Shown: one piece after another, positions 1 through 37,096 of the stretch
How positions within the stretch are numbered: position 1 is the stretch's first letter
How the letters are laid out: every line of letters begins with the position of its first letter
Virus record (IMG/VR): IMGVR_UViG_3300025133_000318
Span: 1-37,096 of that record
DNA: 37,096 nt
Source of the DNA: a virus
Direction: 5' to 3' (one strand)
Translations under genes and position numbers: made by a program
The notes under the pieces: generated by a model
Told to the model about the DNA's origin: nothing
Database searches by the model: none
The model's input: the letters and a program-made list of their open reading frames with translations, nothing else

Positions 1-176
1 AGCCTGTCTCTAAGAGTACTATAGAGAGCAGATCAGCTCCTGTAAGTTTTTCTCCTGTAACGCGGGTTAATGGGAGCGAGGCAGAGAAGGATAATAATGA
101 TCATAATAATGATGATCATAATAATGATGATAATAATGATCATAATAGGGATTCTAGTGGTAGGTTAGTTAAGGGT
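1..176. repeat. Terminal redundancy of the assembly, left copy
   Basis: Bases 1-176 match 36933-37096 apart from a 12-base length difference in a microsatellite. The overlap lies inside one continuous reading frame, so it marks circular closure of the contig (or terminal redundancy of the packaged DNA), not a gene duplication. Confidence 0.95.
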
Positions 177-443
177 CATGGGGCTGGTGGTAGACCGAAG
201 GGTGTTAAGAATAAGATGACGGCGATTGCTACTGCTGTCTTATCGGATAGTACTGGTGCTATTGTCAAGCGGTGTGTTGAGCTTGCGTTAGAGGGTGATC
301 CTGCCAGCATGAAGATTTGCATGGATCGTATTATGCCTGTAGGCAGGGGGACGAAGCTTGCGGGAGGGGAGGGGATCTCGGTTAACATTATAGTAGATCA
401 GATAAAGGATATAGAGGGTTCTGTCTTGGAAGAGGGTGTTTAG
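1..443 (+). CDS. terS: Terminase small subunit (3' part; gene wraps from the right end of the window)
   Basis: This is the C-terminal portion of the DNA-packaging recognition subunit. It is read in frame from position 3 and continues the reading frame that enters from 36893-37096. Joined across the circle the protein is about 156-160 residues. An N-terminal Ser/Pro-rich stretch is followed by an Asn/Asp/His run (codons 90-146), then a GRPKGVKNK basic motif (about 190-216) typical of DUF5681-like small terminases and other DNA-binding phage proteins, then a helical C-terminal half. It ends with TAG at 441-443, sharing a base with the GTG start of the large subunit. Position immediately before terL and the basic motif support the call; the family is inferred, not searched. 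The Met at 216 is internal and not a likely start. Confidence 0.75.
   Translation, partial: PVSKSTIESRSAPVSFSPVTRVNGSEAEKDNNDHNNDDHNNDDNNDHNRDSSGRLVKGHGAGGRPKGVKNKMTAIATAVLSDSTGAIVKRCVELALEGDPASMKICMDRIMPVGRGTKLAGGEGISVNIIVDQIKDIEGSVLEEGV
90..146 (+). repeat. In-frame GAT/AAT/CAT microsatellite in terS (19 codons)
   Basis: Nineteen codons consist only of GAT, AAT and CAT, encoding an Asp/Asn/His linker. The equivalent tract at 37022-37066 has 15 codons. The difference is exactly one GATCATAATAAT unit, so the reading frame is kept. This suggests length polymorphism by slippage in the phage population or an assembly artefact at a repeat. Confidence 0.9.
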
Positions 444-1696
444 TGGCGGATTTACAGGTAAACCTACATCCTGCACAGCTTGAAATCTTCCGTTCTGATG
501 CTAGGTTCAAGGTGGTGGCGGCGGGTAGGAGGTTTGGAAAGAGCAGGTTAGCGGGGTGGTTATTGTTAATCTCCGCCCTCAAGAGTAAGGATAAGGATGT
601 TTTTTATGTCGCGCCTACCTTTCAACAGGCGAAGGATATAATGTGGGGGATGTTGAAGGAGCTAGGCAAGGATGTCATAGCTGCCGCACATGAGAATACT
701 GCTGTACTAACCCTGATAAATGGAAGGAAGATCTATTTAAAGGGTTCGGATAGACCGGATACATTACGGGGTGTGGGTCTGTCTTATCTCGTATTAGACG
801 AATATGCCAGCATGAAGCCTGCGGTGTGGGAGCAAATACTCCGCCCCACACTGGCAGATGTTAAAGGCTCCGCCCTCTTTATAGGAACACCGGCGGGTAA
901 GAATCATTTTTATGATCTATATATAGCCTCGATGGAGGAGGATGATTGGGAGCATTTCTCCTATACCAGCCTGGATAATCCCATGCTGGATCCGAAAGAG
1001 ATAGAGAATGCGAGGAAGAACATGTCCTCTCAATCCTTCAGACAGGAGTTTGAGGCGAGTTTTGAGAGCTTTACAGGCGGAATATTTAAAGAGGAGTGGA
1101 TTTTATATGAAGATAAGCCTCGCGGAGAGGGTTCGTACTATATGGCAGTTGACCCTGCTGGGTTCGAAGACGTTGCTAGCTCTACTGGTATTAAAAATTC
1201 AAGATTGGATGAGACGGCTATCGCTCTGGTACACGTCTCCCCAGAGGGTTGGTTTGTTGACGAGATTAAACATGGTCGCTGGGGGATTAGAGAGACTAGC
1301 CTACAGATTCTACGCTTGGCTCAGAAGCATCAAGTCATGGCTGTGGGGATTGAGAAGGGATCGTTAAAGAATGCCTTAATACCCTATCTTGAGGATCAGA
1401 TGAGGAGGATGGGGGTTTACCCCAACATCATCGAGGTCACTCATGGTGGGAAGAAGAAGACGGATCGTATTACATGGTCATTACAGGGCAGGTTTGAACA
1501 TGGGAGGATACTATTGAAGAAGAATGAGAAGTGGAATAAGCCTCTGGTAGATCAATTACTAGACTTTCCTAACCCCCTCTCCCACGATGATCTACCCGAT
1601 GCCCTATCATATATTGATCAGGTAGCTACTACAGATTATGCACAGGCGTTTCAGGTGGATGATTGGGAGCCAATAGATGCAATTGCAGGTTATTAG
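443..1696 (+). CDS. terL: Terminase large subunit (packaging ATPase/nuclease)
   Basis: This is the motor that drives DNA into the prohead and cuts it. It has 417 residues and starts at a GTG that overlaps the terS stop (TAGTG). The ATPase domain shows Walker A AAGRRFGKS (about residues 26-34), Walker B LVLDEYA (about 115-121) and a coupling segment GTPAGK. The C-terminal RNase H-like nuclease has its first acidic motif at MAVDPAGF (about 234) and a final D-rich motif HDDLPDALSY (about 386-395). It is slightly short for podoviral TerL but has both domains complete. It lies between terS and the portal in a tightly packed operon. A 119-residue open frame inside it is a shadow. Confidence 0.97.
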   Translation: MADLQVNLHPAQLEIFRSDARFKVVAAGRRFGKSRLAGWLLLISALKSKDKDVFYVAPTFQQAKDIMWGMLKELGKDVIAAAHENTAVLTLINGRKIYLKGSDRPDTLRGVGLSYLVLDEYASMKPAVWEQILRPTLADVKGSALFIGTPAGKNHFYDLYIASMEEDDWEHFSYTSLDNPMLDPKEIENARKNMSSQSFRQEFEASFESFTGGIFKEEWILYEDKPRGEGSYYMAVDPAGFEDVASSTGIKNSRLDETAIALVHVSPEGWFVDEIKHGRWGIRETSLQILRLAQKHQVMAVGIEKGSLKNALIPYLEDQMRRMGVYPNIIEVTHGGKKKTDRITWSLQGRFEHGRILLKKNEKWNKPLVDQLLDFPNPLSHDDLPDALSYIDQVATTDYAQAFQVDDWEPIDAIAGY

Positions 1697-1704
1697 AGGA
1701 AATT

Positions 1705-3558
1705 ATGCCAGATAAGACAAAGATAGCAGATAAATATTCCGCATTAGCCTCCTGGGTGGGTACTCGCGTTGAGGCGTGGGTTGACCATCGGGACAGTAAT
1801 TACAAGGAGAAATGGGAGGAATACTACCGACTTTGGAGGGGTATTTACTCCACACAGGATAAAACCCGTCAATCTGAGAAGAGCCAGCTCATCTCCCCCG
1901 CACTAACACAGGCTATTGAGGGTACTGTTAGCGAGTTAGAGGAGGCAACCTTTGGTAAGGATCAATGGTTTGATATGGTTGATGATCTTAGAGATCAAGA
2001 TCCTACAGATTTATACCAATTACGCCGACAACTAGCAGAGGATTTGGAGCGTGAGGGGATCAAGAGTGCGGTAAGTACCGTCTTCTTGAACGGAGCATTG
2101 TATGGTACTGGGATTGGCAAGATAGTACTCCAAGTTAAGACGGAGTATACTATTGGAGAGGCTCCTGTAGGGGAGACATATGTCATGGATAGAGTACCTA
2201 TACCCCAAGAGTATATCTGTTGCAAGTTAGAGCCTATCGCCCCATTTAACTTTGCTATAGATCCCACAGCAAAGGATATTGAGAGTGCATTGGGGTGCGC
2301 TCACATACTAATCAAGCCTCGACATAACATAATAGAGAATATAAATCAAGGTATTTATAGGGATGTCGCCATTGGAAGCCACTCTGATGAGGTTGACATC
2401 ATGGAGGGGGAGCTTACTGAGCCTCAAGAGGTGGATGATAAGGTAAAAATTACAGAATATTATGGCTTAGTTCCCCGCAAACTGCTGAAAGGTGCAGATA
2501 TGCTGGGAGAGTTAGATGAGGATGAGGGTGATGATCTGGTTGAGGCAATTGTTACTATTGCTAATGATGATACCGTTTTAAGAGCAATCGAGAACCCCTT
2601 CCTTTTAAGTGATAGACCCTTTATAGCCTATCAACATGACACTGTTCCCGACAGATTTTGGGGGAGGGGTGTTGCCGAGAAGGGGTACAACCCTCAAAAA
2701 GCTTTAGATGCAGAGTTACGCGCCCGAATAGACGCTCTCGCCCTCACCACCCACCCCATGATGGCGATTGATGCGACTCGCTTACCGCGAGGTAGCAAGT
2801 TCGAGGTAAGAGCGGGGAAGACTATTTTAACTAATGGTGATCCGCGCTCAGTACTCATGCCGATAAACTTTGGCAACACCTCACCCCAATCTTATACTGA
2901 GTCTGCGGAGTTAGAGAGGATGATCCAGATGGGTACTGGGGCTATGGATTCTCAGGTAGGTACGGCTAGTCAGCCGAGAAATAATACTGCGAGTGGGATG
3001 AGCATGATGATGGGTGCGAGTATTAAGCGACAGAAGCGCACCCTGAGCAATTTCCAAGAGAACTTTCTAGTACCACTAATAAATAAGTCGGCTTATCGTT
3101 ACATGCAGTTCGATCCAGAGCGATATCCAGCCGGGGATTATAAATTTAGGGCGTATAGCACTTTAGGGATAATGGCGAGGGAGTTGGAGATGTCACAACT
3201 TATTCAACTACTCTCATTTGTACCTCCCGAATCACCTGTCTTCATGGTACTGTTACGAAGTATTTATGAGACAAGCTCCCTATCGAACAGGGAGGAGGTA
3301 CTCGCCACCCTACAGCAGATGCAACAGCCTAACCCACAACAACAGCAGATGCAACAGCAAACACAGATGTTGGATATGGCTGAGAAGCAGGCGAAGGTGC
3401 AGAAATTACAGGCAGTAGCTATGAATCAGATGGGTGAGGCACAGAAAGCACCAGTTGAGGCGGAACATCTTGAGTCTGAGATCGCACTTAACATGGCGAA
3501 GGCAGTTGAGGCAGGATATAACACAGGATTAAAGTCGGCACAAGGTAACAATAAATAA
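1705..3558 (+). CDS. Portal protein (head-tail connector)
   Basis: This is the dodecameric portal through which DNA enters and leaves the capsid. The start is taken at ATG 1705 (AGAGGA eight bases upstream). The longer frame to 1663 lies inside terL and has no ribosome site. The protein has 617 residues. The middle carries the conserved podovirus-portal region (GRGVAEKGYNPQKALDAELR around residue 328, then a Met-rich GMSMMMGAS segment). The C-terminus is a Gln-rich helical tail (residues about 540-570). Size and order after terL match T7/marine-podovirus portals. It is followed 12 bases later by a small conserved companion gene. Confidence 0.93.
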   Translation: MPDKTKIADKYSALASWVGTRVEAWVDHRDSNYKEKWEEYYRLWRGIYSTQDKTRQSEKSQLISPALTQAIEGTVSELEEATFGKDQWFDMVDDLRDQDPTDLYQLRRQLAEDLEREGIKSAVSTVFLNGALYGTGIGKIVLQVKTEYTIGEAPVGETYVMDRVPIPQEYICCKLEPIAPFNFAIDPTAKDIESALGCAHILIKPRHNIIENINQGIYRDVAIGSHSDEVDIMEGELTEPQEVDDKVKITEYYGLVPRKLLKGADMLGELDEDEGDDLVEAIVTIANDDTVLRAIENPFLLSDRPFIAYQHDTVPDRFWGRGVAEKGYNPQKALDAELRARIDALALTTHPMMAIDATRLPRGSKFEVRAGKTILTNGDPRSVLMPINFGNTSPQSYTESAELERMIQMGTGAMDSQVGTASQPRNNTASGMSMMMGASIKRQKRTLSNFQENFLVPLINKSAYRYMQFDPERYPAGDYKFRAYSTLGIMARELEMSQLIQLLSFVPPESPVFMVLLRSIYETSSLSNREEVLATLQQMQQPNPQQQQMQQQTQMLDMAEKQAKVQKLQAVAMNQMGEAQKAPVEAEHLESEIALNMAKAVEAGYNTGLKSAQGNNK

Positions 3559-3570
3559 TAAGGTGGGGTA

Positions 3571-3819
3571 ATGGTTATGGATATTGATACCCGGCGGTTT
3601 TTTGATGAGCGTTATGCTCTGTTTGAGACGGATGGTTGGCGTACCCTTCTTAATGAGGAGGTTAAAACGCTAATTGAGGCAAATGAGTCTTTGTATGATA
3701 TTACTGATATAAAGACTCTATATATGCGTAAAGGCGCACTTCAAGTTCTTAACTGGTTAGCGAATTTGGAGGAGCTTACACGCAATACTGAGGTAGATGA
3801 AGTAGGGGAGAACGTATAG
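3571..3819 (+). CDS. Small conserved phage protein next to portal
   Basis: This is an 82-residue acidic, mainly helical protein. A ribosome site AAGGTGG precedes ATG 3571; a second in-frame ATG lies at 3577. I recognise the general pattern (DIKTLYMRKGALQVLNWL) as a small protein frequently sitting between portal and scaffold in podoviruses, but no function is known to me. It is expected to be co-expressed with the head genes; a role in head assembly is inferred from context only. Confidence 0.75.
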   Translation: MVMDIDTRRFFDERYALFETDGWRTLLNEEVKTLIEANESLYDITDIKTLYMRKGALQVLNWLANLEELTRNTEVDEVGENV

Positions 3820-3890
3820 AGCGCCCCATTTTATATACCTCCTAATCTATTCTTTAAATGTTTACATCGGAATAGTACAGGAGAGATTAT

Positions 3891-4751
3891 ATGGCAACTG
3901 TAATTGTTGATAATGAGGAAGTAGTACCAACACAGTATGAGGAAAAACCACAAGCTGAACTAGATTCTCTGGAAAAGGCGGTAGGCACACCCCAAGAGGC
4001 AACTGGAGGGGGAAATGTACCGGATGCAATAGCAGAGGTGGAGGAGGAGGAGAGTTTTGAAATACCTTCTAAGTTTAAAGGTAAGACTAAGAAGGATATA
4101 TTAGAAAGCTACTCAAATCTGGAGCAGGAACTTGGGAGAAAGGGTCAGGAGATTGGCGAGTTACGCCAGTTAACAGATACCTTCCTTAGAACACAGTTGG
4201 AGAATACTAGATCTCAACAACAAGAAGAAGGACAGGAAGAACTAGTTAGTGAGGTAGATTTTTTTGAAGATCCAACCTCGGCAGTATCAAGGCTTATTGA
4301 GGATCATCCAAAGTTCAGAGAGATGGAGGCTGTATCCAGAAAGAGTAAGAATGATAGTGCACTTAATAATCTGACAAATAAACATCCAGATTATCGACAG
4401 GTTATCACTGATGGTGACTTCCAACAATGGGTCCAGGAAAGCCCTATAAGATCACTCCTCTTTACAGAGGCTAATGATAATTATAGTGTTGATGCAGCGG
4501 ATGAGTTGTTAAGTACTTGGAAGGCTTTGAATAATATTGAGCGCACCCAAGAGGTAGCGGAACTTAAACAGGCAAGGCAGAAGAAGTCTTTAAGGGCGGC
4601 ACACTCAGAGGTTGCAACTGGTTCCAATCCGTCAGGCGGTAAGTTTTACCGCAAGGAGGATGTAATACGGTTGAGAATAAACGACCCTGATAGATATGAT
4701 GCTCTCTCTGATGATATTTTAAAAGCGTATGCAGAGGGGAGAGTTCGATAG
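3891..4751 (+). CDS. Capsid assembly scaffolding protein
   Basis: This 286-residue protein is strongly acidic at the N-terminus (many Glu, residues 5-60) with helical/coiled-coil-like central segments rich in Gln and Glu and a basic C-terminal end. These are usual properties of podoviral scaffolds, which template prohead assembly and leave before DNA entry. It sits directly before the major capsid gene with its own ribosome site (CAGGAGAG), the canonical scaffold position. No sequence motif proves the role; the call rests on composition, size and order. Confidence 0.8.
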   Translation: MATVIVDNEEVVPTQYEEKPQAELDSLEKAVGTPQEATGGGNVPDAIAEVEEEESFEIPSKFKGKTKKDILESYSNLEQELGRKGQEIGELRQLTDTFLRTQLENTRSQQQEEGQEELVSEVDFFEDPTSAVSRLIEDHPKFREMEAVSRKSKNDSALNNLTNKHPDYRQVITDGDFQQWVQESPIRSLLFTEANDNYSVDAADELLSTWKALNNIERTQEVAELKQARQKKSLRAAHSEVATGSNPSGGKFYRKEDVIRLRINDPDRYDALSDDILKAYAEGRVR

Positions 4752-4782
4752 TTAACATTAATTTAAAGATAGGAGATATAAA

Positions 4783-5721
4783 ATGGCAAGTGGTGCAATA
4801 GGCACTAATCATCAAACGGTCACTACAGCCGCGGATTTTATTCCAGAGCTATGGTCGGATGAGGTTATTGCAGGATATAAAAAGAACCTTGTAGTTGGTA
4901 ATCTTGTTTCTAAGATTGCACACAAGGGGAAGAAGGGGGATCAAATTCATATCCCCAAACCAACCCGTGGATCAGCAACGGCTAAAGCAGCTAATACTGC
5001 TGTATCAATCCAAAGCGACACCCACTCAAAGGTTGATCTCACCATTAATAAGCATTATGAATACTCTGTGCTTATTGAAGACATTACTGAGGTTCAAGGA
5101 TTAAACAGCCTCCGTAGGTTCTATACGGATGATGCGGGTTACGCATTGGCTACTCAGGTTGATACTGATCTGTTCACACTTACTGAGGGATTACAAGGTG
5201 GTACGGTTGGAGGTTCAAATGCTAGTGCATGGGAGAAGGCTTACATTGGTTCAGGAGCGACAAACTATACGGGTAACTCTTCAAACGCCGCAGATATAAC
5301 AGATGCAGGTCTTAGAGCCATGATTTTGGTTTTAGATAATGCAGCTGTACCGATGGATAATCGTTCTTTGATTATTCCACCAGTATGTGCTAATGATTTG
5401 CTAGGTATTAACCGCTTTACTGAGCAACAGTATATTGGATCTGGTGATGCAATTAGGACGGGGAAGATTGGCATGATTTATGGGATAGATGTTTATATCT
5501 CAACTAACTGTCCAACTACTACAACCGCCAACACAGCCACAGATAGAGTAGGTGTATTGATGCACAAAGACGCTCTTGCTCTAGTTGAGCAGATGTCTGT
5601 ACGTTCACAAACACAATACAAGCAAGAGTATCTCGGTGATTTGTTCACTGCTGATACGATTTACGGTGTTGGAGAACTCCGTGATGATGCAGGTCTTGCA
5701 TTTGTAGTTCCAGCTTCCTAA
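4783..5721 (+). CDS. Major capsid protein (HK97-fold type)
   Basis: This 312-residue protein follows the scaffold gene and is preceded by a good ribosome site (AGGAGA). It has the look of the N4 gp56/P22-like podoviral coat group: an N-terminal segment FIPELWSDEVIAGYKKN, a beta-rich middle (GDQIHIPKP, HYEYSVLIEDI) and a C-terminal region with GELRDDAGLAFVV. A strong intrinsic terminator lies directly downstream, as expected for the most highly expressed virion gene. The call rests on position, size and recognised family style; fold assignment is inference. Confidence 0.92.
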   Translation: MASGAIGTNHQTVTTAADFIPELWSDEVIAGYKKNLVVGNLVSKIAHKGKKGDQIHIPKPTRGSATAKAANTAVSIQSDTHSKVDLTINKHYEYSVLIEDITEVQGLNSLRRFYTDDAGYALATQVDTDLFTLTEGLQGGTVGGSNASAWEKAYIGSGATNYTGNSSNAADITDAGLRAMILVLDNAAVPMDNRSLIIPPVCANDLLGINRFTEQQYIGSGDAIRTGKIGMIYGIDVYISTNCPTTTTANTATDRVGVLMHKDALALVEQMSVRSQTQYKQEYLGDLFTADTIYGVGELRDDAGLAFVVPAS

Positions 5722-5736
5722 TAGATAGGGAGATAT

Positions 5737-5774
5737 GGAGGTATCTCATTATTTTGGGATACCTCCTTCTTTTA
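5737..5774 (+). terminator. Rho-independent terminator after the capsid gene
   Basis: A 9-bp perfect stem GGAGGTATC (5737-5745) / GATACCTCC (5758-5766) with a 12-base loop is followed by TTCTTTTA. It begins 16 bases after the capsid stop. Partial termination here would leave capsid mRNA in excess over the downstream genes, like the terminator behind gene 10 in T7. Confidence 0.85.
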
Positions 5775-5802
5775 CACATAACACACAGAGGAGTAGATAA
5801 TT

Positions 5803-6030
5803 ATGACAACCCCATTTGAATTACGCTTTAAACTTTTAGAAATGGCTCAGAGATATTTTGAGTTCGTCGATGCTAGAACAAGAGACTTTACTGATGAGGC
5901 ATGGAGTCATGCGAAGGAGCAGGGTGATGCAACTTTGGAGTATTGGGAAAATCTCCAGCCAAAGCCTTATTCTATAGAGGATATCAAGACGAAGGCGAAG
6001 GAGTTATATGAGTTTGTAGAGAAGCATTAA
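5803..6030 (+). CDS. Small helical protein of unknown function
   Basis: This 75-residue, charged, predicted helical protein starts 29 bases after the terminator hairpin, behind a clear GAGGAG site. Its residues 10-35 are aromatic-rich (RYFEFVDARTRDFTDEAW). It overlaps the next gene by one base. I do not recognise a family. Position between capsid and fibre genes suggests a minor virion or assembly role, but this is only context. Confidence 0.65.
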   Translation: MTTPFELRFKLLEMAQRYFEFVDARTRDFTDEAWSHAKEQGDATLEYWENLQPKPYSIEDIKTKAKELYEFVEKH

Positions 6031-6254
6031 TGATATATGAGTACAAATGCGTAGACTGTAACGCCATCTCAGAGAAGTTTGTAGACTCTGTAGATGCGAG
6101 GCGGGATGAGCAGGTATGTACTCAGTGTGATGGGGTTGCGGAGTTTATAATCTCCGCCACCCCGTTTCATTTAGATGGTACAGATCCAGGCTTCCCTGAT
6201 GCCTATGATAGGTGGGCGAGGGAGCATGAGAAAGCGGGAGCTAAGAATGCTTGA
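6030..6254 (+). CDS. FmdB-type zinc-ribbon protein
   Basis: This 74-residue protein begins MIYEYKCVDC and has a second pair VCTQC, giving Cys at about residues 7, 10, 30 and 33. That arrangement is the FmdB/putative regulatory zinc ribbon that often appears as a small protein in phage structural operons. It probably binds one Zn ion; its role in phages is not established. It overlaps its upstream neighbour by one base (TAATGA-type junction) and the downstream gene by eight bases. Confidence 0.75.
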   Translation: MIYEYKCVDCNAISEKFVDSVDARRDEQVCTQCDGVAEFIISATPFHLDGTDPGFPDAYDRWAREHEKAGAKNA

Positions 6255-6849
6255 TATTTTTGAAGATACGATAGGAGATAGTGCGCTAGATTTAGAACTA
6301 GATGCAATTAAAGGTAGGATGTCAGAGATGCTCACCCTCCTGTTAACCCGGCTGTATCGTAGTAAGCACCCTAAAGCGGGTGAGGAGGAGATTAACTCCT
6401 TTGTTCAGGAGAATAACACCTTTACAGATGAGAATAATAAGGAGTCGGAGTCTTTAGAAGAAGACATTACATCCCTGGAAAAATTATTAAGTGAGATGTT
6501 AGCCTCTTATGGTGAGATGGTAGAGAGGGTAGAATCTACAGAAGACTCTCCTAAATATAAGGGGAGGGAGTTAAAGAGTAAAAGTAATGATGTGAGTAAG
6601 ACACCACCTACCAAGAAGGAGGAGGTTGCTGAGGGGGAGGAGAAGCCTACCAAAAAAGAGAAGGTTTCTACCATTACTAAGGGGGGTTCCGCACCAGAGT
6701 ATGGCGGGAGCAAGAAGATTAGCAGGCGGAGGGAGGTTGGTAAGAAGCCAACAGAGGCGGTGGTGATGGAGCTATTTAATAAGATTAAGGATGACATAGA
6801 GGCATTAAAGGGGAGACATGTCTCATACAGGCGTAGAGCGATACTGTAG
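6247..6849 (+). CDS. Hypothetical acidic, low-complexity protein
   Basis: The start is taken at ATG 6247, which overlaps the previous stop and has GGGAG upstream; the longer frame from 6175 lies within the zinc-ribbon gene. The 200 residues comprise an acidic helical N-terminal half (LEEDITSLEKLLSEM), a Lys/Glu/Ser-rich disordered middle, and a basic C-terminus ending in RRRAIL. The charge pattern resembles decoration, scaffold-like or chaperone proteins, but I recognise no family. It is translationally coupled to both neighbours. Confidence 0.6.
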   Translation: MLDIFEDTIGDSALDLELDAIKGRMSEMLTLLLTRLYRSKHPKAGEEEINSFVQENNTFTDENNKESESLEEDITSLEKLLSEMLASYGEMVERVESTEDSPKYKGRELKSKSNDVSKTPPTKKEEVAEGEEKPTKKEKVSTITKGGSAPEYGGSKKISRRREVGKKPTEAVVMELFNKIKDDIEALKGRHVSYRRRAIL

Positions 6850-7055
6850 TGGCATATTACTCCCGCAACCAGTTTAAGCGTTTAACGACTAGACGATTAC
6901 AGTGGAAGAAGCAGAAAACCTTAGCTATGCTGGCTAATAGAAAGCAGTATTTGAGAGATTCTCATCCTTCCGCTACATCAGAAACAGAGATAATGACAGA
7001 GGGCAGTATCTATTTGATTACAGAGGGTACTGGAAATTACATTGCAACAGGCTAG
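6849..7055 (+). CDS. Small basic hypothetical protein
   Basis: This 68-residue protein uses a GTG start overlapping the upstream TAG stop, the same TAGTG junction used by terL. The N-terminal half is rich in Arg/Lys (FKRLTTRRLQWKKQK), the C-terminal half is polar. There is no recognised domain. It lies 12 bases before the fibre gene and is probably translationally coupled to the gene before it. Confidence 0.55.
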   Translation: MAYYSRNQFKRLTTRRLQWKKQKTLAMLANRKQYLRDSHPSATSETEIMTEGSIYLITEGTGNYIATG

Positions 7056-7067
7056 AGGCAAATAATT

Positions 7068-8615
7068 ATGGCAACTACAAGAATCTCAGCCCTAACAGAG
7101 TTAACTACCCCCGCATCAGCAGATGTTCTGGTTATTAATGATGATAGTGCTGGTTCAACAAAGAAGATACAGCTCTCAAATCTTATTCCAGATGATGCTA
7201 TTGATTCAGAACATTATGTAGCAGGTAGTATTGACAATGAGCACTTAGCAGATGATGCAGTAGACTCAGATGAGTTGGCATCAGGTGCTGTTGATATAGA
7301 TCATCTATCAGCTACAGGTACAGCGAGTTCTTCAACATTCCTCAGAGGGGATAACTCTTGGGTAACACCAACAGATACTAACACTATGGGTAGTGGCTTT
7401 ACAGTATCAGCAACAACCGATTCTAATGCTACAACTATAACTCAAGGCGATGACCTGATGTTTACTGCTGGCACAGGTATTACTACCGAAACAACCGCAG
7501 ATGGCACAGTAACTATTGCAAGTACAGTTACAGACACTAACACTATGGGTAGTGGCTTTACAGTATCAGCAACGACTGACAGTAATGCAACTACCATAAC
7601 GCAAGGTGATGATTTAATGTTCACAGCAGGTACGGGTATTACCTGCGAAACAACAGCAGATGGCACAGTTACTATTACAAATACTATCTCTGGTGCTAGT
7701 ACCGCAACCTCTAGTGCTACAGGACTAATAAAGATAGAAGATGATACTGACCAATCTGTAGCAGCAGAAGCAGTAAGCACTACAGCAAATAGAACTTATG
7801 GTCTACAGTTAAATTCTAGCGATCAAGGTGTTGTCAATGTACCTTGGACAGATACTAATACTACTTATAGTGCTGGCGATTTCAAATTAGATGATTTAGA
7901 TTCGCCAGACGATAACACTGATTTGGATTTCTCTACATCTGCACACGGTTTGGTTCCAAAGTGTACAGATACTGGTAATTTCTTAAAAGGTGATGGTACT
8001 TGGGCTGCTGCTGGTGGTGGGTTTAACTCAGTACAAACCTTTACTAGCAGTACAACATGGTCACGACCAAGTGGAGTTACCAAGGTAAATGTCTTTGTCG
8101 TAGGTGGTGGCGGTGGTGGTGGTGGTGCTAACACTGCTTATGGCGGTGCTTGTGGCGGTGGTGGTGGAACATCCATTAAATACGGGCTGGATGTTTCAGG
8201 CATTAGTTCTTCAACTATTACTATTGGTGCTGCTGGTAGTGCTGGTGGTGCGCCCAGTGCCGGGGGTGCAGGAGGAGCATCTAGTTGGGATGATACAACA
8301 AATACCTACACAGGAAATGGTGGTGGTGGTGGTGGTTCCAACGCAGGCGATGTGACAGGCGGCTCAGGCGGAACCGCATCTGGTGGCACATTGAATGTGA
8401 CTGGACAGGCTGGCGTTGGTACATGGAATCATCCCACCAGTGGGGGTTCTCCGCTTCTTTTTGGGCTTGGTGGAGCTAAGAAGAATCCCGGAAATGGCTC
8501 AACAAACCCCGGAACGGGTTACGGTGCAGGCGGAGGTGGTGGAATCAGCAATGCCGCTCATGCTGTAGGGACTGCTGGAACCGCTGGAATCGTTGTTGTA
8601 GAGGAGTACAAGTAA
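7068..8615 (+). CDS. Tail fibre / receptor-binding protein with glycine-rich tip
   Basis: This 515-residue protein has three parts. An N-terminal region of repeated Asp/Ser/Glu/His phrases (IDSEHYVAGSID, VDSDELASGAVD; residues 40-85) is typical of phage fibre shafts. Two 53-residue repeats follow, starting DTNTMGSGFTVSATTDSN (residues about 102-205). The C-terminal domain from about residue 323 contains long Gly runs between short beta-like segments. This last part matches the style of glycine-rich phage tip domains, as in the gp38-type adhesins of T-even phages, which present host-binding loops. A paralogous tip domain is found at 12433-13188. The following gene overlaps by one base and may be a companion assembly protein. 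Confidence 0.85.
   Translation: MATTRISALTELTTPASADVLVINDDSAGSTKKIQLSNLIPDDAIDSEHYVAGSIDNEHLADDAVDSDELASGAVDIDHLSATGTASSSTFLRGDNSWVTPTDTNTMGSGFTVSATTDSNATTITQGDDLMFTAGTGITTETTADGTVTIASTVTDTNTMGSGFTVSATTDSNATTITQGDDLMFTAGTGITCETTADGTVTITNTISGASTATSSATGLIKIEDDTDQSVAAEAVSTTANRTYGLQLNSSDQGVVNVPWTDTNTTYSAGDFKLDDLDSPDDNTDLDFSTSAHGLVPKCTDTGNFLKGDGTWAAAGGGFNSVQTFTSSTTWSRPSGVTKVNVFVVGGGGGGGGANTAYGGACGGGGGTSIKYGLDVSGISSSTITIGAAGSAGGAPSAGGAGGASSWDDTTNTYTGNGGGGGGSNAGDVTGGSGGTASGGTLNVTGQAGVGTWNHPTSGGSPLLFGLGGAKKNPGNGSTNPGTGYGAGGGGGISNAAHAVGTAGTAGIVVVEEYK
7371..7680 (+). repeat. 159-bp tandem repeat in the fibre gene
   Basis: Two adjacent in-frame units of 159 bp (53 codons) begin at about 7371 and 7530. 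The encoded residues are nearly identical (the second unit has ITCETT where the first has ITTETT), while many third codon positions differ. This implies an old duplication kept under protein-level selection. Confidence 0.85.
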
Positions 8616-8959
8616 TGGAATATGCAATTGTTAAATCAGGAATAGTAGAAAACATTATTGAATGGGATGGAGTATCAGAATTCACAGTAGACGGTGAACT
8701 TGTGCTAGCAGATAATAGTGCTTGGATTGGTGCTAAATACGATGGGGCTTTTGAAGCTAAACCCATCCCACCCGATACCAGAACCTACAGCGAAAAAAGG
8801 TGCGACCGATACAATGCTGAACTGCCAATGGGTGACCAGTTCGATGCGATCTTAAAAGGATTTAATCAACTCCGGTTCAACGGTCAGGATTTACCAGCGG
8901 ATCTCGATGAGGTTATTGGCATCTGGCTTGGGATCAAATCAGCAATTCCGAAAGAGTAA
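8615..8959 (+). CDS. Probable tail-fibre companion / assembly protein
   Basis: This 114-residue protein starts at an ATG overlapping the fibre stop (TAATG). The N-terminal half (YAIVKSGIVENIIEWDG ... GAKYDGAFEAKP) resembles short fibre-associated proteins found after phage fibre genes. The C-terminal half (residues about 55-114) is helical and looks like a separate module. Location and overlap suggest it folds, caps or decorates the fibre. The specific family is not certain. Base composition from about 8770 onward is more GC-rich than neighbours, which could reflect module exchange. Confidence 0.6.
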   Translation: MEYAIVKSGIVENIIEWDGVSEFTVDGELVLADNSAWIGAKYDGAFEAKPIPPDTRTYSEKRCDRYNAELPMGDQFDAILKGFNQLRFNGQDLPADLDEVIGIWLGIKSAIPKE

Positions 8960-9003
8960 TGGATATCTCAACCGCATTTGATTCCATACTAGCAACGGAG
9001 TAA
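8959..9003 (+). CDS. Possible 14-codon leader or gene remnant
   Basis: An ATG overlapping the preceding stop (TAATG) opens a 14-residue frame, MDISTAFDSILATE, ending in TAA. It has no ribosome site of its own but could be translated by coupling. It may be the truncated start of a gene lost from this cassette, or chance. A function is not claimed. Confidence 0.2.
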   Translation: MDISTAFDSILATE

Positions 9004-9009
9004 GACACA

Positions 9010-9150
9010 ATGAATAAACATATCACACTTTTTTTACTACTCACATCTTTATTCCTATCTAGCTGTGTACCGATTATGGGCAGAGTTTCTTTAGAGATAG
9101 GAACATGGGAGGCGAGAAGTTCAATCTCACTGGAGAAGATACATGAATAA
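9010..9150 (+). CDS. Tiny lipoprotein, candidate outer-membrane spanin
   Basis: This 46-residue protein has a GGAG ribosome site about 10 bases before ATG 9010. It has a short Lys/His N-region, a hydrophobic core (LFLLLTSLFL) and the lipobox LSSC with Cys19, so signal peptidase II processing is expected. The mature peptide would be only 28 residues. Very small lipoproteins beside lysis genes are typical of o-spanins (Rz1 type), which bridge to the inner membrane at lysis. It overlaps the next lipoprotein gene by eight bases. The spanin role is inferred from size, lipobox and context. Confidence 0.6.
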   Translation: MNKHITLFLLLTSLFLSSCVPIMGRVSLEIGTWEARSSISLEKIHE

Positions 9151-9391
9151 GACTATTAAACCACTACTAACTATTTTTTCAATCTCCACCCTCCTCCTCC
9201 TCTTTTTAGGAGTGGTGGGGGGTTGCACTAAGGTTGAGGTTAGCACAGGTGGAGGCGGGACAGATATCTGTGTTGGACAAGATACATTGGATTGTTCCAA
9301 GACATCTAATGATGGGGATGATGATAATACAGATACAGATACAGAGACAAATACAGAGACAGATTCTGGAAATGAGACAACCACTAATTAG
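9143..9391 (+). CDS. Small lipoprotein with Thr/Asp/Glu-rich tail
   Basis: This 82-residue protein has a signal peptide (MNKTIKP then LLTIFSISTLLLLFLG) ending in VGGC, so Cys28 is the likely lipidated residue. The mature part contains two further Cys (C43 and C51) and a low-complexity tail of DTDTET/NTET units (residues 63-82) with repeated ACAGAT/ACAGAG DNA. It starts inside the previous gene's end. It could be part of a spanin or a superinfection-blocking surface lipoprotein; no family is recognised. Confidence 0.6.
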   Translation: MNKTIKPLLTIFSISTLLLLFLGVVGGCTKVEVSTGGGGTDICVGQDTLDCSKTSNDGDDDNTDTDTETNTETDSGNETTTN

Positions 9392-9402
9392 GAGCTGTTT
9401 AT

Positions 9403-9642
9403 ATGGAAGTACCACCCCTACTATTTTGGAATATAATACTAACAATAGGTATCGGACCTCTATATTGGTTCATTAAGCGTATAGCTAATGATTTGGACCG
9501 ATTAGAAAAGAAGGTTACTGATGACCAAATTGAATTACCAAGAAAGTATGTAGCTAAAGAGGATCATCATAGGGATATTTCAGATATTAAAGGTATGCTA
9601 AAAGAGATTTATGGGTTGTTGAGAAATGGTCAGAAGACGTAA
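9403..9642 (+). CDS. Single-pass membrane protein with coiled coil (holin or inner-membrane spanin candidate)
   Basis: This 79-residue protein has one N-terminal transmembrane segment (about residues 6-25, LLFWNIILTIGIGPLYWFI). A charged helical region follows (RIANDLDRLEKKV ... DHHRDISDIKGMLKEIYGLL) that can form a coiled coil. This layout is shared by small phage proteins annotated as holin-like and by inner-membrane spanins. It lies between two lipoprotein genes, overlapping the downstream one by 17 bases, so a lysis role is likely. Which role cannot be decided here. Confidence 0.6.
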   Translation: MEVPPLLFWNIILTIGIGPLYWFIKRIANDLDRLEKKVTDDQIELPRKYVAKEDHHRDISDIKGMLKEIYGLLRNGQKT

Positions 9643-10009
9643 GAAGCTCCTCCTACTCACCCTACTTCTTTTAAGTCTTAGTGGGGCGGGTTGCGCCTTA
9701 TTAGAGAGTGGTGGTATCTCCGCCACAGGCTCTGCTGTAGGAGCGGGTGTGGGTTATCTAACTGGCATCCCCCCAGTAATTGGTGCGGTAGTTGGAGCAG
9801 GTGCAGGAGGGGTGGTGGACCAGGCGATTATATCTCCTAAGACCTGTCCTGAACCTGTAACCGGCTTCTTCCCATTACTGGGTAAGTTAGTAGAGATAGG
9901 TGGTTGGCTGTTAGGTCTATTCTTAATAGTACCTCTAGTGCTAGGTTATTTTATACCCTCACCCCAACAGAAAATTAAACCAAAGGTGGTAAAGTCAGAT
10001 GACGTATAA
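9626..10009 (+). CDS. Glycine-zipper lipoprotein with C-terminal membrane segment
   Basis: This 127-residue protein has an Arg/Lys-rich start and a hydrophobic signal ending in GAGC (Cys23, a slightly atypical lipobox). Next is a glycine-zipper region (residues 31-66, GSAVGAGVGYLTG and AVVGAGAGG) like those of 17-kDa antigen/SlyB-type lipoproteins. A second hydrophobic segment follows at about 90-109 (LGLFLIVPLVLGYF), then a basic tail. It may insert in or bridge envelope membranes. It is the third candidate lipoprotein in a row and overlaps the connector gene by 11 bases. A lysis or envelope function is inferred. Confidence 0.6.
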   Translation: MVRRRKKLLLLTLLLLSLSGAGCALLESGGISATGSAVGAGVGYLTGIPPVIGAVVGAGAGGVVDQAIISPKTCPEPVTGFFPLLGKLVEIGGWLLGLFLIVPLVLGYFIPSPQQKIKPKVVKSDDV

Positions 10010-10661
10010 AGATATAATTAATGCGGTATTAAGACGCTTGCGTGAGGATACTGTGTCTGTTTGGGGTGGTGCTTTGATTGATAATGCTAGTATAGGAAAG
10101 TATCAACAATTGATTGGGGATTTCGTTAATGAGACTAAGAGGGAGGTTGAAGATGCTCATAATTGGACTGTGTTACGGAGTAAGGTTGCTATAACCACAG
10201 CTAGTGGAACTAGGGATTATAATCTAACTAATACTAATGAGAGGGTGCGCGTCTTATCTGTTTATGATAGGGGGACTGGCTCCGAACTCTCCCCAATTGA
10301 TGATAGTTATTTAGAGCAGGTAGCCTACCCCTCCATGACTAATAATAGACCTAGTAATTATGTAATAAATGGTACTGCTTCTAGTGCTGAGATTAGTTTC
10401 TACCCCACTCCTGATGCTGTTTATAATATTGATGTATTAACAGTAGACCCTCAAGATGAGTTAACAGAGGCTGCTGATACTCTCTCTATAACAGCGATGC
10501 CAGTAATTTTAGGTGCGTGGGCGAGAGCTATCTCAGAGCGTGGGGAGGATGGTGGTTCGCTGTCTGATATGGTATTCATGCAGTATCAGCAGGCGTTATC
10601 AGATGCCATTGCTCAAGATAGTGGGAGGGTGGTTAGAGAGACTCTCTGGTATTCAGTATGA
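9999..10661 (+). CDS. Head-tail connector / tail tubular protein A-like
   Basis: This 220-residue protein starts inside the end of the previous gene and ends four bases into the next. Helical N- and C-terminal parts flank a beta-rich middle. It resembles the adaptor that attaches below the portal in podoviruses (T7 gp11 / P22 gp4 type). Recognisable features are an N-terminal YKDIINAVLRRLRED helix, the EVEDAHNWTVLR segment and the PSNYVINGT-SSAEISFYPTPD strand pair. Its position immediately before the large tail protein supports the call. Confidence 0.8.
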   Translation: MTYKDIINAVLRRLREDTVSVWGGALIDNASIGKYQQLIGDFVNETKREVEDAHNWTVLRSKVAITTASGTRDYNLTNTNERVRVLSVYDRGTGSELSPIDDSYLEQVAYPSMTNNRPSNYVINGTASSAEISFYPTPDAVYNIDVLTVDPQDELTEAADTLSITAMPVILGAWARAISERGEDGGSLSDMVFMQYQQALSDAIAQDSGRVVRETLWYSV

Positions 10662-12433
10662 GTGCAAAGAATCTAACGCCTATTAATTTAAGTAATGTGG
10701 GAGTGTTTGGTTTAAACACTCAATCTAATGCTGGTTCTTTACCACCGGAATGGTTAACCAGAGCGGATAACATTGTCTTAGATGCCTCTGGACGGATTAC
10801 AACTCGTCAGGGGATAAAGCAGTATAGTGAGACTATAGGGAGTAACTCCTCTAATAGTGATATTGTTAGGAGTATTACCGAGTATCGTAAGGCGGATGGT
10901 ACTTATGAGATGTTTTGTGGGGCGAATGATAAGATTTATAAGTTTGATGAGAGTACGACAGTTTGGCAGTTAGATGCCCAAGTATTTGGTGGTACACCTC
11001 AAACGATAACAGATGGGAACTGGCAATTTACCAATTTTAATAATCAGCTTTACGGGGTTCAGCGTGGCTTTAAGATGATTAATTATGATGGTACGACATG
11101 GAAGGATATAGATGATGTTACCAGTTATGCGGGAACCGCACCACAGGGTAACTGTGTACTGGGTGAGTTTGGTAGGTTATGGGTTGGTGGGGTTACGGGT
11201 ACGAGAGATGTAGTTTACTACTCTGATACCTTACAGGGTCATATATGGAATGATGTGGGTTTTTGTTCTTTAGGTGCGCTCTACCCAACCGAGACAGAAT
11301 GTACAAATTGGGGTGGTACTTGGACTGATGTAGGCTCCCAGGGTACGATTGATTTAAAGACGGTGTGGGGTGCGGATGAGATTATTGCTCTTGCTGATTT
11401 TGGAGGGAAGCTTGTCATCTTCGGCAAGCGCAATATAGCCCTCTATAATAATCCTTGGGATCCAGTTAATATGGCGTTGGATGAGGTTATAGAGGGGATT
11501 GGTTGTATAGCGAGAGATAGTGTGGCTCATGTTGGAGATGATGTAATCTTCCTGTCTAATAGTGGACTCCGCTCCCTCTCCCGCACCGCGGTACAGGATA
11601 AGCTACCTCTAACAGATTTAAGTAGAAATGTAAAGGATGATTTAACAGCACAGATAGTAGATAGTAATACTAATACTGATAATATAAAAGGGGAGTATAG
11701 TTTGTCTGAGGGTTTTTACCTCCTCTCCCTACCGGATACTGGGGCATCATTCCTGTTTGATTTTAAAATTCCCAATCAGGATGGAACGCCCCGTGTTACA
11801 TGTTTCTCATTAGCTAATACTAAGGAGCTTACCGCTCTTTATTCCAGACAGAATACTAATATGTATGTTGGTTTAGGGAATACGAAATATGCGGGTAGGG
11901 TGGGAAAATTGGAGGGGTATTTTGATCAGGAGATAGAGGATACTACTTCTACTAACGGCACTTCTGGTGCGTGTTCAACAGCAGGTGGAACATGGCAGAA
12001 TAGCAAGTGTTGGACAACAACAGAGAATACTTATTATGGAACCATGAGAACGACATGGTTGGACTTTGGTAATCCTAGTATAGCTAAACTTTTAAAACGC
12101 GCCTTCCTATCTATACATGGGGGGAGGAATGGAACTGCAGAGTTAAAATGGTATAGGGATTATAATTATAATAGTATAGGAACGACAGGCACATTTAGTA
12201 CAACGCCTATGAATGCGGGAGGTGGAACTGTTGTTTATAAATATGGTAGTGGTACATATAGTAATGCACTATACCCTATTGCTTATTCAGGTACTGCAGG
12301 CATGACGGAGTATAAGAAGAGTTTAGGAATGAGTGGGAAAGTACTACAGTTTGAATTAACGCAAAAAATTAAGGGTTTTAAAGCCAGCCTACAAAATTTA
12401 AATATTGTAGCTAAGATAGGGAAGATACGCTAA
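10658..12433 (+). CDS. Tail tubular protein B / tail stabilisation-like protein
   Basis: This 591-residue beta-rich protein is the size and position of the tail nozzle or stabiliser (T7 gp12 / P22 gp10 type) that follows the adaptor. The N-terminus (residues 15-60) has the usual phrase LPPEWLTRADNIVLDASGRI, found when these proteins list sites along the tail. Two short Cys-bracketed inserts (CSLGALYPTETEC..GGTW at about 203-222, and CSTAGGTW....C near 437-446) are unusual. It shares four bases with the upstream gene and one with the downstream gene. Confidence 0.82.
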   Translation: MSAKNLTPINLSNVGVFGLNTQSNAGSLPPEWLTRADNIVLDASGRITTRQGIKQYSETIGSNSSNSDIVRSITEYRKADGTYEMFCGANDKIYKFDESTTVWQLDAQVFGGTPQTITDGNWQFTNFNNQLYGVQRGFKMINYDGTTWKDIDDVTSYAGTAPQGNCVLGEFGRLWVGGVTGTRDVVYYSDTLQGHIWNDVGFCSLGALYPTETECTNWGGTWTDVGSQGTIDLKTVWGADEIIALADFGGKLVIFGKRNIALYNNPWDPVNMALDEVIEGIGCIARDSVAHVGDDVIFLSNSGLRSLSRTAVQDKLPLTDLSRNVKDDLTAQIVDSNTNTDNIKGEYSLSEGFYLLSLPDTGASFLFDFKIPNQDGTPRVTCFSLANTKELTALYSRQNTNMYVGLGNTKYAGRVGKLEGYFDQEIEDTTSTNGTSGACSTAGGTWQNSKCWTTTENTYYGTMRTTWLDFGNPSIAKLLKRAFLSIHGGRNGTAELKWYRDYNYNSIGTTGTFSTTPMNAGGGTVVYKYGSGTYSNALYPIAYSGTAGMTEYKKSLGMSGKVLQFELTQKIKGFKASLQNLNIVAKIGKIR

Positions 12434-13188
12434 TGAGTGATTATACAAAACAAGCATCTTGGTTAGATGTAGATAAATCAGGAAACACTATTTACGCCTC
12501 AGATTTTGATGATGAGTTTACCGCAATAGCAACTGCAATTGCTACAAAGGGGGATACCTCCGCAGTAACGGATGCAGGTCTGAGTGGTCTGTTCGATGTG
12601 GAGGTTTTCACATCAGATGGTACATGGACAAAAACATCAGGAGTTAAGAAGGTTTTTGTACGAGTCTTAGCTGGTGGTGGGGGTGGCTGTGGTGGTGGCT
12701 CGGATCAGTCTGGAGGTGGCGGTGGAGCAGGAGGTTATTCTGAAAAATTTATTGATGTGTCCTCTATCACAGACTCTACTGTAACAGTAGGTGCGGCTGG
12801 TTCTGCTGGAGCGGCTAACACAGCAGGTGGGTCAGGAGGATCATCTATCTGGTCTGATGGAACTAATACAATTACCTGCGGTGGGGGGAATGTTGCCACG
12901 GTGAATAGTCGGGGCGGTCAACAGGGTGGATCAGCAACTGGGGGGGATGTGAATATAGCTGGTGGGGATGGTGTGGCTGGTGGAGACAGCAATAGTTATA
13001 ATTATCGAGGTGGTACGGGAGCATCCTCCCCGCTAGGAGGGGGTGGCGGTGGTGGGGCGAATTCCTATGGTGCTACCAATGCGCGTGGGTATGGTTCAGG
13101 CGGAGGTGGTGGCACAGGGGATGCTGGATCAAGCTCAAGTAGTACGGCGGGTACTGGAGGTATTGTAATCGTTTGGGAATATAAATAG
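12433..13188 (+). CDS. Second glycine-rich tail protein, paralogue of the fibre tip
   Basis: This 251-residue protein starts in the stop of the tail-tube gene. Residues 1-55 form a short attachment part (YTKQASWLDVDKSGNTIYASDF). Residues about 57-251 are a glycine-rich domain that lines up with the last ~193 residues of the 7068-8615 fibre: FTS..TW, GV.KV.V.V then Gly run, GAAGSAG, GGS..W, SPL, GYG then Gly run, and the ending TGGIVIVWEYK versus AGIVVVEEYK. It is probably another host-contacting tail component. Confidence 0.78.
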   Translation: MSDYTKQASWLDVDKSGNTIYASDFDDEFTAIATAIATKGDTSAVTDAGLSGLFDVEVFTSDGTWTKTSGVKKVFVRVLAGGGGGCGGGSDQSGGGGGAGGYSEKFIDVSSITDSTVTVGAAGSAGAANTAGGSGGSSIWSDGTNTITCGGGNVATVNSRGGQQGGSATGGDVNIAGGDGVAGGDSNSYNYRGGTGASSPLGGGGGGGANSYGATNARGYGSGGGGGTGDAGSSSSSTAGTGGIVIVWEYK

Positions 13189-13201
13189 GAGAGAGGGTAT
13201 T

Positions 13202-13540
13202 ATGGATTTGACGACACTACTTGGTGGGGATTTGATGAAATGGTTGCAATTGTTCATGTTCGGTCGGAAACTTCAACAGGATAGAAGAGAGGAAGAGAGG
13301 GCAGAGGAGGATGATAAACGAGTAGAGGCGGCACTTCAACGCCCATCCATCATTCCTTGGAATTTCCCAAATGCAAATGGTAGACGAGCCATGATTGTGC
13401 CAGGTATGTTCAATGAGGCTACAGGAGCATATGCCCCGACAGAAACAATGTGGGAAGACCGATACACCTCCCAAACTTCTTCTTCTTCTTCAGATGATGA
13501 TGATGATGATGATTTACTTAATAGTTATGTTAACCAATAG
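13202..13540 (+). CDS. Small virion-operon protein with poly-Asp tail
   Basis: This 112-residue protein has an N-terminal amphipathic helix and a highly charged segment (QQDRREEERAEEDDKR, residues 26-41). A central globular-looking region contains PWNFPNANGRR, and the tail has five Ser then seven Asp. It is preceded by GAGAGAGGG. No family is recognised. It lies between a tail protein and the ejection-protein block, so it is probably a minor virion protein or an assembly factor. Confidence 0.55.
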   Translation: MDLTTLLGGDLMKWLQLFMFGRKLQQDRREEERAEEDDKRVEAALQRPSIIPWNFPNANGRRAMIVPGMFNEATGAYAPTETMWEDRYTSQTSSSSSDDDDDDDLLNSYVNQ

Positions 13541-13555
13541 GATGAGATAATAATT

Positions 13556-14518
13556 ATGCCAAACCAAGACTATTACCAAGGATATTATGACTACTTTTCT
13601 CCTGGAGGTGGAGGAAAGAACCCGGGTTTATATAATGCGTGGGGTTTGATTGATAAGTATCAACAAGATCCATCTCAGTTACAGGGACAGCAACTTAAAG
13701 ATGCACAATGGTGGATGGGGCAGAATGCAGGACAAAATTATGCCAACCCTTGGAATTTTGCATCGACGCATTATAATTTATATCCGACTGGTCCTCATGC
13801 AAATAAATATAATGCCTATCTCCAAGCGGGAGGCGGTGGTGGTAAAAACCCCGGTGCTCCCGGTGCTCCAGCCATGAATCCTAATTTTGCAGGAAATATG
13901 CCTGCGGGTTATGAGAAATATCTTAGGCAATGGGATAAACTTATGGGTCGTGCTAATCTACCTAAATCAATAGGAAAGGGTTTTGGTAGTGATGTAGGTA
14001 TGTGGCAGGATATGAAGGGTAGGTGGGATCAGGCTCAAAGTCAGGCGAATGTTAATATAGGGGATGTAGCAAACTACGCAGCCGCATTACGAGGGGTGGA
14101 GGAGCCACTATATGCAAAACAAACTAGAGGGGAGAGATTAGGTTTAGAGAATAGACTACTTTCGCAGGGGATGTTAGGTTCTACTGGGGGTGCGAGTCAG
14201 GCGGAAGCATTATATAATGCACAGGCTCAAGCCGCCGCAGGTAGAGATGCCTCTAGGTATCAACGTGCAGAGGGTATGCAACAGCAGAACTACCAAAACC
14301 TGCTGGCAGCTCTGCAAGGGGGTCAATCAGCATTAACAGGTGGGGGTGCGGCTCGTCAAGCCCAACAAGGTTATCATCAGCAAAACTTTTCTAATCAATT
14401 AGCCAGCCTTGCTGGTGCTGGTGGATTATTTACTGGAATACATAACATTGCCACAGAGAGAGGTTTAGGTGAGAATGATAATCTAATGAAACTGCTCAAG
14501 ATATTAGGAGTATACTAA
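13556..14518 (+). CDS. Putative internal virion / DNA-ejection protein
   Basis: This 320-residue protein is rich in Gly, Gln, Ala and Asn. Two GGGGKNPG motifs (residues about 18-25 and 94-101) are followed by a long Ala/Gln-rich helical part (residues 150-300). This includes LGLENRLLSQGMLGSTGGASQAEAL, in the style of podoviral ejection or tail-needle proteins. It shares the stop/start TAATG with the next gene and opens a block of large virion genes in the usual ejection-protein position. Function is inferred from composition and order. Confidence 0.65.
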   Translation: MPNQDYYQGYYDYFSPGGGGKNPGLYNAWGLIDKYQQDPSQLQGQQLKDAQWWMGQNAGQNYANPWNFASTHYNLYPTGPHANKYNAYLQAGGGGGKNPGAPGAPAMNPNFAGNMPAGYEKYLRQWDKLMGRANLPKSIGKGFGSDVGMWQDMKGRWDQAQSQANVNIGDVANYAAALRGVEEPLYAKQTRGERLGLENRLLSQGMLGSTGGASQAEALYNAQAQAAAGRDASRYQRAEGMQQQNYQNLLAALQGGQSALTGGGAARQAQQGYHQQNFSNQLASLAGAGGLFTGIHNIATERGLGENDNLMKLLKILGVY

Positions 14519-16368
14519 TGTCTAATTCAGCTCTAGCAACCCTGCTTCGGGAACAAGCCAAAGAAAGGAGGGAGAGGGAGGATGAAAAGTCTTCCATGTT
14601 CGGTTTTTTACGGGGCTTAGATCCATCTTTTGATGATAGAAGTAAGCCGGGTCTTGGTGTTAAATCAGACGATCCCCTTTTTAATATAGCTAATACGCTA
14701 AGGGAGATGTTCGGGGAGCAGACGGAGGTAGAGAAGTATGATAGTAATCTGGAGAAAAGATTAGAGGAAGCAGGTGATCCATGGGTTAAAACACTAATAT
14801 TGTCAGAGCGACCAGGGCTGTCATCAACAGCGCAAGCAAATCTTCTGAATCTTTCACAGCAGCAGAAAATAGGTGGAGAAGCACGGCGGGAGGCAGAAGA
14901 AAACAAAAGAGAGGAAGAACAGTGGGAAATTAGGATGAGGGAGGCAGAGGCGACAGGCGATTTAGCTGAGATGGCAAGAGTAGCGAAGTCGAACCCAACA
15001 TTGTTACCAACAGCGAGATGGAACCTTAGTGTGAAAGAGGAAGAGCAGAGGCGAATAAAAGACACCAGGGACGGCTGGACAGCTTTTAACGCTCAATATC
15101 CCCACCCTACTTCACAACAGATAAGGGAGTGGAGAAAGGCACAGTTAGTTTCGACTCCTTTTGTAAAACTTGATTTTATAATACCCGCCCTAAATACTGC
15201 AATGACCTCTGAGGCTGTCGCCATTCAGCGCAACTATTACAGAGAGGGGGAACCGGATCCTACCCTCACCCAACAGAAAAAGATGTTGGGGGAGATGGTG
15301 GATGGCAGGTTAACAGAAACCGTTATATACCAGCTGGCGAAGCGGGAGGTCGCAGAAAATCAAAGGGCTAAAAATGAAGATGAACGAAACCAGACCAGAA
15401 TGCGTATTGCTCTTGTCCCTCGCTACACCTTTGCTGAGGCAAAGAGGTTAGGGGAAGTCCTGGAGAAGTATTTTCGAGAAGATAGAGGGAATGAAGTTTT
15501 TGGAAATACGGCGAATACAGATGAGCAAGCAATAAATGCCTCTAAATTGGCTATATCTATATCGCATGGGGAGGAGATAAAGGGAAAGGTTTTAAGAATA
15601 CTAGCAACTAACAATCCTGCTGGGGAGGATGGGAAGAGGGATATATTCGAGAGAACACTGCTGTTTACCTCGAAAAATCCTGACCTCGTCCAAAATCTTA
15701 TGCTGATTAGGGTCCCTTCCGAGGGATATAAGGATGGCAAATTAGTTTTTTTCTATGCTAGAGATGAAGAGAACGCTGGTGAATTTAAAACGGAAGATTT
15801 TCAAAACCTCCTTTTAGAAGTACTGGGTGCGCAGGAGGACGAGAAGCGTATGGTACTCAATTTATCTGGCAAGCCAGAGACAGGAGAAACGGCTCTGGAT
15901 GTTGAAAAACGCATAGTGAGGGTAGAGCATCTGCTGACGGCACTTCACAAAAATAGACTTATAAGTGATTCCGTTAAAATTAAAAACCATGAGGGTGAAG
16001 TGGTGAATTGGTTTGTGTATTACTCTGAAGCTCAGAAGAGATATGATGAAAAGAAGAAGAAGAATCCTCCCCCCCCCGAACCCGGTAGCACCACGGTTGG
16101 TCCTGCGATAATGGAACTCCAAGCTGAGGTAGAAAGATTGCAGAGTGGTGGTGGTGGTGGTCATGCCCAGAAGCAGGAGATAAGAAGGCTGGAGAATGAG
16201 ATAGAGGAGAGATCCTTACCTGTTGACAAATTAGAGGCTATGCGAGATAAACTCCAAGCTGAGTTAGAAGAATTGCAGAGAGGTGGTGGAGGTATTGCCC
16301 GGAGCGGGAATATAAGTAGGCTGAAGAATAAGATAAAGGCGCTGGAAACAACGATTAATTCCCGTTAA
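14518..16368 (+). CDS. Putative internal virion protein with coiled coils
   Basis: This 616-residue, highly charged, almost wholly helical protein contains long Glu/Arg coiled-coil regions (residues 10-30, 115-190). Two tandem helix-plus-glycine units lie at the C-terminus (LQAEVERLQSGGGGG and LQAELEELQRGGGG), linked by further coiled coil. Size and location (second of the ejection block) suit a T7 gp15-like internal core protein. No enzymatic motif is visible. A 189-residue frame on the opposite strand at its start is a shadow. Confidence 0.65.
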   Translation: MSNSALATLLREQAKERREREDEKSSMFGFLRGLDPSFDDRSKPGLGVKSDDPLFNIANTLREMFGEQTEVEKYDSNLEKRLEEAGDPWVKTLILSERPGLSSTAQANLLNLSQQQKIGGEARREAEENKREEEQWEIRMREAEATGDLAEMARVAKSNPTLLPTARWNLSVKEEEQRRIKDTRDGWTAFNAQYPHPTSQQIREWRKAQLVSTPFVKLDFIIPALNTAMTSEAVAIQRNYYREGEPDPTLTQQKKMLGEMVDGRLTETVIYQLAKREVAENQRAKNEDERNQTRMRIALVPRYTFAEAKRLGEVLEKYFREDRGNEVFGNTANTDEQAINASKLAISISHGEEIKGKVLRILATNNPAGEDGKRDIFERTLLFTSKNPDLVQNLMLIRVPSEGYKDGKLVFFYARDEENAGEFKTEDFQNLLLEVLGAQEDEKRMVLNLSGKPETGETALDVEKRIVRVEHLLTALHKNRLISDSVKIKNHEGEVVNWFVYYSEAQKRYDEKKKKNPPPPEPGSTTVGPAIMELQAEVERLQSGGGGGHAQKQEIRRLENEIEERSLPVDKLEAMRDKLQAELEELQRGGGGIARSGNISRLKNKIKALETTINSR

Positions 16369-16382
16369 AGAGGAAATCAGAT

Positions 16383-19300
16383 ATGGATGAAGATGATGAT
16401 ATTTTGAGAGCTACCTCCCCCTTTCCTCGATCACCAATGGAAGAGACCTTAGATAACATACCTGAGAATAGTTTGACTATATTCGATGATCCTACCTATA
16501 CCCCCTTTCCTCTATCACCAATGGAAGAGACCTTAAATAACATACCTGAGCATACTAAGAATATGTTCGATGATCCCAACTATGATGAAAGGGTCAATTA
16601 TTTATCTGCCATCATACCGAGAGATGTAGATAAGGCGAGGGAGATGGATGCTTGGGGTACAGAGAAGGCGGCTTTTTGGACTGGTATTCAACATACTGCA
16701 CCTTTTAATTTAGGAAGAATAATAGAGTCTTGGGTTGGTGGCTCAATACCTTCCCGTATTACTTTTGGCGATCTTCCGTGGACTGATGAAGTGGAAGAGG
16801 GTATGAATTTAAGTTATACCCATGATTGGTTAGGCATCTCAGAGTCTGAATGGGATAAGCTATCTATAGGAGAGCGTTCTAAACTTATTAATGAGACTGT
16901 AACAGAAAGAATAAAAGCTAAATATAAACCAGATGAGCTTTCTGGCATATATACAGCAATAAAGACAGCCTCCATGTTTTTAGACCCTACTTTTTTTATG
17001 CCTATCGCTGGTCCAGCATCAAAAATAGGTGTTGTCAAGGCATCGGCAGCAGTAGCCGTTACTGATAGCGCATTATATGAATACTCTACGGAGGGTGAGA
17101 TAACTGTCCCTCAAACTACTTTAGCCCTCGCTCTAGGAGCTGGTGGGGGTAAACTAGCCAAGACATTACTTCAAAAAGCGAAGGTTAGAGAGGCAAGGCG
17201 GGATTTCAACTTTTTTACGACTGAAGTGATTGATAGATATAACCAATGGCAAGGAAATAAAAGTAGTATAGATGTCTGGATGGATATACGAAAAGATTTT
17301 AACCTTACAGATGAAGACTTTGATATAATAATGAAAACTGCGCGTACAGGTAAAATTCCTAAAGAGAGTTCATTACCTACATCATTACGGAGTTCTCCAA
17401 CACCGTATGACGTACACCCTGCCTATATGAGTACAGGAGAAGCCAATAAACTAGGTCGTCCTACTGGTAAAGGTACTGTTCGGGGGTTAGGTAATGTTAC
17501 CGCTACTGATCTGAAGAAAACTCCAAGGTTTGAAAAGATTGAGGATAGGACTCAGGGGGCATCAAAAGTACACGCTACCTTTATGGAAGCAAAAGCACCC
17601 CTTGAAATAGCAAGGAGAGAGCGGGATAGGATAAGTAGAATAGGCGGTGAAAAATTTTATGATAAGTATATAGAGCCTCTTTCAGCGGGGGTAGCCAGAT
17701 ACAACCCTACGTTGTTAAGAAGATTACAGGAATTAGAACTGAAGGAGTTGAAAGGTTCTCAAAGAGACTTAGAAGAAGTTACACCCTTTTTGAGACAGAT
17801 GCAACCCCATCAAGGGTTTAAGCGTGTTCTGAGTAAAGAGCATGTTAAGGAGGTGCACTATATGATGGCAGGAGCACCAGATAAACCGCGCCCAGGAGCA
17901 GCCATAGTAGAAATAGAAAAGTTTATTATGGCTAACGCCAAAAGCGTTGAGAGGGGGAAAGCTATGGTAAAAAATTATCGAAGCTACCGTCGCGTAATGA
18001 ATCGTACTTACCATATGAGGAATGCTGCTAGGCGAGGAGCACAACAGGAGGCTTTACCGCGTTTGCGAGCTTATACACCCATAAGAGTTAAAGATGTAGA
18101 GTATGTGCAAGACTTGCATAAATTAGACCAGTCGGAAAATAAAATATTTCAAGAGATGTTAGATAAAAGGGCGAATCTTTTAGACCTAAGCGTTGATGAC
18201 TTGACAGCTATGGATAGGGCAGATGTTTTAGACCGCCTCCTTGCCGGAAAAGATAATCCAGCAGCTGGCTCTGCTAAACATAGAGCATTTTTTAAGCGGA
18301 CTAGAGAAGATTTTGAGAAAGGCTATATGAATATTGTAGCATCTACTAATAAATATATAAAAGAGAGCCATCAAGAAATTCATAGACATAACTTATTTGG
18401 TAAATATCTTAATGAGGAGGACATGGGAGATACTATTCTTAAATTTACTGCTGGCAAGATGAGCACAAATCAATCTCAGATTCAAAATCTTTTAAAACAC
18501 AGATATATATGGGGTCCAAGATCAACACATTGGGCGCTCCAAGCCATAAAAAATACTGGTTATCTCACTTTATTAGCACACCCTGTTAATGCCGCAAGAC
18601 AGTTAGGTGATCTAGCTTTAGGAGCATATGAGAATGGTCTTATTAATACTGTAAATGGATTGTATGATTCTATACTGAGGAGGGGTTTAACTGCTAAAGA
18701 GATGGCTATGGTTACTAATAAGGCACATGAGTTAACAGAGTCTACTTTTGGTCGAAAAACATTAGATTGGGGTATGACATGGTCGGGTTTCTCCGAGGTA
18801 GATGCTTTAGGTAAAGGCGCACTAATGAATGGTACTATACGGAGAATTTCTAAAGATGTAAAAAGTATAAAAGGTGTGGAGGCTATTAGAACTAAGTGGG
18901 GAGCTGCCTTTGGGGATGATACTTCAAAATTGATAGATGATTTTCGGAAGTTTAATAAGGGTGGAAAATTTTATAACAAGTATACTGGGGAAATGGATGA
19001 GTTCTCTCCATTAATGAAGGAGCTTGCCTTTGCACAGGTGAGTAAATTCCAACCTATTAGTATGTTAGAGATGCCTAAGATGTGGTTAAAGGCTCCTAAT
19101 GGTCGTTTCCTGTACATGTTACAATCTTTCACATTGAAGCATGTTAATATTTGGCGGAAAGATGTTATGAAAGAGCTTTTCACTAAACGTGGCAACAAAA
19201 TAAAGGGTGCTCAAGCTGCTCTTAGATTGGCATCATTTTTCACACTGGGTAATATAGGTGTTGATAAAATTAATGATTTAATGTTAGGTAAAGACAGGGA

Positions 19301-19739
19301 TTTAGAACAGTTATTTATACTTAACCTATATAGGAATATTGGTTTGATCAATAAGTATGATATGGATAGGTTTGGGAGTGGTGGTTATGGTATTGGAGGT
19401 GGTGGTTTTGTGGGGAATGTGATGACTACTTTTGGACCACCTTTAGATCCATTAATAGATGGGGTAGGGACTGCGATGGGGATTGCTGTGAATATGGGAG
19501 CTGGTCGCCACTGGTCGGAGAACCAGAAGTGGGATCAGTTTTCAAACATTGTTCCTATTATTGGTAAAATAGTAGGTGCGTGGGGTTATAAGGCGGGGTT
19601 ACCAGCCACAAAAGAACATGCTTTACCAACGAAACAGCAATATGACAAGGCTCATAGCTATCTTCCAAAAGTTCTTCATGGTATAGGTGAAGATATTCAT
19701 GATGTATTGGATAACCAATGGAATAACCTAAGTCGATAG
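16383..19739 (+). CDS. Large internal virion / ejection protein
   Basis: With 1118 residues this is the largest protein of the genome and the third of the ejection block, the position held by T7 gp16-like proteins that form the transperiplasmic DNA conduit. The N-terminus contains two 28-residue repeats (PFPRSPMEETLDNIPE and PFPLSPMEETLNNIPE). Hydrophobic segments occur near residues 195-250 and 725-760. A C-terminal region with several Gly-rich turns lies near 1000. I see no clear lytic transglycosylase motif. It has its own ribosome site AGAGGA. Confidence 0.72.
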   Translation: MDEDDDILRATSPFPRSPMEETLDNIPENSLTIFDDPTYTPFPLSPMEETLNNIPEHTKNMFDDPNYDERVNYLSAIIPRDVDKAREMDAWGTEKAAFWTGIQHTAPFNLGRIIESWVGGSIPSRITFGDLPWTDEVEEGMNLSYTHDWLGISESEWDKLSIGERSKLINETVTERIKAKYKPDELSGIYTAIKTASMFLDPTFFMPIAGPASKIGVVKASAAVAVTDSALYEYSTEGEITVPQTTLALALGAGGGKLAKTLLQKAKVREARRDFNFFTTEVIDRYNQWQGNKSSIDVWMDIRKDFNLTDEDFDIIMKTARTGKIPKESSLPTSLRSSPTPYDVHPAYMSTGEANKLGRPTGKGTVRGLGNVTATDLKKTPRFEKIEDRTQGASKVHATFMEAKAPLEIARRERDRISRIGGEKFYDKYIEPLSAGVARYNPTLLRRLQELELKELKGSQRDLEEVTPFLRQMQPHQGFKRVLSKEHVKEVHYMMAGAPDKPRPGAAIVEIEKFIMANAKSVERGKAMVKNYRSYRRVMNRTYHMRNAARRGAQQEALPRLRAYTPIRVKDVEYVQDLHKLDQSENKIFQEMLDKRANLLDLSVDDLTAMDRADVLDRLLAGKDNPAAGSAKHRAFFKRTREDFEKGYMNIVASTNKYIKESHQEIHRHNLFGKYLNEEDMGDTILKFTAGKMSTNQSQIQNLLKHRYIWGPRSTHWALQAIKNTGYLTLLAHPVNAARQLGDLALGAYENGLINTVNGLYDSILRRGLTAKEMAMVTNKAHELTESTFGRKTLDWGMTWSGFSEVDALGKGALMNGTIRRISKDVKSIKGVEAIRTKWGAAFGDDTSKLIDDFRKFNKGGKFYNKYTGEMDEFSPLMKELAFAQVSKFQPISMLEMPKMWLKAPNGRFLYMLQSFTLKHVNIWRKDVMKELFTKRGNKIKGAQAALRLASFFTLGNIGVDKINDLMLGKDRDLEQLFILNLYRNIGLINKYDMDRFGSGGYGIGGGGFVGNVMTTFGPPLDPLIDGVGTAMGIAVNMGAGRHWSENQKWDQFSNIVPIIGKIVGAWGYKAGLPATKEHALPTKQQYDKAHSYLPKVLHGIGEDIHDVLDNQWNNLSR
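16417..16548 (+). repeat. 84-bp in-frame direct repeat at the start of the ejection protein
   Basis: CCCCCTTTCCTC starts at 16417 and again at 16501. The two units, 28 codons apart, both encode a TFPxSPMEET-like phrase ending NIPE. The DNA is almost identical over about 48 bases, so the duplication is fairly recent. Confidence 0.85.
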
Positions 19740-19770
19740 TAAAACCGGTAAATAAGTAGGAGAAAATAAG

Positions 19771-20868
19771 ATGGCATTAAGTAGAGAAGAAGAATTTACC
19801 ATAGAAGATTTAATGAAGAGTGCGGCGAATTTGCCATACAATGATTCTGGATTAGAATATTTGAATGCGCCTAGTGAAGTTATATTTAACCGTATGCTCA
19901 ATAGGGTATCTCCAACTGATCCTGATGGACCAATAAGCACTACGGCGTCTGGTGGAGCAAGGGGTAGCGGTGGTGGCGGTGGTGGTTGGGGAACCAGCAG
20001 TTGGACAGATATCTACAAACTGGGATTTCCTGAATATGGTAGCTATTTTCAACCATCTGATCCTGATGGACCAGATCCAAGAAGGGGTATGTTCCGTGTG
20101 ACTCCTGGGAGGGAGGGCGAGAGCGTCTATGGTGAAGAAAACTTTACCTTTGAAGATTTAATGAAGAGTGCGGCGAATTTGCCCTACTTGGATTCTGGAT
20201 TAGAAGATTTGAATGATGAAGAAAAAATGAATAAACTCCTAGCTGCCTTAGCAGCAGATGAAGTGCCGGAGATAAGAGATATATTTGCCCCACCTCCTGG
20301 GTATGATGTGGATGGTAGGCTACTTGCTGGTGATTCTCGTCAGCTGGATCATCGCATCTTTCAACCACCTCCCGCTCTTCCGCCGAATCATCCCAGCCTT
20401 CAAAGAAGTCCATCATCGGGTATGTTTACTCCTACAATCCCCTCCTCACCTTCTCCAAACCCTGAGAACTGGGATAACTGGGGGGGGCTGGGAGAGTTCA
20501 GCAACAAGTCTGACTCCCCCCCTGGTGAGGAGCCAGATAAAAAAGGTGGTGGTCCTACGCTCTGGGATGTCCTTGCCATGGGGTTGGGAGGTATACCAGC
20601 AGTTGCGTTACGCCGTCTCTTTTTCAATAAAAAGAACGGTATGTTTAAAGATATGTTTAAAAATACAGAGTTTAAACCATGGGCGCTTGATAAGTTTGAA
20701 GATAGAATGAACGAAGCACCTTTATTAGAGCGTTGGGCGATAGATATGAAGGAGCAAATAGGTTGGCAGTATATGACTCCTGATGAAAGAAAAGATTATA
20801 TTAAAAATAATAAACATGATAAAAATAATCATATTATTATGCACTATAATATGTATAGGAGAAGATGA
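19771..20868 (+). CDS. Repeat-containing virion-operon protein of unknown function
   Basis: This 365-residue protein lies between the large ejection protein and the endolysin. A motif FTxEDLMKSAANLPYxDSGL occurs twice, at residues about 9-30 and 125-146 (116 codons apart), and a second short motif DPDGP occurs twice in between. The middle is Pro/Gly/Ser-rich and probably flexible; the last 110 residues are helical and basic. The twin motif looks like a peptide that binds a repeated partner, such as a capsid, core or scaffold subunit. I do not recognise a family. Its stop overlaps the endolysin ATG. Confidence 0.55.
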   Translation: MALSREEEFTIEDLMKSAANLPYNDSGLEYLNAPSEVIFNRMLNRVSPTDPDGPISTTASGGARGSGGGGGGWGTSSWTDIYKLGFPEYGSYFQPSDPDGPDPRRGMFRVTPGREGESVYGEENFTFEDLMKSAANLPYLDSGLEDLNDEEKMNKLLAALAADEVPEIRDIFAPPPGYDVDGRLLAGDSRQLDHRIFQPPPALPPNHPSLQRSPSSGMFTPTIPSSPSPNPENWDNWGGLGEFSNKSDSPPGEEPDKKGGGPTLWDVLAMGLGGIPAVALRRLFFNKKNGMFKDMFKNTEFKPWALDKFEDRMNEAPLLERWAIDMKEQIGWQYMTPDERKDYIKNNKHDKNNHIIMHYNMYRRR

Positions 20869-21485
20869 AAATTATGGGGATGCTCTTAGGGATGCTCGCT
20901 AATCCAGACATTTCAAATGAGGGGGGTGGTTTATTTAAAATTGCTGAGTCTGAGCAACGAGCGCAACAAGAGCAACAAGCTCGCGCTCAAGTCTACTACA
21001 ATATGCTGTCCACCAACGAGGGGGTCAGGGATCAAATCTACTTTGACACCGAGGGCAATCCTACAATCGGGATTGGGTTCAACTTGAACGCCGCTCATAA
21101 CCAAAAGTTCCTGAAGGATAACAACATAGACAAGCAATCGTTAAGTGTAGTTGACAAAGAGGGCAACACAATACGCAAGGGGCGTAAACTTACTGAGAAC
21201 GAGAAACTGCTAATGTACAATCACAGCCTCAGACAAGCCTTCAAGGATGCTCGTTTGTATGATCCAAGGTTTGACAAACGCCCTGAGTCCGTTAAGATGG
21301 GTCTAGTCGATATGGCTTTTAACATGGGGCTAACGAAGTTGAAGGGATTCGTGGAAATGAGGAAGGGGCTGGATGCCAATGACTACGCCAAGGTAGCCAG
21401 TGAAGCCAAAAACAGCGATTGGTTCAAACAGGTTAAAAGCCGTGGTCCACGCACAGTTGGTCTGTTCAAGAAAGCTATTAAATAA
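20865..21485 (+). CDS. T4-lysozyme-like endolysin (GH24 muramidase)
   Basis: This enzyme hydrolyses the MurNAc-GlcNAc bond of peptidoglycan. The 206 residues contain the T4-lysozyme catalytic trio in order: Glu52 in NEGVRD, Asp61 in FDTEG and Thr67 in NPTIGIG, with the same 8- and 5-residue spacing as E11/D20/T26 of T4. Later come the conserved helices (VKMGLVDMAFNMG, and a C-terminal RGPRTVGLFK). About 45 extra N-terminal residues (Met-rich, then Gln-rich) precede the domain. There is no clear cleavable signal, though the first dozen residues are hydrophobic. It is the last rightward gene and is more GC-rich than its neighbours. Confidence 0.9.
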   Translation: MKIMGMLLGMLANPDISNEGGGLFKIAESEQRAQQEQQARAQVYYNMLSTNEGVRDQIYFDTEGNPTIGIGFNLNAAHNQKFLKDNNIDKQSLSVVDKEGNTIRKGRKLTENEKLLMYNHSLRQAFKDARLYDPRFDKRPESVKMGLVDMAFNMGLTKLKGFVEMRKGLDANDYAKVASEAKNSDWFKQVKSRGPRTVGLFKKAIK

Positions 21486-21514
21486 TTTATGTCGGTAACC
21501 TAGAACTATTACTC

Positions 21515-21817
21515 CTACTCCTCCTCCTCCACCCTCTCAAGCTCTACCACCTCTAATACAACCCCACTAGGGAAGACGGTAACATTACCTAACCCCTCCT
21601 TAGTATCTGATATGATGAGTTTATGCTCCTCATCTTTAACCAGATAACCAACAGTAGTAAATACTGGGGGTTCTACATCACCCGCCTCTGGATTCCATCC
21701 CGCATACGTCTCTACATCCTCCCACATTACCTCTACCAGTGTAGGTTCATCATCAAAAAAGTTAAGCTCCACAGCCTCCCCCTCCCCCGGTGATGTCACA
21801 GATATCAACCTCATCAA
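21515..21817 (-). CDS. Small acidic conserved phage protein
   Basis: This 100-residue, acidic, probably beta-rich protein (LVEVMWEDVETYAGW, TTVGYLVKDEEHKLIISDT, GNVTVFPSGVV) resembles a group of small unnamed phage proteins. Its start lies 56 bases inside the ribonucleotide reductase gene, so the two are translationally linked. It is the last leftward gene and converges with the endolysin across only 29 bases. A second in-frame ATG lies at 21814. Function unknown. Confidence 0.7.
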   Translation of the reverse strand: MMRLISVTSPGEGEAVELNFFDDEPTLVEVMWEDVETYAGWNPEAGDVEPPVFTTVGYLVKDEEHKLIISDTKEGLGNVTVFPSGVVLEVVELERVEEEE

Positions 21818-23423
21818 ATATTACCCCTTTATGTTTAATAGCATCCTCATAGGGTATGCTAGTTAGTGGTTGACCCCCTCTACTCCCATCGGGGTAGCAG
21901 GTAAACCCTCTTAATCGAGGTGCATACTTCGCTAATGTCTTAGCAAAGGGGAGTATTAACTCCTCATTATTCCCCTCCGTACCCCACTTAGGCAGGTTAA
22001 TCGTACTGCTTATAGCCTGATCAACATAGTCCTGTATGTCAGCCTGAAACTTTATCCGTCTCTCATAATCCCCGGCTAAATCTAATGCGCTCTCTATACG
22101 GTGTGGTTTCAACCCATACTCCTGTATCATATGCTCTGCAACAGCATCCACAACATACTCATATCTCCATCTAGTACCATCTGTTAGGTATCTCCTCTTG
22201 TATGCTACCCCAAATAGAGGTTCAATACCAGTAGTAGTGCAAGCAAGAATGCCAATGGAACCAGTTGGAGCGATAGCGCGAAAAGCAACAGGGTGGGATA
22301 TAAACAGGTGATCACAATGCTCCTTACCTGCTCTCTCACTCTCATCTCTGTACACCTTTAACCATTCGTGTAACTCCTCCGTAACATTATATCTTCCTCC
22401 TCGTTTAAGGAGCCATTCGTGGACTCCCATAAGACCCAAACCCAATCGCCTATTCCTTTCTCGCACCTCCGCCACTTTCCCATATGGCAACTCTGCTCGA
22501 ATAGTACCGCAGACAAGGAACTTCGTGGCAAGCGTAACCACATCTCTGAATTCATCCTTACTCTCAATATTTCCAAGATTCACACTCCCTAAATTACAAA
22601 CATCACTATCATCTTTACTGGTAACCTCTGTACAGGCGTTGCGTAATGTCTCATCCTCCTTCCCATTAAAATTAAATGAGAACCCTGGCTCACCTGTCTC
22701 TAATGCTTGAGTCACATTCTGTAAAAATGTCTCTGTTAACCTATCCTCCCCCTCCAACCACTCCGTATCATAATTAACAGAGATATTGGTCATATCAAGT
22801 GGGGCGGGGAAGTTAAAGTTATCCGCCTTTACATCTTTTAGTGTGTACTTATCTATTACATTCTTATTATGCCAATCTTTAACTGCCATGAAGGCTGGAA
22901 TATCATCATGTTTCCAGTTTAAACTGGCGTACAGTGCGGATCTCCTGCTCCCACCCTGCATAACATTCCTACCTATCTCATTCATAATCTGCATGAGTGG
23001 GATTGGACCTGATGCAATCCCTCCTGTCCTCTTTAAGCTCCTCCCTTCTGGTCTTAGCCGGGAGTAATCCACACCTATACCTCCACCTACCATTAGACAA
23101 TTCGTCCCTCTCTGAGCAAGAGAACCCCATTCCTCCCTACTATCATCCTCTGCTCTAAGCAGGAAGCAGTTGTTATAGAACTTTGCCTCCCTACCACCAT
23201 AATAAATATACCTCCCACCCGGTAGGAACTTCTGCTCCGTCATCATATTTACTAGCTCTGCTCTATCCTCATCGGACATCAATGCTCTCTGTGTACCCTC
23301 TCTTGTTCCGCAGACATCATCAATAATGGTCAAGCAACGTTGATGCCAATTCTCGTTTTGATGTAGGGCATACTTCTGTTTAAAGATATTCTCTGCGAAG
23401 CTATTTTTAAATTCCTTTTTCAT
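21762..23423 (-). CDS. nrdJ: Ribonucleotide reductase, class II (adenosylcobalamin-dependent)
   Basis: This enzyme reduces ribonucleotides to deoxyribonucleotides for phage DNA synthesis, using cobalamin to make the thiyl radical. The 553 residues carry the N-x-C-x-E active site (Asn262, Cys264, Glu266), the redox Cys pair Cys86 (NNCFL) and Cys276 (CNLGSVNLG), and a phosphate-binding PTGSIG loop. The C-terminal end holds Cys542 and Cys551 on a Gly-rich flexible tail for re-reduction. No small subunit gene is present, consistent with class II. It is compact compared with bacterial NrdJ but complete at both ends. It ends the replication operon and overlaps its neighbours on both sides. Confidence 0.93.
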   Translation of the reverse strand: MKKEFKNSFAENIFKQKYALHQNENWHQRCLTIIDDVCGTREGTQRALMSDEDRAELVNMMTEQKFLPGGRYIYYGGREAKFYNNCFLLRAEDDSREEWGSLAQRGTNCLMVGGGIGVDYSRLRPEGRSLKRTGGIASGPIPLMQIMNEIGRNVMQGGSRRSALYASLNWKHDDIPAFMAVKDWHNKNVIDKYTLKDVKADNFNFPAPLDMTNISVNYDTEWLEGEDRLTETFLQNVTQALETGEPGFSFNFNGKEDETLRNACTEVTSKDDSDVCNLGSVNLGNIESKDEFRDVVTLATKFLVCGTIRAELPYGKVAEVRERNRRLGLGLMGVHEWLLKRGGRYNVTEELHEWLKVYRDESERAGKEHCDHLFISHPVAFRAIAPTGSIGILACTTTGIEPLFGVAYKRRYLTDGTRWRYEYVVDAVAEHMIQEYGLKPHRIESALDLAGDYERRIKFQADIQDYVDQAISSTINLPKWGTEGNNEELILPFAKTLAKYAPRLRGFTCYPDGSRGGQPLTSIPYEDAIKHKGVIFDEVDICDITGGGGGCGA

Positions 23424-23586
23424 TCTTTTCCTCTTGGTAGTCTAGCCACGCATCCTCTGTATTGATTGGTGTTATTCTCCTCATCTGTTTCTTCCTGCTT
23501 ATCTCCTTCTTAGGTTTATAAACCCCATGGAAGAGTTGCTTTTCCAGATTACGCTTCTCCCATATGATTTTCGCCTGATATGTCAT
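23407..23586 (-). CDS. Small basic hypothetical protein
   Basis: The start is set at ATG 23586, preceded by GGAGG nine bases away, rather than the longer frame from 23631. The protein has 59 residues, is strongly basic at first (KIIWEKRNLEKQL, KPKKEISRKKQMRR) and then acidic. It overlaps the end of the upstream 66-residue gene by 38 bases and the reductase start by 17. Function unknown. Confidence 0.55.
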   Translation of the reverse strand: MTYQAKIIWEKRNLEKQLFHGVYKPKKEISRKKQMRRITPINTEDAWLDYQEEKNEKGI

Positions 23587-23749
23587 TATTATTATCCTCC
23601 GTCTCTTCAAATTTATCGTAGTTTTCTTCAACTTTATCTTTAAATCTCTCTAATATCTCCTCTGAGGTTATTTGCATCACCTCTACCAGTAGGTCTGGAT
23701 CATATCTCTCTCCCACTATCTCAATTAATTCTTCTATAGTTAAACTCAT
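23549..23749 (-). CDS. Small acidic helical phage protein
   Basis: This 66-residue protein begins MSLTIEELIEIVGERYDPDLLVEVMQITSEEILERF when read in pieces. This pattern of two short helices around a YDP turn is common in small phage proteins of the replication region. The acidic C-terminal half (EETEDNNND) is probably disordered. It overlaps rusA by four bases. Function unknown. Confidence 0.65.
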   Translation of the reverse strand: MSLTIEELIEIVGERYDPDLLVEVMQITSEEILERFKDKVEENYDKFEETEDNNNDISGENHMGEA

Positions 23750-24087
23750 TGTTTCTTTTTTCGTATTGCTTTAAGACTAAATGATACAGCCTCCTCGCCT
23801 TTAGGTACGATCTCCTTAATTGCAGTTAGGATGTATACTCTGTTATCATCAAAAGAATATTTCTTTTGTAGTATATCCAGAAAGGGTTTAATGAAGTTAT
23901 CAATATCTGCTCTTGGATTACTATAATGCACTATTAAATCTAGCTTTAAGTTCCCCCTCTTAGCTACTTTAATATTAGGTAGAGCCGCTAACAGCTCCTT
24001 CTCATATTTCCTATAGTCATAGGTTTTGGAGCGTGTACCCCGATAGGTTCTATTCGCACTTAGAGGTTTAACCTTAACCTTGTTCAA
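23746..24087 (-). CDS. rusA: RusA-type Holliday-junction resolvase
   Basis: This endonuclease resolves recombination junctions and branched replication DNA before packaging. It has 113 residues, the family's usual size. The signature DIDNFIKPFLD (residues 61-71) supplies Asp61, Asp63 and Lys67, and Asp80/Asp81 in SFDDNRV completes the Mg-binding site. An N-terminal loop carries basic residues (RTYRGTRS) as in RusA. It overlaps the upstream exonuclease gene by 14 bases, suggesting joint use in phage recombination. Confidence 0.92.
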   Translation of the reverse strand: MNKVKVKPLSANRTYRGTRSKTYDYRKYEKELLAALPNIKVAKRGNLKLDLIVHYSNPRADIDNFIKPFLDILQKKYSFDDNRVYILTAIKEIVPKGEEAVSFSLKAIRKKKQ

Positions 24088-24937
24088 AATGAAATACTTC
24101 CAGTACTTTAGGTTGATTATTAACTTCTGTTAGGTACACCCTCTTCCGACTATACTGGAATATTCTCAAGCCTCTACCATTATTAGCATCTTTCCAGCAA
24201 TCGAATTTATGATTACAATAAGAACAGCCTACATCCAACTCCTCATTACCTAGCTTATCTATCTTAGTCTCGTAGCATCTCTCTGGAGGCTCTTCCATAT
24301 CATATAAAGCCTGCGCCTCCATTAGAAGCTCATACGCATTTGGTTTATCTTTATCTTCTGGTTGATGAAAGCATATATTACCAGAGACTTTATCAACAGC
24401 GAGGAATCCACTACCCTCTGTACCTTCTGCTGTCTCATATGCAGTTAACTGGGGGATGTAACCAAAGGCATCATCATAATGAAGAGTACCATCTTTAAAC
24501 TTTTTAAAGCCGTAAGGACTAGCACTCTTTACATCTACTACTACATCATCTATCTTACAATCCATATGTCCTTTAACATCATCATCTAGTGTGACCTCCT
24601 TCTGTTGATCTGTAACCTTATGTCCAGACAGGGTTGCAAATAACAGCGCAAGCTCCTCAACCAGATGACCATACATGAATTTAAGTATTACGGAGCCAGG
24701 TAAAGCCTCACCTTTATGACCATGTATTCTGTACCATAGCTTTCTCTTGGGTTGACCTATATTACTGAAGCGAAGTTTAGTCTCATCTTGTAAGCCTCTA
24801 TTCAAGGCTTGCTTTATTACCTCACCACATTTCTTACCAAACTCATCTATTATTGCAGGGTTATATTCCACCTTCTCCCCCTTACCTATTTGATCAAGAT
24901 AAGATAATATATCTTTTGCTACTGTAGTTACTTCCAT
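24074..24937 (-). CDS. PD-(D/E)XK exonuclease, Cas4/RecB-like with probable Fe-S cluster
   Basis: The protein has 287 residues. The nuclease core is seen as GHMD (His124/Asp126), Asp135-Val-Lys137 in VVVDVKSAS, and Gln163...Tyr167 (motif QxxxY). Cys238, Cys241 and Cys247 form CxxC-x5-C near the C-terminus and, with Cys37 near the N-terminus, match the four-Cys pattern of the Fe-S nucleases of the Cas4/AddB group; Cys221 is an alternative ligand. In podoviruses such enzymes replace the T7 gp6 exonuclease in recombination, primer removal or host-DNA degradation. It lies between DNA polymerase and rusA. No CRISPR array is nearby, so an adaptation role is not suggested. Confidence 0.85.
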   Translation of the reverse strand: MEVTTVAKDILSYLDQIGKGEKVEYNPAIIDEFGKKCGEVIKQALNRGLQDETKLRFSNIGQPKRKLWYRIHGHKGEALPGSVILKFMYGHLVEELALLFATLSGHKVTDQQKEVTLDDDVKGHMDCKIDDVVVDVKSASPYGFKKFKDGTLHYDDAFGYIPQLTAYETAEGTEGSGFLAVDKVSGNICFHQPEDKDKPNAYELLMEAQALYDMEEPPERCYETKIDKLGNEELDVGCSYCNHKFDCWKDANNGRGLRIFQYSRKRVYLTEVNNQPKVLEVFHFEQG

Positions 24938-24962
24938 TACATTCTCCTTGTTGCTAGGTGTG

Positions 24963-26663
24963 TTAATGTGTTTGACTCCATGAGTGACCTATGCTATACT
25001 CCCCTCCTAGTGGGATTTTTAAGTCGTAGTTTTCTCCAGCCTTAATAATAGCCTGTATAGCCTCCCTCCCCAGCTGTTCCTCATACCCCTTCTCCACCTC
25101 CATTTGGATCTCATCATGGATGTTCCCTACAAAGTAACCTTTCTGATCCTTGATTATATCACTTCCGCTTAAATAAGTCAATGCCCTCTTCATAATGATT
25201 GCACCTGCGTTTTGCAGTAGTAGGTTTAATGAAGAGTGCGGGGATCGAGGGTAAAGTTTTCTTCCATCCAATCCCTTAATATATCCTTTTCTGGTAGCGT
25301 ATCTAACTGATGTTGCAAATTTTTCAAGTTTAGGTAGAGCAAGGAGAAATCGTTCTCTAAGTTTCGCTCCATCATATTTAGTACCTTTAATAATTTGTCC
25401 CAGCTTTCCATCTCCTGCACCGTAGATGAAGGCATAGATGAAAGTTTTAGCTTTGTCTCTTGTATCAATTCCAGCAAGTCGCTGATTATAGGTGTGTATA
25501 TCTCCATTAAGTATCTCATTTGTAAAATCCTCATCATTAATATAATGTGCCAGCATGCGGAGTTCTAAACCACTAGCATCACAGCCTACTAGAATATTCC
25601 CCTCCTCTGCTATCCAGAGTTCCCTACACTCCGTACCCCACTTAGAATAGTTTGCTGGTATTTGTGCCATGTTAGGCGAGAAGTGTGTCATTCTTCCTGA
25701 GATAGCTCCACAACTATTTACTTTACCGTGTACCCTCCCATCTTTTTGTACCGCATCTACCCAGGCGTTAATCATTACAATTCTTTTAGCAATTAAAAAG
25801 TAATCTATTAATAGTTTAGCTTCTGGAATATCAATGGTCTTTAATATTGTCTCATCTATCTTAACATTCCCCTTCTCTGTTAGTACTGTAGGTTCCCAGC
25901 CTAGCATTTTCAGTCTTTCAACTATTTGCTGCCGTGAGGCGGGGTTAAAAACCTCTTCTATCTCCCTATAAGAACCTTGTCCATCCTTCTTTAAGTTTTT
26001 ATGAGCATTATATAATGAGCCATCCTTTTTATATTTAACATGTATATACTCTTTTGTAATTAGTGGGGGGAAAATCTTTTGAAATTGCTCTTCCAGTTCA
26101 TCTTTAATTACAGTTAGTTGAAATAAGAGGAGCATTGCCTTCTTCTCATCTATCTTCCATCCCCGTCGTTCCTGCTCTCCCATGATTTTTGCAACATCAT
26201 GCTCAAGCTGTATGCTTTGTTTGCTAAACCCATAAATATCTCGCCTAAGCCTTTGAATAACCCGCTCAGAAAGAAGCACGTCTCGTATACAATACTGTAC
26301 CATATCATTTGAAAGCGATTCAAAATCATCATGTTCTCCTTTATTAAAGTCACATATAACCCCCCAATTTTTAAGGGAGTGTCCTCCATCTCTAGCTGGA
26401 CTAGCCAGTCGGGATAGTACTAATGTATCTGTTACCTTTCCATCCCAATTAAAATCCCATAGTCGTGATAGGACAGGAAGATCATAATTAATAATGTTAT
26501 GTCCGATAAGCTCCGTCACCCCTGTTTGTTTAACCCAAATCTTCCATGAATCCGCATCAAAGAATTGATGTGTTAAACCTTTATCTAATGTTTTAGCACA
26601 GAGGACAAATATCTTTGTCGGTTCTAATCCATCTGCCTCTAAGTCAAATATTACTCTCATCAT
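24963..26663 (-). CDS. DNA polymerase, family A (T7-like), with 3'-5' exonuclease
   Basis: This is the replicative polymerase, 566 residues. The exonuclease domain has Asp7/Glu9 (FDLEADG), Asp61 (HNIINYDLPVL) and Tyr124...Asp128. The polymerase motifs are A (Asp362 in GCDASGLELR), B (Arg402, Lys406, Tyr410, Tyr414 in RDKAKTFIYAFIYG) and C (His516-Asp517-Glu518). Tyr410 takes the position equivalent to E. coli Phe762, as in T7. It is shorter than T7 gp5 (704 residues), mainly between exonuclease and polymerase motifs and in the thumb; a thioredoxin-binding loop is not evident. It works with the primase-helicase and SSB encoded upstream. Confidence 0.96.
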   Translation of the reverse strand: MMRVIFDLEADGLEPTKIFVLCAKTLDKGLTHQFFDADSWKIWVKQTGVTELIGHNIINYDLPVLSRLWDFNWDGKVTDTLVLSRLASPARDGGHSLKNWGVICDFNKGEHDDFESLSNDMVQYCIRDVLLSERVIQRLRRDIYGFSKQSIQLEHDVAKIMGEQERRGWKIDEKKAMLLLFQLTVIKDELEEQFQKIFPPLITKEYIHVKYKKDGSLYNAHKNLKKDGQGSYREIEEVFNPASRQQIVERLKMLGWEPTVLTEKGNVKIDETILKTIDIPEAKLLIDYFLIAKRIVMINAWVDAVQKDGRVHGKVNSCGAISGRMTHFSPNMAQIPANYSKWGTECRELWIAEEGNILVGCDASGLELRMLAHYINDEDFTNEILNGDIHTYNQRLAGIDTRDKAKTFIYAFIYGAGDGKLGQIIKGTKYDGAKLRERFLLALPKLEKFATSVRYATRKGYIKGLDGRKLYPRSPHSSLNLLLQNAGAIIMKRALTYLSGSDIIKDQKGYFVGNIHDEIQMEVEKGYEEQLGREAIQAIIKAGENYDLKIPLGGEYSIGHSWSQTH

Positions 26664-26974
26664 TTATCCTCTTTTTGTTGTTCATTAACAACTTTCATTT
26701 TCTGAGCTAAAACCCAAGTCCCACCTTGAGATTCAGGTCTGTCGTATAACTCATAATCATCTACTTCAACTTCCACCCAAACCCTACCCCTCTCAGATAG
26801 GTGTGGTGCATTTTTTTCAAGTGTGCAATGCCATCCCTTTCTTTCAGCGAAACCTTTTTTGGGGTGAAACTCTGCATCCATCCATACACCTATTGGTATT
26901 CTACTTTTTTGATTTATAAATAGAGGGGATAAACTACTGTCTTTCATTTTTCTTATCAACTTATATGCTTTCAT
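26660..26974 (-). CDS. Conserved phage protein of unknown function
   Basis: This 104-residue protein has the features of a small, well-conserved family found next to phage polymerases or primases: SPLFINQKSRIPIGVWMDAE, GFAERKGWHCT, HLSERGRVWVEVEVDDYE and a C-terminal GGTWVLA. It is probably a compact beta protein, but no activity is known to me. It overlaps the methyltransferase stop by one base and the polymerase start by four, so it is co-translated with both. Confidence 0.75.
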   Translation of the reverse strand: MKAYKLIRKMKDSSLSPLFINQKSRIPIGVWMDAEFHPKKGFAERKGWHCTLEKNAPHLSERGRVWVEVEVDDYELYDRPESQGGTWVLAQKMKVVNEQQKEDK

Positions 26975-28212
26975 TATATCATCTCTTGTAAGATATGTTT
27001 AATTACATCTACTGTGAAGCCATTACCTAAAAGTTTATACCGCTGTGTATTAGACACACCTGAGGTATATCCTTCAGGTACTGTCTGCAATCTTTCGCAC
27101 TCTAAAGGCGTGAGTTTGCGGTAAGTTGGATGAGTAACAACAACATTATCATTTAGTACCTTTGGCTCTCTATTGCCTCCCGTACAAGCATTTAAGGTGG
27201 GTGACTTTCCCGTTTTAGCATATACACGCTTGATTAATTCGTTGCCTTTAATGTCTGTTGCTGTTGCTGCGTGATGACACGTTGAATCTTGGTTAAACTC
27301 TTTTAGTTCGCATGGTCTTTCAACATAACCATTTGAATATCCATGAGTACCAGCACACAAAGTTGCTGTTTTATTTCTATGAATGGTGTTTGCTTGTGAT
27401 TTGTAATTAGGATTTAACTGGTCTCCACCTTTATAACCATCAAGCAAGTGTTGTCCTGCGTTATACTCATCATTTACAACATCTTCAAGAATATCCTTTA
27501 GAACAATGCCTTTGTCTTTGGGTTGGGTTATAGGTCTTTGAATTACACCATGTGGAACGCCTTTATACATTGAGTTGGTCAGTGTGTTAGATTTTTGATT
27601 CTCACTTCTTGCTCTGTTGATTCTGGGTGTGTGTTTATTAGTGTTTTCACTCCTTAGCATATATGCCATTTCTTTGTCAGACAAAATATCACTAACACCA
27701 TCCTCAATAATATCTTTTAAAACTAAGCCTTTATCTTCTGGCTGTATTAGTCCAGGAATGTTCGTCCAATACAATCTCACTCGATTCTGTGCTGAGACAA
27801 GTGTTGAATTAATCATTACAGGCTCAACACCTAAATGCTCACTGATAATCTCTTGGTATTCTTTTTTCATTCTCACATTCTCAAGTAAGAAATACTTTGG
27901 CTTACACTCTCTTAGCAATCTAACAAACTGAAAGAACAAGGCAGAACGTGGATCGTTAAAGTTGAGTTGCTTACCTGCAAATGAGAACCCTTGGCAAGGT
28001 GAGCCACAAATTATCAAATCAATCTTTGGTAAATCTTTTCCTTTTACTTCCGTAACGCTACCTATCTGTTTAGTATTCGGGTAGTTTTTTTGCGTCACTT
28101 TTATGGCGTACTTGTCAATCTCACTCGCATAATAGTTATCTACCTTAATACCTAGTTGATCTAAGGCTATCTGACCACAGGACATCCCATCAAATAAACT
28201 TAATACATTCAT
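26974..28212 (-). CDS. DNA (cytosine-5) methyltransferase
   Basis: This enzyme transfers a methyl group from S-adenosylmethionine to C5 of cytosine. The 412 residues carry motif I FDGMSCGQIAL (7-17), the catalytic Pro72-Cys73 in GSPCQGFS (motif IV), ENV (111-113, motif VI), QNRVR (142-146, motif VIII), LTPLECERLQ (motif IX) and LLGNGFTVDV (motif X). The SxSG-like motif I and CGxPCQ loop look like the DNMT3-type phage enzymes. The target-recognition region (about 155-355) has internal repeats. No restriction enzyme partner is present, so it is an orphan enzyme that could protect phage DNA from host restriction. It overlaps neighbours on both sides by one base. Confidence 0.95.
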   Translation of the reverse strand: MNVLSLFDGMSCGQIALDQLGIKVDNYYASEIDKYAIKVTQKNYPNTKQIGSVTEVKGKDLPKIDLIICGSPCQGFSFAGKQLNFNDPRSALFFQFVRLLRECKPKYFLLENVRMKKEYQEIISEHLGVEPVMINSTLVSAQNRVRLYWTNIPGLIQPEDKGLVLKDIIEDGVSDILSDKEMAYMLRSENTNKHTPRINRARSENQKSNTLTNSMYKGVPHGVIQRPITQPKDKGIVLKDILEDVVNDEYNAGQHLLDGYKGGDQLNPNYKSQANTIHRNKTATLCAGTHGYSNGYVERPCELKEFNQDSTCHHAATATDIKGNELIKRVYAKTGKSPTLNACTGGNREPKVLNDNVVVTHPTYRKLTPLECERLQTVPEGYTSGVSNTQRYKLLGNGFTVDVIKHILQEMI

Positions 28213-29825
28213 TATATTTCCCCCTCAGTTAACCTACCAGTATTGAGATCATAAAACAATTGGCAACCTACCCCTGTTAATCCTGCAAAGCGGTTCTTTA
28301 GTACTCTGACAGTGGTGGTATGCCGTATCACCATATCATCAGCCTGTCCATTCCTCTCTAAACCTATGACCATATCAGATAATTGACCAATTGCAGCAGT
28401 ACCCCGCAGTTGTGCTAGGCTGGTGATAGCCCCATCCTCATGTCCTTGTGATGATGGTCGGCGGAGATGGGAGACAAGTATTAAACCCACGCCTGTCTCC
28501 TGTGTGAGCATTGCCAGCTTCGTCATAATCTCATCTAATGCTCGACGCTCATCATTATTCCTTTGATCACTTACGATAATACTTATGTGATCCAGGAAGA
28601 TCCACTTACAATCAGAACCATTTGCAAGATTTCTTATAACACTTACAATAGTGCTTATATCTGCTGATCCCCAGCTATCATATAAGAATAATCTACCTGT
28701 ACCTAGAGTAGAATCAAATGCTGATCGCATAGTGCCATCATCAACCTCTACTCCTGGTAGGTGTAATGGTCTGTTAACCTCTAATGAGAGCATATCTAAG
28801 CCTGTCTTCTTTATATTCTGCTCCATGAATAGTAAGCCTATGTTATCCTCTGTATCTTGTAAGAGGTGGTAGACTAGCTCCTTTATAAAGCTACTCTTCC
28901 CCAATCCAGTACCAGCAGAGATTGTTATAAGCTCCCCTTGCCTCATACCATATGTTAAAGTATTTAAATCCTCCCACGGGTAGGGTACGCAAGGTGTGGT
29001 ATCCTCTTCTGTAATAAGCTCCCATAGTGAGGAGCCTTCTACTATACCCTCTGGTGTATATGGTTTAGCACTCCACCACTCATTAATAAAATCTTTTCCA
29101 GCCCCATTTATTAAATACTCATTGGCATCTTTAAGTGCTAGGCTCACTATACGAACTTTCTTGGGTGGTAGTATCTCTGCAACTTTATTAGAGGCGAGCC
29201 GTCCAGCCTCATCATTATCAAAGCATATAACTATGTGTTCAAAGTTATCCAGAAAATCAAGATTACTCTTTATACTTTTTAATGCAGAGGGTGCACCATC
29301 TCTAATAGAGACGACAGGGAATTTACTACCTAGCATTTCATAAGCAGCCAGGGCATCTAACTCCCCCTCTGTAATAGTTATATATCTACCAGTACCAAAT
29401 AGTTGTTGTCCAAAGAGTGCGGTTGCCTTAGTTGGCGTACCCCCCCACTTGAAGATTTTATCCTGTCCTCTAATCTTTATAGCGACAGCCTCCCCCTCCT
29501 TACTGAAATAGGGTAGGTGGTAATCACCATTATTAGGGTCAACGGTGACACCATACTTCTCGCAAGTGTCCTTTTTAATCTTCCTCTTGGTTAGTGCGGT
29601 GAAAATTAAGCGGTCATTATTAGGCTCCATTCTGACTACTTTCTTTGCACCTTTATTATTGTTACTAATTAAGTTATTAATATCTACCTCCTCTTCTGGA
29701 ATTATCTCATTACAGTTTATATGAAAACAGAAGAAACCATCTGTGTATTGAGCCATACTATGATGATCACATCTGGGACATAACAAGTTACTCTTTAAAA
29801 ATACTCCTTTCTCATGCTCATTCAT
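28212..29825 (-). CDS. Primase-helicase (T7 gp4-like)
   Basis: This bifunctional replication protein, 537 residues, makes RNA primers and unwinds DNA. The N-terminal zinc finger has Cys16, Cys19, Cys33 and Cys38. The TOPRIM primase core shows Glu153 in TEGELDALAA and Asp203/Asp205 in CFDNDEAGR. The helicase domain (RecA/DnaB fold) shows Walker A SAGTGLGKSS (Lys310), Walker B IFLDHISI (Asp412-His413), an SHLRRP motif and a downstream TVRVLKNRF basic segment. All parts are complete. It lies below the SSB gene, from which it is separated by an intrinsic terminator. Confidence 0.96.
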   Translation of the reverse strand: MNEHEKGVFLKSNLLCPRCDHHSMAQYTDGFFCFHINCNEIIPEEEVDINNLISNNNKGAKKVVRMEPNNDRLIFTALTKRKIKKDTCEKYGVTVDPNNGDYHLPYFSKEGEAVAIKIRGQDKIFKWGGTPTKATALFGQQLFGTGRYITITEGELDALAAYEMLGSKFPVVSIRDGAPSALKSIKSNLDFLDNFEHIVICFDNDEAGRLASNKVAEILPPKKVRIVSLALKDANEYLINGAGKDFINEWWSAKPYTPEGIVEGSSLWELITEEDTTPCVPYPWEDLNTLTYGMRQGELITISAGTGLGKSSFIKELVYHLLQDTEDNIGLLFMEQNIKKTGLDMLSLEVNRPLHLPGVEVDDGTMRSAFDSTLGTGRLFLYDSWGSADISTIVSVIRNLANGSDCKWIFLDHISIIVSDQRNNDERRALDEIMTKLAMLTQETGVGLILVSHLRRPSSQGHEDGAITSLAQLRGTAAIGQLSDMVIGLERNGQADDMVIRHTTTVRVLKNRFAGLTGVGCQLFYDLNTGRLTEGEI

Positions 29826-29837
29826 AATCCACCCTTG

Positions 29838-29867
29838 AAAAAGATGGGGTGGTTTTTACACCACCCC
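29838..29867 (-). terminator. Rho-independent terminator between SSB and primase-helicase genes
   Basis: On the minus strand an 8-bp stem GGGGTGGT / ACCACCCC (plus coordinates 29846-29853 and 29860-29867) with a 6-base loop is followed by ATCTTTTTC. It starts 22 bases after the SSB stop. It would set SSB transcripts above primase, polymerase and nucleotide genes unless read through. Confidence 0.75.
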
Positions 29868-29888
29868 GATAATGTCAACGCACAAAAT

Positions 29889-30350
29889 TTAAAACGGTAC
29901 GTCTGTTTCAGCTTCAATAGGTTTAAAGGGGTTGTGATCCCATCCTTTCCCCTCATATGGGATATGCTCTACTACTTGAACTGCATTCAACCATTTGCCT
30001 AAACCATACTGGGTTGTAGCTGGATGCGCGTAGAAGCTTACATCTATATTAATGGTAGATCCATTACCAATAAGAGCACCATCCCAAGGCTCACCTTGAC
30101 TATCAAATACCAGGGGTGCTGGAATGTCAGAACCCTTTCTACTTTTAGTCTTTCTCTTGAAGACAAAGCAATTCTCTGTACCCTTCTTAGGCTGTACTCC
30201 ATTTGATGTGAGTGCCTCTTGAGTATCCTCATCAACCTCAAGTTCTACAGACCACAGTCCTTCTGGATTAAAGTCATCCACTTGTGGTTTAATTACCTTC
30301 GCCCATTTAGCGGTTCCGCCTATCTGCATATGTTCTTGTGAAAATTTCAT
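29889..30350 (-). CDS. Single-stranded DNA-binding protein (T7 gp2.5-like)
   Basis: This 153-residue protein has the style of the DUF2815/gp2.5-like SSB family. The N-terminal strands (AKWAKVIKPQVDDFNPEGLW) form an OB-type fold with a central VFKRKTKSRKG basic loop, a GALIGNGSTINIDVSFY strand pair and an acidic C-terminal tail ending in Phe (EAETDVPF), like the aromatic end that contacts polymerase and helicase in T7. Location directly before the primase-helicase gene supports a replication role. The ribosome site AGGAGA lies upstream. Confidence 0.85.
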   Translation of the reverse strand: MKFSQEHMQIGGTAKWAKVIKPQVDDFNPEGLWSVELEVDEDTQEALTSNGVQPKKGTENCFVFKRKTKSRKGSDIPAPLVFDSQGEPWDGALIGNGSTINIDVSFYAHPATTQYGLGKWLNAVQVVEHIPYEGKGWDHNPFKPIEAETDVPF

Positions 30351-30391
30351 ATTAGTTCTCCTAATTAAGTTGTTAATAAATAGTACTTTTA

Positions 30392-30853
30392 TTACGTCTT
30401 TGTCTTTATATCATATAAGCCCTCCTTATTAAGTGGTTGAATTGCAATAGCTGTCTCCTCTATATCCTTTTTATTCAAGAAGTAACCCAGCCTATTTATA
30501 TCCGTCTCTTCAAAATGTAATCGAGCTGGTACATATCTCCCCTTCTGTATTACCTCTTTGATTAGTTGTGGTGAGGTAACAATTAGATGGGTTCCAGTGT
30601 AGAAGATCCATCTATAACTCTTAGTGGTTTTCAATCCACTATTCCTCCCTCGAAAGTGTGTCTCAACCACCAATTTCCCTGTCTCATTACTCCTTAAATC
30701 TACTTTCACCTCAATCCATTTATCAGGCGGGATGAAGATATCGCCTTTAGGCTCGTATCTATCCACTATTTTTGCATCTGGTAAGAAGACACGAACATAA
30801 TCTAAAGCCACTCTCTCTCCCGCCTTTCCTACTATTAAATCTTCTTTGAACAT
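30392..30853 (-). CDS. PD-(D/E)XK superfamily endonuclease
   Basis: This 153-residue protein has a restriction-like nuclease core: Glu13 in an N-terminal helix (KAGERVALDYV), Asp38 in KGDIF, and Glu48-Val-Lys50 in WIEVK. Strands follow that include ETHFRGRNSG. Similar small phage nucleases act in Holliday-junction cutting, host genome breakdown or DNA repair; which applies cannot be told. The start at 30853 sits right behind two copies of the AATAAAGGTGT motif, the nearer of which may double as its ribosome site (AAAGGTG). Confidence 0.7.
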   Translation of the reverse strand: MFKEDLIVGKAGERVALDYVRVFLPDAKIVDRYEPKGDIFIPPDKWIEVKVDLRSNETGKLVVETHFRGRNSGLKTTKSYRWIFYTGTHLIVTSPQLIKEVIQKGRYVPARLHFEETDINRLGYFLNKKDIEETAIAIQPLNKEGLYDIKTKT

Positions 30854-30857
30854 TAGA

Positions 30858-30883
30858 ACACCTTTATTAAAACACCTTTATTA
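30858..30883 (-). promoter_or_regulatory. Two tandem AATAAAGGTGT motifs, candidate promoter elements
   Basis: On the minus strand, TAATAAAGGTGT occurs at 30883-30872 and again at 30869-30858, 14 bases apart, directly before the nuclease start. The upstream copy is preceded by a very AT-rich tract (30884-30910) containing TATAAT-like sequences. The same motif recurs at three other sites upstream of or inside leftward genes. Confidence 0.45.
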
Positions 30884-30915
30884 TATAATAATATTATTAT
30901 TATAATAGTATTTTT

Positions 30916-31107
30916 CTATTCCTCTATATATATTATACCATTTTTTTCGATCAACTGCAAGACCTCTTTATCTTCCACATCTATATCATACTCATAAAGA
31001 GAATTTATACAGGAAGAACATAGCTCTTCTAGTTGTCCTGTATTCGGATTCTTGTAGTAAAGCTCTGTCTCTGTCAGTTTCGCATTACATGCCTTACATC
31101 TACTCAT
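30916..31107 (-). CDS. Small zinc-ribbon protein
   Basis: This 63-residue protein has Cys at residues 4, 7, 30 and 33 (RCKACNAKL and CSSC), a typical four-Cys zinc ribbon. The C-terminal half is acidic (YEYDIDVEDKEV). Small Zn-binding proteins of this kind are frequent in early phage regions and may bind DNA or host RNA polymerase, but no specific role can be assigned. Confidence 0.7.
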   Translation of the reverse strand: MSRCKACNAKLTETELYYKNPNTGQLEELCSSCINSLYEYDIDVEDKEVLQLIEKNGIIYIEE

Positions 31108-31125
31108 TAAGATTGATTGGTTTTG

Positions 31126-31323
31126 TCATACCGTTCCTCCTCTCTCTTCTATTTCCACCTTTAATTCTTTTAGCCTGTCAGCAGCAACAGGACGTTCGTT
31201 GACCATATATATCTCAATTTGACTATTAATTGCCTCAATCAATAGCCCAACTTCGATTTTATCCAAATCATATATGGAAGTGTAAGTCCTTCGAAACACT
31301 CTATCTCCTTTATTCATAATCAT
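31126..31323 (-). CDS. Small early-region protein, unknown function
   Basis: This 65-residue protein overlaps the preceding gene's stop (ATGA). The usable starts are 31323 or the Met at 31317, both behind GGAGAAC. The sequence has an N-terminal beta-like part (GDRVFRRTYTSIYDL) and a helical C-terminal half (RPVAADRLKELKVEIEERG). No family is recognised; it is supported by coupling and codon continuity within the early operon. Confidence 0.55.
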   Translation of the reverse strand: MIMNKGDRVFRRTYTSIYDLDKIEVGLLIEAINSQIEIYMVNERPVAADRLKELKVEIEERGGTV

Positions 31324-31547
31324 TTCATGTTCTCCGTAATTAGGTCTGAGGTGTCTTCGTGAATTCTACTCCAATCATACTTCTCATTCATGTACCAACA
31401 GACATGTTCCCACACATCATCAGGCATGTCTGCCCACATATCCCGTTCCCACCAGGCTATAATCACACTCTCCTCCCCTGATGATCCATTTTGTGTCCAT
31501 TGTTTTTCATAGTTACTGAAGTGTTCAACTATTTGTTTTGGTTTCAT
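31320..31547 (-). CDS. Small Trp-rich acidic early protein, unknown function
   Basis: This 75-residue, acidic protein has seven Trp (WERDMWADMPDDVWEHVCWYM). It overlaps both the upstream (ATGA) and the downstream gene. Acidic aromatic-rich small proteins in early phage regions often act as inhibitors of host proteins, but nothing here identifies a target. Function unknown. Confidence 0.55.
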   Translation of the reverse strand: MKPKQIVEHFSNYEKQWTQNGSSGEESVIIAWWERDMWADMPDDVWEHVCWYMNEKYDWSRIHEDTSDLITENMK

Positions 31548-31729
31548 TTTCTATCCCCAGGGTCTAGTTGTTCAAGGAATTTGACCAGTCTATCATACCC
31601 AACTGTCGGTAAAGGTGGTTTCACCTGTTTCCATTGCTGTTGCAGTACATTCAAAGAGGAGAGCAACAGAAAATAATCCTCCTCACTTATTTCACTTATT
31701 GTATACGTCTTCTCGTTAGTTATATTCAT
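31544..31729 (-). CDS. Small early protein, unknown function
   Basis: This 61-residue helical protein has a strong ribosome site (TAGGAGGTATAATG). It contains a run SEEDYFLLLSSLNVLQQQW and ends DPGDRK. Its stop overlaps the next start by four bases. It could be preceded by the small frame at 31716-31865. No family recognised. Confidence 0.55.
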   Translation of the reverse strand: MNITNEKTYTISEISEEDYFLLLSSLNVLQQQWKQVKPPLPTVGYDRLVKFLEQLDPGDRK

Positions 31730-31865
31730 TATACCTCCTAAATCGGCTTGTATTGAGTTCTAAGACACCTTTATTGAATACAGGTACATGGTAAAGGGTA
31801 GAGATTTGAATCAACCTAAGACTATTACAGTTAGGATGGTGGCTTTCTCCTTGTTTGCTACTCAT
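31716..31865 (-). CDS. Possible 49-residue early protein
   Basis: An ATG two bases after the stop of the 31868 gene, with GGGAG eight bases upstream, opens a 49-residue frame (MSSKQGESHHPNCNS ... RYNEYN) that ends 14 bases inside the next gene. Operon-like spacing favours translation, but the frame also contains an AATAAAGGTGT motif and has no recognised family. It would fill the only large gap in this stretch. Confidence 0.35.
   Translation of the reverse strand: MSSKQGESHHPNCNSLRLIQISTLYHVPVFNKGVLELNTSRFRRYNEYN
31765..31776 (-). promoter_or_regulatory. CAATAAAGGTGT motif, candidate promoter element
   Basis: On the minus strand CAATAAAGGTGTC lies 36 bases before the start of the 31544-31729 gene, which has its own separate ribosome site. 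The motif therefore is not simply a Shine-Dalgarno sequence. Confidence 0.4.
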
Positions 31866-31867
31866 GA

Positions 31868-32080
31868 TTAGGTCTCCCATTTTATGATTTTGGGAGTATC
31901 CAAGAACCAGTGGTCACTCGAACAGTCAGCGCAAGTCATGCTCCCGCCATGCTCGTCTGGATGTCCGTCCATCTCCCACTCTTGGCTTTCTACGTCCCAG
32001 ACATTGGCGACGTCTATCACGATATTGACAGACCCACAACGAGGACAGGCGCGATTAGTCGTGGTATGATCATTCATCAT
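31868..32080 (-). CDS. Small zinc-ribbon protein
   Basis: This 70-residue protein has two CxxC pairs (CPRCGS, residues 12-15, and CADC, residues 50-53) about 35 residues apart. An acidic loop rich in Asp/Glu/His lies between them, and it ends DTPKIIKWET. It is a zinc ribbon with probable nucleic-acid or protein-binding role. An AAGGAG site precedes two adjacent ATGs (32080 and 32077). Part of the early operon. Confidence 0.65.
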   Translation of the reverse strand: MMNDHTTTNRACPRCGSVNIVIDVANVWDVESQEWEMDGHPDEHGGSMTCADCSSDHWFLDTPKIIKWET

Positions 32081-32092
32081 CTTTCTCCTTTT

Positions 32093-32287
32093 TTAATGTA
32101 ATTTAAACTCTGCCTCCCGTTCTATCCTACGCAGTAAGAATTTATAGGCTTCTTTAAATGTTTTCTTTCTGTTTCCCTTAATCGCTTCCGAACCCTCATC
32201 TAGCATAAAAAGTAACCAAGCTACTTCTTCTTGAGGGTCATCGCACTCTTCAAGAATCCAGTCTGCTACTTTTTCATAGTCATCCAT
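32093..32287 (-). CDS. Small acidic helical early protein
   Basis: This 64-residue protein is acidic in the first half (DDYEKVADWILEECDDPQEE) and basic in the second (GNRKKTFKEAYKFLLRRIERE). It looks like a two-helix protein. It sits 12 bases from the upstream gene and 13 from the downstream one. No family is recognised. Confidence 0.55.
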   Translation of the reverse strand: MDDYEKVADWILEECDDPQEEVAWLLFMLDEGSEAIKGNRKKTFKEAYKFLLRRIEREAEFKLH

Positions 32288-32300
32288 TTATTTTCTCCTT

Positions 32301-33170
32301 TTATGCAGCCCTTCTAACTTCTTCTAACATAGGAAGGATGGCTCGTACTTTCTCCTCTCTAAGTAGGATTACATTAGCTTTATTCTTCTCATTCTTAACC
32401 TTAGCATGTGTCGCCCAATCTGTCAAGGCATTTAGTACTGACCAGAGTGTTGCACCATCTTGGGATACATAATTAAGGAAGTTATGTGATAATCTTTTAT
32501 AAAGTAATTTATTATCTCCTGCTATCTTATTGAATATTATATCAACTTTATCGGTAGAGATTATTGTTTTAGGATAATCTTTCCATACATGCATTGTCTG
32601 CATATAAATTCCCAATGCCTTTCTAAGATGATCTGTTGCAAGATCTATATCCAGGCTCTTGCTATGTCTTTTTTTATAGGTAGCAAAGCTATTACCTATC
32701 ACCATGCCATTAAGACAGAGCATTCTAAAAGCACCTACCATACTACGAAATGTCCATGATCCATCATAACTATTTAGTACTGCTATCTGTAGTTGTAGGT
32801 CATCATTATCTTTAATACTGATAGTATGTTCTGGAAAGGTGTATTTCACTACTGTCCTGGCATTTCCATGTGATTGAGTTATATCTCTTTTTATTCCATC
32901 TGTATTGAGATTACTATTAATAATAGCCCGCTCAAATTGAGGTATGATAGTACTATTTGGAACTAATTTATAGTTTTTACCTACTACAGAGATTATTTTT
33001 CCAGTATGGGTATTTTCAATTGCTTTATGATTCTCAGCTCGTACCCCATTACTATTATATAATGGTGTACTATGTACTTCGTCAAAAGGCATATCATCAA
33101 ATAAGTTTGGTGTATTGTTCCTCTTCCAACGGATGTATTGTGTAGGTTCTTGATTTAAATGATTATGCAC
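32301..33170 (-). CDS. DUF932 domain protein
   Basis: This 289-residue protein shows the hallmark phrases of the DUF932 phage/plasmid family: SVVGKNYKLVPNSTIIPQF, then NARTVVKYTFPEHTI, then NSYDGSWTFRSMVGAFRMLC and NGMVIGNSFATYKKRH, followed by a helical C-terminal half. Such genes are carried by many phages and conjugative plasmids, frequently near ardA-like antirestriction genes. The biochemical activity is not established to my knowledge. It lies in the early operon six genes below ardA. Confidence 0.82.
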   Translation of the reverse strand: MHNHLNQEPTQYIRWKRNNTPNLFDDMPFDEVHSTPLYNSNGVRAENHKAIENTHTGKIISVVGKNYKLVPNSTIIPQFERAIINSNLNTDGIKRDITQSHGNARTVVKYTFPEHTISIKDNDDLQLQIAVLNSYDGSWTFRSMVGAFRMLCLNGMVIGNSFATYKKRHSKSLDIDLATDHLRKALGIYMQTMHVWKDYPKTIISTDKVDIIFNKIAGDNKLLYKRLSHNFLNYVSQDGATLWSVLNALTDWATHAKVKNEKNKANVILLREEKVRAILPMLEEVRRAA

Positions 33171-33393
33171 AACAATTTCTCCTTGTTAGTTCTTGAATTG
33201 CAACAGTTAGGACATCTGAAAGTATCTCACTATCTTTTAAGGATAGCAGGATTTTTGGGTAGTTATAAAAATACAGTTCAATGGTTCCTATATCATTGAG
33301 TGGGAGTGCTACCCTAATATTAGAATCTTGATTTAAAAAAACAATTTCATCTTTTATAACTTTTTCATTGGAATTACTATCTCTTTTTTCCAT
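33163..33393 (-). CDS. Small early protein, unknown function
   Basis: This 76-residue protein has a charged N-terminal part (MEKRDSNSNEKVIKDEI) and a beta-rich middle (IRVALPLNDIGTIELYFYNYPKILLSL), ending in RRNCCA. It overlaps the DUF932 start by eight bases and may act with it. The ribosome site is GGAG, ten bases from the start. No family recognised. Confidence 0.5.
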   Translation of the reverse strand: MEKRDSNSNEKVIKDEIVFLNQDSNIRVALPLNDIGTIELYFYNYPKILLSLKDSEILSDVLTVAIQELTRRNCCA

Positions 33394-33445
33394 TTTTTTT
33401 CTCCTTCAATTTCTCATCATTCAAAATGTTATACCATATAATAAG

Positions 33446-33467
33446 AAAAAGATCTCCTAGTGCTAGG
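33446..33467 (-). terminator. Weak intrinsic terminator candidate
   Basis: Immediately after a leftward stop codon, the minus strand reads CCTAG-CA-CTAGG (33467-33456) followed by AGATCTTTTTC. A 5-bp stem with a 2-base loop is short, so this is tentative; it may attenuate the early transcript. Confidence 0.35.
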
Positions 33468-33665
33468 CTACCGTAACCTATCACCAGGATCAATAATATT
33501 ATTTCCATCATTTTGAATACTCCTTAGCTGTCGTAATTTGTTTTCCATGTCTTCGTCTTCATCAAAATACGGGTTTAAATAAACATCATCTGCAAGTAAT
33601 TCTGCGCTGGAGGGTAGTAAATTCCAGTGGTTAAACTCATCAACAAGATCATAAATTTTAGTCAC
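33468..33665 (-). CDS. Small acidic early protein, unknown function
   Basis: This 65-residue, acidic protein (YFDEDEDMENKLRQL) has a hydrophobic N-terminal helix (IYDLVDEFNHWNLL). It starts one base after the upstream gene's stop and has a GGAGAG ribosome site inside that gene. It ends at a small hairpin. Function unknown. Confidence 0.5.
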   Translation of the reverse strand: MTKIYDLVDEFNHWNLLPSSAELLADDVYLNPYFDEDEDMENKLRQLRSIQNDGNNIIDPGDRLR

Positions 33666-33666
33666 T

Positions 33667-33969
33667 TCAATTCTCTCCTTCTTTTGAATGTTTCCTGTTT
33701 GGTGATATCCATGGGTCTAATTCCTTCTCGTATTTTATATACTCCTCTGGAGTTAGACATTCCTCATGTATCTTCTCATCTTCCCAATCAATATCACAAT
33801 CCAGACTAATCGGTTTATTGCATCTATCACATTCATACGCCATACATTCTGGACAAGCCCAACCATCATACTCATCATCGCTGGCTGGTATCCTATTCAC
33901 AAACCTGCCAGAGCCAAAGGAGGTATCCTTAAAGCAAAAAATACATTTATCTCCTATATCTTTATTCAT
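33667..33969 (-). CDS. Multi-cysteine zinc-binding early protein
   Basis: The start is placed at ATG 33969 (AAGGGG nine bases upstream) rather than the longer frame to 33999, which lies within the end of ardA. The 100 residues contain CIFC, a CPEC/CDRC pair and a CDID...HEEC end, giving about eight Cys/His in zinc-ribbon-like pairs. It is probably a structural Zn protein. It lies directly after ardA; function unknown. Confidence 0.6.
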   Translation of the reverse strand: MNKDIGDKCIFCFKDTSFGSGRFVNRIPASDDEYDGWACPECMAYECDRCNKPISLDCDIDWEDEKIHEECLTPEEYIKYEKELDPWISPNRKHSKEGEN

Positions 33970-33982
33970 ATTGGTATTCCCC

Positions 33983-34489
33983 TTAGTAACAAGTATCAAA
34001 ATAATGCCCTTCTGATTCGCAGTAGTTGTAGTTTTGCATTATGTCACGCGTAGTTCCTTCCCAGTTAATATGGATGTAACTAGGCAGGTCACCAATATCC
34101 CACATGTCATCTACCCAGTTCATAACAAAGTCCTTATCACTCGACCACTCACCATGATATGCTTCTTCTATCTTGTCATAGGGGATACTTAAAGCAGCTC
34201 CTGCCAGAAATACTTCTAGGTCAAGGTGTGAGGTTTTGACAGCTTCTATGTAGTCAAAAAAGTTATCATCTAAGTGACATTCAGATATAAGATTATCTGG
34301 AATCCCCTCCCAATCCTGGAACATGAATTCTGGATCATGCTCATCAGCGTGGAGTTTTTTACATGCAGCATAGAATTCTTTAGTATCTGAGAAGTTCTCA
34401 AGATCAAGCCAGTTCTCAAGATCAAGCCAGTCACCAGAAAGATCTCCATGATTATATTTTTTGTAAGTTCCCACATAGATTGAAGCCAT
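33983..34489 (-). CDS. ardA: Antirestriction protein ArdA (DNA mimic)
   Basis: ArdA mimics the bent B-form DNA bound by type I restriction-modification enzymes and blocks them. The 168 residues begin ASIYVGTYKKYNHGDLSGDW and contain EFYAACKKLHADEHDPE and FMFQDWEGIPD, which are the usual ArdA N-domain signatures. Asp/Glu are abundant through the whole protein, as needed for DNA mimicry. An extra WLDLEN hexapeptide (residues 27-32) repeats residues 21-26. It is the first gene of the long leftward operon, with an AAGGAG ribosome site, fitting immediate protection of entering DNA. ardA is best known from conjugative elements; phage examples are less usual. Confidence 0.92.
   Translation of the reverse strand: MASIYVGTYKKYNHGDLSGDWLDLENWLDLENFSDTKEFYAACKKLHADEHDPEFMFQDWEGIPDNLISECHLDDNFFDYIEAVKTSHLDLEVFLAGAALSIPYDKIEEAYHGEWSSDKDFVMNWVDDMWDIGDLPSYIHINWEGTTRDIMQNYNYCESEGHYFDTCY
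34395..34430 (-). repeat. 18-bp tandem duplication inside ardA
   Basis: TTCTCAAGATCAAGCCAG occurs twice in direct succession (34395-34412 and 34413-34430, plus strand). It adds six residues (WLDLEN) in frame. The two copies are identical, indicating a recent event. Confidence 0.95.
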
Positions 34490-34535
34490 TATTTCAATTC
34501 TCCTTATTGTTGACCATCAGTTTAAAAAATTTTTC

Positions 34536-34547
34536 GCACCTTTATTA
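34536..34547 (-). promoter_or_regulatory. TAATAAAGGTGC motif upstream of ardA, candidate promoter
   Basis: On the minus strand TTGATAATAAAGGTGC lies 47 bases upstream of the ardA start. TGATAAT resembles an extended -10 box, with AAAGGTG in the initially transcribed position. A small CCCT-CAAC-AGGG inverted repeat lies upstream (34554-34565). Confidence 0.45.
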
Positions 34548-34662
34548 TCAAACCCCCTGTTGAGGGTTAAAAATTTACAGTTTTCAAAATATACGAGAAG
34601 TCATTTTCATCACTCCTCAATGCTATTAAGCGAATGTAATCAATAAGTTAGAAAGTCTTTTG

Positions 34663-34674
34663 ACACCTTTATTA
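34663..34674 (-). promoter_or_regulatory. TAATAAAGGTGT motif between repeat cluster and ardA, candidate promoter
   Basis: On the minus strand TGGTAATAAAGGTGTC ends 174 bases before ardA. The first 14-base repeat (34701-34714) lies 27-40 bases upstream of the motif, in the place of a -35 box or activator site. Confidence 0.45.
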
Positions 34675-34700
34675 CCAATTCCCCGGCGCTGATCCATTTT

Positions 34701-34858
34701 GTTGCGGTGCACAATATATGTTGCGGTGCACAATACCCTGAGTATGTTGCAATGCACAATACCCCTGAGTATGTTGCAATGCACAATGGATATGTTGCGG
34801 TGCACAACACCCCGTTTATGTTGCAATGCACAACACTGATTACATTGTGCACCGCAAT
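34701..34858. repeat. Repeat cluster 1: seven copies of GTTGCRRTGCACAA
   Basis: Direct copies begin at 34701, 34720, 34746, 34773, 34794 and 34820. One inverted copy (ATTGTGCACCGCAA) lies at 34845-34858. Each has TTGC and ACAA half-sites around a 5-base centre, and is usually flanked by TAT before and TA or C after. Start-to-start spacing is 19-27 bases. The cluster lies upstream of the ardA operon and downstream of the terminator of the two-gene cassette. It is an operator or promoter-activator array, or replication iterons. Confidence 0.85.
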
Positions 34859-35068
34859 ATGCACAGAGCAAGCCCCGACGCTCTGGCCCACAGATAATGT
34901 GAATAGCTCTATTTAGCTCTGTATTGTGATCTAACGATAGCTTACTAAAAGGGTAGTAGTTACTAAAGGGTATTCGTTAAAATGCGTTTATGAGGATCCT
35001 GGCTCCATTTAAGGGGTAAACCTGCAGCAACTCACCCCGTCGCTCCCTGACCCATAAAACAGAGTGCC
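34859..35068. other. Non-coding stretch with short repeats
   Basis: No convincing gene is present in this stretch. A 6-bp inverted repeat CAGAGC/GCTCTG sits at 34864-34885. TTACTAAA(A)GGGTA is repeated at 34942-34955 and 34960-34972, 18 bases apart. The rest shows nothing I can identify. With the repeat cluster this 630-base gap separates the two leftward transcription units. Confidence 0.5.
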
Positions 35069-35096
35069 AAAAAAAAGCCCCTAACTAAGTAGGGGC
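35069..35096 (-). terminator. Rho-independent terminator of the two-gene cassette
   Basis: On the minus strand a 7-bp stem GCCCCTA/TAGGGGC (35096-35090 and 35083-35077) is followed by eight T (35076-35069). It begins about 24 bases after the stop of the 157-residue gene, closing the cassette. Confidence 0.9.
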
Positions 35097-35119
35097 AGAA
35101 AATATTTAAGTGTAGGGGT

Positions 35120-35593
35120 TTAAGCTACTTTGAGCTTTTCCAGAACAGAAGGATCGAAGCCGATAACCTTAGATGGTGCATTTCCTCTTGAGTTGGGACT
35201 CCAATTTTCGCCGTTATCTTTGGCGTACCGTTCACACTCCAATCTGAACATTTCTTCCAGTTGACCCCGTCGAAGCTCTACCACTGTCATTTTTTCCGCC
35301 TCGCTCTCCTGTTGTTGGATTGTTGCACTTGGATCATTAAGCCTCGCTCTAATTTTCTTTAGAGTGTTGGGGATCGAGGTATTAAGAATGTAATCCAATG
35401 ATGAACAAGGCGCGCCGGCGAGAAAATCAACCACCCAATAGACTATGTCGTTATCTTCTTCCCATTGGGTTGGGGGAAAATAAGCTTTCAATAGTTCGAT
35501 GTTGAGATCAAACAGGGAGGCTGTTACCTCTGGTGCGTCACTGACTGTGATGATGTCGGCGCTTTCTAAAGTTTTGAATGATAGGTTTGACAT
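35120..35593 (-). CDS. Unknown early protein, second gene of isolated cassette
   Basis: This 157-residue protein has a clear AAGGAG ribosome site. The N-terminal part is acidic and mixed alpha/beta (ESADIITVSDAPEVTASLFDLNIELLKAYF). Central residues 85-125 are a charged helix (QQQESEAEKMTVVELRRGQLEEMF) and the C-terminus is basic (SRGNAPSKVIGFD...LEKLKVA). I recognise no family and no helix-turn-helix. Its DNA is visibly richer in GC than the neighbouring early genes, hinting at separate acquisition. With the upstream 115-residue gene it forms a unit bounded by repeat clusters, promoter and terminator. Confidence 0.75.
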   Translation of the reverse strand: MSNLSFKTLESADIITVSDAPEVTASLFDLNIELLKAYFPPTQWEEDNDIVYWVVDFLAGAPCSSLDYILNTSIPNTLKKIRARLNDPSATIQQQESEAEKMTVVELRRGQLEEMFRLECERYAKDNGENWSPNSRGNAPSKVIGFDPSVLEKLKVA

Positions 35594-35664
35594 GTTGTTA
35601 CTCCTTGGTTGTGTCGGGATCGGGATGACCCCGACGATTAAAAATCATAGTTACTATTCAGCGA

Positions 35665-36012
35665 TCAAAGTTCTCCTTGGTTGTGAGCATCATATTCGGA
35701 AAGGTCTTTGATCATTGATTTCTCGAGAGTATCCCAAAACGAATACCGATAGTTTCCGTAAAGGTTACCTTGGGTCTGAACAAGTTTAACCGCTTTGTAG
35801 AAGGCTTCCTCAATAATCCAGTATTGCTGTTCTTCCATACATTCCTCGATCAGCTTGATAACAACTTGTTCTGACGGCGGATAATCTTCATTCTGATCCT
35901 GCTGATGATCCTTTTTCAAAGCCTCCTTAAAATCAAAAAAGTCTTTTTTTACTTCCTGAAGAAACTCGTCAAAATCATGATTTAATCTAGCAATATCAAC
36001 AGTATTTTTCAT
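35665..36012 (-). CDS. Unknown acidic helical early protein, first gene of isolated cassette
   Basis: This 115-residue protein is strongly acidic and apparently all-helical (DFDEFLQEVKKDFFDFKEALKKD, then VVIKLIEECMEEQQYWIIEEAFYKAVKLV). AGGAGA lies nine bases before the start. A sigma70-like promoter lies at 36087-36059. High acidity, small size and first-to-be-expressed position would suit a host-takeover or anti-defence protein, but no family is recognised and this is inference. Confidence 0.75.
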   Translation of the reverse strand: MKNTVDIARLNHDFDEFLQEVKKDFFDFKEALKKDHQQDQNEDYPPSEQVVIKLIEECMEEQQYWIIEEAFYKAVKLVQTQGNLYGNYRYSFWDTLEKSMIKDLSEYDAHNQGEL

Positions 36013-36058
36013 TAGGTCTATCTCCTAGAGGTTAGATGAAAAGGTACAACGTTGGAGA

Positions 36059-36087
36059 CTTCTACCAGAAAGCAAACCTCTTGTCAA
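36059..36087 (-). promoter_or_regulatory. Sigma70-like leftward promoter of the two-gene cassette
   Basis: On the minus strand TTGACA (36087-36082) is separated by 17 bases from TAGAAG (36064-36059), 47 bases upstream of the 115-residue gene. The -35 box is a perfect consensus; the -10 box matches four of six. Confidence 0.6.
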
Positions 36088-36110
36088 AAATAATTTACCT
36101 ATTGTTAAAT
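36081..36110 (+). promoter_or_regulatory. Possible rightward promoter back-to-back with the cassette promoter
   Basis: TTGTCA (36081-36086), 18 bases, TTAAAT (36105-36110). Its -35 box occupies the same bases as the leftward TTGACA. A transcript starting near 36117 would run through the second repeat cluster to the hairpin at 36229-36253. Weak consensus, so tentative. Confidence 0.35.
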
Positions 36111-36124
36111 AGACTGACGGGTAT

Positions 36125-36203
36125 GTTGCAACGCACAATGGATATGTTGTGATGCACAATACTGATGGTATGTTCCAATACCACAATATGTTGCACCGCA
36201 CAA
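36125..36203. repeat. Repeat cluster 2: four diverged copies of GTTGCRRYGCACAA
   Basis: Copies are at 36125-36138 (GTTGCAACGCACAA), 36146-36159 (GTTGTGATGCACAA), 36172-36186 (GTTCCAATACCACAA, one base longer) and 36190-36203 (GTTGCACCGCACAA). Spacing is 18-26 bases. The cluster begins 38 bases upstream of the cassette promoter's -35 box. TATG before and AAT after each unit are also shared with cluster 1. Confidence 0.8.
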
Positions 36204-36228
36204 TCCGCCCATATCCTCTTGCTAAACT

Positions 36229-36253
36229 AAGCCCCAACTTGTTTGGGGCTTTT
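36229..36253 (+). terminator. Rightward intrinsic terminator
   Basis: A 9-bp stem AAGCCCCAA (36229-36237) / TTGGGGCTT (36243-36251) with loop CTTGT ends in TTTT. It faces rightward although no rightward coding gene lies within 14 kb upstream, so it may end a small RNA or antisense transcription. Confidence 0.7.
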
Positions 36254-36266
36254 CATTGTCTCAGTA

Positions 36267-36346
36267 GAGCATAGAGCGTATTGTCGCCCCCTATGCTCCT
36301 ATACTCCACACTCTATACCGACGCTAACCTAGCCTCTGGAGAGTAT
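36267..36346. other. Pair of inverted repeats in non-coding DNA
   Basis: GAGCATAG (36267-36274) pairs with CTATGCTC (36291-36298), and ATACTC (36301-36306) with GAGTAT (36341-36346). No open frame is convincing here. These may be additional RNA hairpins or protein sites in the 880-base gap between the cassette and terS. Confidence 0.45.
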
Positions 36347-36390
36347 GAGACCACAATCATACCTACATTCTCTCCTATTTTTCGGTGATG

Positions 36391-36516
36391 GTGTTGATGT
36401 TCCGCCGTAGGCGGTATAAAAAGCCTACACGCTTGCGTGTAGACCTTTTGGTGTTGACGTTGACGTTCCGCCGGAGGCGGTATAAAAAGACTACACGCTT
36501 GCGTGTAGACCTTTTG
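36391..36516. terminator. Duplicated twin-hairpin block, probable bidirectional terminators
   Basis: Two units (36391-36450 and 36451-36516) each hold CCGCC-NNN-GGCGG, then TATAAAAAG, then CTACACG-CTTG-CGTGTAG, then ACCTTTTG. The outer AAAAG and CTTTT can extend the second hairpin on either strand, the usual form of a bidirectional intrinsic terminator. The CTTG loop is a stable tetraloop. A third partial unit begins at 36517 (GTGTTGACGTTG). The block insulates leftward early from rightward late transcription. Confidence 0.7.
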
Positions 36517-36532
36517 GTGTTGACGTTGCCGT

Positions 36533-36662
36533 AGCTGTTGCAAGTGGGGAGAGGTGTATAGAGAGTGGATGTGTCCCCCCTGCACTATCTATGAAGGATA
36601 AAGGAGTCTCTAAAGGGGGACCCATACACTCTCTATACACCTTGCCCCGCTTGGAGATAGCT
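36533..36662. repeat. Large imperfect palindrome (40-bp stem) before the terminase promoter
   Basis: Arms 36542-36581 and 36613-36652 pair over 40 positions with only about four mismatches (two G-T pairs tolerated), around a 31-base loop. AGCT at 36533-36536 and 36659-36662 extends the base. It contains no gene. It lies about 90 bases upstream of the late promoter's -35 box, so it is probably not part of that mRNA. Packaging site, replication structure, structured RNA or a small palindromic insertion are all possible. Confidence 0.85.
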
Positions 36663-36739
36663 CCTCTGCACATGGGAGGTAGTTTTGGAGGGGGTTAGTT
36701 TTGGAAAGGGGTATTTTTAGGGTTTTTTAAGTAATATAT

Positions 36740-36749
36740 GTAATATTAC
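36740..36749. promoter_or_regulatory. Palindrome GTAATATTAC abutting the late -35 box
   Basis: A perfect 10-base palindrome directly precedes TTTACA, with a related half GTAATATATG just before it (36731-36740). It is placed like an operator or activator site. Confidence 0.35.
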
Positions 36750-36778
36750 TTTACAATCTCTTAAAAATATGTTATAAT
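36750..36778 (+). promoter_or_regulatory. Strong sigma70-like promoter for terminase and late genes
   Basis: TTTACA (36750-36755), a 17-base spacer and TATAAT (36773-36778), with an extended -10 TGT. This is the best promoter in the window. Transcription would begin near 36785 and give a leader of about 108 bases before terS. Confidence 0.85.
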
Positions 36779-36813
36779 ATAAGTAGTAGTAAAGAAAAAA
36801 TAGAGAGGGTCGC

Positions 36814-36824
36814 TTGCATCGCAA
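36814..36824. promoter_or_regulatory. Dyad TTGCATCGCAA in the late leader
   Basis: A perfect TTGC-ATC-GCAA dyad lies between the late promoter and terS. It shares the TTGC half-site with the 14-base repeats of clusters 1 and 2, but has a shorter centre. It may be a weak related operator or chance. Confidence 0.3.
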
Positions 36825-36892
36825 TATGATTATTATCTTCCAAAACCTACCTCCCACCACTCCACTTTTTAACAGAGACAGAAAAGGATATA

Positions 36893-37096
36893 ATGATTAT
36901 GACAACATTAGATCAGTTATTAGAGCCGACAAAGCCTGTCTCTAAGAGTACTATAGAGAGCAGATCAGCTCCTGTAAGTTTTTCTCCTGTAACGCGGGTT
37001 AATGGGAGCGAGGCAGAGAAGGATAATAATGATGATCATAATAATGATGATAATAATGATCATAATAGGGATTCTAGTGGTAGGTTAGTTAAGGGT
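36893..37096 (+). CDS. terS: Terminase small subunit (5' part, continues at position 1)
   Basis: The start is taken at ATG 36893, five bases after AAAAGG; the in-frame ATG at 36899 is an alternative. The frame reads MIMTTLDQLLEPTKPV, then a Ser/Pro region, then the Asn/Asp/His run (15 codons here) and RDSSGRLVKG at the window edge. It joins in frame to the fragment at 1-443. It is the first gene of the rightward operon under the promoter at 36750-36778. Confidence 0.85.
   Translation, partial: MIMTTLDQLLEPTKPVSKSTIESRSAPVSFSPVTRVNGSEAEKDNNDDHNNDDNNDHNRDSSGRLVKG
36933..37096. repeat. Terminal redundancy of the assembly, right copy
   Basis: Same sequence as 1-176 except for a missing 12-base unit (GATCATAATAAT) in the microsatellite at 37022-37066. 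Confidence 0.95.

Follow-up and report, generated by a model that had tools for sequence, protein, structure and literature searches.

The closest described counterparts of the repeats discussed here are the operators of PhaR (AniA), through which bacteria sense their store of the bioplastic PHB; these operators stand before phasin and other PHB genes. PhaR binds DNA, and PHB granules draw it off (PMC12849132, PMC12542648). In Bradyrhizobium its footprint-derived consensus is TGCRNYGCASMA (PMC6201568); in S. meliloti, sites proven by EMSA have the same form, for example that of mmgR, CAATTGTGCACCGCAGCATTA (PMC12542648); and in Ralstonia, where the site is YTKNTGCRNYGCANMAR, PhaR activates phaP3 and represses phaP1, sitting around the promoter (PMC12849132). 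The operators of Bradyrhizobium phaP1 and phaP4, Sinorhizobium phaP1, phaP2 and mmgR, and Ralstonia phaP1 and phaP3 have the core TGCRNYGCA in common.

The DNA analyzed here (the window, a single viral record taken over its full length of 37,096 nucleotides; Table 1) is complete and circular in the assembly, since its ends overlap (36933-37093 match 1-173 at 93%, small indels occurring where the TerS gene has a GAT-rich repeat) and the joint is spanned by another contig, L002. The TerS gene itself runs rightward from about 36894 across this joint, so that it is split by the window ends; in the relative L005 it is whole and encodes 156 aa. Terminase, portal, capsid, and tail genes are on the + strand. 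The - strand, read from right to left, carries the two-gene cassette discussed below, ArdA, DUF932, a gp2.5-like SSB, a T7-type primase-helicase, a C5 methylase, a PolA-type polymerase, and ribonucleotide reductase (the last-listed of these named by reading their translations); the primase-helicase shares 44-47% identity with its counterparts in Pelagibacter and Roseobacter podophages. The cassette heads the leftward (early) half of the genome. Near its start, the ArdA gene has an 18-bp tandem duplication (34393-34428) that is missing in L005.

Table 1. Coordinates of features in and around the cassette and its repeat arrays
Feature	Position	Strand	Description
IMG/VR record IMGVR_UViG_3300025133_000318	37,096 bases		podovirus-like, about 37 kb
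ArdA antirestriction protein	33983..34489	-	PF07275, E 3.1e-19; phrog_2059, E 3.2e-14; first gene behind array 2
Array 2	34698..34861	-	seven exact PhaR boxes at intervals of 19-27 bp; lies upstream of the early operon led by ArdA
Intrinsic terminator	35077..35096	-	directly behind P157; GCCCCTAC..GTAGGGGC + T8; unchanged in relative L005
P157	35120..35593	-	157 aa, acidic
P115	35665..36012	-	115 aa, acidic; RBS AGGAG; first gene of the leftward unit
Cassette promoter	36059..36087	-	TTGACA-17-TGG-TAGAAG, extended -10; top-scoring site
Array 1	36122..36203	-	four PhaR-box-like sites, upstream of the cassette promoter
Array 1 sites	36187, 36122; 36143; 36168		exact core; one core mismatch; degenerate
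Terminator-like hairpin	36229..36251	+	right of array 1; absent from relative L005
Strong sigma-70-like promoter	36750..36778	+	TTTACA-17-TGT-TATAAT; rightward TerS/late unit; not beside PhaR boxes

A sequence-only reading of this DNA had singled out an isolated cassette of two genes, differing in composition from their neighbors and provided with their own promoter, operator-like repeats, and terminator. Both ORFs (here P115 and P157) are indeed present, separated from ArdA by 630 bases and from TerS by about 880, and the cassette has a GC content of about 0.43, as against 0.34-0.36 at 32-34 kb. The promoter and the terminator were likewise recovered. The former scores 10.3, compared with a mean of 7.6 and a maximum of 11.4 among shuffles; the best promoter of L005 is at the same place (TTGCCA-17-TGC-TAGCGT), its position and form being kept through the divergence of the cassette region described below. 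From the terminator to array 2 there is no sign of a structured RNA or an antitermination leader (folding z-score -0.15, no Rfam match). To the right of array 1, the window has two copies of a 66-bp repeat (36380-36511), which contains a TATAAA-like stretch and can form a perfect hairpin (CTACACGCTTGCGTGTAG); L005 has other repeated units (about 5470-5620), and the divergent island has its edge here. Further right, before the late promoter, a 39-bp inverted repeat (87%) surrounds 35 bases (36541-36653) and is a possible origin or control structure.

The repeats are the more important finding. As operator-like elements they stood up to analysis, with 10 sites against 0.4 expected, but the unit is 17 bases long and not 14 as first read. 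This unit, TATGTTGCRRYGCACAA, includes TGCRNYGCACAA; we took it to resemble a phasin-promoter site, a lead that was then tested. The Bradyrhizobium consensus has 9 exact matches in the window where 0.09 are expected, all of them inside the two arrays. The 21-base S. meliloti consensus was set aside as evidence, being too loose when two mismatches are permitted (43 found, 36 expected). Six boxes of array 2 point one way and one the opposite way; array 1 is at least 34 bp upstream of the -35 of the P115-P157 promoter.

A second phage (L004/L005) allows the constraint on these boxes to be gauged. Most of its flanks match the window at 96-99% identity, but the cassette region does so at only about 79%; ArdA is at 95% and TerL at 99%. 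At every intact site TGC and GCA are kept, and the changes are confined to the outer flank or to positions that are degenerate in the core (R, N, and Y). The cores stay fixed while identity drops to 60% in the linker that joins array 1 and P115. L005 also has an extra 78-aa ORF (7461-7697), which lies between array 2 and ArdA and has no counterpart in the window.

What such boxes accompany in bacteria was asked without regard to genes: a strict tandem-box pattern, derived from the phage sequence, was used to scan 257 Gb of genomes from bacteria and archaea and returned five loci (two in Rhizobiales, two in Cohaesibacter, one in Lysobacter). All five adjoin a phasin gene (PF09361, E 1e-13 to 1e-17), and four of the five genomes encode PhaR, the fifth being a MAG. 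A looser pattern, applied to 385 genomes of the same class, gave five matches against none for its reversed control; one repeats an earlier locus, and of the other four, two precede a phasin gene, followed in one case by a PhaR gene. Tandem boxes at two of nine distinct chromosomal loci have no adjoining phasin and are found instead at divergent LysR genes. These two (L146 and L147, in alphaproteobacterial chromosomes) have PhaR-like boxes between the LysR gene and a small ORF, DUF1127-like on reading but without a Pfam match, which is perhaps an undescribed PhaR target.

Among viruses, 25 contigs carry the strict pattern and 44 the looser tandem one, compared with two for the reversed control. 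The pattern-bearing contigs fall into seven nucleotide clusters, or at least six lineages if L120 is left out of the count, its repeat (24-nt unit) being probably coding. Terminases of the array-bearing lineages belong to different PHROGs (2, 15, 38) or are of the window's kind. The arrays, elsewhere of 3-9 cores spaced mostly 14-41 bp apart, are mostly next to the terminase, in a non-coding control region that separates divergent gene blocks. Counting from the -35 of the best early-facing promoter, the first core lies 9-34 bp further upstream in the window and L005 and in two more lineages; several lineages have no array-side promoter that outscores shuffles. At 78 loci whose terminases share 65-69% identity with that of the window, there are just 3 boxes, with 3.27 expected; the arrays are therefore not a trait of this phage family, and a shared host factor explains their distribution better than common descent.

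No phage-encoded PhaR (by its DNA-binding domain, PF07879) was found in any of 26 viral records, the window included, and no phasin in these records reached the cut-off; a weak phasin match near the L109 array was rejected as below it, the annotated ORF there having no match. A blastn search of the arrays against cultured phages produced no convincing carrier, although two strict box sites do occur close to the terminase of a spring-water genome (MW202483). That terminase is 77% identical to the one found in L092, L126, L133, and their relatives, which have 5-9 PhaR cores, spaced by 15 bp and 20 bp, in the region that separates the terminase from the early genes. In another group (L090 3721-4713; also L089, L106, L107, and L119) the array adjoins a 330-aa ORF that resembles a terminase and begins with what reads like an intein (Hint) domain.

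The match to published operators, the association with phasins in bacteria, the constraint on the cores, and the recurrence in unrelated phages together point to a PhaR operator. That host PhaR is the protein binding the arrays is, judging by these sequences, very probable. It is a further step, toward which the balance tips only somewhat, to propose that the arrays are operators of the host's PHB-sensing PhaR that the phage has borrowed to regulate its own genes, coupling the early cassette to PHB status. We infer here that the host carries PhaR, that PhaR binds the arrays, and that binding changes transcription. Since PHB granules draw the DNA-binding PhaR off, the arrays probably report or alter PHB status. 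With few granules, free host PhaR would bind the arrays; with abundant granules, it would move onto these and leave the arrays. In this way the host's carbon store would tune the early leader cassette and perhaps also the replication operon that follows, and P115 and P157 would be PHB-tuned phage effectors. The placement of an array upstream of the -35 resembles that at the PhaR-activated Ralstonia phaP3 more than that at the repressed phaP1. Several observations count against regulation of phage genes by PhaR: no convincing sigma-70 promoter was found between array 2 and ArdA; two of the nine chromosomal tandem-box loci are not beside phasins; seven boxes in one array exceed what an ordinary operator needs; and the lineages in which no array-side promoter beats shuffles fit equally well with titration of the regulator.

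As for the cassette proteins, the same early reading described P115 and P157 as acidic and without a recognized family, and took them to be first expressed, which is still an inference. They do have net charges of -9 and -12, but this is nothing special, most early proteins being acidic (ArdA, -28). The absence of a family was upheld: nothing significant emerged from PHROGs, Pfam, NCBIfam, PADLOC, PDB sequences, or tblastn on 50,697 phage records, and no search found relatives outside this phage group. Structure prediction, which had been proposed as a check, gave no fold match from AlphaFold models that are themselves weak (pLDDT 56 and 62, from 4-sequence alignments); P115 is predicted to be all-helical, and P157 to have one confident central helical hairpin in a model weak overall. 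Neither can be considered a phasin (no Pfam match to Phasin_2, PF09361, and no profile similarity), nor a known defense or anti-defense protein (no match to the curated PADLOC, PHROGs, Pfam, or NCBIfam models). The idea that one of them might be a regulator acting through the adjacent repeats gives way to the idea of a host regulator: the repeats match a host PhaR operator, neither protein has a DNA-binding signature, and nothing supports either as the binder.

Both genes are kept in L004/L005, with protein identities of 83% (P115) and 59% (P157). P115 has 89% nucleotide identity and a dN/dS of about 0.46, while P157, at 61% with saturated synonymous sites, is the most divergent gene between the two phages; next to near-identical flanks, it therefore looks to have been exchanged for a diverged allele. 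Such strong divergence between near-identical phages is typical of arms-race or exchanged genes, and with the leader position of the cassette it would suit host-takeover or anti-defense factors, a reading that concerns the proteins and not the repeats. The neighboring ArdA fits an early, host-directed setting as well, and is the sole support for anti-defense in particular. This proposal nonetheless seems rather unlikely, given the empty searches above, PDB among them, and given that a regulator or a PHB-granule-directed protein is equally possible.

For the arrays themselves, the main rival to regulation of phage genes by PhaR is that they act chiefly as a sponge: multiplying phage DNA would titrate host PhaR, PhaR-repressed genes (phasins, PHB depolymerases) would be released, and stored PHB would feed phage production, with regulation of phage genes secondary. 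The number of sites (7 + 4 in the window, and the 3-9 cores per array elsewhere) would suit this role, and in Bradyrhizobium phaZ1 and phaZ3 are in fact repressed by PhaR (PMC6201568). A sponge would not, however, need to be placed as these arrays are, right upstream of an early-facing promoter in the window, in L005, and in two other lineages, nor would it call for two arrays in the window, each before its own unit, though non-coding room is scarce. On balance titration is an unlikely main role, yet it stays a serious rival because of the high copy number of the arrays and the other lineages without such a promoter. That the repeats are instead bound by a phage protein, as origin iterons, TerS packaging sites, or sites for a phage repressor, and are like PhaR boxes by convergence, is suggested by their nearness to terminase genes in several lineages and by the iteron-like look of directly repeated 15-27 bp units, but is improbable when the same motif is beside different terminase families, is no commoner than chance around the 78 terminase relatives, mostly marks phasin promoters in chromosomes, and is accompanied in the cassette by proteins without a DNA-binding signature.

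More widely, unrelated phages of PHB-storing bacteria may have convergently equipped their early/late control region with arrays of the operator of the host's PHB sensor. Infection would then be gated by, or would take control of, the carbon-storage state of the host, with P115 and P157 as PHB-gated effectors acting on the host; this wider proposal is a tentative one, a little less likely than not. A literature search, most subscription journals lying outside its coverage, found no title or abstract on control of phage by PhaR and no paper joining PhaR binding with a phage genome. PHB carbon storage is found widely among bacteria of the sea and the soil, and the response of phages to the nutritional state of their hosts is a long-standing question; with an experimentally defined host operator arrayed in several phage lineages, sensing or commandeering of PHB by phages becomes directly testable. 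Metagenomes can also be searched with the motif for phages that infect PHB-storing hosts, and the arrays themselves might be put to use as a genetic tool for titrating PhaR.

Three described systems can be set beside this locus. The ArdA antirestriction proteins (PF07275) include the neighboring early gene as a clear Pfam member, but P115 and P157 are unrelated to ArdA. The PhaR operators of phasin and PHB genes have in common with the phage sites not just the core but the CAA/AACA flanks; known operators often come as two copies per promoter, and unlike them the phage arrays have four and seven copies, stand before phage early units, and are found in a phage without a phasin or PhaR gene. Lastly, it is generally known that host regulators can act on phage promoters, LexA-controlled phage genes being an example. 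There, as proposed here, a host transcription factor reads the state of the host and acts on phage promoters; the difference is that the state sensed here would be carbon storage, in the form of PHB.
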